NCBI RefSeq assembly: GCF_013410565.1
Contig: NZ_JACCFO010000001.1
Span: 4,898,001 to 4,962,000, forward strand
Length of the DNA: 64,000 nt
Reading direction: 5' to 3'
Source of the DNA: Streptomonospora nanhaiensis
Lineage (GTDB): Bacteria > Actinomycetota > Actinomycetes > Streptosporangiales > Streptosporangiaceae
The notes beneath the pieces are model-generated. The model saw only the letters and a program-made list of their open reading frames with translations. It had not been told where the DNA came from and did not search any database. Below, piece by piece: positions 1 through 64,000 of this stretch. A program made the translations under genes and the position numbers. The number at the start of each line of letters is the position of its first letter. The stretch's first letter is position 1.

Positions 1-23
1 CCCACGGCCCGGGGCAGGGCGCC

Positions 24-1025
24 GTGCCTCCCGTGCCCGGCGGCGGCCGCGGCCCCAAGGAGCCCGACGCCACGGCCGGCGCGGGCGCCCCGCAGCCCCC
101 ACCGTCGGGTGAGCCGGCCGAGCCCGGCGCGGACCGGCCCGGGTCCGCCGCGCCGGGCGCCGGTCCCGCGCGTCCGGAGGGCCGGCGCTTCGTGCTGCAC
201 AAGCCCGACGGCCAGCCGGTGCGCACCGGGCGCAACCTGCCGGTGGCCATCGCCAGCGGCGTCGCGCTCGGCGCCCTCGTGCTGCTGTCGATCTACCCCT
301 ACTCCGCGGGCTTCGTCGCCATCACCTCGGCGGCCGTGCTGATCGGGCTGCGCGAGATCAACCGCGGCCTGGCCGCCGTCGGCGGCCGGCTGGCGGTGCC
401 GCCGCTGGCGGTGGGCGGCGTGGCCATGCAGGTGTGCGCCTACTTCGGCGGCGCGCAGTGGCTGGTGGGCGCCACCGCGCTCACCGCGATCGCCGCGCTG
501 TCCTGGCGGCTGCGCTCGGGGTCGGAGGGCTACGTCCGCGACGCCGGCGCCACCCTGTTCACCCTGGTCTACCTGCCGTTCCTGCTGGGGACCTGGCAGC
601 TGCTGATCGCCACGCCCGACGACGGCCCCGAGCGGCTGATCGCCTTCATCCTGGTCACCATCTCCAGCGACATCGGCGGCTACTTCGCGGGGATCCTCGT
701 CGGCCGGCACAAGATGGCGCCGGTCATCAGCCCCAACAAGACCTGGGAGGGGTTCGGCGGCTCGGTCCTGGCCTGCATGCTCGTCGGGGCGCTGACCGTG
801 GTCCTCATGCTCGACGGCCCGGTGTGGGCCGGCGCGGTGCTGGGCCTGGCCGTGGTGCTGGCCGCCACCGTGGGCGACCTGATCGAGTCCATGTTCAAGC
901 GCGACCTCGGCCTCAAGGACATGGGCCGCTTCATGCCCGGCCACGGCGGCCTGCTCGACCGGGTCGACTCCCTGCTGATCGCCGGCCCGGTCGCCTGGGT
1001 GGTGCTGTCGCTGCTGGTGGCCTGA
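24..1025 (+). CDS. cdsA: Phosphatidate cytidylyltransferase (CDP-diglyceride synthase), possibly 5'-truncated by window edge
   Basis: Integral membrane enzyme that makes CDP-diacylglycerol from phosphatidic acid and CTP, the entry point to phosphatidylinositol, cardiolipin and other phospholipids. The first ~55 residues are a Pro/Gly/Ala-rich cytoplasmic tail; from about residue 70 there is a run of hydrophobic helices. The family signature is clear in the C-terminal half: S-x-D-I-G-G-Y near residue 215, then SPNKTWEG near 235, and a late acidic motif GLLDRVDSLL near 312. The frame stays open upstream to the first bases of the window, so GTG 24 is only the first visible start. The next gene is convergent, six bases after the stop. 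Function is confident, start is not. Confidence 0.93.
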   Translation: MPPVPGGGRGPKEPDATAGAGAPQPPPSGEPAEPGADRPGSAAPGAGPARPEGRRFVLHKPDGQPVRTGRNLPVAIASGVALGALVLLSIYPYSAGFVAITSAAVLIGLREINRGLAAVGGRLAVPPLAVGGVAMQVCAYFGGAQWLVGATALTAIAALSWRLRSGSEGYVRDAGATLFTLVYLPFLLGTWQLLIATPDDGPERLIAFILVTISSDIGGYFAGILVGRHKMAPVISPNKTWEGFGGSVLACMLVGALTVVLMLDGPVWAGAVLGLAVVLAATVGDLIESMFKRDLGLKDMGRFMPGHGGLLDRVDSLLIAGPVAWVVLSLLVA

Positions 1026-1031
1026 GCGCGC

Positions 1032-2255
1032 TCACCCGTCGGGGCGCACCTCCAGGGTGCGCACCCCGCGCGAGGCCAGCACGGCCAGCGTGGCCAGCAG
1101 GATGAGCGCGGCGCCGCCCGTCAGGGTGGTGCGGGTGCCCAGCAGGGCCGCCAGCGGCCCGGCCAGCGTCTCGCCGATGGGCAGGGCCACGAACGACCCC
1201 AGCGCGTCGTAGGAGTACACCCGAGCCAGCCGGTCGGGCGGGATGTTCTGCTGCAGCGACACCTCCCAGGCCACGCCGAACTGCTCCAGCGCCACACCGG
1301 TGAGGAACAGGGCCGGCAGCAGGAACGGCACCGAGGGGGCGTAGCCCAGCGTCAGCAGCGGCAGCGCGTCCACGGCGGTGAGCGCGACACCGAACAGCAG
1401 CGCCCGGCGCGGCTGCCGGCGGGCCGCCAGCACCCCGCCGACCAGGGCGCCGGCGGTCTCGGCGCCCAGTACCACACCCCACAGGCCGCGGCCGATCGTC
1501 TCGTCGGCGACACCGGCGCCCAGCACCTTGACCCCGCCGGCGATCACCGCGTTCACCACCATGAACTGGAGCACCACCGACCACACCCAGGGCCGCGACG
1601 CGAACTCGCCCCAGCCTTCGGCGAGGTCGCGCAGGGGATGGGTGCGCGCGGTGCGCGGCGGCACCACCACCCGCACGGTGGCGAACGCCAGCCCGGCGGC
1701 GGCGAAGACGGCGGCGCCCCCGGCCAGGGTCCAGGCGGGGCCGGCCAGCCCCACCGCGCCGCCGCCGACCGACATGCCCACGGCCATGCCGAGCATCATG
1801 CCCATGCGGGCCACCGCGTTGGCCGGGCGCAGCAGGGCGGCCGGCACGGTCCGGGGGATCAGCGACACGGCGGCGGGCAGGCCCACGGCCGACACGGCGC
1901 CGTTGACCAGGCTGAGCCCGGCCAGCAGCGGCACCGAGGCGGCGCCGGAGAGCACCCCGGCGGCGATCGCGGCCTGCGACAGCGCCGCCAGCGCGCACGC
2001 GCCCTGGAGCACGGCCTGGCGCGGCAGCCGGTCGGCCAGCACGCCGCCGGCCAGCGCGAACACCACCAGGGCCACCGACCGGGCGCCCAGCACGACGCCG
2101 AGGTCCACCAGCGAGCCGGAGAGGTCGAGGACGGCGAAGGTCAGGCCGACGGTGGCCAGCCCGTTGCCGAAGTACATCAGGGCCCGGCCGGCGGCCAGTC
2201 CGCGGAAGTCGCGGTGGGCCAGCACGCGGCGCACGCGGACGGGTTCGGTGGTCAC
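1032..2255 (-). CDS. MFS transporter (EntS/drug-efflux-like)
   Basis: Twelve-helix-type major facilitator protein of 407 residues, most like multidrug or siderophore exporters of the MFS_3 (EntS) class. Visible marks are the helix 2-3 loop with ADRLPRQ (MFS motif A region, residues ~70-80) and a second acidic/Arg loop after helix 8 (PPDRLARVYS). The GTG start at 2255 overlaps the stop of the upstream ArsR gene as GTGA, which fixes the start and shows a translationally coupled two-gene operon. Substrate cannot be read from sequence. Co-transcription with an ArsR-type repressor suggests ligand-induced efflux; inference. Confidence 0.85.
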   Translation of the reverse strand: MTTEPVRVRRVLAHRDFRGLAAGRALMYFGNGLATVGLTFAVLDLSGSLVDLGVVLGARSVALVVFALAGGVLADRLPRQAVLQGACALAALSQAAIAAGVLSGAASVPLLAGLSLVNGAVSAVGLPAAVSLIPRTVPAALLRPANAVARMGMMLGMAVGMSVGGGAVGLAGPAWTLAGGAAVFAAAGLAFATVRVVVPPRTARTHPLRDLAEGWGEFASRPWVWSVVLQFMVVNAVIAGGVKVLGAGVADETIGRGLWGVVLGAETAGALVGGVLAARRQPRRALLFGVALTAVDALPLLTLGYAPSVPFLLPALFLTGVALEQFGVAWEVSLQQNIPPDRLARVYSYDALGSFVALPIGETLAGPLAALLGTRTTLTGGAALILLATLAVLASRGVRTLEVRPDG

Positions 2256-2875
2256 GGCGCGTCCTCTCCGCCCGAAGGGCCGGTCGCGCTGTCCCCGGCG
2301 CGGTCGGCGGTGCCGTCGGCCGCACCGTCGCTGCCGGCCATCTGGAAGAGCAGCAGGGACGCGCTGAGGTGGACCGCGCCGGGGGAGCGGGGCGGGAGGG
2401 CGCAGCCGTGGACGCGGGCGCCCAGGGCGTCGAAGGCGGCGCGCAGGGCGGCCCACTCCTCGGCGGGGATCCACACCTCGGCGTCGGTGAAGTGGCCGGG
2501 GACCTCGGTGCGGCGCCGGTCGGTGCGCCGGTGCAGTTCGGCGGCGAGCGCCTCGACCAGCAGCCGGTGCTCGTCGCGGGTGGCCGGGGGAGCGGCGGCG
2601 GTGGCGGCCGGCCCGCTGTCGGGGTTGTGGCGGTAGCGCCGGGCGCGGCCGCCCGAGACGCTGACCTCCTCGGCGAGTTCGAGCAGGCCGCCCTGGTGCA
2701 GGCGGCGCATGTGGTAGCTGACGTTGGCCTGGGTCTCGCCGAGTTCGCGGGCGGCCTCGGCGGCGCTCATGGCGCCGCCGGTGAGCAGCGACAGCAGGCG
2801 CAGCCGCAGCGGGTGGGCGAACAGCCGCAGGCCGACGAGGGAGGGATCGGGGGAGTTGTTGGGCACGGCCGACAA
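2252..2875 (-). CDS. ArsR-family (winged helix) transcriptional regulator
   Basis: 207-residue DNA-binding protein. The HTH_20/ArsR-type winged helix lies in residues ~12-90: HPLRLRLLSLL, then AAEAARELGETQANVSYHMRRL as helix-turn-helix, then a wing rich in Gly/Arg. No metal-binding Cys pair of classical SmtB/ArsR sensors is visible, so it is probably a non-metal sensor with a C-terminal ligand or dimerisation domain. A TTG at 2875 gives the longest form; a GTG at 2866 three codons later is an equally possible start. It shares a four-base overlap with the MFS gene that it likely represses. Confidence 0.8.
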   Translation of the reverse strand: MSAVPNNSPDPSLVGLRLFAHPLRLRLLSLLTGGAMSAAEAARELGETQANVSYHMRRLHQGGLLELAEEVSVSGGRARRYRHNPDSGPAATAAAPPATRDEHRLLVEALAAELHRRTDRRRTEVPGHFTDAEVWIPAEEWAALRAAFDALGARVHGCALPPRSPGAVHLSASLLLFQMAGSDGAADGTADRAGDSATGPSGGEDAP

Positions 2876-3047
2876 CCTACGGCCGCGCCGCCCCCACCGT
2901 CAAACAGTTCTTTGGGGGTCGTCGTGCCGAGGGCGCGGGCCGGTTGTCCACAGATTGCCGCGAGCGGCGGACCCCGGCCGGGCCCGCCTGGCAGGCTGGA
3001 AGCCAGATGGTCGGGCACGACCGCCCACGCAGTCCAAGGAGACACGC

Positions 3048-3317
3048 ATGGAGTCCTGGCCCCCGCGCGACACCCTCGGCCGCATCCTCATGGACCTGGC
3101 CGGGCTGAAGATCATCGAGTACCACAGCATCGAGGACACCCCCGACGGCCGCCTCCACCACATCACCACGGCCCACGGCTACGAGGTCGCCCTGACCGAC
3201 AGCGACATCACGCCCTTCGCCCTGGGCGCCGGCGCCGCCGAGTTCAACCTCACCCACACCTACAACGCCGCCTCCGACGTCATCGACGAAGCGGTGTCCC
3301 GGCGGTGGCGGCGATGA
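3048..3317 (+). CDS. Small conserved-looking hypothetical protein (89 aa)
   Basis: Not recognised. ATG 3048 is preceded by an excellent ribosome site AAGGAGA (3036-3042) with five-base spacing, so it is a real gene. The product is soluble, acidic to neutral, with short alternating strands (LKIIEYHSI, RLHHITTAHGYEVAL) that look like a small beta-rich fold; no Cys, no signal peptide. It converges on the SUFU-domain gene with only 15 bases between stops, and lies downstream of the divergently read ArsR gene. Confidence 0.75.
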   Translation: MESWPPRDTLGRILMDLAGLKIIEYHSIEDTPDGRLHHITTAHGYEVALTDSDITPFALGAGAAEFNLTHTYNAASDVIDEAVSRRWRR

Positions 3318-3332
3318 CCGCGATGACCCCCC

Positions 3333-4418
3333 CTAGCCCAGAATCCAGCTGCGGCCCTCGGCCGCGAGCTTGTCGATCAGGGTGGCCGAGTCGTGCTCCT
3401 TGGCGAACAGATGCTCGGGCCGGGTGATCGGCACGATCCACAACCAGGTGACCGGGTCGCCGTGGAACGTCAGCCCCGAGGTGTCGGGCGGCAGGTGCCC
3501 CGACTCCCCCGACAGGGGTGTCGGGTCGGCCACCAGCAGTACCGCGGCGTTGCCGCCCCGCATGGCGGTGTCCTCGGGGTTGTCCAGCCACTTCACGCTG
3601 TGCCCGGTGCCGAACCAGGTCACCGCCCGCCACGGGAACGCCCCGATCCAGCGGAAGATCCGCGCCGCCACGTGCGCCTGGGTGGTGGTGGCCAGGGCCA
3701 GTTCGATCCGCGCGTAGGCCGAGGTGTCGGCCATGTACCGGTCGAGCGTGGGCATGCGCTGGCCGCACATGCCCACCGTGCTGAGCACGGTGTAGGGCCG
3801 GTCCTCGGTTGGCGGGCGCTCCGACACCCGGATCAGCGGCGCGTGGCCGTCGGACACGTCCCAGTAGTGCCCGGCGGGCCCCACGGTGCGGGTGAGGTGG
3901 TTGAACACCGTGCGCTGCACGCTGCGCCAGGCGTTGGGCGCGGCCCGCCAGTCCCAGTACGCCTCGGCGTGCACCACGCGCGGCCACAGCTGCGCGGCCA
4001 CGGGGTCCAGCGCCCAGGCGTAGGGGGAGCGGCCGATCGCCTCGCGGGCGTAGCCGGGCAGGCCGCTGTCGGCCTCGGCCCAGCCCGGGATGATCGCCAG
4101 CAGGCCGTCGTCGTCCAGGAGGGCCACGCCGTCGCCCTCCTCGAACCACACCGCCCGCAGGCTGTCCTCGGCGAACGGCGCGCGGCCCTGGGGGTGCTTG
4201 GTGTGGGCCGCCGGCATGAGCGGGGCCTGACCTCGGTACAGGCCCTCGGGATCGCTGCTGTCGGGCGCCATCTCGTGGTTGGCCAGCCACACCGGCACAC
4301 GGATCGTGCCGCGGGCGTCGAGCAGGTAGGCGGCCGTGGTCCGTGTGTCGTACTCCACGATCACCCGGCGGCTGCGGTACGGGCTGAACTGGTCGAGGAG
4401 TACGCGCGCTCCGGCCAC
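3333..4418 (-). CDS. SUFU (suppressor of fused)-domain protein
   Basis: 361-residue cytoplasmic protein. The C-terminal ~180 residues carry the bacterial SUFU-like domain: DRPYTVLSTVGM, then ARIELAL, a Trp-rich stretch (FRWIGAFPWRAVTWFGTGH), LLVADPTP and finally WLWIVPITRPE. SUFU domains in bacteria are common in toxin-immunity loci and as stand-alone proteins of unknown role. GTG 4418 is chosen because AAGGAGG precedes it by five bases. A TACTAT -10-like hexamer lies at 4484-4479 on this strand. The N-terminal 150 residues have no recognised domain. No toxin gene is visible next to it. Confidence 0.7.
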   Translation of the reverse strand: MAGARVLLDQFSPYRSRRVIVEYDTRTTAAYLLDARGTIRVPVWLANHEMAPDSSDPEGLYRGQAPLMPAAHTKHPQGRAPFAEDSLRAVWFEEGDGVALLDDDGLLAIIPGWAEADSGLPGYAREAIGRSPYAWALDPVAAQLWPRVVHAEAYWDWRAAPNAWRSVQRTVFNHLTRTVGPAGHYWDVSDGHAPLIRVSERPPTEDRPYTVLSTVGMCGQRMPTLDRYMADTSAYARIELALATTTQAHVAARIFRWIGAFPWRAVTWFGTGHSVKWLDNPEDTAMRGGNAAVLLVADPTPLSGESGHLPPDTSGLTFHGDPVTWLWIVPITRPEHLFAKEHDSATLIDKLAAEGRSWILG

Positions 4419-4535
4419 CGGCCCTCCTTGTCGGCTGGTCGAACGACTCGTCAACGGACGGCGCCGCCCCAGCGCCGCATAGTATGAACCGTAGTGCCCC
4501 AAGGGGCGGCACCACGGCGTCCGCCGCATTGGCCG

Positions 4536-4549
4536 TTTAGGCCCCTAAA
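4536..4549 (+). promoter_or_regulatory. Palindrome TTTAGGCCCCTAAA overlapping a -10 element before rlmN
   Basis: Perfect 6-2-6 inverted repeat (TTTAGG/CCTAAA) whose right arm merges with TAAAGT (4546-4551), a good -10 hexamer about 60 bases before the rlmN ATG. A repressor bound here would cover the promoter. It is shorter than a DtxR/IdeR iron box (TTAGG-N9-CCTAA), so that identity is not supported. Confidence 0.4.
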
Positions 4550-4610
4550 GTACCGCGCATCGCCGCTTCCGTCGCCGGTTCCGCCCGCTCCCTTCCGTCC
4601 TTGGATACCG

Positions 4611-5708
4611 ATGCCTGCCGAGCTCACCTTCGTCGCACCCCGCCGGGCCCAGCCGCCCCGCCACCTCGCCGACCTCAGCCCCGAGCAGCGCCGCGAGGCG
4701 GTCGCCGAGCTGGGCGAGCCGCCCTTCCGCGCCAAGCAGCTCGCGCAGCACTACTTCGGCCGCCTGGAGTCCGACACCGCGGCCATGACCGACCTCCCGG
4801 CCGGCGCCCGCGAGCGCCTGGGCGCCGCCCTGCTGCCGCCGCTGCTCACCCCGGTGCGCCACATCACCTGCGACAACGGCATGACCCGCAAGACCCTGTG
4901 GCGGGCCTTCGACGGCGTGCTGTTCGAGTCCGTGCTCATGCGCTACCCCGACCGCGTCACGCTGTGCGTGTCCTCCCAGGCCGGCTGCGGCATGAACTGC
5001 CCCTTCTGCGCCACCGGCCAGAACGGCCTCACCCGCAACCTCTCCACCGGCGAGATCGTCGACCAGGTGGTGTCGGTGGCGCGCGACCTCGCCCGCGGCG
5101 AGGTCGCCGGCGGCCCCGGCCGCATCAGCAACATCGTCTTCATGGGCATGGGCGAGCCGCTGGCCAACTACAAGCGGGTGCTGGAGTCCGTCCGGCGCAT
5201 CACCGACCCCGTGCCCGGCGGCCTGGGGATCTCCCAGCGCAGCGTCACGGTCTCCACCGTCGGCCTGGTGCCGGCCATCGACAAGCTGATCGCCGAACGC
5301 ATGCAGGTGCGCCTGGCGGTGTCGCTGCACGCCCCCGACGACGACCTGCGCGACGAACTGGTGCCGGTCAACAACCGGTGGAAGGTGGCCGAGGTCCTCG
5401 ACGCCGCGTGGCGCTACGCCGGCACCACCGGCCGCCGGGTCTCCATCGAGTACGCTCTGATCCGCGACATCAACGACCAGGCGTGGCGGGCCGACCTCCT
5501 CGGGCGGCTGCTCAAGGGCCACCTGGTGCACGTCAACCTGATCCCGCTGAACCCCACACCCGGCTCGAAGTGGACCGCCTCGCGGCCCGAGGACGAACGC
5601 GAGTTCGTGCGCCGCCTGGAGGCCCACGGCGTGCCGGTGACCGTCCGCGACACCCGCGGCCAGGAGATCGACGGCGCGTGCGGCCAGCTGGCCGCGGCCG
5701 AGAACTAG
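4611..5708 (+). CDS. rlmN: 23S rRNA (adenine(2503)-C(2))-methyltransferase RlmN
   Basis: Radical-SAM enzyme that methylates C2 of A2503 in 23S rRNA and also A37 of some tRNAs. The 365-residue product has the [4Fe-4S]/SAM motif CGMNCPFC (Cys126, Cys130, Cys133), GMGEPL near residue 181 for SAM binding, and a C-terminal Cys (residue 357, DGACGQL) matching the methyl-carrying cysteine of the family. Length is normal. ATG 4611 is chosen over upstream in-frame GTG codons because the preceding 39 codons are Pro/Arg-rich and unlike the family. In mycobacteria rlmN sits near cdsA and dxr as here, but here a roughly 19-kb accessory block separates it from dxr. Confidence 0.95.
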
Positions 5709-5775
5709 CGCCCGCGCTCCGCCGCACCCCCGGTCCCGCCCGGCTCCTTCGTCCCCGGCGAAACGGAAGGCCGCA

Positions 5776-6252
5776 GTGATCCAGTCCGTCACCGAGACCG
5801 CGCTGGCCTTTGTCATGGGGGCGGTGTCGGCGCTGGTCCCGGTCATCAACGTCGAGCTGTACCTGATGGGCATGGGCGCGCTCGGCGGCGGCGTGCTGTT
5901 CGCCATGGCGGTGGCGGCCGGAATCGGCCAGACCCTCGCCAAGATCGTCTACTTCTACCTCGGCCGCGGCGCGCTCAACATCCCCTGGCTCAAGCGCAGG
6001 GCCGAGACCCCCTCGCGCTGGGCCGAGCGGGCCGAGCGCTGGCGCGCCAAGGCCGAGGGCCGGCCGCTGTGGACGATGGGGCTGGTGGGGGTCAGCTCGT
6101 TCTCCAGCATCCCGCCGTTCATGGTGGTGGCGGTGCTGGCCGGCACCCTGCGCATGCCGCTGGTGAGCTTCGTGGCGGTCACGTTCGTCACCCGCACCGC
6201 GCGGTTCGCGGCCCTGGTCTACGCCCCCGGCCTGGCCTTGGGGCTGCTCTAG
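5776..6252 (+). CDS. VTT/DedA-like small membrane protein
   Basis: 158-residue polytopic inner-membrane protein resembling VTT (SNARE-associated/DedA-like) proteins. It has hydrophobic helices at about 5-25, 30-60 and two near the C-terminus, a Gly-rich GIGQTLAKIVYFYLGRG stretch, a basic loop (residues ~78-98) and SSFSSIPPFMVVAVLAG, which matches the re-entrant loop region of YdjX/YdjZ-type proteins. DedA relatives are linked to lipid scrambling and membrane homeostasis. Start GTG 5776 follows GGAAGG. It lies 67 bases after rlmN on the same strand and may be co-transcribed. Confidence 0.65.
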   Translation: MIQSVTETALAFVMGAVSALVPVINVELYLMGMGALGGGVLFAMAVAAGIGQTLAKIVYFYLGRGALNIPWLKRRAETPSRWAERAERWRAKAEGRPLWTMGLVGVSSFSSIPPFMVVAVLAGTLRMPLVSFVAVTFVTRTARFAALVYAPGLALGLL

Positions 6253-6279
6253 CCGGGTCGCGGCGCGGGCCCGGCGGCC

Positions 6280-6777
6280 CTACCGGGTGCCCCAGGCGTA
6301 GGTCTGCTTGTGCAGCTTGAGGTAGAGGAAGGTCTCGGTGCCGGTCACCCCGGGCACGGCCCGGACGGCGCCGAGGATCTTCAGCAGTTCGTCGTCGTCG
6401 GCGGCCACCACCTCGACCAGGACGTCGAAGGAGCCCGCGGTGACCACCACGTAGTCCACGCCGTCCAGGTCGGAGATCCGGTCGGCCACGGCGGTGAGGT
6501 CGCCGTCGGTGCGCACCCCGATCATGGCCTGGCGGCTGAACCCCAGCATCATCGGGTCGGTCACGCCCACCACCTGCACCACGCCGGCCTCCAGCAGGCG
6601 CTGCACGCGCTGGCGCACCGCCGCCTCCGACAGTCCCACGGCCTTGCCGATGGCGGCGTAGGAGCGGCGCCCGTCCTGCTGGAGCTGCTCGATGATGCGC
6701 TTGGCCGTGGCGTCGAGCACGATGCCGGAGGCCGCGTGCCTCCGTCCGGCCGGTGCCGTACCACCGTGGTCGGTCAC
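6280..6777 (-). CDS. Lrp/AsnC-family transcriptional regulator
   Basis: 165-residue regulator. HTH at residues ~28-70 (LDATAKRIIEQLQQDGRRSYAAIGKAVGLSEA) followed by the RAM/ligand-binding alpha-beta domain ending in FLYLKLHKQTYAWG. Lrp proteins form octamers that sense amino acids. GTG 6777 is supported by a GGAGG six to seven bases upstream. In many actinomycetes this regulator lies beside an aminotransferase and methylmalonate-semialdehyde dehydrogenase, as here; it probably senses the amino acid they degrade. The upstream 157 bases are AT-richer than average. Confidence 0.88.
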   Translation of the reverse strand: MTDHGGTAPAGRRHAASGIVLDATAKRIIEQLQQDGRRSYAAIGKAVGLSEAAVRQRVQRLLEAGVVQVVGVTDPMMLGFSRQAMIGVRTDGDLTAVADRISDLDGVDYVVVTAGSFDVLVEVVAADDDELLKILGAVRAVPGVTGTETFLYLKLHKQTYAWGTR

Positions 6778-6934
6778 AGGGGCCTCCGATGTCTGGGGTT
6801 GACGCGAACGAATGCGTCCCGCTCGCCATTCTGCCGAATTGGTTGCGCGAGTAGGGCTGGAAAACGGAATCAAAAGTACTGCACGGAAAGCGCCCGGGCG
6901 GCGGCGCCGGGGGCGCGGCGCGGGGAGAGACCGG

Positions 6935-8554
6935 TCACGTGGCGAGCCGGCCGCGCACGGAGTCCAGCGCCAGCAGCGCCACGTGCAGCGACAGGCAGGT
7001 CTCGACGGAGTCCAGGTCGGCGCCGAGCACGTGGGAGATCCGGCGCAGCCGCTCGTAGAACGCCGGCCGCGACAGGTGGGCGGTGGACGCCGCCAGGGCC
7101 TTGTTGCGCCCGGCCTCAAGATAGCGGCGCAGCATCTCGGTGAGGTCGCTGCCGTGGCGGGCGTCGTAGTCCAGCAGCGGGCCCAGTTCGCGCTCCACGT
7201 AGGTCTGCAGCCGCTCGTCGTCGCGCAGCAGGTGCAGCAGGCCGCGCAGCCGCAGGTCGGTGAGCCGGTAGAACGGCCGGCCGCCCTCGCGCGGCTCCTC
7301 GTGCGCGGCCACGTCGCCCACCTGGCGCGCCTCCAGGAACGAGCGCCGCACCTCGCGCACGTCCTCGGCGGTGGAGCCGGCCGCGAGCACCGCCTCGGCG
7401 CCCACCCGGCCGCGGATGCGCTCGGCCAGCCGGTGCAGCGCGGAGTCCAGGTCGCCGGACTCGGGCTGGGCCAGCAGCACGCCCACCCGGAGGTCGTCGA
7501 CCGAGCCCACCAGCGCCGCCAGCCGCAGTTCGCGGCAGGCCCGCGCCACCGCCTCGGCGGTGTCGGCCAACCGGGCCTGCGCGGCCAGCCCGGTGCCCGC
7601 CTCGCGCAGCCGCAGCACCAGCCCCACCAGGGGCCGCCCGCCCAGCGGCACGCCCACCGCGCGGGCGCGCACCAGCGCCTCCTCGGGGTCGGAGTAGGCC
7701 CGGTCGATGATCCCGGAGATGATCGTGCGGTGGGTCTGCCGCTCCAGGCTCTCCTGGTGGCGCTCCAGCAGCCGCCCCAGGGCCAGCGTGGTGGCGGCCC
7801 GCTCCAGGAGCATGGTCTGGCGCGGGCTGGGCGCCGCGCCGCAGATGAGGATGAGCCGCCCCCAGTCCTGGCCGCGCGCGCCCACCGTGGTCACCAGCCA
7901 GCCCGAGGGCGCGTCGTGCACCGTGCGCCCGGAGGTGCGCACCGCGCGCGAGCGCGCCTCCCACGAGGCGAGGAGCCGGCCGGGGTCCTCGCCGTTGAGG
8001 TCGCACACCAGCACCTGGTGCGCCAGGTTCTCCAGCACCACCGGGCAGTCCGACAGCTGCGCGATCTCGCGCAGCACCCGCTGCGGGGGCGCCCCCTCGA
8101 CCGACAGCTCGGTGAAGACCTCGTGCAGCCGCGCGGACTCCCGCAGTTCGGCGAGCTGCTGGTTGACCACGCGGGAGTGCACGGCCTCGGTGATCTCGAC
8201 GAACCGGGCCTCGCGCTCCAGGCAGATCACCGGAATGCCCGCCGCCCGCGCCGGCTCCAGCAGCGCCGGAGGCAGCTCGGTGCGGTACTTGCGGCCCAGC
8301 TCCACGGCGATCCCGGCGACCCCGGCCGAGGCCAGGCCGTCGACGTAGCGCTGCAGCGAGGGCGGGTCGTCGGGCATGGCGATCCCGGTGGTCAGCACCA
8401 GTTCGCCGCCGCGCAGCAGGTGGGCGAGGTCGGTGACCTCGGCGATGTGCACCCAGCGGACCGTGCCGCCGAGGCGGTCGGCGCCGACGACCACGCGCGG
8501 GCGGGCGCGCTGGACGGCGGGCAGCCCCAGCACATCGGCGAGCGTCGGCAGCAT
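6935..8554 (-). CDS. PucR-family transcriptional regulator
   Basis: 539-residue regulator with three parts: the PucR N-terminal domain (residues ~5-120, LADVLGLPAVQ ... GGELVLTTGIAMP), a central GGDEF-like/CdaR region, and the C-terminal PucR HTH (residues ~455-520, NKALAASTAHLSRPAFYERLRRI). PucR proteins activate or repress purine, amine or amino-acid catabolic genes. It is divergent from the aminotransferase-mmsA pair, and a perfect palindrome lies in the 211-base gap, so it most likely controls them. Start ATG 8554 agrees with the family's N-terminus (MLPTLADVL). Confidence 0.88.
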   Translation of the reverse strand: MLPTLADVLGLPAVQRARPRVVVGADRLGGTVRWVHIAEVTDLAHLLRGGELVLTTGIAMPDDPPSLQRYVDGLASAGVAGIAVELGRKYRTELPPALLEPARAAGIPVICLEREARFVEITEAVHSRVVNQQLAELRESARLHEVFTELSVEGAPPQRVLREIAQLSDCPVVLENLAHQVLVCDLNGEDPGRLLASWEARSRAVRTSGRTVHDAPSGWLVTTVGARGQDWGRLILICGAAPSPRQTMLLERAATTLALGRLLERHQESLERQTHRTIISGIIDRAYSDPEEALVRARAVGVPLGGRPLVGLVLRLREAGTGLAAQARLADTAEAVARACRELRLAALVGSVDDLRVGVLLAQPESGDLDSALHRLAERIRGRVGAEAVLAAGSTAEDVREVRRSFLEARQVGDVAAHEEPREGGRPFYRLTDLRLRGLLHLLRDDERLQTYVERELGPLLDYDARHGSDLTEMLRRYLEAGRNKALAASTAHLSRPAFYERLRRISHVLGADLDSVETCLSLHVALLALDSVRGRLAT

Positions 8555-8685
8555 CCGACCAGTCTAGGGCGGCTGGTCGCGGGCCAGGAGGGCCGATCGG
8601 GCGCCCGGTGTGCGCGGGCCCCGGGCCGCCCCTCGGAACCGGGGCGGCGTCCCCCGCGCGGCCCGCCCGGCGGTCCGGCCGGCCC

Positions 8686-8698
8686 TGACACGGTGTCA
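8686..8698. promoter_or_regulatory. Perfect palindrome TGACACGGTGTCA between pucR-type gene and aminotransferase
   Basis: A 13-bp dyad (6-1-6) located 132 bases from the PucR start and 68 bases before the aminotransferase start. Its position in the shared divergent promoter region makes it the best candidate operator for the PucR or the Lrp protein. Which protein binds is inference. Confidence 0.45.
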
Positions 8699-8765
8699 AC
8701 CACCCCGGTGCGAAACCGACACCCTGCCGCTGGCACGCGGGTGCCCGGCGGGCGAGACTGGGCAC

Positions 8766-10058
8766 ATGTCGGATCTGCTCGCTCGCCACCGCGCCGTCCT
8801 GCCCTCCTGGCTCGCCCTCTACTACGACGCCCCCATCGAGATCGTCAGCGGCAAGGGGGTGCGCGTCACCGACGCCGACGGCACCACCTACCTCGACTTC
8901 TTCGCCGGCATCCTCACCAACATGCTGGGCTACGACGTCGCCGAGGTCCGCGAGGCCGTCGAGCGCCAGCTCGCCAGCGGCGTCGTGCACACCTCGACCC
9001 TCTACCTGCTGCGCGGCCAGGTCGAGCTGGCCGAGAAGATCGCCCGGCTCTCCAACATCCCCGACGCCAAGGTCTTCTTCACCAACTCCGGCACCGAGGC
9101 CAACGAGACCGCCCTGCTGCTGGCCACCCGCGCCCGCGGCAGCGACCAGGTCCTGGCCATGCGCAACGGCTACCACGGGCGCTCCTACGGCACGGTGGCC
9201 GTCACCGGCAACGCCTCCTGGAAGAACTCCGCGCTCTCCCCGCTCAACGTGCACTACCTGCACGGCACCGACCGCCGCGCCCCCGCGTTCGCGCGGCTGT
9301 CCGACGAGGAGTACGTGGAGGCGTGCGTGGCCGACCTGCGCGACGTCCTCGCCACCGCCACCGCGCCCGACGTGGCCTGCCTGATCGCCGAGCCCGTGCA
9401 GGGCGTCGGCGGGTTCACCATGCCTCCGCCCGGCCTGTTCGCCGCCTACAAGGAGGTGCTGGACGAGTACGGCATCCTGTTCGTCTCCGACGAGGTGCAG
9501 ACCGGCTGGGGCCGCACCGGCGCCGCCTTCTGGGGCATCGCCGAGCACGGCGTCACGCCGGATGCCATGACCTTCGCCAAGGGCCTGGGCAACGGGTTCG
9601 CCATCGGCGGCGTCGTGGCGCGCGGCGACCTCATGGACCGCCTCACCGCCAACGGGGTCTCCACCTTCGGCGGCAACCCCATCGCCACGGCCGCCGCCAA
9701 CGCCGTCATCGACTACGTCCTCGACCACGACCTCCAGGCCAACGCCGCGCGGCTGGGCGCGCTGGTGCTGGAGGGCCTGCGCCCCCTGGCCGGCCTCCCC
9801 TCGGTCGCCGACGTGCGCGGCAAGGGCCTGATGTTCGCGATCGACATGGCCGATCCGGGCACCGGGCGGCCGGCCCCCGAGCTGGCCGCCGCCGTTCTGG
9901 AGGCCACCCGGCGCCGGGGCCTGCTCATCGGGAAGGGCGGCCTGCACGGCAACGTCCTGCGCATCGCGCCGCCGCTGACGGTCGGGGAGGGCGACGCGCG
10001 CGAGGCCCGCGACATCCTCGTCGACGCCGTCACCGAGGTCGACACCGCCGCCCGCTGA
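8766..10058 (+). CDS. Class III aminotransferase (4-aminobutyrate/beta-alanine/aspartate-family)
   Basis: 430-residue PLP enzyme of fold type I, subgroup III. The PLP lysine is Lys272 in MTFAKGLGNG; SDEVQTGWGRTG (241-252) carries the cofactor-contacting Asp; NSGTEANE (107-114) binds the phosphate. Such enzymes move the amino group of omega-amino acids (GABA, beta-alanine, 3-aminoisobutyrate) to pyruvate or 2-oxoglutarate. It is 31 bases upstream of mmsA, whose substrate, a malonate or methylmalonate semialdehyde, is what beta-alanine or 3-aminoisobutyrate transamination would give; that pairing suggests the substrate. ATG 8766 has little Shine-Dalgarno and a -10-like GAGACT just upstream, so the mRNA may be leaderless. 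Confidence 0.88.
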   Translation: MSDLLARHRAVLPSWLALYYDAPIEIVSGKGVRVTDADGTTYLDFFAGILTNMLGYDVAEVREAVERQLASGVVHTSTLYLLRGQVELAEKIARLSNIPDAKVFFTNSGTEANETALLLATRARGSDQVLAMRNGYHGRSYGTVAVTGNASWKNSALSPLNVHYLHGTDRRAPAFARLSDEEYVEACVADLRDVLATATAPDVACLIAEPVQGVGGFTMPPPGLFAAYKEVLDEYGILFVSDEVQTGWGRTGAAFWGIAEHGVTPDAMTFAKGLGNGFAIGGVVARGDLMDRLTANGVSTFGGNPIATAAANAVIDYVLDHDLQANAARLGALVLEGLRPLAGLPSVADVRGKGLMFAIDMADPGTGRPAPELAAAVLEATRRRGLLIGKGGLHGNVLRIAPPLTVGEGDAREARDILVDAVTEVDTAAR

Positions 10059-10089
10059 CCCCGCCACCGCCTGTTCTGCGAGGACGCCC

Positions 10090-11604
<1,515 letters not shown>

Positions 11605-11921
11605 TCGCGCGTGCGGCGGACCGGCCGGGCCGGTCCGCCGCACGCGAGGGATTTCGCCTACTCAGGGTTTTTCCGCGAACACCAGGAGTATGGTGGAGGC
11701 CGATCCGCCGCCGCGCGCCACTCCTGCGCGGCGGCCGCCGTCGGCGTTTCCGGACGGCGCGCTCATTCCCCTCCTCCCCCCTTGGAGCGGGCGCGTCAGC
11801 GGGTGCGCTCCGGGTCTGGAACCCCCCTGGACCCGGAGCGCCCCGCCTCGTTCGGCGGGGCCATCCGCACCCCTCGGCGCCGTCGCCGCGCCGCCCTCCG
11901 CGCCCGCACCCCCGTGCGCGG
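11605..11921. other. 317-base intergenic stretch between convergent mmsA and the CxxC protein gene
   Basis: Besides the mmsA hairpin it holds a second inverted repeat, arms GCGCTCCGGGTC (11805-11816) and GACCCGGAGCGC (11830-11841), 80 bases beyond the stop of the minus-strand gene and probably its terminator. I see no convincing coding sequence. Confidence 0.6.
11608..11646 (+). terminator. Rho-independent-type terminator after mmsA
   Basis: A 17-bp perfect stem (11608-11624 with 11630-11646) with a five-base loop starts four bases after the mmsA stop. A GGGTTTTT tract follows about 20 bases later. Confidence 0.8.
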
Positions 11922-12182
11922 TCAGTGGGCGACCAGCGCGTGTTCCAGCAGGTGGTCGTCCTGCTCGGCCAGGAACCCGGCGCATTCGTCGCACCCGTAG
12001 AGTTCGCCGCCCTCGGGCGACCCGCCGATCGGGTGCCGCGGGCGCGGCCAGCGGACGTGGCATACGGCGCAGGCGTCCCCCATCATCTGCGCGGTGCTCA
12101 GCGACCCTGGGTCGAAGAGGTGAATGTCGGTTGTGTCCCCATTTTTGATGTCTGATCCGCACATAATGCTCAGACCGCTCAA
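11922..12182 (-). CDS. Small two-CxxC (zinc-ribbon-like) hypothetical protein
   Basis: Not recognised. An 86-residue (or 80-residue from ATG 12164) protein with CAVC at residues ~38-41 and CDEC at ~68-71, spaced like a zinc ribbon, and a His-containing C-terminus (DDHLLEHALVAH). The TTG at 12182 is favoured because GGGGGAG sits eight bases upstream; the ATG is too far from any ribosome site. The 200 bases upstream are AT-rich for this genome and likely hold its promoter. It could bind zinc or act as a small redox or nucleic-acid-binding protein; unknown. Confidence 0.65.
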   Translation of the reverse strand: MSGLSIMCGSDIKNGDTTDIHLFDPGSLSTAQMMGDACAVCHVRWPRPRHPIGGSPEGGELYGCDECAGFLAEQDDHLLEHALVAH

Positions 12183-12382
12183 CGTCCTTGCTCCCCCCGT
12201 GGTTTAGGACAGTGTGGCGGGCTTGTGGCTATCGGCTCTTATTGAATCAGAAACGGTCTGCGACCGGAATGGCACGGGCCGATTTTTACTACAGAGAGCC
12301 TAGGTAGAGTAACTATCCGTAGTTGTCAGTGGAATGGGTCGGGGGGAAGTGTGGTCGAAGGCGTTAAATGTCGGAATCCGCC

Positions 12383-13183
12383 TTACTGCTTGGCGGTCAC
12401 GCTGAACCGCCGGAGGGCCAGGGTGGGGTTTTTCGTCCGGACCTCGGTGAGGCGTTCGTCCGATATGTGCGCGACCGCAATCCCCGTCTGCTCACCCAGC
12501 GCGGCCAGCCGCACCCCCATCGGGTCGACGATCATGCTGTTTCCGGACCCCGTGGGAGCGTTCTGCCCGGCCGCCGCCACGTACATCGTGTTCTCGATCG
12601 CCCGCGCCCGCACCAGGGTGGTCCAGTGGTCCTCCTTCAGCGGCCCCGGAACCCACTCGGCGGCCAGCAGCAGCACCTGGGCCCCCGCGTCGGCGATGCG
12701 CCGGGTGACCTCGGGGAACCGCAGGTCGAAGCAGGTCTGCAGGCCGAATGTCAGGCCGTCGACGGTAAAGGTGCGCGGCTCCTCGATCGCGCCGGGCTCC
12801 ACCACGTCGGACTCGGTCACGCCGAAGGCGTCGTAGAGGTGCAGCTTGCGGTAGAGCGCCACGACCTCCCCGCCGGGCGCCACCGCCACCAGCGTGTTGC
12901 GGAACCGCTCGCCGCCGGGCGCGGACTCCACCACGCCGGCCACCACCACCGCGCGCGAGGCCGAGGCGAGCCGGGCGAGCCCGGCCACGAACGCGCCGTC
13001 CAGCGGCTCGGCGGCGGCCACGAACCGCTCGTCGGTGCGGGGCGCGGTGAACATCGCGTACTCCGGCAGCAGCACCACCCGCGCGCCCTGGTCGGCGGCC
13101 TCGGCCACCAGCCGGCCCGCGGCGGCCAGGTTCGCCGGCTTGTCCTCGCCGGGGGCGAACTGCGCGACTGCGACGTTGACCAT
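12383..13183 (-). CDS. Carbon-nitrogen hydrolase (nitrilase superfamily amidase)
   Basis: 266-residue amidohydrolase with the complete Glu-Lys-Cys triad of the nitrilase superfamily: Glu41 (LLPEYAMF), Lys113 (YRKLHLYD) and Cys151 (QTCFDLRFPE). Length and motifs fit the small omega-amidase/Nit branch that cleaves amide bonds of deaminated glutamine or glutathione, or related C-N bonds; the substrate is not fixed by sequence. ATG 13183 matches the conserved beta-strand start (VNVAVAQFAPG). It follows the alpha/beta hydrolase gene on the same strand by 91 bases. Confidence 0.88.
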   Translation of the reverse strand: MVNVAVAQFAPGEDKPANLAAAGRLVAEAADQGARVVLLPEYAMFTAPRTDERFVAAAEPLDGAFVAGLARLASASRAVVVAGVVESAPGGERFRNTLVAVAPGGEVVALYRKLHLYDAFGVTESDVVEPGAIEEPRTFTVDGLTFGLQTCFDLRFPEVTRRIADAGAQVLLLAAEWVPGPLKEDHWTTLVRARAIENTMYVAAAGQNAPTGSGNSMIVDPMGVRLAALGEQTGIAVAHISDERLTEVRTKNPTLALRRFSVTAKQ

Positions 13184-13274
13184 CGGACTCCCTCACCGGT
13201 TCGGCGCCGGCCTCGGGCCGCAGCCGCCCCGGCGCGCCCCGCGCAAGCGGGGGTGGCACCGATTGTGCCCGAGA

Positions 13275-14063
13275 TCAGCCCGTTCGACCCACCCCGTCGG
13301 CCGTGCCCGCCGCCACCTCGCGCGCGAACCGCAGCACCGCGTCGGAGAACGCGTCGGGCCGGTCGAAGGCCACCAGGTGGCCGGCGCCCGGCACCACCTC
13401 GACGCGCGCCCGGGCGCAGGCCGCGGCGAACGCGGCCTCCTCGGACCGGAACACCAGGTCGCGCGCCCCGTTGAGGATCAGCACCGGCATGTCGGCGCCG
13501 CGCAGGCTCTCCGGCGCGAAGCGCCCCAGCACCGCCCGCCAGGCCGCCGGAAGGGCCGCGAACCCGTACCCGGCCTCGACGGCCGGCCCCACCACGTCGG
13601 CGGGGTAGGCGCGCCGGAAGGCCCAGTCGTTCCACCGGGTCAGCCGCGCCGGGTCAAGGCGCGCCACGGCGGCGGCGACGGCGCGGAAGGGCAGCGTGTA
13701 GACGCCGGTCGTGCGCGCCGTGCAGCCCGACAGCACCACGCCGCGGCAGCGCTCGGGGCGGCGCCGCGCGTACTCCATGGTCACGTAGCCGCCCAGGGAG
13801 TGGCCGACCACGACCGCCGCCGCGGCGCCGGCGGCGTCCAGGGCGTCGTCGAGGGCCGCCACGCAGGAGTCGAGGGTGAAGGGCGTGTTGCGCAGCGCGC
13901 CGTGGCCGGGCAGGTCGACGGCCAGCGTGCGCAGCCTGCCGCGCAGCCGCGCCGTCTGGGGTGCCCACTGGGCGGCGCTGAGCCGGGTCCCGTGCACGAA
14001 CAGCACCCAGGGCAGGCCGGCGCCGCCGGGCTCCGGACCGGAATCGGAGGTCTGCACGCACAC
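13275..14063 (-). CDS. Alpha/beta-fold hydrolase
   Basis: 262-residue serine hydrolase. The oxyanion region HGTRLSAAQW follows strand 3, the nucleophile elbow is GHSLGG near residue 93, the acid is likely Asp in NGARDLVF and the base His in GAGHLVAFD near the C-terminus. This is a general esterase/lipase/haloperoxidase-like fold; no lid motif identifies a substrate. GTG 14063 is the best start, with only a weak G-rich ribosome site; a second GTG lies two codons downstream. It lies between a secreted phospholipase A2 and a nitrilase, all on the minus strand. Confidence 0.82.
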   Translation of the reverse strand: MCVQTSDSGPEPGGAGLPWVLFVHGTRLSAAQWAPQTARLRGRLRTLAVDLPGHGALRNTPFTLDSCVAALDDALDAAGAAAAVVVGHSLGGYVTMEYARRRPERCRGVVLSGCTARTTGVYTLPFRAVAAAVARLDPARLTRWNDWAFRRAYPADVVGPAVEAGYGFAALPAAWRAVLGRFAPESLRGADMPVLILNGARDLVFRSEEAAFAAACARARVEVVPGAGHLVAFDRPDAFSDAVLRFAREVAAGTADGVGRTG

Positions 14064-14167
14064 AGCGTGGCACAGCCCCCAAGGCGCGGCCGGGCCGGGG
14101 CCGCGCACCCGCCGGGGACGGTACGGCACCGGACCCGGCGGGCGACGGGGTGCGGCCCGGGCGGGCG

Positions 14168-14797
14168 TCAGCCGCCGACCGGGTAGCGCTGGGTGAGGTC
14201 GACGTCGTTCTCGGCCTCGAACTCGGCGATCAGGGCGTTGGCCTCGGCCTGGGTGTCGGCCGCGCGCAGGTGCTCGTGGACGGCCGCCAGCTCCTCGGCC
14301 TGCTCCTGGGCCCCGGCCGCGCGCAGCGCGTCGGCGGTGGTGGCGCCCGAGCCGCCGAACTGGCGCACCGCGGCGTAGTAGATGTCGGCGACGCCCCGGC
14401 ACAGCCAGTCGCCGTCGCAGATGCCGTAGAGGTCGTCGCGGAAGTTGTCGTCGATGCGCAGCCGGTTCTCCTCGGTGAACCGGGCCTGGAGTTCGTAGTT
14501 GCGGTAGCCGAAGTCGTGGCGCTTGCAGCCGGGGTCGAAGTCGTAGCCGATGGGCTGGTCGGGCGACCAGCTGCAGGAGTCGCTGCTCCAGTCGAGCTGG
14601 TCGCTGTAGGGCGCCTGGTCGCGGGTTTCGATGAAGGCGGTGAGCGAGAGGTCGTAGAGGTAGGTGTCGGTGACGCTCCGCAGCTCCTCGGGCGGCAGGG
14701 CGGCCGCGTTGGCCACGCCGGCGCCGGTGAGGGCGAGGACGCCGGCGCCCGCGAGGGCGGTCGCGGCCTGGACGAGGCGTCGGACGGGAGAGCGCAT
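14168..14797 (-). CDS. Secreted prokaryotic phospholipase A2
   Basis: 209-residue exported enzyme. A signal peptide covers residues ~1-32 (basic start, hydrophobic core, VANA-A cleavage site). The mature part has the bacterial PLA2 signature: CSWSPDQPIGYDFDPGCKRHDFGYRN (described by its key residues) with a Ca-binding Asp, disulphide Cys and the catalytic His-Asp pair in CKRHDFGY near residue 94, plus a second Cys pair near CDGDWLC. It releases fatty acid from the sn-2 position of phospholipids. Compared with the ~120-residue Streptomyces enzyme it has a ~50-residue helical acidic C-terminal extension of unknown use. Ribosome site GGAAGGGG precedes the ATG. Confidence 0.88.
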   Translation of the reverse strand: MRSPVRRLVQAATALAGAGVLALTGAGVANAAALPPEELRSVTDTYLYDLSLTAFIETRDQAPYSDQLDWSSDSCSWSPDQPIGYDFDPGCKRHDFGYRNYELQARFTEENRLRIDDNFRDDLYGICDGDWLCRGVADIYYAAVRQFGGSGATTADALRAAGAQEQAEELAAVHEHLRAADTQAEANALIAEFEAENDVDLTQRYPVGG

Positions 14798-15051
14798 GGG
14801 GGGATTCCCCTTCCGGTGCGAACGAGGTGACTACCGATAGATAGGGGAGATGACGCACCGTGCGAAAGGCCGACGCGCGAAATGCCGGGTGATGTTTGTG
14901 TAACCGGTTGGACACGAACGGCGGTGACCCGGAATCGGCCTGACCGAAACCGGGAGGGAGCGGCCCGCGCAACCTTGCCCTCGCCCCGCCCCCGGCACCG
15001 CCCGGCTCCCTCACAGGGACCGGGCGGGCCCGGACGGAAGGGGGGGAACCG

Positions 15052-15801
15052 CTAGAGGAGGCCCTTCTTGACGACGCCCTCGGTCAGCGCCCGCGCCGTC
15101 TCGGCGGTGTCGCCGATGTGGCCCTCGTGCCCGGTGCGCCGCAGCAGTTCGGCGCGCAGGGCCGCGACCACGGGCGGGGAGGCGGCGGCCGCCGCCAGCG
15201 GGCCGGGCTCCAGGGCCGCCCGCCAGGCCCGCAGGGTCTCCAGCCGGCCCCGTTCGACCGCCTCGCGCGTCAGCGGCAGCAGCGCGTCCACCCGCTCGTG
15301 CAGGGGCGCCTCCGACAGCAGGTCCACGTCGACGACCAGGCCGGTCCCGGCGTCCTCGCCGCCGTCGCCGAGGTGGTGGGCCTGCCACACGCGCCCGTTG
15401 GTCAGCACCGCCCACGCCACCTTGCGCTCGGCCGCGTGCAGCCGGGCCTGGCGCAGGCCGCGCGGGTCCAGCCGCGCGCCGCACGGCTTGACCTCGATGA
15501 ACGCGAAGAGGGTGTCGCCCAGCGTGATCCCGTAGTCCACCGACTCGCCCTTGGTGCGGTACTCGGTGGTGAGGTCGCCGTACTTGCTGAAGTTCAGGCC
15601 GTCGCTGAGGAAGTCGGTCACCAGCAGCCGGGTGTCGCCCTCGTTGGCGTCGCGGGCCAAAAGGTCGGCCAGCGGGCCGGTGAAGCGCTCGATCGCCGCG
15701 TTCAGCCGGGCGCGCGCCGCCACCTCCCACGCCGGTGCGGTGTCGCCCTGCCGGGTGATCTCCACGGTCCTGTTGAGGATCTGGGTCGCGTCGGGGTCCA
15801 T
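15052..15801 (-). CDS. HsdR N-terminal-like PD-(D/E)xK nuclease-fold protein
   Basis: 249-residue soluble protein. Residues ~60-150 match the N-terminal nuclease-like domain of type I restriction subunits: LLVTDFLSDGLNF, TEYRTKGESVDYGI with the catalytic-type Asp, then FAFIEVKP giving the E-x-K, and AWAVLTNGRVWQAHHL. There is no helicase motor, no methylase and no specificity subunit nearby, so it is not part of a complete restriction system. Such stand-alone proteins are frequent in actinobacteria and uncharacterised. ATG 15801 is chosen from the conserved-looking N-terminus. A promoter (TTGCCA-17-TATCGT) lies about 95 bases upstream. Confidence 0.7.
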   Translation of the reverse strand: MDPDATQILNRTVEITRQGDTAPAWEVAARARLNAAIERFTGPLADLLARDANEGDTRLLVTDFLSDGLNFSKYGDLTTEYRTKGESVDYGITLGDTLFAFIEVKPCGARLDPRGLRQARLHAAERKVAWAVLTNGRVWQAHHLGDGGEDAGTGLVVDVDLLSEAPLHERVDALLPLTREAVERGRLETLRAWRAALEPGPLAAAAASPPVVAALRAELLRRTGHEGHIGDTAETARALTEGVVKKGLL

Positions 15802-15894
15802 GGAAGCGCCGTCTTTCCGCTGTCGCGCGTGGGCGGCCAAGCGCGGGCCCGCGGGCCCGCCGCACCGGGGATCCGGGCCGCACTGCGGTCCGGA

Positions 15895-15923
15895 ACGATA
15901 ATCCTCGGCGCGGCCCTTGGCAA
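15895..15923 (-). promoter_or_regulatory. Sigma70-type promoter of the HsdR-N-like gene
   Basis: On the minus strand TTGCCA (15923-15918) and TATCGT (15900-15895) are separated by 17 bases. The predicted mRNA has a leader of about 85-90 bases. Confidence 0.45.
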
Positions 15924-16007
15924 AACGGACGCGTCCGAATCCGCCCCGGGCGGGCCGCGGCCCCCTCCGGCGGCGGCGTCGGGGCCGGTCCGCGCCATGA
16001 TCGCCCA

Positions 16008-16037
16008 TTGACCCCGGCGCCGGGGCGTTCCTACCAT
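16008..16037 (+). promoter_or_regulatory. Sigma70-type promoter of the GH1 gene
   Basis: TTGACC (16008-16013) and TACCAT (16032-16037) are separated by 18 bases. Transcription would start near 16044, upstream of the CebR-type operator, so a bound repressor would act as a roadblock. Confidence 0.45.
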
Positions 16038-16114
16038 CCCAGAGGAAGACGAATCGGTTCAGCGGCCCCCCGCCCCGTGCGGAAGGCCGCCCCGGGTGAT
16101 CCGCGCCCGCGGTT

Positions 16115-16128
16115 TGGGAGCGCTCCCG
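16115..16128 (+). promoter_or_regulatory. CebR/CelR-type operator TGGGAGCGCTCCCG
   Basis: Differs only in the last base from TGGGAGCGCTCCCA, the operator known for the LacI-family cellobiose repressors CebR (Streptomyces) and CelR (Thermobifida fusca). It lies 87 bases before the beta-glucosidase start. Binding is released by cellobiose in those systems; the same control is inferred here. The repressor gene is not in this window. Confidence 0.8.
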
Positions 16129-16215
16129 GACCCCGCCCACACCCAGCCGCCCGCCCGCACCCGCCCCGCGATCCGCGCGCCACGGCGCCCCACGACCACC
16201 GGAGGTCACCGCACC

Positions 16216-17631
<1,416 letters not shown>

Positions 17632-17636
17632 GCACA

Positions 17637-17676
17637 CCCGCGCCGCCCCGCGCCGAGCGGGGCCGGGCGGCGCGGG
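17637..17676. terminator. Bidirectional terminator between convergent GH1 and lipoprotein-like genes
   Basis: Inverted repeat with 12-bp arms (17637-17648 CCCGCGCCGCCC, 17665-17676 complement) in the 52-base gap between the two stops. It can serve both strands. Confidence 0.65.
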
Positions 17677-17683
17677 GCACCGC

Positions 17684-18541
17684 TCAGGCCAGCGGCCGCA
17701 GGGAGGCGATCATGGTGTCGAAGTCGGCCGGGTTGGGACCCTCGTCGCCGGAGGTGTCGCCGTAGACCACGAAGTGGTAGACGTCGCCGCCTTCGGGCGC
17801 GGTGAACGACACCGCCCGCACCTCGGCCTCGGCCGGGTAGCACTCGAACTCCGGCACCTGGACGGTGGCCCGCACCTGGTGGCCCGCCAGCCCTCCGGCG
17901 GTGAACGGCTCGGGCTCGCCCAGTTCCACCTCGGCGGTCCCGCTGTCGTTGCTGTAGGCGGCGTCCGCCCACCTCTGGGCCGTGCGCGCGGCCGCCTCGG
18001 CGGTGTCGACCGGTTCGCCCTCCGCCGAGATCCCGGCGGTCCCCGGGCCGGGCGGATAGGTGTGGCAGGGGCCCCGCCGCGCGCCGTACTCCGCCACCCC
18101 GCTCATGGCGACCGTCGGGCTGTAGCCGAACGGCGCGTCGGGATCGGGCTCCTCGAACCCCGTGATCACGCCGGGGTCGGCCGCGAACCACGTCTGGGGG
18201 ATGTCGTAGGCGATCCCGTAGTCGGGCACCGCGACGCCCTTCCAGTTGGCCACCGTCGCCTCGGTCAACGCCTCGGGGGCGTCGGCGGTGGGCGTGCTCA
18301 GGGTCACCGGGCTCGGCGACGGGCTCGCGGAGGGCGAGGGCGCGCTGTCGGCCGCCGGCGGCAGTCCGGGCAGTTCGGCGCCGCGCAGCATGACCACCGT
18401 GAGCACGACGATGCCGACCACCAGGGCGGCCGCGACCGACAGCACGGCGGCGGCGACGCCCCGGCCCTGGCCGGGGCGGTAGGACCCCGGCGGCGGGCCG
18501 GGCGGCGGACCGGGGGGCGGAAAGGAGTGCGGGGGTGTCAT
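17684..18541 (-). CDS. Membrane-anchored extracytoplasmic protein, unknown function
   Basis: 285 residues. A Pro/Gly-rich cytoplasmic tail (residues 1-28), one transmembrane helix (~29-53, VAAAVLSVAAALVVGIVVLTVV), a Pro/Ser linker, and an extracellular domain of ~200 residues with two Cys (GPCHTYPP and FECYPAEA) that could form a disulphide. The domain layout (xDYGIAYDIPQTW ... VYHFVVYGDTS ... ADFDTMIASLRP) is typical of the large set of actinobacterial anchored proteins with no known role. ATG 18541 gives the expected tail-helix order. Divergent from the beta-lactamase-fold gene, with a palindrome between them. Confidence 0.72.
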   Translation of the reverse strand: MTPPHSFPPPGPPPGPPPGSYRPGQGRGVAAAVLSVAAALVVGIVVLTVVMLRGAELPGLPPAADSAPSPSASPSPSPVTLSTPTADAPEALTEATVANWKGVAVPDYGIAYDIPQTWFAADPGVITGFEEPDPDAPFGYSPTVAMSGVAEYGARRGPCHTYPPGPGTAGISAEGEPVDTAEAAARTAQRWADAAYSNDSGTAEVELGEPEPFTAGGLAGHQVRATVQVPEFECYPAEAEVRAVSFTAPEGGDVYHFVVYGDTSGDEGPNPADFDTMIASLRPLA

Positions 18542-18653
18542 GGGCGTTCCGACGCTCGTGGCCCCGCACGGGTTCCCCCTGGTGGGGAGGCGGGTGTCGG
18601 CGGTCGGGGCGCCGCGGGGCCCGGCGCCGCGGGAAAGGCGCCCGCCCGCGCGT

Positions 18654-18667
18654 ATGACACCTGTCAT
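18654..18667. promoter_or_regulatory. Palindrome ATGACACCTGTCAT in divergent promoter region
   Basis: Perfect 6-2-6 dyad (ATGACA/TGTCAT), 113 bases from the minus-strand start and 60 bases before the plus-strand start. The TGACA-N2-TGTCA form resembles sites of NarL/LuxR-type response regulators, but no regulator gene adjoins, so the binding protein is unknown. Confidence 0.45.
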
Positions 18668-18726
18668 CGCCGATCGCTGACATCGCCGTCTACAGGCCCC
18701 GGCGCGGTTTCGCGACGCTTGCGGGT

Positions 18727-20337
18727 ATGGAGCACACCGACGTCGCCGCGCCCGCCGCGGCACCCTCTTCGCCCCCACCGCCCCGGCGCCCCCGGGCGCC
18801 CCGCCCCGAGCGCGCGCCGCTGCGCGTCTGGGCGGCCGCCCTGGCCGTCGGCGCGGTCGCGGCGGTCGCCGCCCACCTGGTGATGCCCGGCAAGCCCCCC
18901 GCCGAGCCGGCCTCCTACGAGGGCGACCCCCGCCTCGCCGAGTCGGTGGCCGGCACCGTCGCGGGCGTGGAGGGGCAGGTGCAGGGCCTGGCGGTGCTGC
19001 GGATCGACGGCGGGGAGACCGCCGCCCTGGTCGGCGGCACCCGCGACGGCGAGGCCGCCGTCAGGGCCGACACCCCCTTCGAGACCGGCTCGGTGTTCAA
19101 GGTGTTCACCGCCATGACCCTGGCCGACCTCGTCGCCGACGGCGAGACCTCCCTGGACCGCACGCTCGGCGAGATCTACCCCGACGTGGACTTCGCCTCG
19201 CCCGAGGCCGCCGACATCACCCTGGAGGAGTTGGCCACCCACCGCTCCGGCCTGCCCCGCATGCCCGTGGAGGCCATGGCGGCCGGCACCACCAGCCTGT
19301 TCCTGGGCACCGACCCCTACGCGGACCTGCCGCCCGTGGAGCGGTCCCTGGAGACCACACCGCTCGCCGAGGGGCAGCCCGAGTGGGCCTACTCCAACTT
19401 CGGGTTCGCCGTGCTGGGCGACGCGCTGGAGGAGGAGACCGGCACCCCCTACCCCCGGCTGGTGCGCGAGCGCGTGCTGGACCCGCTGGGCATGGACGAC
19501 ACCGTCATGCGCGGCGCCGACCTGGAGGGGCTGCCCGAGGGCGCCGCCGTGCCGCACATCGCCCCCGGCAAGCGCAGCGAGCCGTGGCGCAACACCGAGT
19601 ACCTGCCGGTGGGGATCGGCACCTGGACCACCGCCGCCGACCTGGAGCTCCTGCTGCGCGCCCTGATGGACGGCACGGCGCCCGGGATGTCCGCCGTCGA
19701 GCCGGCGCACGAGGGCCCCAACGGCGAGACCCGCATCGGGCTGGGCTGGCTCACCACCGACTTCGGCGACGGCGTCGAGCTGGTGCAGCACAGCGGGGGC
19801 ACCTACGGCTCCACCGCCTTCGTGGGCTACCAGGGCGACCGCGGCGTGGTCGTGCTGTCCAACAGCTTCACCGCCGACGCCGCCTTCATCGGCCCGCGGC
19901 TGATGGGCGCCCCCGAGGTCCCGCCGCTGGCGGAGTCGCCGATGGTGCCCAGCGTGGCCTACAGCCTCGGGTGCACCCTGCCACTGCTGCTGCTCCCGCC
20001 GCTGCTGGCGCTGTCGCTGATGGTCCGGCGCCGCACCCTGGTGGGCCAGCGGCCGCTGGACCGGCTGCGGATCGTGTCGATGCCGCTGGGCGCCTTCGCG
20101 GTGCTGCTCGCGGCGCTGCCGCTGGGGGAGTGGGTCAACACCCCGCCGGTGCTGTGGTCGGCGGCCGTCGGCGCGGTCGTCGCGGCGGCGGTGGCCGGCG
20201 GGTGGTACTGGCCCCGGGTGCCCGTGGAGAACGGCCGTTGGCGCGGGTTGCACATTGCGTTCTTCGCGGTGTCGGTGGCGGTCTCCGGCGCCGTGGCGCT
20301 GACCGTGGCCGGCGCGCTGGCCGCCGTGTACGCCTGA
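18727..20337 (+). CDS. Class C beta-lactamase/penicillin-binding-protein-fold serine hydrolase with C-terminal membrane helices
   Basis: 536 residues. After a Pro-rich cytoplasmic start and one membrane helix (~34-54) comes an extracellular serine hydrolase domain: SxxK motif SVFK near residues 122-125, YxN motif YSN near 222, and HSGGTYG near 358 in place of KTG. The last ~150 residues hold about four hydrophobic helices. This architecture is seen in esterase/D-aminopeptidase-like members of PF00144 rather than true AmpC beta-lactamases. The physiological substrate (a cell-wall peptide, ester or lactone) is unknown. ATG 18727 is the only good start. Confidence 0.85.
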   Translation: MEHTDVAAPAAAPSSPPPPRRPRAPRPERAPLRVWAAALAVGAVAAVAAHLVMPGKPPAEPASYEGDPRLAESVAGTVAGVEGQVQGLAVLRIDGGETAALVGGTRDGEAAVRADTPFETGSVFKVFTAMTLADLVADGETSLDRTLGEIYPDVDFASPEAADITLEELATHRSGLPRMPVEAMAAGTTSLFLGTDPYADLPPVERSLETTPLAEGQPEWAYSNFGFAVLGDALEEETGTPYPRLVRERVLDPLGMDDTVMRGADLEGLPEGAAVPHIAPGKRSEPWRNTEYLPVGIGTWTTAADLELLLRALMDGTAPGMSAVEPAHEGPNGETRIGLGWLTTDFGDGVELVQHSGGTYGSTAFVGYQGDRGVVVLSNSFTADAAFIGPRLMGAPEVPPLAESPMVPSVAYSLGCTLPLLLLPPLLALSLMVRRRTLVGQRPLDRLRIVSMPLGAFAVLLAALPLGEWVNTPPVLWSAAVGAVVAAAVAGGWYWPRVPVENGRWRGLHIAFFAVSVAVSGAVALTVAGALAAVYA

Positions 20338-20355
20338 GGGCGCCGGACCACCCCG

Positions 20356-20388
20356 CCCGCCGCCCCCGCCTCCCCTGGGGGCGGCGGG
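20356..20388. terminator. Bidirectional terminator between convergent genes
   Basis: Perfect 12-bp stem, CCCGCCGCCCCC (20356-20367) with its complement (20377-20388) and a nine-base loop, in the 98-base gap between the serine hydrolase and the next minus-strand gene. Confidence 0.65.
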
Positions 20389-20435
20389 GCCGGCCCGCGC
20401 GGGGCGGCACCCGCGCAGGCCGCCCCCCGGGCGCC

Positions 20436-21404
20436 TCAGCCGGCGGAGAGCCGGGCGCAGGCCGCCAGCAGCCGGTCGCGCAGGACCGCCGCCCGCTCGG
20501 CGAAGGCGCGCTGGGCCGCCACGTACTCCGCCTTGCCCTCGGGCGTCTCGATCTCCACCGGGGTGTAGCCGTGGGCGCGCAGGTCGTAGGGCGAGGCGCG
20601 CATGTCCAGCACCCGGATGTCGCGGGCCAGTTCGAAGCAGTCGACGACCAGCTCCGAGGGCACGCCCGGCGACAGCTTGTAGGCCCACTTGTAGAGGTCC
20701 ATGTTGGCGTGCAGGCACCCCGGCTGGTCCAGGTCCGCCTGGTCGGCCCGGGTGGGCTGGAGCCGGTTGAGCGGGCGCGCGGCGTCGGTGAAGAACCGGA
20801 ACGCGTCAAAGTGCGAGCAGCGCACGCGGTGGGTCTCCACCACCCGGTCGGTGCCCTCGGGGCCCAGCCGCAGCGGCACCGCCGCGTGCCGGAGCCGCTC
20901 GGGCGGCAGCCGGTAGACCATGGCCCACTCGTGCAGCCCGAAGCAGCCCAGGTGGGGGGCGCGCGTGCGCACGGCGCCCAGCAGCGCCGCGACGAAGTCG
21001 AGGGTGGCGCCGCGCCGCTCGGCGAACGCGGCGGTGTCCAGGGTGCGGCCGGGCGCCGGACGGCCGTCGGGGCCGGCGGCGCGGACGGCGCGGTAGGTGT
21101 CGCCGGAGCGGTCGGCGGAGTCGTCGCCCAGTAGCACCGTGCCCGCGCCGGGGTGCCAGCGCCGCAGCTGGGCCGGGCGGTGGCTGTAGTAGGTGAAGAG
21201 GAAGTCCTCGACGGGGTGGGCGATACCGCGCCGGCGGCGGTCGAGGTGGTCGGCCAGCAGGGCGTCGACCCGCTCGTGGTGGCGCCGCTCGCGCGGGCGC
21301 CAGAGGTCGGGGGTGAGGACGGCGGTGGCCGCCGGGCCGGCGCCGGCCCGCTCGGGCGCGGCGGGCTCCGGCGCGGGGTCGCGGGTGGGCGTGCTGGGGT
21401 CCAT
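20436..21404 (-). CDS. Conserved actinobacterial protein (often labelled 3-methyladenine DNA glycosylase)
   Basis: 322 residues, soluble. I recognise this family from actinomycete genomes, where it carries the name 3-methyladenine DNA glycosylase, but no helix-hairpin-helix, AAG or AlkA motif is visible, so that label is not supported by the sequence. Conserved-looking blocks are RRHHERVDALLADHL (~45-59), FLFTYYSHRPAQLRRWHPG (~70-88), GCFGLHEWAMVY (~155-166) and CLHANMDLYKWAYKL (~235-249), rich in His, Trp and Tyr and suggestive of an enzyme. ATG 21404 has GGAGGG upstream. It lies after dacB on the same strand but behind a strong hairpin. Confidence 0.75.
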   Translation of the reverse strand: MDPSTPTRDPAPEPAAPERAGAGPAATAVLTPDLWRPRERRHHERVDALLADHLDRRRRGIAHPVEDFLFTYYSHRPAQLRRWHPGAGTVLLGDDSADRSGDTYRAVRAAGPDGRPAPGRTLDTAAFAERRGATLDFVAALLGAVRTRAPHLGCFGLHEWAMVYRLPPERLRHAAVPLRLGPEGTDRVVETHRVRCSHFDAFRFFTDAARPLNRLQPTRADQADLDQPGCLHANMDLYKWAYKLSPGVPSELVVDCFELARDIRVLDMRASPYDLRAHGYTPVEIETPEGKAEYVAAQRAFAERAAVLRDRLLAACARLSAG

Positions 21405-21444
21405 CGCCCTCCAGGGTAGGCGGGCGCGCGGTGTGCGGTGCCCC

Positions 21445-21501
21445 GGACGGCCTCGGCCGCATCCGCGCCGCAGGGCGGGGCGGATGCGGCCGAGGCCGTC
21501 C
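21445..21501 (-). terminator. Very stable hairpin after dacB
   Basis: Perfect 22-bp stem (21445-21466 with 21480-21501), 13-base loop, between the dacB stop and the next minus-strand gene. It should end the dacB transcript; there is no T-run. Confidence 0.75.
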
Positions 21502-21591
21502 GCGCGGGCGGGCTCCGGTCGCAGCGGACCGGCGGGGTCGGGCGGCCGGCCGCCCACCCGGGGGCGACGGCCGGGCCGCGGTCCTACGGGA

Positions 21592-23214
21592 TCAGCAGGT
21601 GCCGGCCCAGGTGCACTCCAGATCGGCGTCGGGGGCGCTGGGCGAGGTGCGCTCGGCCGCCAGCGGCCGCACGACGTCGGCGGTCCGGTCGCGGGTGAAC
21701 TCGGCCAGGCGCACCGCGATGGCGTCCTGGACACCGCGCGGGGCGGCGCCCGCGTACCCGTTGTTGATGACCGTGAACGCCAGCTCCTCACCGCCGGCGG
21801 CCGTGACGTAGCCCGACAGCGCGCTGGCGCCGGTGAGCGAGCCCGTCTTGGCCTGGACGTTGCCCTCGGCGGGGGTGTCGCGCATGCGGCTGGTCAGGGT
21901 GCCGCCGACCAGGCGGTCGGGGTGGCCGGCCAGCGGCAGGGAGTCCCGCCACACGCCGAACCAGGGCTCGGCGCGGGCCTCCTCCAGCACGTCCATGACC
22001 GCCTGAGCGGTCACCCGGTCGGAGTGGGAGAGCCCGGAGCCGTCGACCAGCTCCACCTTGCGGGTGTTGACGCCCATGTCCTCCAGGGCCTCGGTCGCCG
22101 CGTCGATGCCGGCGGCCCAGGTGCCCTCGCCCGACTCCTCCCGCCCCATGGCCTTCATGAGGATCTCGGCGTGCGGGTTGTTGGACAGCTTCATGAACGG
22201 GGTCAGCAGTTCGCTCAGCGGCATGGACGAGCGCTCGGCGACCGGGTCGGCCGACTCCGGCGCGGCGCCCCGGCCGACCTCGCCCGACACCTTGACGCCG
22301 TGCTCGGCGAGCGCGGCGGCGAACAGGTGGGCGGCGTGGTCGGTGGGTTCGTGCACGGTGCGCAGCGTGGAGTAGGTCTGCTCGACGGGCAGGGCGCCGT
22401 CGGCGGTGAACGCGTTGGTGCCGTCGGCCCGGCTGACCCCGAACGTGGAGGTGCTGCCGGAGGCGCCGGTCTCGGCCCGGTTGTCCAGACTGAGGTTGTC
22501 GGTCATCGGCTCCAGGGCGACGTCCACGGGGTCGCCCGCGGCACCGCCCGCCTGGGCGTCGACGTTCACCACACCGGTGTCGTAGTCGGTGTTGGCGGCG
22601 ACCGTCAGCGCCGAGATCTGCGCCGCGTAGTAGTACGGCGCGTCGGTGGGGTCCCACTCGGGCAGGTAGCGCTCGGAGTCGAACCAGGTGTCGTCGGCCA
22701 GCAGGTCGCCGGTGACCTCGGTGACACCGGACGCGGCGACCTCGGCCGCCAGTTGGTCGACCGCCTCGGGGGTGAGCGTGGGGTCGCCGGTGCCCACGAG
22801 GTAGAGGTCGCCGTCGACGACGCCGTCGCCGGGGTCCTCGCCCGCGGCCACCGAGGTGGTGAACCGGTAGTCGGCGCCCAGGACCTCCAGCGCGGCCGCC
22901 GAGGTCAGCAGCTTGGCGTTGGAGGCGGGCACCACCTGGGTCCGGGGCTCGCTGCGGTAGAGCACGTCGCCCCGGGTGAGGCTGGTGACGATGACGCCGG
23001 ACGTGGCGCCCTCCAGCGCGGGGTCGGCGAGCAGCGCCGCGAGGTCGGCTCGCAGGTCGGCGACACCGGTCGCGGTGTCGGCGGCGGCGGGGGCCGCCCC
23101 GGCGGCGGCGATCGCCGCGGCGGCGGTCACCGCGACCGAGCCCAGGCGCGCGGCGCCGCGCGCTCGGCGCGGCGCGGCGGCCCGAACGGGGTAAGGGGGG
23201 TTGCGGATGGACAT
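21592..23214 (-). CDS. dacB: D-alanyl-D-alanine carboxypeptidase/endopeptidase (PBP4/DacB, peptidase S13)
   Basis: 540-residue exported class C low-molecular-mass penicillin-binding protein. A signal peptide spans ~1-45 (AAPAAA-D). Active-site motifs in order: SxxK Ser98-Asn-Ala-Lys101, SxN in KLSNNPHAE, and KTG in VQAKTGSLTG. The large insert between the first two motifs, typical of S13 enzymes, is present. It trims the D-Ala-D-Ala end or cross-links of peptidoglycan. ATG 23214 gives a proper signal peptide. It lies downstream of a secreted protease gene on the same strand, separated by a hairpin. Confidence 0.93.
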   Translation of the reverse strand: MSIRNPPYPVRAAAPRRARGAARLGSVAVTAAAAIAAAGAAPAAADTATGVADLRADLAALLADPALEGATSGVIVTSLTRGDVLYRSEPRTQVVPASNAKLLTSAAALEVLGADYRFTTSVAAGEDPGDGVVDGDLYLVGTGDPTLTPEAVDQLAAEVAASGVTEVTGDLLADDTWFDSERYLPEWDPTDAPYYYAAQISALTVAANTDYDTGVVNVDAQAGGAAGDPVDVALEPMTDNLSLDNRAETGASGSTSTFGVSRADGTNAFTADGALPVEQTYSTLRTVHEPTDHAAHLFAAALAEHGVKVSGEVGRGAAPESADPVAERSSMPLSELLTPFMKLSNNPHAEILMKAMGREESGEGTWAAGIDAATEALEDMGVNTRKVELVDGSGLSHSDRVTAQAVMDVLEEARAEPWFGVWRDSLPLAGHPDRLVGGTLTSRMRDTPAEGNVQAKTGSLTGASALSGYVTAAGGEELAFTVINNGYAGAAPRGVQDAIAVRLAEFTRDRTADVVRPLAAERTSPSAPDADLECTWAGTC

Positions 23215-23338
23215 GGCGCCGTAACCTACCGGAGCCGGAACCGAAAAACAGCCCATCGCGGCCGAAGGACACGGACGCCACACGGCAGAGTCGTAGCACC
23301 GCCTCGCGGCCGGGCCCCGAAGGGGCGGGACGGGGGCG

Positions 23339-23386
23339 CCGGCCCGCGGCCCGCACCCCTGCCGCGGGGCGCGGGCCGCGGGCCGG
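23339..23386 (-). terminator. Hairpin directly after the serine protease gene
   Basis: Perfect 16-bp stem (23339-23354 with 23371-23386) and 16-base loop, starting one base after the protease stop on the minus strand. Confidence 0.7.
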
Positions 23387-23387
23387 C

Positions 23388-24416
23388 TCAGAAGGACGCG
23401 GCGCGGTCGAAGACCCGCCGGGCGGCGTCGCCCAGGAACGGGCCGTACTGGGTGCGGGTGTCGTCGGCGTACTTGAAGCTGATCACCGAGACCACCGTGC
23501 CCTTGCCCGAGGCGGGGTCGAAGTCGGCCAGCCAGGGGCCGCCGCTGGAGCCCTCGGTCATGGTGCAGGCCATGCCGCTGGCGGTGGTGCCGCCGTCGTC
23601 GGGGGTGGTGGCGCCCGCGCAGTAGTGCAGGCGGCTGCCGTCGAAGCGCCCGGTGGCGGGGTAGCCGAACGCGTAGGTGGGGTCGCCCGGCGCGGTGCCG
23701 AAGGAGACGGGGTGGGCCCCGGTGCGGTCCTGCACGTGGTGGTCGCCGGAGCGGTTGAGCACGGCCATGCCGAAGTCGTAGCTGTCGTCGGCCTTGTCGG
23801 CCCACTGCGGCGCCACGAACATCTGCCGCGCGGTGTAGCGGCCGTAGGGGCTCTCGCCGTCGGCGTAGCCCGGCACGAAGGTCCAGTTGTCGGCCCAGCC
23901 GCCGGTGCCGTCCTTGAGGCAGTGGCCGGCCGTGATGACGGTGTCGCGGTTCTGGGCCGAGACGACGGCCGCCGAACAGGTGAAGTCGCGGCCGTCGAGG
24001 GTGAGGAAGACCCTTCCGGTCGTCTTGGCCACCCGGCCGCCGCCGCTCCACCGCTCGCCGGTGCTGGAGGCCGCGGCGGCCTGCGGCACCGCGACCTGGC
24101 CACCGGGTCGGGTGTCGGCGGCGGCCTGGCCACCCGGTCGGGCGGTGCCGAGCAGGCCGCCCGCGACGCCGTCGAGCGCCCGCACGAGCGGGACGGCGGC
24201 GGCCATGCGCTCCCGGGTCCAGTAGTCGAGGACGCGGCGGTGGTCGTCGGCGTCGACGGCCGCGGCCTGGCGCACGACGCCGCTCTCCCGAGCGGCCGCC
24301 GCGGCACCGGCGGAAGGGGTGTCGGCCGCGGCCGCGGGGACCGCGACCACCCCGGCCACCGCGAGGGCGGCGCCGGCCAGCGCGCCGACCAGCCTGAAGA
24401 CGACGGATGAAGTCAT
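23388..24416 (-). CDS. Secreted trypsin-like serine protease
   Basis: 342-residue exported peptidase of clan PA. Signal peptide ~1-30, a helical pro-region to about residue 130, then the chymotrypsin fold: His in TAGHC (~residue 170), Asp in SYDFGMAVL (~214) and Ser in GSSGGPW (~292). Cys pairs CSAAVV/HC and C...C near the active site fit disulphides of the extracellular form. Similar proteins in Streptomyces and Nocardiopsis are glutamyl-endopeptidase-like. A CATGAT -10 hexamer (24430-24425) ends eight bases before the ATG, so the mRNA is probably leaderless; a palindrome covers the -35 zone. Confidence 0.87.
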   Translation of the reverse strand: MTSSVVFRLVGALAGAALAVAGVVAVPAAAADTPSAGAAAAARESGVVRQAAAVDADDHRRVLDYWTRERMAAAVPLVRALDGVAGGLLGTARPGGQAAADTRPGGQVAVPQAAAASSTGERWSGGGRVAKTTGRVFLTLDGRDFTCSAAVVSAQNRDTVITAGHCLKDGTGGWADNWTFVPGYADGESPYGRYTARQMFVAPQWADKADDSYDFGMAVLNRSGDHHVQDRTGAHPVSFGTAPGDPTYAFGYPATGRFDGSRLHYCAGATTPDDGGTTASGMACTMTEGSSGGPWLADFDPASGKGTVVSVISFKYADDTRTQYGPFLGDAARRVFDRAASF

Positions 24417-24441
24417 GGCAAAGGATCATGCCACACTTTGC

Positions 24442-24457
24442 GTAGCCATTCGGCTAC
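24442..24457. promoter_or_regulatory. Palindrome GTAGCCATTCGGCTAC over the protease -35 zone
   Basis: Perfect 6-4-6 dyad 26 bases upstream of the protease ATG, just behind its -10 element. Position fits a repressor or activator site for the secreted protease; regulator unknown. Confidence 0.4.
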
Positions 24458-24618
24458 TTTGGGCTTAGGGCGGGTCGCCGTTCCCCGTGCCCGCGGGCCC
24501 CCGCGCGCGGGGCCTCCGTTCGGCCGCCTCCGGCCGCCCGGCGCGCCCGCCCCGTGCGGGCCCGGCGCCGCCCCGCCGCCCGCCCGGCGCACCTGCCGCG
24601 ATGCGCGACAATGGGCGC

Positions 24619-25878
24619 GTGCGAATCGCCCAGCAGCTTCTTGAGGCACCCTCCGCCGACCGCCCGCGCGAGCTCGTGCTCCTCGGCTCCACCGGCTCCA
24701 TCGGCACGCAGGCCGTCGAGGTCGTCACCGCCAACCCCGGCCGCTTCCGCGTGGTCGGCCTGGCCGCGGGCGGCGGCCGGCTCGACCTCCTCGTCGACCA
24801 GGCGTGCGCGCTGGGCGCCGAGGCCGTGGCCGTGGCCGACCCCGGCGCGGCGGCCGACCTGGCCGCGCGGCTGCGCGAACGCGGCAGCGGCGCCAAGGTG
24901 CTCGCCGGCGCCGAGGGCGTGGCCGAACTCGCCGCGTGGCCGTGCGACGTCGTGCTCAACGGGATCACCGGCGCGCTCGGCCTGGAGTCCACGCTGGCCG
25001 CGCTGCGCGCCGGCCGGCTGCTCGCCCTGGCCAACAAGGAGTCGCTGATCATCGGCGGCCCGCTGGTGCGCGCCGCCGCCCAGCCCGGCCAGGTGGTGCC
25101 GGTCGACTCCGAGCACTTCGCGCTGGCCCAGTGCTTCCCGCGGGTGCCGCCCGCCGAGCTGACCAGTCTGGCCCAGGGCCAGGTGGCCGCGCGGCTGGGC
25201 GAGGTCCGCCGCCTCGTGATCACCGCCAGCGGCGGCCCGTTCCGCGACCGCACCCGCGACCAGCTCGCCGACGTCACCCCCGCCGAGGCGCTGAACCACC
25301 CCACCTGGGCCATGGGCCCGGTCATCACCGTGAACTCCGCGACCCTGGTCAACAAGGGCCTGGAGGTCATCGAGGCGCACCTGCTGTTCGACATCCCCTT
25401 CGACCGCATCGAGGTCGTGGTGCACCCGCAGTCGGTGGTCCACTCCATGGTGGAGTTCGTCGACGGCTCCACCCTGGCCCAGGCCAGCCCGCCCAGCATG
25501 CGCATCCCGATCGCCTACGGGATCGGCTGGCCGGATCGGGTCAGCGGCGCGGCGCCGGCCGTCGACTGGACCCGGGCCCACACCTGGACCTTCGCCCCGC
25601 TGGACCACGAGGCGTTCCCCGCGGTCGCCCTGGCCTGCGAGGTCGGCGCGGCGGGCGGCACGGCCCCGGCGGTCTACAACGCCGCCAACGAGGAGGCGGT
25701 CGCCGCGTTCCTGGCGGGAGGTCTGGCATTCCCCGCGATTGTGGACACGGTCGCCCAGGTAGTCTCAGAACGTGGACCGGACACGCCGACCGCGTCCGAT
25801 CTGTCGCTGGCCGACGTCTACGCGGCCGACGAATGGGCACGCCACCGGGCACGGGAGCTGATCTCCCGGTCGCGGTGA
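24619..25878 (+). CDS. dxr: 1-deoxy-D-xylulose-5-phosphate reductoisomerase
   Basis: NADPH-dependent enzyme that makes 2-C-methyl-D-erythritol 4-phosphate, the committed step of the MEP isoprenoid pathway. NADPH motif [10 protein letters not shown] near residue 22, ANKESLI near 139, metal-binding PVDSEH near 160 and substrate-binding SGGPFRD near 204 are all present; about 419 residues, normal length. GTG 24619 is preferred because GACAAT (24607-24612) ends six bases before it, the usual actinobacterial leaderless promoter layout; ATG 24601 in the same frame is the alternative. It is followed by rip1, as in mycobacteria. Confidence 0.95.
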
Positions 25879-25908
25879 GCCGACCTGCGGGGAGAGGTAC
25901 AGAGTTTC

Positions 25909-27267
25909 ATGGTCGCCCTTCTGACCACGCTCGGGATCGTGCTGTTCTTCCTCGGGCTGCTGTTCTCGATCGCCTGGCACGAGCTGGGCCACTTCGCCAC
26001 GGCGCGGATGTTCGGCATCCGCTGCACGCAGTTCATGGTGGGCTTCGGCAAGACCCTGTGGTCGCGCAAGCGGGGCGAGACCGAGTTCGGCCTGAAGCTG
26101 GTCCCGCTGGGCGGCTACGTCCGGATCGTGGGCATGATCCCGCCCGCGGCCAAGCCGCGCGACACCTCCGGCAAGCCCATGTCGCGCTGGCGGGCCATGA
26201 TCGAGGACGCCCGCGAGGCCAACACCGTCGAACTGGAGCCGGGCGACGAGGACCGCCAGTTCTACCAGCGCGCCCCGTGGAAGCGGATCATCGTCATGGC
26301 CGCCGGGCCGGTCATGAACCTCATCCTCGCGGTCATCCTCTTCTCGATCATCATGATGGGGATCGGCCTGCCGCAGAGCACCACCACGGTCGACACCGTC
26401 GCCCGCTGCGTGCTGCCCGCCGACTCCACGGCCACCGAGTGCCCGGCGGCCGCCCCGCCCACCCCCGCCATGGAGGCCGGGATCCGGCCGGGCGACCGCA
26501 TCGTGGCCGTCGACGGCGAGCCCACCCCCGACTGGGAGGCCGCCAACGTCGCCATCCGGGAGTCCATGGGCCCCACCGAGATCACCTTGGAGCGCGGCGG
26601 CGACACCCGCACGGTCACCGCCGACATCATCGAGAACCAGGTGGTGGCCCGCGACGACAACGGCGACGTCCTCTACGAGACCGACGCCAACGGCGAGCCC
26701 GTCACCGACGAGGACGGCTACCGGGTGCCCCGCACCGAGCCGGCCGGGTTCCTGGGCATCACCTTCGCCCAGGAGCGCGCCCCGCTGAGCGTGGGGGAGT
26801 CCGCGGCCACCATGTGGCAGTCGGTGGTGGGCGTGGGCCAGGCGCTGATCGAGCTGCCCTCGCGGGTCGACGACGTGTTCCGCGCGGCCTTCCTCGGCGA
26901 GGAGCGCACGGTGGACTCCCCGGTGGGCATCGTGGGCGCCTCGCGCATCGGCGGCGAGGTGCTGGCCCAGCCCATCCCGGCGATCGACCGCGTGGTCTTC
27001 CTGGTGAACATGCTGGCCGGGGTCAACCTCTTCCTCTTCGCCTTCAACATGGTGCCGATCCTGCCGCTGGACGGCGGGCACATCTTCGGCGCGCTGTGGG
27101 AGTGGGTGCGCCGGGGCGTCGCGCGGCTGTTCCGCAAGCCCGACCCCGGGCCGTTCGACGTCGCCCAGCTCATGCCGTTCGCCTACATCGTGGTGGCCTG
27201 CTTCGTGGTCTTCAGCCTCATGCTGCTGGTGGCCGACGTGGTGAACCCGGTGCGGCTGACGCAGTGA
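25909..27267 (+). CDS. rip1: Site-2 membrane metalloprotease (Rip1/RseP, M50)
   Basis: 452-residue intramembrane zinc protease. Helix 1 holds the metal-binding HELGH (His24, Glu25, His28); a PDZ domain sits near residues 180-270 (MEAGIRPGDRIVAVDGEPTPDWE); the third zinc ligand lies in FNMVPILPLDGGHIFGALWE near 380; a last helix closes the protein. It cuts anti-sigma factors and other membrane-bound substrates after a first cut outside. About 80 residues longer than short forms because of an insert around the PDZ domain, usual in actinobacteria. Gene order dxr-rip1-ispG is conserved. Confidence 0.95.
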   Translation: MVALLTTLGIVLFFLGLLFSIAWHELGHFATARMFGIRCTQFMVGFGKTLWSRKRGETEFGLKLVPLGGYVRIVGMIPPAAKPRDTSGKPMSRWRAMIEDAREANTVELEPGDEDRQFYQRAPWKRIIVMAAGPVMNLILAVILFSIIMMGIGLPQSTTTVDTVARCVLPADSTATECPAAAPPTPAMEAGIRPGDRIVAVDGEPTPDWEAANVAIRESMGPTEITLERGGDTRTVTADIIENQVVARDDNGDVLYETDANGEPVTDEDGYRVPRTEPAGFLGITFAQERAPLSVGESAATMWQSVVGVGQALIELPSRVDDVFRAAFLGEERTVDSPVGIVGASRIGGEVLAQPIPAIDRVVFLVNMLAGVNLFLFAFNMVPILPLDGGHIFGALWEWVRRGVARLFRKPDPGPFDVAQLMPFAYIVVACFVVFSLMLLVADVVNPVRLTQ

Positions 27268-27312
27268 CCCGGCCGGGGCGCCGCCGCGGCGGGCCCGGCC
27301 CCCCGCCTTCCC

Positions 27313-27341
27313 GGCCCGTCCGCGCCCGGCGCGGGCGGGCC
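27313..27341 (+). terminator. Hairpin after rip1
   Basis: 13-bp stem with one G-T pair (27313-27325 with 27329-27341), 45 bases after the rip1 stop. Confidence 0.5.
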
Positions 27342-27646
27342 GCGTGCTGTCACGCCGCGTCATCGCCGCAGGTCCGGCGTTGAGCCGGGCGGCCCGCGCC
27401 GAGGGGCCCGCCGCTCGGCACGGGTGTGACGGGTGGTGCCCCTGTGACCCGGGCCGGGCCCGGGGCCGCTCCCTCCTGCGGTGATGTGTCCCTGCTTGCC
27501 CTGGTTCGCGGGGCGGCGGCGGGTCGGAGGCACCTCACAGTCATCGCCCAAGCCGGGGCAAACCCCGCAACCGACCAGGGAACGGTCACCCTCTGTTCGC
27601 TCGGCCACGGCGTAACGTCCTGCCCGATACGGGTAGCCTTGGCAGC

Positions 27647-27769
27647 GTGTCGGAGCGCTCGGACCCTCATCCGGCGCCCTTCGGCGGCGGCTCGTCGCAT
27701 GCCCGCTGCCCGTTCCTCAGCCGATTTCAAACGACGCCGCCGGCCGAGCCCCGGTGGCCGACGAGGTGA
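27647..27769 (+). CDS. Possible leaderless upstream ORF (40 aa) ending in the ispG ribosome site
   Basis: GTG 27647 follows the -10-like hexamer TAGCCT (27634-27639) by seven bases, the layout of a leaderless mRNA. The frame runs 40 codons and stops at TGA 27767-27769, which is part of the GAGGTGA ribosome site of ispG eight bases before its GTG. The peptide is Ser/Pro/Arg-rich with one Cys and three Phe and resembles nothing I know. It may couple translation to ispG or act as a leader; it may also be chance. Confidence 0.3.
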
Positions 27770-27776
27770 AATACGC

Positions 27777-28934
<1,158 letters not shown>

Positions 28935-28960
28935 GTCCCGCGCCTCCGCGCCCAACCCCG

Positions 28961-28987
28961 CGCCCCGGCGGTCCGCCCGCCGGGGCG
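28961..28987 (+). terminator. Hairpin after ispG
   Basis: Perfect 11-bp stem CGCCCCGGCGG (28961-28971) with its complement (28977-28987), 27 bases after the stop. Confidence 0.6.
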
Positions 28988-29141
28988 TCCGCGTGTCCGG
29001 CCCGGCCGCGCGGCGCCCCGGTGCGCCGCCCGCGGACACGGTCCGGCCGCGACCACGCCCAAACCGCCCGTGTCGCTTCGCCGCGCCGTGTACGGTCTCG
29101 GAGAGAATGCGGCCAGTGGCGGCGAGTGAAGGGCGGCGGGA

Positions 29142-30752
29142 GTGGCGCGAGGCTGGTGGGGACGGGCGGCCGCGGGCGCCGCCGTGCTGATGGCGGTCTC
29201 GGGGACGGCCGCGGACGCCGACCCGGCCGCCGCCGCGCCGGCCCTGGAGTGGGCGGCCTGCGAGGACATCGAGGCGATCGAGGACGGCGGCCCCCTCAGT
29301 TGCGCCACCCTCGCCGTCCCGCTCGACCGCGCCGCCGGCGCCGGCACCGCCCACCTCGCGCTGTCGCGGGTGCCCGCGCGCGAGGAGCGCACCGGCACCC
29401 TGGTGGTCAACCCCGGCGGTCCCGGCAGCCCGGGCCGCATCTGGGCCTCCTACACCGCCGCCCGGCTGCCCGACCGCGTGCGCGACCACTACGACGTGGT
29501 CGGGTTCGACCCGCGCGGCACCGGCGCCAGCACCCCGGCCGTGGCCTGCGACCCCGGCTACTTCGACCCCGTCCGGCCCGACACCTGGCCCGGCTCCGCC
29601 GCGGAGACCGACGTCCTGGTGGGGCGCGCCGCCGACTACGCCGCCGCCTGTGCCGACAACTCCAGCGCGGCGCTGCTGGAGAACATGACCACCCGCGACA
29701 GCGCCGCCGACATCGAGGCGATCCGCGCGGCACTGGGCGTGGAGCGCATCGACTACCTCGGCTACTCCTACGGCACCCTGCTCGGCGGCGCCTACGCCAC
29801 GCTGCACCCCGACCGGGTTCGCCGCCTGGTGCTGGACAGCGTCGTGCACCCCGGGCGGCCCTGGTACGCGAGCAACCTCCGGCAGAGCCGCGCCCTGGAC
29901 GCCGCGGCGGGCAACTTCTTCGCCTGGACCGCGCGCCACGACGACGTCTACGGGCTGGGCGCCACCGGCGAGGCCGTGGCCGACCGCTACTACGCCGCCC
30001 GCGCCGCGCTCGCCGAGAAACCGGCCGAGGACGTGGTGGGGCCCACCGAACTGGAGAACGCCTACCTCACCGCCGCCTACTCCTCGGCGAGTTGGCCCCG
30101 GCTGGCGCGGGCCCTGGCCGACTACGCGGTCGGCGGCGACACCGCCGGGCTGGCGGCCGTGCACGAGCGCTACGGCGAGAACGCCGAGAGCGATCCGGTC
30201 TACGGCGCCTACCTCGCCACCCAGTGCACCGACTCCCGCTGGCCGCGCAACACCGACACCTGGCTGACCGACGGCCGCGAGGCCCACGCCGAGGCGCCCT
30301 TCCAGGGCTGGAACAACATCTGGTACAACATGCCGTGCGCGTCGTGGCCGGCCGGCCACGAGCCGTGGTTCCACGTCGACGGCACCGGGGTGGCCGACGC
30401 GCTGCTCATCCAGGCCGAGCACGACGGCCCCACCCCGCTGGAGGGCGCCTACGCCATGCGCGAGCGCTTCCCCGGAGGGCGCCTGGTCCTGGAGGAGGAC
30501 GGGGTCTCCCACGGCGTGGCCCTGGGCGGCAACGACTGCGTGGACGACGTGTTCGCCGCCTACCTGCTGGAGGGCACCCTGCCGCCCGCCGGCGGCGACC
30601 CCCGATCGCCCGACCTCACCTGCCCGGCCTCGCCCGAACCCGAGCCCGCCGCCGAGGGCGAGGGCGCCGCCGGGGAGGGCGCCGAGGCCGCGGCGGCCGA
30701 ACCCGCCGCCCAGGACCCGCCGCGCACCCCGCAGGCGGCACCGCGCGCCTGA
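29142..30752 (+). CDS. Secreted alpha/beta hydrolase, tripeptidyl-aminopeptidase (S33, SlpD/E/TAP-like)
   Basis: 536-residue exported peptidase. Signal peptide residues ~1-32; catalytic Ser in GYSYGTLLGG near residue 208; Asp in LLIQAEHDGPTPLEGA near 428; His in DGVSHGVALGG near 455, followed by the TAP-like C-terminal domain with Cys pairs typical of the Streptomyces SlpD/SlpE and Tap family. These enzymes remove N-terminal peptides from secreted proteins. The last ~45 residues are an Ala/Glu/Pro-rich tail. Start GTG 29142. It interrupts the ispG-GNAT neighbourhood that is contiguous in mycobacteria. Confidence 0.87.
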   Translation: MARGWWGRAAAGAAVLMAVSGTAADADPAAAAPALEWAACEDIEAIEDGGPLSCATLAVPLDRAAGAGTAHLALSRVPAREERTGTLVVNPGGPGSPGRIWASYTAARLPDRVRDHYDVVGFDPRGTGASTPAVACDPGYFDPVRPDTWPGSAAETDVLVGRAADYAAACADNSSAALLENMTTRDSAADIEAIRAALGVERIDYLGYSYGTLLGGAYATLHPDRVRRLVLDSVVHPGRPWYASNLRQSRALDAAAGNFFAWTARHDDVYGLGATGEAVADRYYAARAALAEKPAEDVVGPTELENAYLTAAYSSASWPRLARALADYAVGGDTAGLAAVHERYGENAESDPVYGAYLATQCTDSRWPRNTDTWLTDGREAHAEAPFQGWNNIWYNMPCASWPAGHEPWFHVDGTGVADALLIQAEHDGPTPLEGAYAMRERFPGGRLVLEEDGVSHGVALGGNDCVDDVFAAYLLEGTLPPAGGDPRSPDLTCPASPEPEPAAEGEGAAGEGAEAAAAEPAAQDPPRTPQAAPRA

Positions 30753-30916
30753 ACCGGCCGGGCGGCGCCACGCCGAAGGCCCGCCGCGCCACTCCCACCG
30801 CGGCGGGGGTCGATTAGGCTGGAGTCACCAGGATCGTGACTGTTCAGGCGCCGCCCGCCCGGCGGGTGGGCGCGGCACGCGGGGCGTCCGCCGGGCGCCC
30901 CGCAACGGATGGGGTG

Positions 30917-31762
30917 ATGCGCGTGCTGCGGACCTCGTCCGTGCGGGTGCTCGACGAACGCGACCGCGACACCGTCCACGCCATCCTCGACTCCGACCCC
31001 GTCGGCAACGTGTTCGTCAGCGCGCGGCTGCGCGCCGCCGGGATCGACTCCCACCGGCTGGGCGCCGAGCTGTGGGGCTTCGTCGAGCGCGGCCGGATCA
31101 CCGCGCTGTGCTACTCCGGCGCCAACCTGGTCCCGGTCAACGCCGGTCCCGCCGCCATCCGCCAGTTCGCCGAGCAGGCGCGCTGGCAGGGCCGCCGCTG
31201 CTCCTCCATCGTCGGACCCGTCGACGCCGTCGCCGACCTGTGGGCGCGGCTGCGCCCGGCCTGGGGGCCGGCGCGGGCCATCCGCGAGCGCCAGCCGGTG
31301 CTGGAGATCTCCGAGCCGCCCGCGGCCGAGCCCGACCCCCTGGTGCGCAGGGTGCGCCCCAACGAGATCAACATCCTGCTCCCCGCCTGCGTCGCCATGT
31401 TCACCGAGGAGGTCGGGGTGCCGCCCGACTCCGGCGGCGGGTCCCTCTACCGCGCGCGCGTCGAGGAACTGGTGCGCACCGGCCGGGCCTTCGCCCGCAT
31501 CGAGGACGGCCGCGTGGTGTTCAAGGCCGAGATCGGCGCGGTCACCCCCTACGCCTGCCAGGTGCAGGGCGTGTGGGTCCACCCCGACCTCCGGGGGCGC
31601 GGCCACTCGGTCGCCGGGATGGCCGCCGTGGTGCGCCGCGCCCTGGCCGAGGTCGCCCCGCGCGTCACCCTCTACGTCAACGACTTCAACACCCCGGCCC
31701 GCGCCGCCTACCGCCGCGTGGGGTTCCGCGAGGTCGGGGCCGTGCGCTCGGTGCTGTTCTGA
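30917..31762 (+). CDS. GNAT-family N-acetyltransferase (ispG-linked, Rv2867c-like)
   Basis: 281-residue protein with a DUF4081-like N-terminal half and a C-terminal GNAT domain: QVQGVWVHPDLRGRGHSVAGM is the acetyl-CoA motif A and LYVNDFNTPARAAYRRVGF motif B. In Mycobacterium tuberculosis the same gene follows gcpE/ispG (Rv2867c), so context and family agree. Substrate is unknown. ATG 30917 matches where relatives begin (RVLRTSSVRVLD); an in-frame GTG at 30836, 16 bases after a TAGGCT -10-like hexamer, would add 27 low-complexity residues and is a real alternative. Confidence 0.85.
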   Translation: MRVLRTSSVRVLDERDRDTVHAILDSDPVGNVFVSARLRAAGIDSHRLGAELWGFVERGRITALCYSGANLVPVNAGPAAIRQFAEQARWQGRRCSSIVGPVDAVADLWARLRPAWGPARAIRERQPVLEISEPPAAEPDPLVRRVRPNEINILLPACVAMFTEEVGVPPDSGGGSLYRARVEELVRTGRAFARIEDGRVVFKAEIGAVTPYACQVQGVWVHPDLRGRGHSVAGMAAVVRRALAEVAPRVTLYVNDFNTPARAAYRRVGFREVGAVRSVLF

Positions 31763-31917
31763 CCCCCGCCCGCCCCCGCTGACCCCGCCCGGGCCCCGGC
31801 GCCCGGCGCGCCCGGCGGTGTGACACACCAGTCCGGTCCCGCAACGCGTCTTGCGCCCCGCCGCGGGGTAGGCCACAGTCGCAGGCAGCCCAGCAGCGTA
31901 GCGGGGAGTGTGTGGCC

Positions 31918-34001
31918 ATGACGCGCGGAGTCTACGTCGCCGCCAGCGGAGCCGAGAGCGGGGTGGCCGCGATCGCCCTCGGCGCGGCCGAGCTGCTGTC
32001 GGGGGCCGTCGACCCGATCGGGGTGTTCCGCCCCGTGGTCGCCGCGGGCGCCCCCGACCCCGTGGTCCAGACCCTGCGCCGCCGCTTCAAGATCGCCGCG
32101 CCCTACGAGCGGTGCGTGGGCGTGGACTACGACGCCGTGCACGCCGACCCCGACGCCGCCACCGCCGAGATCATCGACGCCTACCAGCGGCTGGCGCGGG
32201 ACTGCGCGGCCGTGGTGGCGGTGGGCACCGACTACACCGACGTCGGCGCCCCCACCGAGTTCACCTTCAACGCCCGGGTGGCCGCCAACCTGGGGTTGCC
32301 CGTGCTGCTGGCGGTCTCGGGCGCCGGGCGCGAGCCCCGCGCCGTCCGCGACGCCATCGCCCTGGCGGCCAAGGAGGTCGACCGCGAGCACGCCGCCCGC
32401 GCCGGGACCGTGGTCGACCGGGTCGAGCCCGAGCGGGTCGCCGGGCTGCGCGCCGCCCTGGCCGGCGACGCCTGGGTGCTGCCCAAGGTCCCCGGGCTGA
32501 CCGCGCCCACCGTTCGCGACCTCCTGCGCGCCTGCGAGGGGCGGCTGCTGTTCGGCGAGGAGCAGCGGCTGGGCCGCGAGACCTCCGGCCTGCTGGTGGC
32601 GGCGATGTCGCTGCCCAACGTGCTGGACCGGTTGGAGGAGGACCACGTGGTGCTGGTGGCCGCCGACCGCGCGGGCGCGCTGCTGCCCGCCCTGGCCGCC
32701 GCGCACCGCTCCGCCGACTTCCCCACCCTGGCCGGGGTGGTGCTCACCGGCGACCTGGGGGTCTCCGAGCCGGTGTGGCGGCTGCTGTCCGGCATGGACC
32801 TGCGGCTGCCCGTCATCGCCTCGGCCCAGGACACCTTCACCACCGCCACCCGGCTGGCGGCCGTGCGCGGGGCCATCACCCCCGACGCCGACCGCAAGAC
32901 CGAGGCCGCGCTGGCCGCCTTCGGCCAGGCCGTGGACGGCCCGGCGCTGCTGTCCCGGCTCCAGGTCGACCGCACCGAGGTCGTGACCCCGCTGATGTTC
33001 GAGCACACCCTGCTCACCCGGGCGCGCGCCCGCCCGGCGCGGATCGTGCTGGCCGAGGGCACCGAGGAGCGGGTCCTGCGCGCCGCCGAGGTGCTGCTGC
33101 GCCGCGAGGCCGCCGAACTGGTGCTGCTGGGCCGCCCGCGCGAGGTCGCCGCCCGCGCGGCGGAGTTCGGGCTGGACGTGGGCGCCGCCGAGGTGGTCTC
33201 CCCGGACGACCCCGAACTGCGCGAGCGCTTCGCCGCCGAGTACGCGCGGCTGCGCGCGCACAAGGGCGTCACCGAGCAGTTGGCCCGCGACACCGTCGGC
33301 GAGGTGTCCTACTTCGGCACGCTGATGGTGCACTGCGGGCTGGCCGACGGCATGGTGTCGGGCGCCGCCCACACCACCGCCCAGACGATCCGGCCCTCCT
33401 TCGAGATCCTGCGCACCTCGCTGGTCTCCAGCGTCTTCTTCATGTCGCTGCCCGACCGCGTGCTCGTCTACGGCGACTGCGCGGTCAACCCCGACCCCTC
33501 GGCCGAGGACCTGGCCCGCATCGCCGCCGACTCCGCCGACACCGCCGCCCGGTTCGGCGTGGAGCCCCGCGTTGCCATGCTGTCCTACTCCACCGGCGCC
33601 TCGGGCACCGGCGCCGACGTCGACAAGGTGCGCCGGGCCACTGAGGCCGTGCGCGCGGCCCGCCCCGACCTGCTGGTCGAGGGCCCGATCCAGTACGACG
33701 CCGCCATCGACCCCGACGTCGCCCGCGCCAAGCTGCCCGGCAGCGCGGTGGCCGGACACGCCACCGTCTTCATCGCGCCCGACCTCAACACCGGCAACAT
33801 CCTCTACAAGGGGGTGCAGCGCAGCGCAGGCGCCGTGGCCGTGGGTCCGGTGCTCCAGGGGCTGCGCAGGCCGGTCAACGACCTCTCGCGCGGAGCGACC
33901 GTGCAGGACATCGTCAACACGGTCGCCATCACCGCCGTGCAGGCGCACGCGGCGCGCGAGGAACCGCCGCCCCCGCGGCCCGAACAGGAGGGAACCGGCG
34001 C

Positions 34002-34005
<4 letters not shown>
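31918..34005 (+). CDS. pta: Phosphate acetyltransferase (long form with DRTGG domain)
   Basis: 695-residue enzyme that interconverts acetyl-CoA and acetyl phosphate. N-terminal P-loop-like/BioD-type region (1-215), DRTGG domain (~220-330) and the C-terminal catalytic Pta domain (~365-690) with RIVLAEGTEERVLRA, SYSTGASGTG and VAGHATVFIAPDLNTGN. The N-terminal glycine-rich loop reads VAASGAESGVAA, lacking the usual Lys of a P-loop. ATG 31918 has GGGGAG nine bases upstream; GTG 31912 is too close to it. Overlaps ackA by four bases (ATGA), so the two are translationally coupled. Confidence 0.95.
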
Positions 34006-35201
<1,196 letters not shown>

Positions 35202-35207
35202 CGGCGC

Positions 35208-35243
35208 CGCGCCCGCCCGCCGCGGGGGCGGCGGACGGGCGCG
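35208..35243. terminator. Bidirectional terminator between ackA and the ABC operon
   Basis: 16-bp stem with one G-T pair (35208-35223 with 35228-35243) and GGGG loop, seven bases after ackA and 23 bases after the stop of the minus-strand ABC ATPase gene. Confidence 0.7.
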
Positions 35244-35266
35244 GGACACGGCGCGGGAGCGGGCGG

Positions 35267-36990
<1,724 letters not shown>

Positions 36991-36994
<4 letters not shown>

Positions 36995-37884
36995 TTCTCC
37001 ACCCCCCGGTCGATGCCGATCGACGCCCGCGACAGGCCGTCGGTGATGAGGTTGGCGCCGATGGTCAGCAGCGCGACCGCGGCCACCGGCAGGACCACCG
37101 ACCACGGCTGCACCGTGATGGCGATGCGGTTCTCGTTGATCATCAGGCCCCAGTCGGCGGTGGGCGGTTGCAGGCCCATGCCCAGGAAGCTCAACGTGGC
37201 GATCAGGCCCACCGAGTAGGTGATGCGCAGGCCCAGTTCCACCAGCAGCGGGCTGGTGATGTTGGGCAGGATCTCCCCGCCCATGATCCGCCAGCCCGGG
37301 ACGCCGATGGCCTCGGCCGACTTCACGAAGTCCTGCTCGACCACCTTGAGGGTGGCCTCGCGGGCCACCCGGGCCACGCGCGAGGCGTGGGAGACGCCGA
37401 TGAGCGCGATGATCAGCCACACCTCGGGGCCGATGATCGACATGACCAGCAGGGCCAGCACCAGTTGCGGGAAGGCCAGCACCATGTCGTTGGTGCGCAT
37501 GACCGCCTCGTCCAGCCAGCCGCGCCGGTAGCCGGCCACGACGCCGACGGCGGCGCCCAGCACCACGCCCACCAGCGCCGCCGACACCGCGATGGTGATC
37601 AGCGTGTAGCCGCCGTGCAGGAACCGGCTCAGCACGTCGCGGCCGATGCCGTCGGTGCCGAAGACGGTCCCCTCGACGCCGGTGCGGTTGGGGATTCCCA
37701 CCAGCTCGGTGGGGGAGTAGGGGCTGAGGAACGGCCCGGCCACGGCGGTCAGCACGACCAGGCCGACCAGCACCACGCCGATCCTGGTGCGGCCGTGCCG
37801 CCAGGCCGCGCGGAACAGGCCCTGGCGGCGGCCGGGGGGAGCGGCCGCGGCCGACTCGGGGGCGGTTGCGGTGGCGAGACTCAT
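36991..37884 (-). CDS. ABC importer permease (DppC/NikC type)
   Basis: 297-residue inner-membrane subunit with about six helices. The cytoplasmic N-terminus is followed by the OppC-type signature GTDGIGRDVLSRFLHGG (~72-88) and the EAA loop ARVAREATLKVVEQDFVKSAEAIG (~170-195) that docks on the ATPase. Ends overlap both neighbours by four bases (ATGA upstream, GTGA downstream), so the operon is tightly coupled. Confidence 0.93.
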
Positions 37885-38831
37885 CGGGCGGACACCCTCA
37901 CCTTCGGGTTGGCGGCCAGGCCAACGACGTCGGCCAGCAGGTTGACCACGATGTAGACGACGGCGATCAGCAGGGTGACGGCCTGGATGACGGGGATGTC
38001 GCGGGTGGTGATCGCGTCCATCAGCGCCAGCCCGATCCCCGGGAAGGCGAACAGGAACTCGATGGCCACCACGCCGCCGGCCAGCCAGCCCAGCTGCACC
38101 GCGATCACCTGCGCCACCGGGCCGATGGCGTTGGGCGCGGCGTGCCGCCACACCACCACCCGCTCGGGCAGCCCCTTGAGCCGGGCCTGCTGCACGTACT
38201 CGCTCTCCAGCACCTCGATCATGGAGGCGCGCATCATCCGGATGATGGGCGGGCTCACCGCCAGTACCAGCGTCAGCACCGGCAGGATCAGCTGGGCCGG
38301 GTCGGCCAGCACGGCGCCGGCGCTGCCCGCGAACACCGGCGGCAGCAGGTGCAGCCAGCCGGTGGACAGCAGCAGGATGAGCAGGATGCCCACGGCGAAC
38401 TCCGGCAGGGCGGCCAGGACCAGCGACACCGCGGAGGTCGCGTGGTCGGCGGCGCGGTCGCGGCGCAGGGCGCTGTAGGCGCCGATCAGCAGCGAGACCG
38501 GGGTGGCGATCAGCGCCGCCAGCCCCATCAGCACGAAGCTGGCGGTCACGCGCGGGCCGAGGTACTCGCTGACCGGGCGGGCGTTGGCGAAGGAGTCGCC
38601 CAGGTCCAGGGTGAACAGGCCGGCCAGCCACTTGCCGTACTGCACGGCCAGCGGGTCGTCGAGGTTGAGCTGGTCGCGCAGGAGGGCGACGCGCTCGGCG
38701 GTGGCGTCGCGGCCCAGGATGGCGCGGGCGGCGTCGCCCGGCAGGGCCTGCGTCGCCAGGAACACCACGAGCGAGACCACGAAGAGGGTCAGCAGCCCGT
38801 AGCCGAGGCGGTAGAGGATCAGACGTGACAT
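37881..38831 (-). CDS. ABC importer permease (DppB/NikB type)
   Basis: 316-residue inner-membrane subunit of about six helices. N-terminal ILYRLGYGLLTLFVVSLVVF and FLATQALPGDAARAILG are the OppB/DppB hallmark; the EAA loop is MIEVLESEYVQQARLKGLPERVV (~195-217). It pairs with the DppC-type subunit. The lipoprotein gene lies 85 bases upstream in the same operon. Confidence 0.93.
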   Translation of the reverse strand: MSRLILYRLGYGLLTLFVVSLVVFLATQALPGDAARAILGRDATAERVALLRDQLNLDDPLAVQYGKWLAGLFTLDLGDSFANARPVSEYLGPRVTASFVLMGLAALIATPVSLLIGAYSALRRDRAADHATSAVSLVLAALPEFAVGILLILLLSTGWLHLLPPVFAGSAGAVLADPAQLILPVLTLVLAVSPPIIRMMRASMIEVLESEYVQQARLKGLPERVVVWRHAAPNAIGPVAQVIAVQLGWLAGGVVAIEFLFAFPGIGLALMDAITTRDIPVIQAVTLLIAVVYIVVNLLADVVGLAANPKVRVSAR

Positions 38832-38916
38832 GTGAGACGACCTTTGCGAGACATCGGTCAGCGGGGATCGGGGCGGGAGCGGGCGGCCGGCCGCGGGCGC
38901 GGCGGCCGCGGCGCGC

Positions 38917-40515
38917 TCACTCCTCGATGCGGACGCGGTGGAAGCCGTAGGAGGTCAGCGGGTGCCCGGTGACCGAGGGCTCCAGCCCCTTGACCTTCCG
39001 GTGGAAGGCGTCGAGGGTGTTGACGAAGCCCCAGATGATGTAGCCGCCCCGCTCGTGCTCGATTTCCATGGCCCGCCGGATGAGCCGGTTGCGCTCCTCC
39101 TCGTCGACCGTGCGGCGGGCCTCGTTGACGATCTCCACCCACTCCTCGTCGGCCCAGTGGGTCTCGTTGAACGGGGCGTCGGGCAGGGAGCCCTGCGCCG
39201 CCTGGGACAGGTAGTTGCGGGTGGCCCAGAAGTCCTGGGCGAACGTCCACTGGAGGTAGTTCTCGCCGTAGTACTCGGTGGAGTTGGTCTGCTTGAGGTT
39301 GACGGTGACGCCGGCGGCGCGCGCCTGCTCCTTGAAGACCTGGGCGGCGGCCACGGCCCCGGGGGTGATGGGGCCGGTGACCAGTTGGACCTCCAGGCCG
39401 TCGCCGTGTCCGGCCTCGGCGAGCAGCCGCTTGGCCTCGGCGATGTCGCGCTCGCGCTGGTCGGGGAGTTCGTCCTCGACGTAGGCGGGGTCGAAGCGGC
39501 CGTAGATGTCGTTGCCGACGCTGCCGTAGCCCGCCAGCGCCTGGTCGACCATCTGCCGGCGGTCCACGATGAGCCGGAACGCCTGGCGCACCCGGACGTC
39601 GTCGAAGGGCGCCTTGTCCACCCGCATGGTGAACGGGGTCCACATCCCCGACTCCGACTCCAGGGTCTCGATGTTGGGGTTGGCCCGCACGACCTCGATC
39701 TGGCTGGGCGGCAGCTGGCTGATGGCGTCGACCTGCCCGCCCAGCAGGGCGTTGACCCGGGCGGTCTCGTCGGGGAAGTTGATGATCTCCAGTTCCTCGA
39801 TCCTGGGGTGGCCCTCCTGCCAGAACCCGGGGAACCTCTCGAACAGGCTGCGCTGGCCGGGGGTGAACTCCACGAGCCGGAACGGCCCGGCGCCGACCGG
39901 GTTGTCGGGGTCGTAGTCCTCGGGGACGATGCCCATGGAGTACTCGGCGAGCAGGTCCAGCAGGGTGACGTAAGGCTCGGCGAAGGGCACCCGGACCGTG
40001 CGGTCGTCGACCCGCTCGATGTTGTCGCGGTCCATGGTGGCCAGCTGCGGCGCGCCGATGCCCAGGATCTCGGGGTCGGTGACCCGGCGCAGGGTGAAGA
40101 CGACGGAGTCGGCGGTGACCGGGGAGCCGTCGTGGAAGGTGAGGCCGGGCTTGAGGCGGATGGTCCAGACCGTGGCGTCCTCGTTGGGCTCGATCGACTC
40201 CGCCAGCGCCATCTGGATGCTGTAGTCGGTCTCGAAGTAGCACAGGCCCGCGTAGAGGTTGTGCGCCCGGGCGATGTCGGTGTTGTCGGTGGGCTTGTGC
40301 GCGTCGAGGGTGTCCTCGGCCGACCCGCCGGCCACCCCCACCCGCAGCCGCCCGCTCCCGGCTCCGCTGGAACCGCCACCGCCGCACGCCGACAGGGCGG
40401 GGACGACGACGGCACCGGCGGCTCCGGCCATCAGGACGCTGCGGCGGCTGGGGGCGGTCTGCGCTGCGGCGGCGGGGGGAACCCGATGTTCGCTGTCGGC
40501 GGGGGTGGGCGGCAC
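38917..40515 (-). CDS. Extracytoplasmic solute-binding lipoprotein, family 5 (peptide/nickel type)
   Basis: 532 residues. A signal with two Arg (PSRRSVLMAGAAGAVVVPALSAC) ends in the lipobox LSAC at about residue 51, suggesting a Tat-exported lipoprotein. The SBP_bac_5 fold follows: VWTIRLKPGLTFHDGSPVTADSVVFTLRR (~125) and FRLIVDRRQMVDQALAG (~330). Ligands of this family are peptides, nickel chelates or sugars and cannot be told here; no His-rich nickel site is obvious. GTG 40515 has GAGG five bases upstream. First gene of the operon, with its own promoter. Confidence 0.92.
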   Translation of the reverse strand: MPPTPADSEHRVPPAAAAQTAPSRRSVLMAGAAGAVVVPALSACGGGGSSGAGSGRLRVGVAGGSAEDTLDAHKPTDNTDIARAHNLYAGLCYFETDYSIQMALAESIEPNEDATVWTIRLKPGLTFHDGSPVTADSVVFTLRRVTDPEILGIGAPQLATMDRDNIERVDDRTVRVPFAEPYVTLLDLLAEYSMGIVPEDYDPDNPVGAGPFRLVEFTPGQRSLFERFPGFWQEGHPRIEELEIINFPDETARVNALLGGQVDAISQLPPSQIEVVRANPNIETLESESGMWTPFTMRVDKAPFDDVRVRQAFRLIVDRRQMVDQALAGYGSVGNDIYGRFDPAYVEDELPDQRERDIAEAKRLLAEAGHGDGLEVQLVTGPITPGAVAAAQVFKEQARAAGVTVNLKQTNSTEYYGENYLQWTFAQDFWATRNYLSQAAQGSLPDAPFNETHWADEEWVEIVNEARRTVDEEERNRLIRRAMEIEHERGGYIIWGFVNTLDAFHRKVKGLEPSVTGHPLTSYGFHRVRIEE

Positions 40516-40597
40516 GGCAACCTCGGTTCGGTCGGGTGTTCGGTCAGGAGGCGGCGCCGCAAGGCCGTGGTCCCGGCTGTTCGCGGGCGCGTCCCGC

Positions 40598-40623
40598 CGG
40601 CGTGTGCACGAGCGCACACGCCG
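40598..40623 (-). repeat. Inverted repeat at the start of the ABC-operon transcript
   Basis: Perfect 10-bp arms CGGCGTGTGC (40598-40607) and GCACACGCCG (40614-40623) with a six-base loop. It begins right at the predicted transcription start, so it is an operator or a 5' RNA hairpin. Confidence 0.5.
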
Positions 40624-40632
40624 ACCGTTTCG

Positions 40633-40661
40633 ATAGTTGTCACACCGAACACGCACGTCAA
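40633..40661 (-). promoter_or_regulatory. Sigma70-type promoter of the ABC operon
   Basis: On the minus strand TTGACG (40661-40656) and AACTAT (40638-40633) are 17 bases apart; start of transcription near 40626, giving a ~110-base leader. Confidence 0.5.
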
Positions 40662-40770
40662 ACCGTGTCTGGATGATCACCCGGCGTGGCAATGGGGGGT
40701 GCGGGGCGGCGCGAATGGCGCGTGCGGGGGTGTGCACGGTGCGTAGTGATTTCCGCTGCCAGCAGGGGGT

Positions 40771-40785
40771 TTGCGATTATCGCAA
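40771..40785. promoter_or_regulatory. Palindrome TTGCGATTATCGCAA (Fur-family-like)
   Basis: Perfect 7-1-7 dyad 110 bases upstream of the ABC promoter. It shares the core CGATTATCG with the palindrome before the CooC-like gene. The shape resembles Fur/Zur/Nur-type boxes but matches no consensus exactly. Confidence 0.4.
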
Positions 40786-41008
40786 GATCGGGGCCGCGGT
40801 GCGCCGGAGGTGTGCTCGCAGCGTGCTCTGCGGGCCGAGGCGTGTCAGTTCGGGCGCGCAGGTCGTAATCCGATCGATGCCGCGGGGTGGTGAAATCTTG
40901 TTGTTTATGAGGAGATTTGCGTAGTTTGTCGGATTTTGCACGGTAGAAACATCCTCGCTTCCCGACGCCATCGCGTCTCGGCCCGCCCCCGCCCGCCCCG
41001 AGCGGGGC

Positions 41009-41047
41009 GGCGGCCGGGCGCCTGGAGTGGCAGGGCGCCCGGCCGCC
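41009..41047 (-). terminator. Terminator of the CooC-like gene
   Basis: Perfect 14-bp stem (41009-41022 with 41034-41047) four bases after the stop on the minus strand. Confidence 0.7.
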
Positions 41048-41051
41048 TCGC

Positions 41052-42017
41052 TCAGCCGCGCTGGGCGGCGAGCGCCTCGGGGCCCATCTGGAAGTCGGGG
41101 TCGACCTGGGCGGCCAGTTCGGCGCCGTTGTCGCCGCCCCAGCGCCGCGCGTTGCGCAGGTGGAACTCCGCGCTCTGCCGGGTGAACTTCGCCCAGTCCT
41201 TGCCCGCGGAGTCGACCGCGTCGCGCATCCAGGCCAGGGTCTTGACGTTGGCCTCCTCCAGTTCGGCGAGTTCGGGGTGGCGGCCCTTCTCCATGGCCCG
41301 CACGAACGGCGAGAACCCGAAGCAGGCGGCGAGCGCGTCGCCGACGTGCTCGCGCAGGAACGCGACGTCGTCCTCGCCCTGCACCTTGTTGCCGATCACC
41401 TGGATCTCCACCCCGTGGTCGCCGGCGTACTCGGCGTACTGGCGGTAGACGCCCACGCCCCGCAGGGTGGGCTCGGCCACCAGGAAGGTGATGTCGAAGC
41501 GGGTGAACAGGCCCGAGGCGAAGGAGTCGGCGCCGGCGGTCATGTCCATCACGACGTACTCGCCGGGGCCGTCGACCAGGTGGTTGAGGTACATCTCGGC
41601 GGCGCCCACCTTGGAGTGGTAGCAGGAGACGCCGAGGTCGTCCTCGCCGTAGGGGCCGGTGACCATCAGTGTGGCGCCCGCCGCCGGCACCCCGAACCGC
41701 AGGTGCAGCGGGTTGTCGGGCGAGACGGAGAGCAGGCGCGAGCCCCGCCCGGGCGGGGTGGTCTTGGTCATGGCCTCGGCCGAGGCGATGCGCGGGTTGT
41801 CGCCGCGCAGGATCTCCTTGATCTCGGTGAGGTGCCCGCCCATCGGCGGGACGCGCGCGAGGTCCTCGGCGCTGAGGCCCAGTGCCGCGCCGAGGTTCTG
41901 GTTGATGTCGGCGTCGATGGCGACCACGGGCGCCCCGGTGGCGGCCAGGTAGCGCGTGAACAGCGCGGACAGGGTGGTCTTGCCGCTGCCGCCCTTGCCG
42001 GCGAACGCGATCTTCAC
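41052..42017 (-). CDS. CooC/MinD-like P-loop ATPase
   Basis: 321-residue soluble ATPase of the SIMIBI class. The deviant Walker A KGGSGKTT (8-15) with the signature Lys, AIDADINQNLGAALG (~32-46) as switch/Walker A', and YVVMDMTAGADSFASGLF (~150) as Walker B are clear. Nearest known relatives are CooC nickel-insertion ATPases of CO dehydrogenase and NifH-like proteins, but the CxC nickel site is absent (one Cys only in GVSCYHSK) and no CO dehydrogenase is nearby, so its client is unknown. GTG 42017 has AAAGAGGA four bases upstream. A Fur/Zur-like dyad lies 67-79 bases upstream. Confidence 0.8.
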   Translation of the reverse strand: MKIAFAGKGGSGKTTLSALFTRYLAATGAPVVAIDADINQNLGAALGLSAEDLARVPPMGGHLTEIKEILRGDNPRIASAEAMTKTTPPGRGSRLLSVSPDNPLHLRFGVPAAGATLMVTGPYGEDDLGVSCYHSKVGAAEMYLNHLVDGPGEYVVMDMTAGADSFASGLFTRFDITFLVAEPTLRGVGVYRQYAEYAGDHGVEIQVIGNKVQGEDDVAFLREHVGDALAACFGFSPFVRAMEKGRHPELAELEEANVKTLAWMRDAVDSAGKDWAKFTRQSAEFHLRNARRWGGDNGAELAAQVDPDFQMGPEALAAQRG

Positions 42018-42435
42018 GAGGTCCTCTTTCCATGGGATCCGGGCGGAGCGTCCGGTGGCCGGCACGCTCCGCGGTCTTGTGGAAACGATTATCGTTGTTG
42101 CCGAGAGTGCCTGTCAGGTAATTCACCGGATCGTGTCCTGGCCGCCCGGACGCCCGCTGACCTGCGCCGCCGGGCCGCGCGCGCCCGCCTCCCGCGCCGC
42201 GCTTGCGCGGGCGCGTATCGTGAACACGCAGGTCACCGCGCATGACCGGGAGCCGGTGCGCCCGCGCCCGCCCCCTGTCGGATCGGCCACACGGCCGCGT
42301 TTTGCGGGGTATACGAGAACAGCCGGCACCTGGTGTGCTGTCCTGGTGGTGGTGTGCCTTGTCGAGGGCGTGTCGAGGGGTTGTCTAAGGTGAGGCCGTC
42401 GGCTGTCCCCCGGTCGCGATGGGAGTGAGACGGGT
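42018..42435. other. 418-base divergent region between the CooC-like gene and the anti-sigma-like gene
   Basis: Besides the Fur/Zur-like dyad it has TTGTCG (42359-42364) followed 18-19 bases later by TCTAAG, a weak plus-strand promoter, and a direct repeat TGTCGAGGG within 42360-42379. No coding sequence is supported. Confidence 0.5.
42084..42096. promoter_or_regulatory. Zur/Fur-like dyad AACGATTATCGTT before the CooC-like gene
   Basis: Perfect 6-1-6 palindrome inside TGGAAACGATTATCGTTGTTG (42080-42100, 21 bases described here by its core), similar in layout to actinobacterial Zur boxes. Lies in the CooC-like gene's promoter zone. Metal control is inference. Confidence 0.45.
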
Positions 42436-42990
42436 ATGAGCGATTCGCAGCGACTCCGCGAGTACGGCGCCGCCGGTCCGGTCGTTCCCGATTCCGCCGC
42501 CGACCCGGCCGACCCCGTCGAGACCGCCGCGCTGGAGGCCAGCGAGTACACCGAGGCCGCCACCGACCACACCGTGTGGAGCTGCGTGGGCAACCTGACC
42601 GCCGTCCGCTCCATCCGGGCGCGGGTGCGGGAGTTCCTGGAGCGCTCCGCGCCGCCCCAGAGCGTCCTCGACGACGCCGAACTCGCCTCCAGCGAGCTGG
42701 CCACCAACGCCCTCCTGCACTCCCGCTCCGGCCAGACCGGCGGCGTCATGACCCTCTTCATCCGCTCCAGCCGCGACCGCGTGCGCGTCGCGGTCGCCGA
42801 CCAGGGCGAGAAGCACACCACCGCCGCCCCCACCGACCCCGCCCGCCCCGACAACGACGACTACGGCCGGGGCAAGCTGATCATCGAGAGCTGCACCACG
42901 CGCAGCGGCGAGTACTGGACCGAGACCACCCACGTGGCGTGGTTCGAGATCGACGTCAACGACCCCGACCGCGGCGCCGCGGCCGAGTAG
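42436..42990 (+). CDS. RsbW-like ATP-binding regulatory protein (anti-sigma-type HATPase)
   Basis: 184-residue GHKL ATPase without a kinase dimerisation domain. N-box ELASSELATNALLHS (~80-94), G1-type VAVADQGEKHT (~117-127) and YGRGKLIIE (~140) define the ATP site; residues 1-40 are an acidic, flexible tail. Actinobacteria have many such proteins acting as anti-sigma factors, anti-anti-sigma partners or orphan regulators; no sigma factor or STAS antagonist lies next to it. ATG 42436 follows GGGAGTGAG. Confidence 0.82.
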   Translation: MSDSQRLREYGAAGPVVPDSAADPADPVETAALEASEYTEAATDHTVWSCVGNLTAVRSIRARVREFLERSAPPQSVLDDAELASSELATNALLHSRSGQTGGVMTLFIRSSRDRVRVAVADQGEKHTTAAPTDPARPDNDDYGRGKLIIESCTTRSGEYWTETTHVAWFEIDVNDPDRGAAAE

Positions 42991-43069
42991 CCCCCTCAGC
43001 GTCGCCGGGGCGAGGGCCGCCCGCCCGGCGGCCGGTCCCGCCACCCCCGATGAGAGGAGCACGGGCACC

Positions 43070-44005
43070 GTGCAGCTCGACCCCGTCCTGGCGGCCTACC
43101 TCGCCGACCAGCCCGACCTGGTGTGGGACGACGACCTCGACCTCGCGGCCGTGCGCGCCGCCGAGAACGCCGAGAGCCTGGCGGCGCCCCGCCTGGCCCG
43201 CCCGCACGAGGTCCGCGACACCTCCGTGCCCGGCCCGCCCGGGGCCCCCGACGTCCGGGTCCGCGTCTACCGCCCCTCGCCGGGTCCCGACCTGCCGGTG
43301 ACCCTCTACCTGCACGGCGGCGGCTTCGTGGTGGGCAGCCTGGAGACCCACGACAACGCCGCGCGGCTGCTCGCCGAGCAGGCCCGGACCCTCGTGGTGG
43401 CGGTCGACTACCGGCTGGCGCCCGAGCACCCCTACCCCGCCGCCGTCGAGGACGCGTTCGCCGCCTACCGCTGGTGCCTGGAGCACGCCGCCGAGCTGGG
43501 CGGCGACCCCGGCCGCGTGGCGGTGGCCGGCGACAGCGCGGGCGGCCTGCTCGCGGCGGTGCTGTGCTTCGCGGCGGCCGAGCGCGGCGTGCGCCCGCCC
43601 GTCTTCCAGCTGCTCGTCTACCCCTCCACCGGGGCCGGCGACACCCCGTCGGCGCGCGCGTTCGCCGACGCGTCGGGGCTGCGGCCCGCGGAGCTGGAGT
43701 GGTACGGGCGCGCCTTCCTCGGCGGCGCCCGGCCCGAGGACCTCCCCGCCTACCTGCGGCCGGCGCGCGTGCCCGACCTCTCCGGCCTGCCGCCCGCCTT
43801 CGTCCTGACCGCCGAGGGCGACCCCCTGCGCGACGACGGCGCCCTCTACGCGCGCCGCCTCGCCGAGGCCGGCGTCCCGGCGCGCCTGCACGACAGCCCG
43901 GGTATGGTCCACGGCTTCCTGCGGTTCATGCACGCGGTGCCGGCGGCCCGCGCCGCCGCCCAGCCGGCGTTCGACGCGCTGCGGGCGGCGTTCGCGGCGC
44001 CGTAG
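43070..44005 (+). CDS. Alpha/beta hydrolase, hormone-sensitive-lipase family esterase
   Basis: 311-residue esterase. Oxyanion motif HGGG (82-85), nucleophile Ser156 in GDSAGG, acid Asp in AEGDPLRDD near 250 and base His in GMVHGFLRF near 282 form a complete HSL-family catalytic set. No signal peptide. GTG 43070 lies 79 bases after the HATPase gene on the same strand, so they may be co-transcribed. Confidence 0.9.
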   Translation: MQLDPVLAAYLADQPDLVWDDDLDLAAVRAAENAESLAAPRLARPHEVRDTSVPGPPGAPDVRVRVYRPSPGPDLPVTLYLHGGGFVVGSLETHDNAARLLAEQARTLVVAVDYRLAPEHPYPAAVEDAFAAYRWCLEHAAELGGDPGRVAVAGDSAGGLLAAVLCFAAAERGVRPPVFQLLVYPSTGAGDTPSARAFADASGLRPAELEWYGRAFLGGARPEDLPAYLRPARVPDLSGLPPAFVLTAEGDPLRDDGALYARRLAEAGVPARLHDSPGMVHGFLRFMHAVPAARAAAQPAFDALRAAFAAP

Positions 44006-44057
44006 GCGCGGCGCGCCCGCCGGAGGTGCGGCGCGTGCCGGGTGGGCGGGGGCGCCC

Positions 44058-44900
44058 TCAGCCCGCCACCCGGGCGGGCGCCGGCGAGCCGTGCACGGTC
44101 ACGCCGAACCCGGCAAGCTCGCGCCCCACGGCCTCGGCGCCCCGGGCCGCGGTGGTGACCACCGACGCCCCGCTCCACAGCGCGGCGGCGGCCAGGACCG
44201 CGCGCTCGGGTTCGGCCATGCCGGAGTCCACGGCCACGGTGTCGCCGGGGCCCAGCCCCAGCGCCTCGGTGACCTCGCCCAGGCGGCGCAGCAGCTCGCG
44301 GTGGCCGTGCAGCGCGGTGCGCACGCCCCCCGCGTCGGCGGAGTAGGCCAGGATGCCGTTGTCGAACAGGCCGCGCGCGGGGTCGTAGCCGCTGCCGTCG
44401 GGGCTGGGCATCAGCAGTTCGCCGAACGGCGTGGTCTCGGGCGCCTCGCCGAAGGCCACGACCTGGCGCACGCGGGAGCGGTCGGCGAGTTCGCGGGCGA
44501 TCCCCGCCAGCGGGGCGGTCACCAGGATCATCCGGGCGTCCACGGCGGTGAGGACATCGATGATGGTCTCCAGGTCGGAGTCCAGGTCGAGGGGCAGCGC
44601 GATCCCGCCCAGGGCCATCACCGTGTAGACGGCGGTCAGCCGCTCGGGGCCCACCGGGGCCAGCACGCCGACCACGTCGTCGGGGCAGGTGCCGCGCCGG
44701 CTCAGCCCGGCGGCGGCGCGCTCGACGGTCACGGCGAAGGTCAGCGCGTCCAGGTCGGTGCCGGAGGTGTCGCGCACCCGGGGGCGGCCGCAGCCGCGGC
44801 GCAGCCGGTCGGCCAGCCCGCCGGTGAGCGACCCGGCGGGACGCGCGCGGGCCGGCGCCCGGAGGCGGCGCACCCGCTGGTCGAACCGGTCGACGTCCAT
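44058..44900 (-). CDS. Truncated, degenerate adenylation (ANL) N-domain protein
   Basis: 280 residues resembling only the first half of acyl-CoA synthetases/adenylation enzymes: GVLAPVGPERLTAVYTVMALGGIALPLD (described by key residues 78-104) matches motif A1-A2, and residues 182-201 take the place of the A3 P-loop. There the conserved YTSGTTGxPKG has become YSADAGGVRTA, so the Lys and most Thr/Ser are lost; motifs A5, A7, A8 and A10 and the C-terminal lid are missing. It cannot be a normal adenylating enzyme. It has a clean frame, normal codon use and a strong GGGAGGA ribosome site, so it is not an obvious decayed gene; a binding or regulatory role is possible. Confidence 0.65.
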   Translation of the reverse strand: MDVDRFDQRVRRLRAPARARPAGSLTGGLADRLRRGCGRPRVRDTSGTDLDALTFAVTVERAAAGLSRRGTCPDDVVGVLAPVGPERLTAVYTVMALGGIALPLDLDSDLETIIDVLTAVDARMILVTAPLAGIARELADRSRVRQVVAFGEAPETTPFGELLMPSPDGSGYDPARGLFDNGILAYSADAGGVRTALHGHRELLRRLGEVTEALGLGPGDTVAVDSGMAEPERAVLAAAALWSGASVVTTAARGAEAVGRELAGFGVTVHGSPAPARVAG

Positions 44901-45496
44901 AGGGTCCTCCCGTCCGGCGCGGGGTGTTCGGCGGTGTCGGTGGGAAGCGCGCGGTGCGCGGGCGCCGCCGGCCGCCTCCCAATCGGCGGAGAGCCCCCCG
45001 GCCCCTCACGCCGCGGCGGCGGCGCCCGCGGCGCACCGGCGCGCGTCGCCGCCCGCGTCGGACAGGCGGGCGCGCACCGCCGGACACCCCGGCCGTCATC
45101 GCGCGCCGGGCTCGTCACGCCCCCTCCACGTGGCGAGCCCGGCGTCGCCGTACCGATGGGCCCCGCGGGCGCCTCCCCTCTGCGCACCCGCGGCGATACG
45201 GCTCCAGCGATGCCGCGGCGCCGGTGGACCCCCGCCCGCTCCGGCGCCCCCGTTGGGCGTCAGGCGGGGCGTGGCGCGAGCGCGGGTCCGCGGCGGTCAC
45301 GGCGTCCCGGAGGTGCGGCCTCCGGGAGGTCTGAGCCGGTTCCGGTGGTGGCGCCAGGGGCGCCCTCCCGGGCCCGATCTCATGATGACGACTCTAGCGT
45401 TTTCGCGAGCTTTTGCACATGCAGAAACGAGTGCATCTGCATATGTAGATCCGGCGCGGAGGGGTTCAGCCGGGAACGCCGCAGCTCACCGGCTTC
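44901..45496. other. 596-base stretch between the ANL-like gene and the LuxR regulator
   Basis: The right end (45380-45450) is AT-rich and carries, on the minus strand, a TAGAGT -10-like hexamer (45396-45391) seven bases before an ATG at 45383 that opens a 28-codon Arg/Pro/Gly-rich frame ending at 45297. Upstream of it are two 12-base direct repeats (listed). The remaining 390 bases to the ANL-like gene are GC-rich with no supported gene; they would form a long leader if transcription starts near 45384. Confidence 0.4.
45414..45449 (-). repeat. Direct repeat pair TGCACATGCAGA / TGCATATGTAGA
   Basis: Two 12-mers (45414-45425 and 45438-45449), ten of twelve bases alike, 24 bases start to start, lying over and just behind the -35 zone of the presumed minus-strand promoter. 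The layout fits an activator binding site. Confidence 0.45.
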
Positions 45497-47968
45497 TCAC
45501 GGCGACACCGCATGGCGGTTCACCCACGCCGCGATCTGCCGGCGCGAGTTGAAGCCCATCTTGCGGTTGATGTTGGCGACGTGCCGCGCCACGGTCGCCT
45601 GGGTGATGAACAGCCGCTCGGAGATCACCCGGTTGCTCTCCCCCTGCCCGATGAGCTGCGCGATCTCGTGCTCGCGCGGGGTGAGCGCCGTGCGCGGCGG
45701 CTCGGAGAGGCGGGCGGGCGCCGGGCGCGGCCGGGCCGGCCGGCCGGACTCGGTGATGCGCAGCGCGAGGTCGACCGCGGCGTCCAGGCCCAGCCCGCGG
45801 CCCTCCTCCCACCAGGCGCGCACCTGCTCGGGTTCGACACCGGGCTTCAGCGGGACCGCCGGGCGGCGGGGGTCGGGCAGTTCGGAGTCGAGGCCGCCGC
45901 GCAGGGCCGCCGCGGCGCCCGCGCACCGGAACGCGTCCTCGGCCACGCCGTGGTCCAGGGCCACCTGGGCGATGGCCTCCAGGGCGCGGGCGGCGCCGGG
46001 CCGGTGCCCGGCGGCGTGGCTGACCAGCAGGCTCTCGCTGAGGTAGTCGTAGGCCTGGGCCACCGACCCCAGGGCCGGGGCGATGCGGCCCACCCCCGCC
46101 AGCGCCGCCGCGATCTCGGGCACCGCGCCGATGCCGCGCTGGATGTCCAGCGCCTCGCGGTAGCAGCGGTCGGCGCTCTGGGCGTCGCCCTGCACCTCGG
46201 CGGCGGCGCCCTGGGCCATCAGCACCAGGCCCACCCCCCAGCGGTGGTCCATGCCCCGCATGATCATCAGCGCGGTGTTGAACCGGGTCTCGGCCTCGCC
46301 GAGTTCGCCGGTGTGCACGGCCACCGCGCCCACCAGGGCCAGCGCCACGGCCTCGTTCCACAGGTCGCCGGTGGCGCGGGCCGCCTCCAGCACCTCGGTG
46401 GCCCGCTCGCGCGCCCGCGCGTAGGCGCCGTCGCGGATGTCGAAGTCGGCCAGCACGTTCAGCGCCTGGCCGACCGACTCGGTGTCGCCCGCCGCCCGGC
46501 AGCGGGCCTCGGCCTCGGCGGCCATGCGCGCGGCCTCGGGGTAGCGGCGCTGGGCGCGGTACACCTGGGCGCGCAGCACCATGACCCGGCCGCGCAGCGC
46601 GTCGTCGGCGCCCTCGACCGCCAGGAAGGTGTCGCACCAGGTCCCGGCCTCGCCGAAGTGGTGGCCGAGGACCCAGTAGGTCCGCAGCCCCGCGCACAGC
46701 CGCAGGCCCGCCTCGGCGTCGCGGCGCCGCTCCGCCCACAGCAGCGCCGCGCGCACGTTGTCGTACTCGCAGACCACCCGCTGCAGGTGGCCGAACCGCT
46801 CGGCCCACGGCATGGGCCGGCCCTCCACCGCGATGCGGCCCAGGTCCTCGGTGAGCGCCACCATCCGCGCGGTGTGCCGGGCGCGGGCCTCGTCGGCCTC
46901 GCCGGATTCGGCCAGGCGGGCGGCGGCGAAGCGGCGGACGGCGCCGGGCAGCCGGTAGCGCACCCGGTTGTGGTGCTCGCCGGTGAGCGAGATCAGCCCG
47001 CGGTCCACCAGGCCCGACAGCAGGTCCAAGACGTCGGACTCGGCCAGCGGAGCGGCGCCGCACACCCGTTCGGCGCCTTCGAGGTCCCAGTCGGGGAAGA
47101 CGGCCAGGCGGCGCAGCAGCACCCGTTCGGGATCGCTGAGCAGCGCGTGGCTCCAGGTGAGGACGCCCTCCAGCAGGCGGCGGCGCGCGGCGCGGCCGTG
47201 CCGGCGCGGATCGGCCGCGGGCAGGTGGGCGGCCAGCCCCTCGGCCAGGCGGTCCAGCGGCACCCTTCCGGCCCACGCGGCCACCAGTTCCACGGCCAGC
47301 GGCACGCCGTCGAGCCGCTCGCACACCTCGGCGACGGTGCGCAGGCCGGCGGGGTCGGCCGTGGTGCCGGTGTCCACGGCGAACCCGGGGTCGGCGGCGC
47401 GGGCGCGGTCCAGGAACAGCCGCACCGCGCCGCTGTCGGCGGGGTCGACGCCCTCGCGCGGCAGGGTCAGCGGCGGGACCCGCCACACCCGCTCGCCGGG
47501 CACGCGCAGCGGCTCACCGGAGGTCAGCAGCAGCGACAGCGCCGGGCAGGACGCGGTCAGGGCGGCGGCGACCTCGGCGACGTGGTCGGCCGCCCCGTCG
47601 CAGTCGTCGAGCACCAGCAGCAGCGCCCGGCGGCGCAGCGCCTCGCACAGGTGGTCGACCGGGTCGGACAGCGCCTCCTCGGCGACACCCACCGCCGCGC
47701 CGATCCGGGCGGCGACGTCGGCGCGCGTGCCGGCGCAGGCCAGCCCGGCGAGCCACACGCCGTCGGGGAACGAGGCGGTGGCGTGGGCCGCCAGCCGCAG
47801 CGCCAACCGGGTCTTGCCGATACCGTCGGCGCCGCTGAGGGTGACGACCCGGTCGGCGCCGAGCAGCCGCAGGAGGTCGCTCAGATCCCGGTCGCGTCCG
47901 ATGAAGCTGTCGGTCTCAACGGGAAGGTTCTGCCGCGCGGGAGCGGTCTGAGGTGCCATGGCCTTCAC
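45497..47968 (-). CDS. Large LuxR-family regulator with NB-ARC-type ATPase and TPR-like region (paralogue 1)
   Basis: 823 residues. STAND-type ATPase at ~20-320: Walker A GADGIGKT (46-53), Walker B LLLVLDDCD (~116), GVPLAVELVAAWAG (~220). Then ~400 residues of helical TPR-like repeats with many Ala/Arg-rich helices, and a C-terminal LuxR HTH (~750-815, LTPREHEIAQLIGQGESN ... QATVARHVANINRKM). These regulators sense a ligand through the repeats and switch with ATP. Start GTG 47968 or ATG 47959. It is a tandem paralogue of the next regulator and is next to the repeat-bearing region. Confidence 0.87.
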   Translation of the reverse strand: MKAMAPQTAPARQNLPVETDSFIGRDRDLSDLLRLLGADRVVTLSGADGIGKTRLALRLAAHATASFPDGVWLAGLACAGTRADVAARIGAAVGVAEEALSDPVDHLCEALRRRALLLVLDDCDGAADHVAEVAAALTASCPALSLLLTSGEPLRVPGERVWRVPPLTLPREGVDPADSGAVRLFLDRARAADPGFAVDTGTTADPAGLRTVAEVCERLDGVPLAVELVAAWAGRVPLDRLAEGLAAHLPAADPRRHGRAARRRLLEGVLTWSHALLSDPERVLLRRLAVFPDWDLEGAERVCGAAPLAESDVLDLLSGLVDRGLISLTGEHHNRVRYRLPGAVRRFAAARLAESGEADEARARHTARMVALTEDLGRIAVEGRPMPWAERFGHLQRVVCEYDNVRAALLWAERRRDAEAGLRLCAGLRTYWVLGHHFGEAGTWCDTFLAVEGADDALRGRVMVLRAQVYRAQRRYPEAARMAAEAEARCRAAGDTESVGQALNVLADFDIRDGAYARARERATEVLEAARATGDLWNEAVALALVGAVAVHTGELGEAETRFNTALMIMRGMDHRWGVGLVLMAQGAAAEVQGDAQSADRCYREALDIQRGIGAVPEIAAALAGVGRIAPALGSVAQAYDYLSESLLVSHAAGHRPGAARALEAIAQVALDHGVAEDAFRCAGAAAALRGGLDSELPDPRRPAVPLKPGVEPEQVRAWWEEGRGLGLDAAVDLALRITESGRPARPRPAPARLSEPPRTALTPREHEIAQLIGQGESNRVISERLFITQATVARHVANINRKMGFNSRRQIAAWVNRHAVSP

Positions 47969-48131
47969 ACGAGTAGGCAGTCGGGGACCGCGCTCACCTT
48001 GCCTGGGGGTAAGGGCGGGATCGGGAGTGGTGCGTGCTCGTGCCTAAAGCTCTGTCTTAGTAGGTGCACAGTCGGTGCGCAAGCGGTACCGCGGAATCGC
48101 CCGCCGCCCGCCCCGGTGCCCCGCCGCGGGC

Positions 48132-50591
48132 TCAGCGGTTCAGCCCGTGCTCGGCGGCCCAGTCCGCGAGCTGGGCGCGGGAGGTGATGAGCAGCTTGCG
48201 GAAGATGTTGGCGATGTGGCGGGCCACCGTGGCCTGGCTGATGGTGAGGTGCCGGGCGATCTGCCGGTTGGACATCCCCTCGCCGACCAGGACCGCGATC
48301 TCGCGCTCGCGGGGGGTCAGCAGGGCCGGCAGCGGGCGGCGCGGCACCGGGAAGCTCGCCGCGCGCTCCACCACCTGGTCCAGCGGCAGTGTGCGCCAGG
48401 CCTTCCACGCCTGCTGGGCGACGTCGGCCGGCAGGGTCCGGCAGGCCGCCGCGAAGAGGCGCTCGGCGCGCGGGTAGGGCTGGCGCAGCGCCGCGTACAG
48501 CCGCGCCGCCACCCCCGCCAGCGACGCCGCCCGCTCGGGCTGCTCCTCGGCGATGGCGAGTTCGGCCAGGGCCTCCAGCGCGCGCGCCGCGGCGGCGCGC
48601 CGCCCCGAGGCGGCGCTGATGCGCAGGCAGCCGGCGAACCGGCGGCGCGCCCCGGAGATGTCGCCGCGCGCGAGGTCGAGGTAGCCCATGGCCGCCGAGC
48701 AGCGCGCGGTCTCGGGGGCCACGCCCATGTCGCCGAAGATCTCCATGGCGCGGTCGAGCCGCCCGGCGGCGACGTCGAGGTCGCCGCGCTCGGTGGAGAT
48801 CACCCCCAGCCCGTTGAGGCAGCGCGCCACGCACCACAGGTCGCCCAGCTTCTCGGCCGCCTCGACGCCGCGGTCGAGGTACTTCTCGGCGGTGTCCAGG
48901 TCGCCGGAGCGGCGGGCCAGGCGGCCCAGGGTGCCCAGCACCGACACCTCGGTGAAGTGGTCGGGCACCGCGGCGGCCCGGGCCAGGGCCCGCTCGGCGG
49001 CCTCGCGGCAGCCCCGGTCGTCGCCGGCGCGCAGGGCCGCGGCCGCCAGCACGCCCCAGGCGACCACGGCGGCCGGGGTGTCGCCGCAGGCGCGCGCGGT
49101 GTCCAGGGCGGTGGTGGCGATGGAGGCGGCCGTGCGGGCGCCCTCCAGGTCCAGGCACAGCTCGGCGTGCACGGCCAGGGCGCGGGCGCGCACGTGCGGC
49201 GGCTGGGTCTCGGGCGACTCCCACAGCAGCCGGCGCAGCGACCGGCTGCCCTCGGCCAGCAGGCCGCGGGCGAACCAGTAGGGCCGCAGCGCCACGCACA
49301 GCCGCAGGCCCTCCTCGGCGCGGCCCTGGCGCAGCGCCCACTCCAGCAGCCGGGCGGTGTTCTCGCGGTGGTGGTCGAGCAGGTGCAGGTAGGACAGGCG
49401 TTCGGCCCACGTGAGCGGGCGGGCCACCGCCTCGGCCATGTCCTCCATCTCGGCCACGGCGGCGCTCAGGCAGTGCTGCCAGGTGGCGGCCTCCTCGCCG
49501 GCGGCGGCCAGCCGCTCGGCGGCGTAGGCGCGCACGGTGTCGGGCAGGCGGTAGTAGGCGTCCCCGCCGACCTCGCAGTCGAGCACGATCAGCGACTTGT
49601 CGCGCAGCGACTCCAGCAGCCGGCCGACCTGGGCGGGGTCGACCCCGTCGCGGCCGCACACCCGCGCCGCCTGCGCGCCGTTCCAGGTGCCGAACACGGT
49701 GAGGCGGCGCAGCAGCAGCTGCTCGGGGTGGACGAGCAGGTCGTGGCTCCACTCCAGCACCGCGCGCAGGGTGCGCTGGCGGGCCGGGAGCTCGCTGCCG
49801 GCGGTCACCAGCAGCCGGAACCGGTCGTCGAGCCGGCTGAGGATCTGGTGGACCGACAGCACCCGCACGCGGGCCGCCGCCAGTTCGATGGCCAGCGGCA
49901 CGCCGTCGAGCATCCGGCAGACGCTGGCGATGGCGGCGGCGTTGTCGGCGGTCACCCGGAACCCGGGCCGGGCGCGGGCCGCGCGGGCGGCGAACAGGCG
50001 GACCGCCTCGTAGCGCAGCACCTGGTCGGGTCCGACTGCGGCGGGCGGGCAGCCGTCGTCGGAGGGGCGCGGCGGCGGGGGCAGCGACAGCGGGGGCACC
50101 CGCCACACGGTCTCGCCGGGTATCCGCAGCGGCTGGCGGCTGGTCGCCAGGATGCGCACCCCCGGACAGGTGTCCAGCAGCACCCGGCACAGCTCGGCCA
50201 GCGCGGCGACGGCGCGCTCGCAGGTGTCCAGCAGCAGCAGGACGCTGCGGTGGCGCAGCGCGGTGACGATCGCCTCCAGCGGGGGCCGCTGGCTGTTCTC
50301 CAGCACGCGCAGGGACCGGCCGACCGCCCGCACGACCTGGTCGGGGGTCGCGGCCTCGCTGAGGTCCACGAAGCTGCTGCCGTGGGTGAAGCGCGAGCGC
50401 ACGAGGTCGCTGACGCGCACGGCCAGCAGGGTCTTGCCCATGCCCCCGCTGCCGGTGAGGGACACCAGGCGGCTCTGCCCGAGGATCCGGCACAGTTCCG
50501 CTACATCGCGTTCGCGGCCGACCATGTCGCCGGGGCGCGGTCCGGTGGCCAGGCTCGGGGTGGGGCGCGGGTGTGTCATGGCCTCGTTCAC
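48132..50591 (-). CDS. Large LuxR-family regulator with NB-ARC-type ATPase and TPR-like region (paralogue 2)
   Basis: 819 residues, same architecture as its neighbour: Walker A GSGGMGKT (47-54), Walker B LLLLDTCERAVA (~119), GVPLAIELAAARVRVLS (~232), helical repeats to ~740, and LuxR HTH at the end (LTPREREIAVLVGEGMSN ... SQATVARHIANIFRKL). The two proteins share order, length and the DNA-reading segment SQ/TQATVARH, showing an ancient tandem duplication. GTG 50591 or ATG 50579 may start it; neither has a good ribosome site. Confidence 0.87.
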   Translation of the reverse strand: MNEAMTHPRPTPSLATGPRPGDMVGRERDVAELCRILGQSRLVSLTGSGGMGKTLLAVRVSDLVRSRFTHGSSFVDLSEAATPDQVVRAVGRSLRVLENSQRPPLEAIVTALRHRSVLLLLDTCERAVAALAELCRVLLDTCPGVRILATSRQPLRIPGETVWRVPPLSLPPPPRPSDDGCPPAAVGPDQVLRYEAVRLFAARAARARPGFRVTADNAAAIASVCRMLDGVPLAIELAAARVRVLSVHQILSRLDDRFRLLVTAGSELPARQRTLRAVLEWSHDLLVHPEQLLLRRLTVFGTWNGAQAARVCGRDGVDPAQVGRLLESLRDKSLIVLDCEVGGDAYYRLPDTVRAYAAERLAAAGEEAATWQHCLSAAVAEMEDMAEAVARPLTWAERLSYLHLLDHHRENTARLLEWALRQGRAEEGLRLCVALRPYWFARGLLAEGSRSLRRLLWESPETQPPHVRARALAVHAELCLDLEGARTAASIATTALDTARACGDTPAAVVAWGVLAAAALRAGDDRGCREAAERALARAAAVPDHFTEVSVLGTLGRLARRSGDLDTAEKYLDRGVEAAEKLGDLWCVARCLNGLGVISTERGDLDVAAGRLDRAMEIFGDMGVAPETARCSAAMGYLDLARGDISGARRRFAGCLRISAASGRRAAAARALEALAELAIAEEQPERAASLAGVAARLYAALRQPYPRAERLFAAACRTLPADVAQQAWKAWRTLPLDQVVERAASFPVPRRPLPALLTPREREIAVLVGEGMSNRQIARHLTISQATVARHIANIFRKLLITSRAQLADWAAEHGLNR

Positions 50592-50759
50592 TGGGCAGCC
50601 GCGTCGTCGTGGCCGCGCCGGTGCCGTACAGGGGGCTCCGGCGCCGGTGTGGGCCAGTTTGGCACGCGGGTCCGGCCCTGTCTCGGGAATGGCCGGTTCC
50701 GGCGCGCGGCCGAGGCGGGGGAGGCGCGGCAGCGGCGGCGGGCGTGCCCGCCGCCGCCC

Positions 50760-52100
50760 TCAGCCCTGCGCGGCGGGCGCGGGCGGCGCCCAGGACGCGG
50801 GGTCGGCGGTGGTCTGGGCGCCGCCGGCCATGTCCTTGACCTCGTGCTCCCGGCCGTCCTCGAACGGGGGGAACCACACGAAGGGGATGCCCTTGCGCGA
50901 GGCGTACTGGACCTGCTTGCCCAGCTTGGCGGGCTGGTGGTAGACCTCGGTGTTGATGCCGCGCCCGCGCAGCAGGGCGGCGGTGCGCAGGGCCTCGTCG
51001 CGGCGCTCGGCCGAGGGCAGGACCACCAGCACGTCGGTGGGGCAGGAGCGGCCCGGGGCGATCCGGCCCTCGGCCACCAGCTTGGCGAAGATGCGGGTCA
51101 GGCCGATGGAGATGCCCACGCCGGGCAGGCTGCGCCGGATGAACTGGCCGGCCAGGTCCTCGTAGCGCCCGCCCGCGCAGATGCTGCCGTAGCCGGGGTC
51201 GTCGTCGAAGGACGCCTCATAGACCGTGCCGGTGTAGTAGTCCAGGCCGCGCGCGATGGACAGGTCGGCCACGACCCCGCCGGCCGGGAGGTCGGCCAGG
51301 GAGTCCAGTACGAACGCCAACTCCTCCAGTCCCTGGTCCAGCAGCTCGGAGGCCACGCCCAGCCGCTTGACCTCGGCGACCACCGAGGAGGCGTCGGCGC
51401 CCTTGACCGCGGCCAGCTCCAGGCAGCCCCCGGCCTGCTCGGGCGTGAGGCCTGCCCGGTCGACCAGGATCTCGCGCACGGCGTCGGCGCCGATCTTGTG
51501 CAGCTTGTCGACGGCGCGGATGACGGCGACGGGGTCGGCGATCCCCAGGCCCTCGTAGAAGCCCTGGAGCACCTTGCGGTTGTTGACGTAGAGCGTCCAG
51601 GCGGGGAGGTCCAGGCCGCTCAGCACCTCGTGGACGATGCGGGGGAGTTCGGCGTCGAAGTGCAGGGGCACCTGGTCGACGTTGATGACGTCGATGTCGC
51701 ACTGGGTGAACTCGCGGAACCGGCCCTCCTGGGGGCGCTCGCCCCGCCACACGCGCTGCATCTGGTAGCGCTTGAACGGGAAGGTCAGCTCGTTGAAGTG
51801 CTGGGCCACGTAGCGGGCGAACGGCACGGTGAGGTCGAAGTGCAGGCCCAGGCGGGCGTCGGAGCGGTCGTCGGGGTCCTCCTGGAGCCGGTGCAGGGTG
51901 TAGACCTCCTGGGAGGTCTCGCCCTTGGCCAGCAGGACGTCGAGGCTCTCGACCGAGGGGGTCTCGACCGAGGCGAACCCGTAGCGCTCGAAGTTGACGC
52001 GGATATGGTCCAGCCAGCGCAGCTCCACGGACCGGATCTCCGGCGACCACTCGGGGAAGCCGCTGATGGGTGCGGGGCGGAGGACGCGCTGGTCGGACAT
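50760..52100 (-). CDS. hisS: Histidine-tRNA ligase, non-standard lineage
   Basis: 446-residue class II synthetase. Motif 2 region FKRYQMQRVWRGERPQEGRFREFTQCDID (key residues ~125-150), the HisRS-specific IARGLDYYTGTVYE (~283-296) and motif 3 GVGISIGLTRIFAKL (~340) are intact, then an anticodon-binding domain with VLVVLPSAERRDE. The phrasing (LHFDLTVPFARYVAQH, TQCDIDVI) differs from the hisS usually found beside relA in actinobacteria and looks like a second lineage known from myxobacteria, Frankia and eukaryote-like enzymes. ATG 52100 has AAGGAG twelve bases upstream. Confidence 0.9.
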   Translation of the reverse strand: MSDQRVLRPAPISGFPEWSPEIRSVELRWLDHIRVNFERYGFASVETPSVESLDVLLAKGETSQEVYTLHRLQEDPDDRSDARLGLHFDLTVPFARYVAQHFNELTFPFKRYQMQRVWRGERPQEGRFREFTQCDIDVINVDQVPLHFDAELPRIVHEVLSGLDLPAWTLYVNNRKVLQGFYEGLGIADPVAVIRAVDKLHKIGADAVREILVDRAGLTPEQAGGCLELAAVKGADASSVVAEVKRLGVASELLDQGLEELAFVLDSLADLPAGGVVADLSIARGLDYYTGTVYEASFDDDPGYGSICAGGRYEDLAGQFIRRSLPGVGISIGLTRIFAKLVAEGRIAPGRSCPTDVLVVLPSAERRDEALRTAALLRGRGINTEVYHQPAKLGKQVQYASRKGIPFVWFPPFEDGREHEVKDMAGGAQTTADPASWAPPAPAAQG

Positions 52101-52734
52101 TGGTTCGTGTGGCTCCTTGCGGCCGGTGTGCGTTAACAGCCCAAACAGCTCAATGGTAGGCCCTCGCCGCCGGGCGGGCGGCCGCCGCGCGCGGGCGCGG
52201 GCGCGCACGGGTGCGCGTGGGGGAGCGGAGCGGGCGCGCGGCCGGAGTCGGCCCCGACCGCCCGGCGGTGCCGGGGCGGCGGACACCGCCACCGGCCCGC
52301 GTGGACGGTTCGCGGGCCGGTGGGGCCGTCGAGCACCGCGGAGCATCGACCGATGCGGGCCGACGTTGCCCCAGCGACGTCAGCGAACGGCCCCACGCTC
52401 AGCGTGTGTCGACGCGGACCCTTGCGGCCGCGTGGTCCGGCGGGGTCTCGTGCCAGGAGAACGGCGCCGGAGCCCGCACGGCGCGGGCCCTTGGGTTCAC
52501 GGTAGACCGCCGAGCCCACCACGCCCAGAGCCGGAGGCGGCCGAAATGGGCCGCTCACAATGTCATAAAGCACACGTGCGTCCCGGAGCAGCTCGGAGCC
52601 GTCCTGGGCCGCCCGCGCGCGGCCGGGCCGCCCGGCCACCGCGGCGATCCCGGCGCGCGCGGGGCGCGCGGGGCGCGCCGGCGCGGGGCCGCGCGCCCCG
52701 GGGCGGCTCCGGGGCGGCCGTTATCGTCGTTGCC
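52101..52734. other. 634-base divergent gap between hisS and the PucR-type gene
   Basis: Holds a 12-bp hairpin (52289-52300 with 52312-52323) about 190 bases upstream of hisS and a possible leaderless promoter TATCGT (52722-52727) before the PucR-type gene. No T-box could be shown and no coding sequence is supported. Confidence 0.5.
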
Positions 52735-54525
52735 ATGGACCACCCGGCCGACGAGCACGCCCCGCCCGCCGCGGACGCGTCCGGCGCCGACCGGCCCCGT
52801 CCGGCCGACGCGCCGGCGCGGGGCATCACCGTGGCCGAGGCCCTGGGCCTGCCCGGCCTGCGCGGCACCGAAATCCTCGCCGGAGCCGCCGGCCTGGGCC
52901 GCGTGGTCCGCCGGCTGGCCGTGGCGGCGACGGCCGAGGAGATGGCCGGCGCCGGCGCGGGGGAGCTGCTGCTGGCCGCCGCGCCGCTGCGCGGCGGCGG
53001 GCGCGGCGGCGCGGTCCGGCTGCTGCGCGACCTGGACGACCGCGGGCTGGCGGCCGTGGCGGTGGGCCCCGGCGCCGCCGCCGTGCCGCGCGAGGCGCTG
53101 CGCACCGCCGACAACATCGCGCTGCCCGTCCTGCGCCTGGGCGCGGAGGTCCCCCTGGGCGAGGTGCCCGCCCGGCTGCTCGGCGACGTCCTCGACCGCC
53201 GCGCCGCCTGCCTGGAGCGCGCCGAGCGGGTGCGCCGGGCCCTGGCCGAGGCCGACCGCGCCGGGGGCGGCCCGGCCGCCCTGGCGGCCGCGCTGGCCGG
53301 TCCGCTGGGCGGCGGGGTGCTGGTGACCACGCCGGAGGGGCGGGTGCTGGCGCGGGCCGGGGTCTCCGGCGGCGCCGCGGCCGACCCGGCGCTCTTCGAC
53401 GACGGCGGCGCGCGGTTCCGCACGGCCGACTTCCCGCTGGGGCCGGCGGAGTTCGAGGAGGCGGCGTCCGAGGCCGCCGGGGCGGCCGGGCCGGCGGCGG
53501 CGCCCCGCGCGGTGCAGGTGCCGGTCGTATCGGGGGGCGTCGACCACGGCCGCGTCGTGCTGCTGCCGCACGGCCGCGCGGCGGCGCCCGAGGACGTCGG
53601 CCTGCTGGAGCGCGCCGCCGCCACCGCCGCCCTGTCCCTGGCCCGCGGCCTGGCCGAGGCCGCCATGGCCGAGAAGTACCGGGGGGACCTGCTGCGCGAC
53701 CTGCTGGCCGGGCGCGCCGACGACCCCGGCGACCCCGGCGGCACCGCGCGCCGCTGCGCGGCCCTCGGCTGGGACGTGGACCGGCCGCTGGTGGTGGCGG
53801 CGGCGGAGTTCCCGCCGGAGGCCGGCGCCGACGGCGGGGCGCGCCCCGACCACGAGCGGGCCGCCGCCTGGGCCGCCGCCGCGCGCGAGCGCGACCCCGG
53901 CGCGGCCGTGGCCGGCTACCGCCGGGAGGTCGTGGTGCTGACGCGCGCCGACGGCCCCGGGCGGGGCGGCGGGGCCGGCGGCGCGGCCAAGGGCGCGGGC
54001 CGGCGCGGCGCCTCCGCGTCGGCCGCCCGCGACCTGGTCGCGCGGATGGCGGGGGAGCCGGGCGGGCCCGGCGGGGCGCCCGCCTTCACCGCCGGCATCA
54101 GCCGGGCGGCGCAGGGGCCCCGGGAGCTGCCGCGCGCCTACGAGCAGGCGCGGCGCGCCGCCCGCGTGGCCCGGAGCACGCGCGGGCCGGGCGCGGTGGC
54201 GGAGTTCGACGAACTGGGGGTGGACCGGCTGCTCAGCCTGGTCGGCGACGGCGCCGAACTGCGCGCGTTCGCCGCCGAGACCCTGGGCGAGCTGGCCGAG
54301 ACCGGTTCGCCCGAGGCCGACGACCTGCGCGCCACCCTGGAGGCGCTGCTGGACAACAACCTCAACGTCGCCGAGACCGCCCGGGCGCTGCACTTCCACT
54401 ACAACACCCTGCGCTACCGGATCGGCAAGCTGGAGCGCATGCTGGGCCCCTTCAGCACCGACCCGCAGCTGCGCCTGGACCTGCTGGTGGCCCTGCGCGT
54501 GCTGCGCATGCGCGACCCGGGGTAG
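52735..54525 (+). CDS. PucR-family transcriptional regulator (adjacent to nucleobase permease)
   Basis: 596 residues, Ala/Gly/Arg-rich. PucR N-domain (~30-150, VAEALGLPGLRGTEILAG ... GELLLAAAPLRG), a central CdaR/GGDEF-like region (~290-500) with a low-complexity Gly/Ala insert near 405-425, and the C-terminal PucR HTH (LEALLDNNLNVAETARALHFHYNTLRYRI, key residues ~535-565). It lies 185 bases before, and on the same strand as, an NCS2 permease, so it probably controls uracil/purine uptake or catabolism. ATG 52735 follows TATCGT by seven bases; likely leaderless. Confidence 0.85.
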   Translation: MDHPADEHAPPAADASGADRPRPADAPARGITVAEALGLPGLRGTEILAGAAGLGRVVRRLAVAATAEEMAGAGAGELLLAAAPLRGGGRGGAVRLLRDLDDRGLAAVAVGPGAAAVPREALRTADNIALPVLRLGAEVPLGEVPARLLGDVLDRRAACLERAERVRRALAEADRAGGGPAALAAALAGPLGGGVLVTTPEGRVLARAGVSGGAAADPALFDDGGARFRTADFPLGPAEFEEAASEAAGAAGPAAAPRAVQVPVVSGGVDHGRVVLLPHGRAAAPEDVGLLERAAATAALSLARGLAEAAMAEKYRGDLLRDLLAGRADDPGDPGGTARRCAALGWDVDRPLVVAAAEFPPEAGADGGARPDHERAAAWAAAARERDPGAAVAGYRREVVVLTRADGPGRGGGAGGAAKGAGRRGASASAARDLVARMAGEPGGPGGAPAFTAGISRAAQGPRELPRAYEQARRAARVARSTRGPGAVAEFDELGVDRLLSLVGDGAELRAFAAETLGELAETGSPEADDLRATLEALLDNNLNVAETARALHFHYNTLRYRIGKLERMLGPFSTDPQLRLDLLVALRVLRMRDPG

Positions 54526-54599
54526 CCCCCCGCCCCCACCGAGCGGCAGCGGTTACCGGCGCGAAACCTCCCGGCGATCATGGTGGTACATCCTTGTGT

Positions 54600-54630
54600 G
54601 CGACCTATGGGGCGAATGCGACCAATGGGG
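54600..54630 (+). repeat. Tandem direct repeat GCGACC(T/A)ATGGGG before the permease
   Basis: Two 13-mers (54600-54612 and 54618-54630) with one mismatch, 18 bases start to start, ending just before TAGTGC (54631-54636), a possible -10. Position fits an activator site of the permease promoter, perhaps for the upstream PucR protein. Confidence 0.45.
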
Positions 54631-54710
54631 TAGTGCTGTGCACGGCCCGCGCCCCGCGACCGCCACAGCGACAGGCGCGGTCGCACCCGACTCGTCCTGG
54701 TGGAGGCCCG

Positions 54711-56246
54711 GTGGATCTCGGCTTGCGGTGGAAGCTCTACGGCGACGGCGGCGCGCCGCCGCCCGGCGAGGTCGTCCGGCCGCAGGAGCGGCTGTCGTGG
54801 GGCCGCACGGCGGGGCTGGGCGCCCAGCACGTCGTCGCGATGTTCGGCGCCACCTTCGTGTTCCCCGTCCTCATGGGCCTGGACCCCAACCTCGCCATCA
54901 TGATGTCGGGCGTGGCCACGATCCTGTTCCTGCTCGTGGTGCAGGGCCGGATCCCCAGCTACCTGGGCAGCAGCGCCTCGTTCGTGGCCGCCGCCGCGGT
55001 CGTCTCGCCCGAGGGCGCCAACCCCGCCGTGCTCACCGGCGCCGTGTGCGTGGCCGGCGCCGTCCTGGCGCTGTCGGGCCTGGTCATCCACCTGCTGGGC
55101 CCCCGGGCCGTGCTCGCCGCGTTCCCGCCCGCGGTCACCGGCGCGGTGGTCATGCTCATCGGGTTCAACCTGGCGCCCGTGGTGGCCGACAGCTACTGGC
55201 CGTTCGACCAGTGGATCGGCCTGCTCACCATGGCCTTCGTCATCCTCGCCACGGTGCTGCTGCGCGGGTTCCTGGGCCGCGTGACCATCCTGCTGGGCCT
55301 GGTGTTCGGGTTCGCGCTCTCCTGGGCGGCCGACCTGCTGCTGGGCCCGGCCGCGCTGCCCGAGGGCGGCAGCGCGCCGCGCGTGGACCTCGCCGACGTC
55401 GCCGCCGCCCCGTGGGTGGGCCTGCCCGAGTTCCACGCCCCCCAGTTCGAGACCTCGGCCGTGCTGGTGGTGCTGCCCGCCGTCATCGCGCTGATCGCCG
55501 AGAACGCCGGGCACGTCAAGGCCGTCCAGGAGATGACCGGCGACGACCTCGACCGCTACATGGGCCGCGCCATCATCGCCGACGGCGTGGCGACCTCGCT
55601 GTCCAGCGCGGTCGGCGGCCCGCCCACCACCACCTACGCCGAGAACATCGGCGTCATGGCCGCCACCCGGGTCTACTCCACCGCCGCCTACTACGTGGCG
55701 GCCGTGGTGGCCGTCCTGTTCGGGCTGTGCCCCAAGTTCGGCGCCCTGGTCGCCGCCACCCCGGCGGGCGTGCTGGGCGGGATCACGGTGGTGCTCTACG
55801 GCATGATCGGCCTGCTCGGCGCCAAGATCTGGGTCGAGAACCGCGTGGACTTCGGCAACCCGATCGTGCTGGTGCCCGTGGCCGCCGGCCTCATCGCCGG
55901 CATCGGCGGGGTCCGGCTGGAGATCACCGGCACCTTCGCGATCGAGGGCATCGCGCTGGGCACGCTCATCACCCTGGTCGGCTACCACGCGCTGGTGCGC
56001 CTGGCGCCCGCCGCGATGCGCCCGGCCGCCGCGCCCGCCGGCCCCCTCGGCCACGGGCACACCGACGCCGACTCCGGCGCCGGGCTGCTGCTGGGCAGCG
56101 GGGTCGACGCCATGGCGGCTGAGGAGCCGGCCGGCGCCGAGGAGCCCGACGGCGGCCCCGGCGCCCCGGCCGGGCCGGCACAGCGCCGCGCGGGTGGTTC
56201 CGGCGGGGCCGAGGGGCGGCCCGGCGGCGGCGCGGGCGCGGGGTGA
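54711..56246 (+). CDS. NCS2-family uracil/xanthine permease
   Basis: 511 residues, about 12-14 helices. The family pattern is clear: LGAQHVVAMFGATFVFPVLMG (key residues ~30-50), the substrate/proton Glu in VLPAVIALIAENAGHVKAVQ (~255-275), and TTYAENIGVMAATRVYS (~305). It fits UraA/UapA-type uptake of uracil or another nucleobase. The last ~90 residues after the final helix are a Gly/Ala/Pro/Glu-rich cytoplasmic tail longer than usual. GTG 54711 has GGAGG four bases upstream. Confidence 0.92.
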   Translation: MDLGLRWKLYGDGGAPPPGEVVRPQERLSWGRTAGLGAQHVVAMFGATFVFPVLMGLDPNLAIMMSGVATILFLLVVQGRIPSYLGSSASFVAAAAVVSPEGANPAVLTGAVCVAGAVLALSGLVIHLLGPRAVLAAFPPAVTGAVVMLIGFNLAPVVADSYWPFDQWIGLLTMAFVILATVLLRGFLGRVTILLGLVFGFALSWAADLLLGPAALPEGGSAPRVDLADVAAAPWVGLPEFHAPQFETSAVLVVLPAVIALIAENAGHVKAVQEMTGDDLDRYMGRAIIADGVATSLSSAVGGPPTTTYAENIGVMAATRVYSTAAYYVAAVVAVLFGLCPKFGALVAATPAGVLGGITVVLYGMIGLLGAKIWVENRVDFGNPIVLVPVAAGLIAGIGGVRLEITGTFAIEGIALGTLITLVGYHALVRLAPAAMRPAAAPAGPLGHGHTDADSGAGLLLGSGVDAMAAEEPAGAEEPDGGPGAPAGPAQRRAGGSGGAEGRPGGGAGAG

Positions 56247-56444
56247 GGCGCCAATCACGGCGGGGGTGAATCCGTATCGTCACCGCGTGGCGCTGGAGTG
56301 TGCGGGGCGGTGCTAGTTTCAGTGCGTGGTGCCCGATGCGCCGCCACCAACGGGACCCGCGCCTTTCTTCCCCTTCTGTCCGCCAGGGCGTCCTTTGCGG
56401 TACGCCCGGCGGCTTCCAGCGTCGTGAGGGAGCCAGAGATCCAC

Positions 56445-57044
56445 GTGAGCGAAACCCCGAAACTCTCAACGAAGATCATCGTCGCCGGCGGGTTCGGCGT
56501 GGGCAAGACGACCTTCGTCGGAGCGGTCTCGGAGATTGCCCCCGTTCGCACCGAGGCGGCCGTGACCGCCGCCAGCGCCGGAATCGACGACCTCTCCCAC
56601 ACGCCCGACAAGACCAGCACGACGGTCGCCATGGACTTCGGCCGGATCTCCCTGGAGACCGACCTGACCCTGTACCTGTTCGGCACCCCCGGCCAGCAGC
56701 GGTTCTGGTTCATGTGGGACGACATCGTGCGCGGCGCCCTGGGCGCGGTCATCCTCGCCGACACCCGCCGCCTGGAGGAGTCCTTCCAGGCGCTGGACTA
56801 CTTCGAGAAGCAGTACCGCATCCCGTTCCTCATCGCGCTCAACTCCTTCGAGGGCGAGCCCGAGTACACCTACGAGGAACTGCGCGACGCCATGGACCTG
56901 CGGCCCGAGGTGCCGATCGTGCGCTGCGACGCCCGCGACCGCCAGTCGGTCATCGGGGTGCTGGCCGCGCTGGTCCGCCACGCCATGGCGGTGGAGGCCG
57001 GCAACGCCGCCTCGCGCGGCGGGCAGCTCATCGCGCGCGGCTGA
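56445..57044 (+). CDS. Orphan conservon-type small GTPase (CvnD-like)
   Basis: 199-residue Ras-like GTP-binding protein. P-loop GGFGVGKT (15-22), switch-region Thr in PDKTSTTVAMDFGRI (~52-66), DxxG replaced by LFGTPGQQRFWF (~77-88) with its Gln, and LNSFEG (~130) at the NKxD position, where the Lys is missing as in other CvnD proteins. In Streptomyces CvnD works with CvnA (kinase-like), CvnB (roadblock) and CvnC (DUF742); none of these is nearby. GTG 56445 is preferred; GTG 56424 in frame adds seven residues. It is followed by secA2. Confidence 0.85.
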   Translation: MSETPKLSTKIIVAGGFGVGKTTFVGAVSEIAPVRTEAAVTAASAGIDDLSHTPDKTSTTVAMDFGRISLETDLTLYLFGTPGQQRFWFMWDDIVRGALGAVILADTRRLEESFQALDYFEKQYRIPFLIALNSFEGEPEYTYEELRDAMDLRPEVPIVRCDARDRQSVIGVLAALVRHAMAVEAGNAASRGGQLIARG

Positions 57045-57108
57045 GCGGACGGCGCCCGATTGGGCGCCGCGCGGGAACCCACCGGGCGCCGAACGGAGTT
57101 ACCCTTGC

Positions 57109-59436
57109 GTGGTGTTCGGACGAATGGCAGAAAGCGTCCGCCGGCTCCTGGGCAGGCCCGGCGCGGTGGACCTGCGGCCCTACAGCAAGCTTCTGGAAGC
57201 CATCGAGGCGCGCGAGCCGGAGCTGCGCGAGCTCAGTGACTCCGAGCTGACCGACAAGGCCGCCGAGCTCGGCAACGCCGAGCTGCCCTATGACCGCCAG
57301 GACCTGGTCGAGCTGTGCGCCGTGGGCCGCGAGGCCGCGCGCCGCGCGCTCGACGAGCGCCCCTACGACGTCCAGCTGCTCGGCGTCATGGCGCTGCTCG
57401 ACGGCCACATCGCCGAGATGGCCACCGGCGAGGGCAAGACCCTGGCCGGTGCGCTGGCGGCGGCCGGGTTCGCGCTGCGCGGCCAGCGCGTGCACGTCCT
57501 CAGCGTCAACGACTACCTCGCGCGCCGCGACGCCGAGTGGATGGCGCCGCTGTACGAGCGCCTGGGCGTGGCCGTGGGCTGGATCAGCGAGGAGTCCACG
57601 CCCGAGGAGCGCCGCGCGGCCTACGCCGCCGACGTCACCTACGCCTCGGTCAGCGAACTTGGCTTCGACGTCCTGCGCGACCGCATGGTCACCGACGTCG
57701 CCGACCGCGTGGTGCCCGAGCCCAACATCGCGCTCATCGACGAGGCCGACTCCGTCCTGGTCGACGAGGCCCGCGTGCCGCTGGTGCTGGCGGGCGCGGC
57801 CGAGTCCACCGAGGCCGACCTGGAGATGGCCGACCTCGTGCGCCGCCTCACCCCGCGCGTGCACTACGAGGTCGACGTCGACGGCCGCAACGTCCAGCTC
57901 ACCGACGCCGGCATCGACGCCGTCGAGAAGGAGCTGGGCGGCATCGACCTCTACGACGAGCACGACACCTCGGTGCTGCCGCGGGTCAACCTCGCCCTGC
58001 ACGCCCACGTGCTGCTCCAGCGCGACGTCCACTACGTCGTGCGCGACGGCGAGGTCCGGCTCATCAACGAGTCGCGCGGGCGCATCGCCCTCCTGCAGCG
58101 CTGGCCCGACGGCCTCCAGGCCGCGGTGGAGGCCAAGGAGAAGGTCGCCGTCTCCGAGACCGGCGAGGTCCTCGACTCCATCACCGTGCAGTCGCTGGTG
58201 CTGCGCTACCCCACGCGCTGCGGCATGACCGGTACCGCCATGGCCGTGGCCGAGCAGCTGCGCGAGTTCTACGAGCTGGAAGTCGCGGTCATCCCGCCCA
58301 ACAAGCCCAACGTCCGCGAGGACGACGGCACCCGCCTTTACGCCACCCGCGAGGAGAAGGAGGACGCCCTGGTCGAGGAGGTCGCCGAGGTCCACCGGAC
58401 CGGCCGGCCCATCCTCATCGGCACCCAGGACGTCGCCGAGTCCGAGCTGCTGGCCAAGCGCCTGGCCGACGACGGCCTGGAGTGCGTCGTCCTCAACGCA
58501 AAGAACGACGCCGAGGAGGCCGGCATCATCGCCGAGGCCGGCACCTACGGCGCCATCACGGTCTCCACCCAGATGGCCGGCCGGGGCACCGACATCCGCC
58601 TGGGCGGCAGCGACATGGCCGACCGCGACCGCGTGGTCGACAAGGGCGGCCTCTACGTCATGGGCTTCGGCCGCTACCCCAGCAGCCGGCTCGACGACCA
58701 GCTGCGCGGCCGCGCCGGCCGCCAGGGCGACCCCGGCGCCTCGGTCTTCTTCGTCTCCGTCGAGGACGACCTGGTCGCCAACAACGCCCCCGAGACCCGC
58801 GGCTACGAGGCCGAGGGAGACGGCGCCATCACCGACCCCAGCTGGCTGCAGATGGTCGACCACGCCCAGCGGGTCTCCGAGGGCAACCTGCTGGAGGTCC
58901 ACCGCAACACCTGGCGCTACAACCAGCTGATCGACGTGCAGCGCGGCGTGGTGCTGGAGCACCGCGAGGCCGTGCTCACCGACGACCTCGGCGACCGCCA
59001 GCTCAAGCACGACTGCCCCGAGCGCCACGCCGAGCTGGTCGAGCAGGTCGGCGAGGAGGAGGTCGCCCGCGCGGCCCGGCTGATCACGCTGTACCACCTC
59101 GACCGCGGCTGGACCGACCACAACGCGTTCCTGGCCGAGCTGCGCGAGGGCATCCACCTGCGCTTCCTGGGCCGCCGCGACCCCCTGGACGAGTTCAACC
59201 GCGACGCCGTGCCGGCCTTCAAGGGCTTCCTGGACGAGGCCCGCGCCCGCGCCGCCGAGACCTTCCTGGCGGCCGAGGTCGGCGAGGACGGCACGATCGA
59301 CGTCTCCGCCGTCGGCGTCAAGCGCCCCTCGATGACCTGGACCTACATGGTCCACGACCACCCGTTCTCCTCGGCGCTGGAGACCGTGGTCGGCCGCATC
59401 AAGGGCGCGGTCGGCTCGGGGGAGTCCACGGCCTAG
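57109..59436 (+). CDS. secA2: Accessory preprotein translocase ATPase SecA2
   Basis: 775-residue SecA-type motor, shorter than housekeeping SecA (~900-950). DEAD motor: Walker A MATGEGKT (104-111), Walker B LIDEADSVLVDEAR, preprotein-binding domain, second motor STQMAGRGTDIRLGG and QLRGRAGRQGDPG. The C-terminal linker and zinc-binding CxCxxxxxxxxCH tail of SecA1 are absent, typical of SecA2. SecA2 exports a limited set of proteins, often without classic signal peptides. The first codon is GTG 57109 or the adjacent GTG 57112; GGAG lies ~10 bases upstream. Confidence 0.93.
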   Translation: MVFGRMAESVRRLLGRPGAVDLRPYSKLLEAIEAREPELRELSDSELTDKAAELGNAELPYDRQDLVELCAVGREAARRALDERPYDVQLLGVMALLDGHIAEMATGEGKTLAGALAAAGFALRGQRVHVLSVNDYLARRDAEWMAPLYERLGVAVGWISEESTPEERRAAYAADVTYASVSELGFDVLRDRMVTDVADRVVPEPNIALIDEADSVLVDEARVPLVLAGAAESTEADLEMADLVRRLTPRVHYEVDVDGRNVQLTDAGIDAVEKELGGIDLYDEHDTSVLPRVNLALHAHVLLQRDVHYVVRDGEVRLINESRGRIALLQRWPDGLQAAVEAKEKVAVSETGEVLDSITVQSLVLRYPTRCGMTGTAMAVAEQLREFYELEVAVIPPNKPNVREDDGTRLYATREEKEDALVEEVAEVHRTGRPILIGTQDVAESELLAKRLADDGLECVVLNAKNDAEEAGIIAEAGTYGAITVSTQMAGRGTDIRLGGSDMADRDRVVDKGGLYVMGFGRYPSSRLDDQLRGRAGRQGDPGASVFFVSVEDDLVANNAPETRGYEAEGDGAITDPSWLQMVDHAQRVSEGNLLEVHRNTWRYNQLIDVQRGVVLEHREAVLTDDLGDRQLKHDCPERHAELVEQVGEEEVARAARLITLYHLDRGWTDHNAFLAELREGIHLRFLGRRDPLDEFNRDAVPAFKGFLDEARARAAETFLAAEVGEDGTIDVSAVGVKRPSMTWTYMVHDHPFSSALETVVGRIKGAVGSGESTA

Positions 59437-59441
59437 CGCGC

Positions 59442-59475
59442 CCGCGCGCCGCACCGGCACCGGTGCGGCGCGCGG
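59442..59475 (+). terminator. Terminator after secA2
   Basis: Perfect 16-bp inverted repeat (59442-59457 with 59460-59475), five bases after the stop; the innermost pairs must open to form the loop. Confidence 0.75.
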
Positions 59476-59551
59476 ACGCCCCGGCGCCCGGCCCGGCCCC
59501 GCGCGGGCCGCATTCCGGGCTCCACCGCAGGACATCCCGCCGTTTCACTGA

Positions 59552-59573
59552 CTCTCATGCAATTGCACGAGAG
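59552..59573. promoter_or_regulatory. Near-perfect 22-bp palindrome over a -35 zone
   Basis: Arms CTCTCATGCAA (59552-59562) and TTGCACGAGAG (59563-59573) differ by one base from exact symmetry. TAGTGT (59580-59585) is the likely -10, so the palindrome covers the -35 zone of the next gene, about 100 bases before its start. Binding protein unknown. Confidence 0.5.
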
Positions 59574-59683
59574 AAGGGGTAGTGTGCCAGGCAATCGGGC
59601 GGACACCCGTGCCACGGGTTCCGCCGCGTTGTGCGCATAGCGCAGGCACCGGAACTCCGCTGAACGATGGGAGACGGTCAAAC

Positions 59684-59959
59684 GTGGACGTGGTTCATGA
59701 GATCGGCGCCGAAGAGACGATCACCTACGGCCGGAACGATCGCTTTTACGGAGGGCCCGTGGGCGGCGGCCGGTTCTGGCTCGAAGAGGACGGCCGTCCC
59801 GCCGCCAAACTCGGCGGGCCCGAGGAGTGGCGCAGCCACGGCATGATCGACGTGCACACCGGGGACACGTTCACGGTGGGCGGCCAGACCTGGAAGATCA
59901 CCGAGATCGTGGACGCGGACTCGGTGGACGCCTACCTCAAGGCGGTCCGGGTGAGCTGA
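59684..59959 (+). CDS. Small hypothetical protein (91 aa, DUF6406-like layout)
   Basis: GTG 59684 is preceded by GGGAGACGG. The product is soluble and beta-rich: GGGRFWLEEDGRPAAKL, then DVHTGDTFTVGGQTWKITEIVDADS. The late TFxVxGxTWKIxxI pattern is shared with short actinobacterial proteins of the DUF6406 kind; that link is from memory and uncertain. Function unknown. It has its own promoter with a palindromic operator, so it is regulated. Confidence 0.7.
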   Translation: MDVVHEIGAEETITYGRNDRFYGGPVGGGRFWLEEDGRPAAKLGGPEEWRSHGMIDVHTGDTFTVGGQTWKITEIVDADSVDAYLKAVRVS

Positions 59960-59988
59960 GCGGGCGGGTACGCGAAAGGCCCGCCCGC
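59960..59988 (+). terminator. Hairpin after the 91-aa protein gene
   Basis: 9-bp arms GCGGGCGGG (59960-59968) and CCCGCCCGC (59980-59988), directly after the stop. A second, stronger inverted repeat with 17-bp perfect arms (60058-60074, 60088-60104) follows. Confidence 0.6.
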
Positions 59989-60186
59989 CGGGCCGCGCCC
60001 TCCGCACTCCGATCACCGCACCCCCTGAACACCCGCACCCCGATGTCCGGTCACCGTCCCCCGCCTCCGGGGCGCGCCCAGCGGCGCCGCCCCGGAGGCG
60101 GGGGCCGCGGTGCCCGTGCCCCGGCGCGCCGCCGCCCCGCGGAAAACGGCTTGCCCCCCGCGGGCAGGCCCGGGTGCAATGGCCCG

Positions 60187-60987
<801 letters not shown>

Positions 60988-61045
60988 GCCGGCCCGCCGC
61001 CCGGGGGCGGCCCCCGGCGTAGGCGGGGACTAGTACGGTCGGGGC

Positions 61046-61351
61046 ATGAGACTCCGCCATATCGCGCTGTTCAAGTGGGCAGAGGGCGTCACGCCCGACC
61101 AGGTCGCCGAGGTCGAGCGGGTGCTCGCGCCGCTGCCCGCCGCCATCCCCCAGTTGCGCGCCTACGCCTTCGGGCCCGACGCCCGGATCAGCGAGGGCGC
61201 CTACGACTTCGCCGTGGTGGCCGACGTCGACGACGAGGACGGCTTCGCCGCCTACCGGGACCACCCCGAGCACCAGGCCGCGCTCGCGGTGATCCGGCCG
61301 CTGCTGGCCGACCGCGCGGCCGTGCAGATCCGCGTGGACGCCGGCGCCTGA
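61046..61351 (+). CDS. Dabb (stress-responsive alpha/beta barrel) domain protein
   Basis: 101-residue ferredoxin-like dimeric barrel protein: IRHIALFKWAEGVT-type start, LPAAIPQLRAYAFGPDARI, DFAVVADVDDEDGFAAYRDHPEHQ, ending in a short strand. Dabb proteins include olivetolic-acid cyclase-like and stress proteins, but most bacterial ones lack a known activity. The His in HIALFKW and YRDHPEHQ are conserved in the family. TACGGT (61034-61039) ends six bases before the ATG; likely leaderless. Confidence 0.85.
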   Translation: MRLRHIALFKWAEGVTPDQVAEVERVLAPLPAAIPQLRAYAFGPDARISEGAYDFAVVADVDDEDGFAAYRDHPEHQAALAVIRPLLADRAAVQIRVDAGA

Positions 61352-61509
61352 GCCCGCCCGGCCGGCCCGGCCGACCCGGCCGGCCGGACCATCGGTGGGT
61401 CCTGTTCCCGCCGCGCGGCGGGGAGCGGGCGCGGCGGCGGCCCGGCGGGCCGGTCCCGGTGCCGGTGGGCGCGTTCCCCGCAGTGTGGTCGGCGTCGTGG
61501 GGGTTGCGC

Positions 61510-61523
61510 TAGAACCCGTTCTA
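61510..61523. promoter_or_regulatory. KstR-type box TAGAACCCGTTCTA without an adjacent target gene
   Basis: Perfect 6-2-6 palindrome that fits TNNAACNNGTTNNA, the known consensus of the TetR-family steroid/lipid regulator KstR. It lies in a 296-base gap between two convergent genes, so no obvious gene is controlled from it. Confidence 0.4.
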
Positions 61524-61604
61524 CAACTACGTTCGAGGCGCGGCCCCGTGCGGCCGGACGCCGCCGCGCAGTGCCGCGCCACCTGCCGGAGGCGGATCGC
61601 GCCC

Positions 61605-61622
61605 CGCCACCGGCGGGTGGCG
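61605..61622 (-). terminator. Small hairpin after the FkbM gene
   Basis: 7-bp perfect stem CGCCACC/GGTGGCG with GGCG loop, 26 bases beyond the stop on the minus strand. Confidence 0.4.
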
Positions 61623-61647
61623 CCCCGGCGCCCCGCGCGGCAGCCGG

Positions 61648-62685
61648 CTAGGCCACCGGGATCCCCATCGCCGCGAGTTCGGCTCCGCCGCGCGTGGTGA
61701 CGAACCAGTCGCGGAACCGGTCGTGCGGCGCCGGCGCGCCGGCCGGGGCCAGGGCGCGCTCGCCGACCAGGTGGAACCGGTAGCCGTGCGGCGCGAGCAG
61801 GCCGCTCAGCCGGTCGGCGTCGGCCCCCGGCAGCACCTCGCACAGGATGTCGGGCCGGTGTGCGGCCAGGAACTCCTGCCCGTGCTCGAACACCGCCGCC
61901 TCGGTGCCCTCCACGTCGACCTTGAGCACGGCGGGCGCGCCCGGCGGCACGGCGGCGGTGAGGGAGTCCAGCGCCACCACCTCCACGGGCACACCGTCGG
62001 CGAACACCATCTCGGCGGAGTAGTAGCAGGGCAGCGCGGAGTCGCCCGACCGCGCGGGCATGGTGACGGTGGTCGCGGGGTCGCCCACCCCGACGTGGTG
62101 CAGCGTGGTGCGGTGCAGCACCCGGTTGCGCACGCAGTTGTCGAACAGGGTGTGCACCACCTCGGGCACGATCTCGAAGGCGTGCGCGCGCAGCCGCGGG
62201 TTGACCGCGGTGCCCGCCAGGGTGAACAGGCCGGTGTAGGCGCCGATGTCCAGCAGCACCGCGCTGCGCCGGGCGGCGGCGGCGAACACCCGCAGCGCCA
62301 GGTCGTCGGCGGCGCCCGGGCGCCGGCCCGCGCCCCAGTACAGTTCGGCCGCCACCACGCACGCCGAGGGGCGCAGCATGGTGAACGCGGCGGGTTCGGC
62401 GCCGGGCACCAGGCCGGTGACCTCGGCGACCCGGGCGGGCACCGGCAGCCGGCCGGTGCGGCGCAGGCCCGGCGCCGCCACCGCCACCGCGGCCCGCATG
62501 GCGAGGTTGGCCGGGCCCCAGCCCAGCAGCCGCTTGACGGGCCTCTTGGCGCCGTACCAGCCGCGCCGGCGCGCCCGGGGCGTGGCACGGAAGTCCACCG
62601 CCGCGCCGGCGCCCGCGCGCGCCCCGGTGCGGGGCGGGCCGGCGGGGGAGCGGTGCCGCCCGCCCGTGGTCGACTCCACCGCCAT
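61648..62685 (-). CDS. FkbM-family methyltransferase
   Basis: 345-residue SAM-dependent methyltransferase. SAM motif I LLDIGAYTGLFTL (~140-152), FEIVPEVVHTLFDNC (~167) and the FkbM hallmark LKVDVEGTEAAVFEHG (~255-270) are clear. FkbM enzymes O-methylate sugars, polyketides or other small molecules. The first ~60 residues are a basic, Arg/Gly-rich extension. ATG 62685 has GGAGGG six bases upstream. It lies downstream of the Cys-rich peptide gene on the same strand, but behind a strong hairpin. Confidence 0.85.
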   Translation of the reverse strand: MAVESTTGGRHRSPAGPPRTGARAGAGAAVDFRATPRARRRGWYGAKRPVKRLLGWGPANLAMRAAVAVAAPGLRRTGRLPVPARVAEVTGLVPGAEPAAFTMLRPSACVVAAELYWGAGRRPGAADDLALRVFAAAARRSAVLLDIGAYTGLFTLAGTAVNPRLRAHAFEIVPEVVHTLFDNCVRNRVLHRTTLHHVGVGDPATTVTMPARSGDSALPCYYSAEMVFADGVPVEVVALDSLTAAVPPGAPAVLKVDVEGTEAAVFEHGQEFLAAHRPDILCEVLPGADADRLSGLLAPHGYRFHLVGERALAPAGAPAPHDRFRDWFVTTRGGAELAAMGIPVA

Positions 62686-62760
62686 GGCCGCCCTCCGTGT
62701 CCACGCGCTCACCCAACGCGGCCAGCCTAGCCGGGCGGCGCGGCGCGGGCCGGGCCTCCA

Positions 62761-62804
62761 CGCCGAAAGCCCGCGGACCGGATGGGGTCCGCGGGCCTTC
62801 GGCG
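62761..62804 (-). terminator. Strong terminator after the Cys-rich peptide gene
   Basis: 19-bp stem with one mismatch (62761-62779 with 62786-62804) and a six-base loop, 66 bases after the peptide stop. It separates the peptide transcript from the FkbM gene. Confidence 0.75.
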
Positions 62805-62870
62805 GGCCGCGCCGCTGCGGGGAGCGGGGGGTACGGGATCGCGCGGCGGGCCGGGATCGGCGGGGGCTGG

Positions 62871-62981
62871 TCAGCCGCAGCTGCCCCCGCAGCTGCAGGA
62901 GCCGCCGCTCTGGCAGCCGCAGCCGCAGCCGGAACCGCAGTTGCAGCCGGGGACAAGCAGGACGGGTGCGGATTCGGGCAT
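62871..62981 (-). CDS. Tiny Cys/Gly-rich peptide (36 aa, 8 Cys)
   Basis: ATG 62981 has a perfect ribosome site GAGGAGG (62992-62986) four bases upstream. The peptide has a hydrophobic start (residues 1-12, MPESAPVLLVPG) and a core of Cys, Gly and Ser with Cys at 13, 15, 19, 21, 23, 29, 31 and 35 (C-x-C, then C-G-C-G-C, then C-S-C). This pattern suggests metal binding (metallothionein-like) or a modified peptide. An in-frame ATG at 63044 (GGAG upstream) would add 21 Arg-rich residues. It lies downstream of a CydB-like gene on the same strand and ends before a strong terminator. I know no characterised relative. Confidence 0.7.
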   Translation of the reverse strand: MPESAPVLLVPGCNCGSGCGCGCQSGGSCSCGGSCG

Positions 62982-63136
62982 GGGGCCTCCTCGGACCGGG
63001 CGCGCCCGCAGGTCGGGGAGCACGCGGGCGCGCGGGTGTGCCATGTGCTCGCTCCAAGGCTCACCTGCCCGCTGGCCGTGATCGCCAACCGAACGGTGAG
63101 GAAGGTGTCACCCCCCCGGCGCCACCCCCCGCACCC

Positions 63137-64000
63137 TCAGCCGAAGAAGCCGCCCGCCGGCGCGGGGCGGCGCAGCGTCCGGTACAGGGCCACCTGGCCG
63201 ACCGCCATGACGGGCACCGCCGGGCCCACGGCCAGCCAGAACAGCGCGGACGTGGACGCGGGGACGGCGGCCACCGGCAGCGCCACCGAGGCCGCCACCA
63301 GCAGCGGCACCAGCGCCATCGCCGCCGCCGAGGTGTGCCGGGCCAGCCCCGGGCCCGACAGGCCCGAGGTCGCCGCCAGCACCGCCACCAGGGGCACGGC
63401 GAGGGCGGCGGCGAGCAGCGGCCGGTCCAGCGCGGCGCCGCCGGGCAGCAGCGCGGCGCCCGCGGTGAGCAGCGCCCCGACCAGCGCCGCGCGCGCCAGC
63501 GGCCGGGTGGCCCGCGCGGCGGCGTCGGCGCTCTCGGCCGCGTCGGAGCGCGGCGCGGGCGCGGCGGCGGCCGCCCCCGCGCCCACGGCGGCGGGCACCG
63601 GCGCCGGGGCCTCATGGGGGACCAGCCGCTCGGCGCCGAAGGCGGCACCGCGCAGCGCGAACAGCGCCGCCACGGTGGCCGCGCAGGCGAGCGCGAAGGG
63701 GCTCAGCAGGGCGCCGTCGGCGAGCAGCCCGGCGACCGCCAGGCCCAACGCCACCGCCAGCGTCCAGCTCCCGGCGGTGATCCCCACGTCGCACGCGCCC
63801 CGGCCCGCGGCCGAGGCCCACCGGCCGCGGAACCACAGCCCGGCGTCGCGGAGCAGCCAGCCGGCCAGCAGGGCGGTGAAGACCGGCCACATGCCGGTGA
63901 CGGCCTCGGTCTTGAGGGCGGGGAACAGGCCGGCCACCACGCCGATGGTGCCGACCAGCCAGACCTCGGTGCCCAGGAAGTAGGGCGCCGCGGCGCGCAC
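63137..64000 (-). CDS. CydB-like (cytochrome bd oxidase subunit II-like) membrane protein, partial
   Basis: At least 287 residues; the 5' end lies outside the window. About eight hydrophobic helices. The stretch GTEVWLVGTIGVVAGLFPALKTEAVTGMW (key residues ~10-38) and LRDAGLWFRGRW, then a small-residue GSW helix, follow the CydB pattern (DGNEVWL...FAAFP...LRGVAFEFR), but several usual residues differ, notably G-T for the D-G-N before EVWL. A charged Ala/Pro linker (~130-160) splits the two halves. No CydA is visible; it may lie beyond the edge. Probably co-transcribed with the Cys-rich peptide. Confidence 0.6.
   Translation of the reverse strand: MRAAAPYFLGTEVWLVGTIGVVAGLFPALKTEAVTGMWPVFTALLAGWLLRDAGLWFRGRWASAAGRGACDVGITAGSWTLAVALGLAVAGLLADGALLSPFALACAATVAALFALRGAAFGAERLVPHEAPAPVPAAVGAGAAAAAPAPRSDAAESADAAARATRPLARAALVGALLTAGAALLPGGAALDRPLLAAALAVPLVAVLAATSGLSGPGLARHTSAAAMALVPLLVAASVALPVAAVPASTSALFWLAVGPAVPVMAVGQVALYRTLRRPAPAGGFFG

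Follow-up and report, generated by a model that had tools for sequence, protein, structure and literature searches.

A cysteine-rich 36-residue peptide encoded behind cydB in Streptomonospora nanhaiensis is probably an MtpA-family metallothionein-like peptide

A very short cysteine-rich gene follows a CydB-like gene in Streptomonospora nanhaiensis. Is it a real gene, does it serve the oxidase beside it, and to which family does it belong? We examined it in a stretch of 64,000 nucleotides (contig NZ_JACCFO010000001.1, positions 4,898,001 to 4,962,000), referred to here as the window, whose numbering is used throughout. The peptide gene lies on the minus strand at 62871..62981, stop codon included. 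Its open reading frame runs from an ATG at 62981 to a stop ending at 62871 and encodes 36 aa, MPESAPVLLVPGCNCGSGCGCGCQSGGSCSCGGSCG. All eight Cys residues fall within the last 24 of the 36 residues. The peptide contains no aromatic and no His residue and has the features by which metallothioneins are recognized (small size, richness in Cys, CxC motifs, and few aromatics). The ATG is preceded, at a distance of four bases, by the ribosome-binding site GAGGAGG (62986..62992, minus strand). Genes of this size tend to be missed by gene callers.

Among 200 genomes from the same family, protein search at E ≤ 0.01 found relatives in 33, which belong to 15 of 68 genera; one of these is probably a chance match. 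Two of the 34 match rows have a stop inside and look like chance: that of G014 (E 0.009) and one for a second place in G113 (E 0.007). We read 30 loci among the 32 other genomes, the window included and G132 and G054 left out. In all 30, the start codon stands behind a Shine-Dalgarno (SD)-type site, as found by a script that prefers SD-like starts and so is biased in favor of such sites. The eight Cys, Gln24, and several Gly are invariant across the 30 loci, and the shared core is C-x-C-x3-C-x-C-x-C-Q-x4-C-x-C(-x3-C). The N-termini are variable, down to three residues. Over all pairs of the 30 cores (23 residues each), pN/pS was 0.26, and variability at first, second, and third codon positions was 0.094, 0.081, and 0.186, the third being about twice the others; since core pairs are not independent, we take these figures as support and not as a formal test. 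The first-pass annotation of this DNA had proposed a small Cys-rich gene of metal-thiolate type, starting at the same ATG behind GAGGAGG and carrying eight Cys. The 30 loci confirm that reading frame, and the gene is supported as real. The annotation had also suggested looking for coding constraint in the synonymous and nonsynonymous pattern, which we found, and for a homologous peptide with a ribosome site beside CydB-like genes, which recurs, a CydB-like gene adjoining it in 22 of the 30 loci. In the window's own genome, a second match (E 0.5) contains no CxC-rich peptide among its frames with at least seven Cys, and a search of plasmids with the Streptomonospora alba homologue gave no match up to E 1.

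Library scans returned no significant Pfam or NCBIfam model for the peptide, nor did any curated metallothionein model or solved structure match it significantly. One of 27 members touched the Pfam model Metallothio_5 at E 0.35, which is not significant. A match of one of the 27 to Herpes_capsid (Pfam, E 2) was dismissed as chance. Copper metallothioneins of fungi and insects are short Gly/Ser/Cys peptides with CxC pairs. The window peptide has no significant similarity to them, and the likeness is likely convergent. Among actinobacteria, MymT, the mycobacterial copper metallothionein, is tied to copper resistance and predicted to bind six Cu(I) in the passage of a review that treats it (PMC7558416). 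Like the window peptide, it is a small, originally unannotated Cys-rich actinobacterial peptide; we liken the two by this description and claim no relatedness.

Closer relatives came from Streptomycetaceae. A search of genome contigs returned at least 21 loci, at least 17 of them in Streptomyces, Kitasatospora, or Streptantibioticus and the others in Streptomonospora, Nocardiopsis, Thermobifida, and one actinomycete bin. In a sample of the phylum, 12 of 396 genomes matched, namely, the window genome and 11 genomes of one other genus (g70; E 1.3e-4 to 4.1e-11), in which the peptide is at the phoU locus. We considered 28 Streptomycetaceae loci, made up of 17 named ones (among the matches listed) and the 11 of g70. 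Within this set, among the matches listed, the peptide lies beside phoU in 25 loci; phoU is codirectional and just upstream in 23 and convergent in 2, while 1 locus is at a contig edge and 2 are elsewhere. The PhoU assignment was tested with Pfam for one Streptomyces locus and for the window genome, and PhoP, PhoR, and Gpm were named by family and place. The strict core pattern is present in all 28 (among the matches listed). An eighth Cys, found in 30 of 30 loci of the window's family, is present in 18 of the 28 Streptomycetaceae forms among the matches listed, the other 10 having seven. In alignment A2, seven Cys, the C-G-C-Q center, and G26 are invariant in 27 of 27. Cys spacing and the Gln are thus unchanged across two families.

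In Streptomyces, the place directly downstream of phoU is that of mtpA (SCO4227), which is called a gene for a metallothionein or small metal-binding protein in passages of three papers (PMC11019849, PMC2267785, and PMC3282765). One of them lists SCO4227 as "Metallothionein protein (mtpA)" between SCO4226 and phoU (PMC2267785). The peptides that we found at that position are very small and carry C-x-C-x3-C-x-C-x-C-Q-x4-C-x-C. The window peptide has the same Cys core, spacing, and Gln, in a comparison that covered these peptides and not SCO4227 itself. The identification with MtpA is read from the locus position and from the peptides found there. The initial claim that the peptide was undescribed is not supported, as its family corresponds to the mtpA found next to phoU in Streptomyces. 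In the window genome, the gene is not directly beside phoU. There, phoP-phoR-like genes are accompanied by a divergent phoU and then carD, and we found no such peptide in 15 kb. The window peptide instead lies behind cydAB, and its upstream sequence differs by eye from that of mtpA. Because position is no criterion of sequence, it is only the locus-based name that does not apply.

Published accounts of mtpA differ on its control. Its expression in Streptomyces rises under phosphate limitation independently of PhoP, according to one account (PMC3282765). In contrast, another passage describes SCO4227 as regulated by PhoRP and down under oxidative stress (PMC4991794). In one Streptomyces, mtpA is reported to have its own promoter, described as responding to magnesium but to neither manganese nor zinc, with copper unmentioned in the passage concerned, and MtpA was dispensable for the antibiotic phenotype studied (PMC11019849). 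In PMC7244524, PMC5427975, and PMC9218956, the name appears in the reference list alone. The name MtpA is an old one in the literature, and the passages cited here report neither a measured metal nor a demonstrated function for it. Titles and abstract openings among the matches listed contained no account of the peptide gene in the window's lineage.

The neighbor in the window is indeed CydB-like, as the first-pass annotation had held. The gene (63137..64000, minus strand, running past the window end) encodes a protein of 330 aa, which as a whole matches PF02322 with E 1.5e-28, and it is separated by 155 nt from the peptide gene on the same strand. The genes before it are those for CydA, a response regulator, a histidine kinase, and an EamA transporter. 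This CydA (L038:7191-8438, minus strand, just past the window end) is of a short type that its Pfam model matches at positions 1-233 and 318-418 only; the missing or diverged middle is presumably the Q-loop region. The window genome has two further CydA matches, both full-length.

This arrangement raises the possibility that the peptide is a dedicated accessory of the neighboring short CydAB oxidase, delivering metal or protecting the assembly of the haem site. In its favor, 22 of 30 loci have a CydB-like gene immediately upstream of the peptide and on its strand (truncated by the end of the contig in L028, and aligned over no more than about 128 residues in L013 and L015). Where any cydB match is present (23 loci), the gap between cydB and the peptide gene is 128 to 315 nt. 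We found, however, that the peptide is kept in eight of the 30 loci without an intact adjacent cydB, so that it is not always linked to cydAB. Seven of these have no cydB match upstream, and the eighth, L024, has only short cydB pieces, the longest covering 44 residues of the C-terminus, an apparent remnant. Four of the eight genomes (G164, G088, G045, and G113) have a single full-length CydA match only, and the other four (G192, G043, G021, and G076) also have the shorter CydA type at another place. The link to cydB is therefore common and not needed. The surrounding block is partly kept in two of the eight, L106 retaining EamA, the kinase, and the regulator and L110 retaining EamA; in several relatives, the cydAB genes are missing from the peptide's syntenic block. 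Of the 200 family genomes, 192 contain CydA and 33 the peptide, which makes the oxidase much the more widespread of the two. The homologues in Streptomycetaceae adjoin phoU, and bd oxidases contain haem and no copper. We consider the accessory role very improbable, and the functional tie to the oxidase drawn in the first-pass annotation, like a partnership with CydB, is not supported. The 22 adjacent loci may nevertheless reflect some shared regulation, and read-through from cydAB may occur. In L112, an apparent cydB remnant (about 7229-7432, minus strand) lies immediately before the intact peptide gene.

The gap upstream of the peptide gene contains a conserved 25-nt element, GGTTGGCGATC-N7-GCGGGCA (63066..63090, minus strand). 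The pattern RRTTGS-N14-19-GGGMA occurs in 25 of 30 upstream regions, compared with a mean of 0.3 and a maximum of 3 of 30 in 200 rounds of dinucleotide shuffling, a figure that overstates the case because the pattern was derived from the same, related regions. The element is present in 19 of the 23 gaps between cydB and the peptide gene and, among the eight loci that lack an intact cydB, in every one except L016 (seven), with L024 counted in both sets. It probably serves the peptide gene as a promoter or operator. Two exact matches were found in the window's own genome, the element itself and one within a CstA-like coding frame. With two mismatches allowed, 18 sites were found versus 6 for the reversed pattern, some excess. 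We placed 14 of the 17 other sites in script-called frames, and 12 fall inside coding frames and 2 between them. We do not claim a regulon.

Behind the peptide gene is a strong hairpin (62761..62804, minus strand). The fold of 62755-62811 reaches −46.7 kcal/mol (z −6.2), and none of 200 shuffles was as good. A best single hairpin of −24 kcal/mol or lower follows the peptide gene in 26 of 30 loci, window included, by raw energies without a shuffle control. The first-pass annotation had named this segment a dedicated terminator. The hairpin is very stable and has no U-run, and we take the segment as a probable terminator. Two Rfam matches at the hairpin and peptide were to microRNA models, far below gathering scores, and were taken as chance. 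Between the element and the hairpin, the peptide gene would form its own transcription unit.

A peptide of this shape could also be the precursor of a ribosomally synthesized, modified product (RiPP), for example, one with thioether bridges. Its N-terminal stretch is short and leads into an end rich in Cys and Ser, and an FkbM-type methyltransferase gene lies downstream of it in the window (61648..62685, minus strand). We found an FkbM relative within 1.5 kb downstream in nine of 30 loci, on the same strand in five and on the other in four; FkbM is absent from the 1.5-kb flanks of the other 21. In all nine loci that we extended (the eight without intact cydB and one with cydB), a SAM-methyltransferase-like gene, Sper, is upstream of the peptide, and a different small gene, WPC, comes next after it. 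Spacing and the Gln are invariant in two families, which also argues against a modified precursor. In seven of the 17 named Streptomycetaceae forms among the matches listed, only MSG precedes the core, giving 27 aa. Their starts were chosen by script as the SD-preceded start nearest the core, and with starts so chosen, these seven forms lack a leader. These leaderless 27-aa forms speak against the modified-peptide precursor that the annotation had entertained, and we regard such a product as very improbable, slightly more so than an oxidase accessory. The WPC product is a small conserved protein with a C-terminus rich in Cys and Trp-Pro-Cys, encoded after the peptide in L104 to L112. The WPC gene had no match in the window stretch (L038), and one WPC protein had no Pfam match.

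The peptide is independent of cydAB and of phoU as neighbors. We think it likely that it is an MtpA-family peptide, small, cytosolic, and metallothionein-like, at another locus, and no dedicated part of the bd oxidase. Set against this reading are the Streptomycetaceae forms with seven Cys, the promoter response to magnesium and not to zinc described for mtpA, and the absence of a significant match to any solved structure or curated metallothionein model. We saw no signal peptide by eye, and a cytosolic location would fit this. Its thiolates would coordinate soft metal ions such as Cu(I) or Zn in a cluster, and this cluster may buffer both metal and thiol redox state, perhaps with redox-dependent release.

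One alternative that overlaps with this explanation, which itself allows a redox role, is a thiol buffer or sensor that works by disulfide exchange and not through metal. CxC-rich spacing in a short peptide is of the metallothionein type, and we count this against disulfide exchange. A passage of one review proposes that PhoU and the mtpA metalloprotein might sense or resist oxidative stress (PMC7866108). Consistent with a link to such stress, SCO4226-4230 are reported as down-regulated in oxidative stress and not so in an hsr mutant (PMC4991794). Down-regulation under oxidative stress is ill-suited to a protective scavenger, and we judge a purely thiol-based role unlikely, though less so than either an oxidase accessory or a modified product.

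On the metallothionein-like reading, the MtpA family also occurs in a second lineage of actinobacteria, where it occupies a different locus. This separates the peptide from both phoU and cydAB and suggests that its role, in metal or in redox chemistry, is a general one. More tentatively, it is conceivable that a bacterial metallothionein family without a Pfam or NCBIfam model, shared by Streptomycetaceae and the Nocardiopsis-Streptomonospora-Thermobifida group, has been wired to two unrelated programs, one being phosphate starvation and the other perhaps low oxygen or oxidative stress, entered through the conserved 25-nt element beside the short cytochrome bd operon. The peptide is small enough to be synthesized, which makes its role testable. 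Elsewhere in the window, a 775-aa open reading frame at 57109-59436 (plus strand) appears by eye to encode an accessory SecA, and a relative of it lies near the peptide in five of the nine extended loci.
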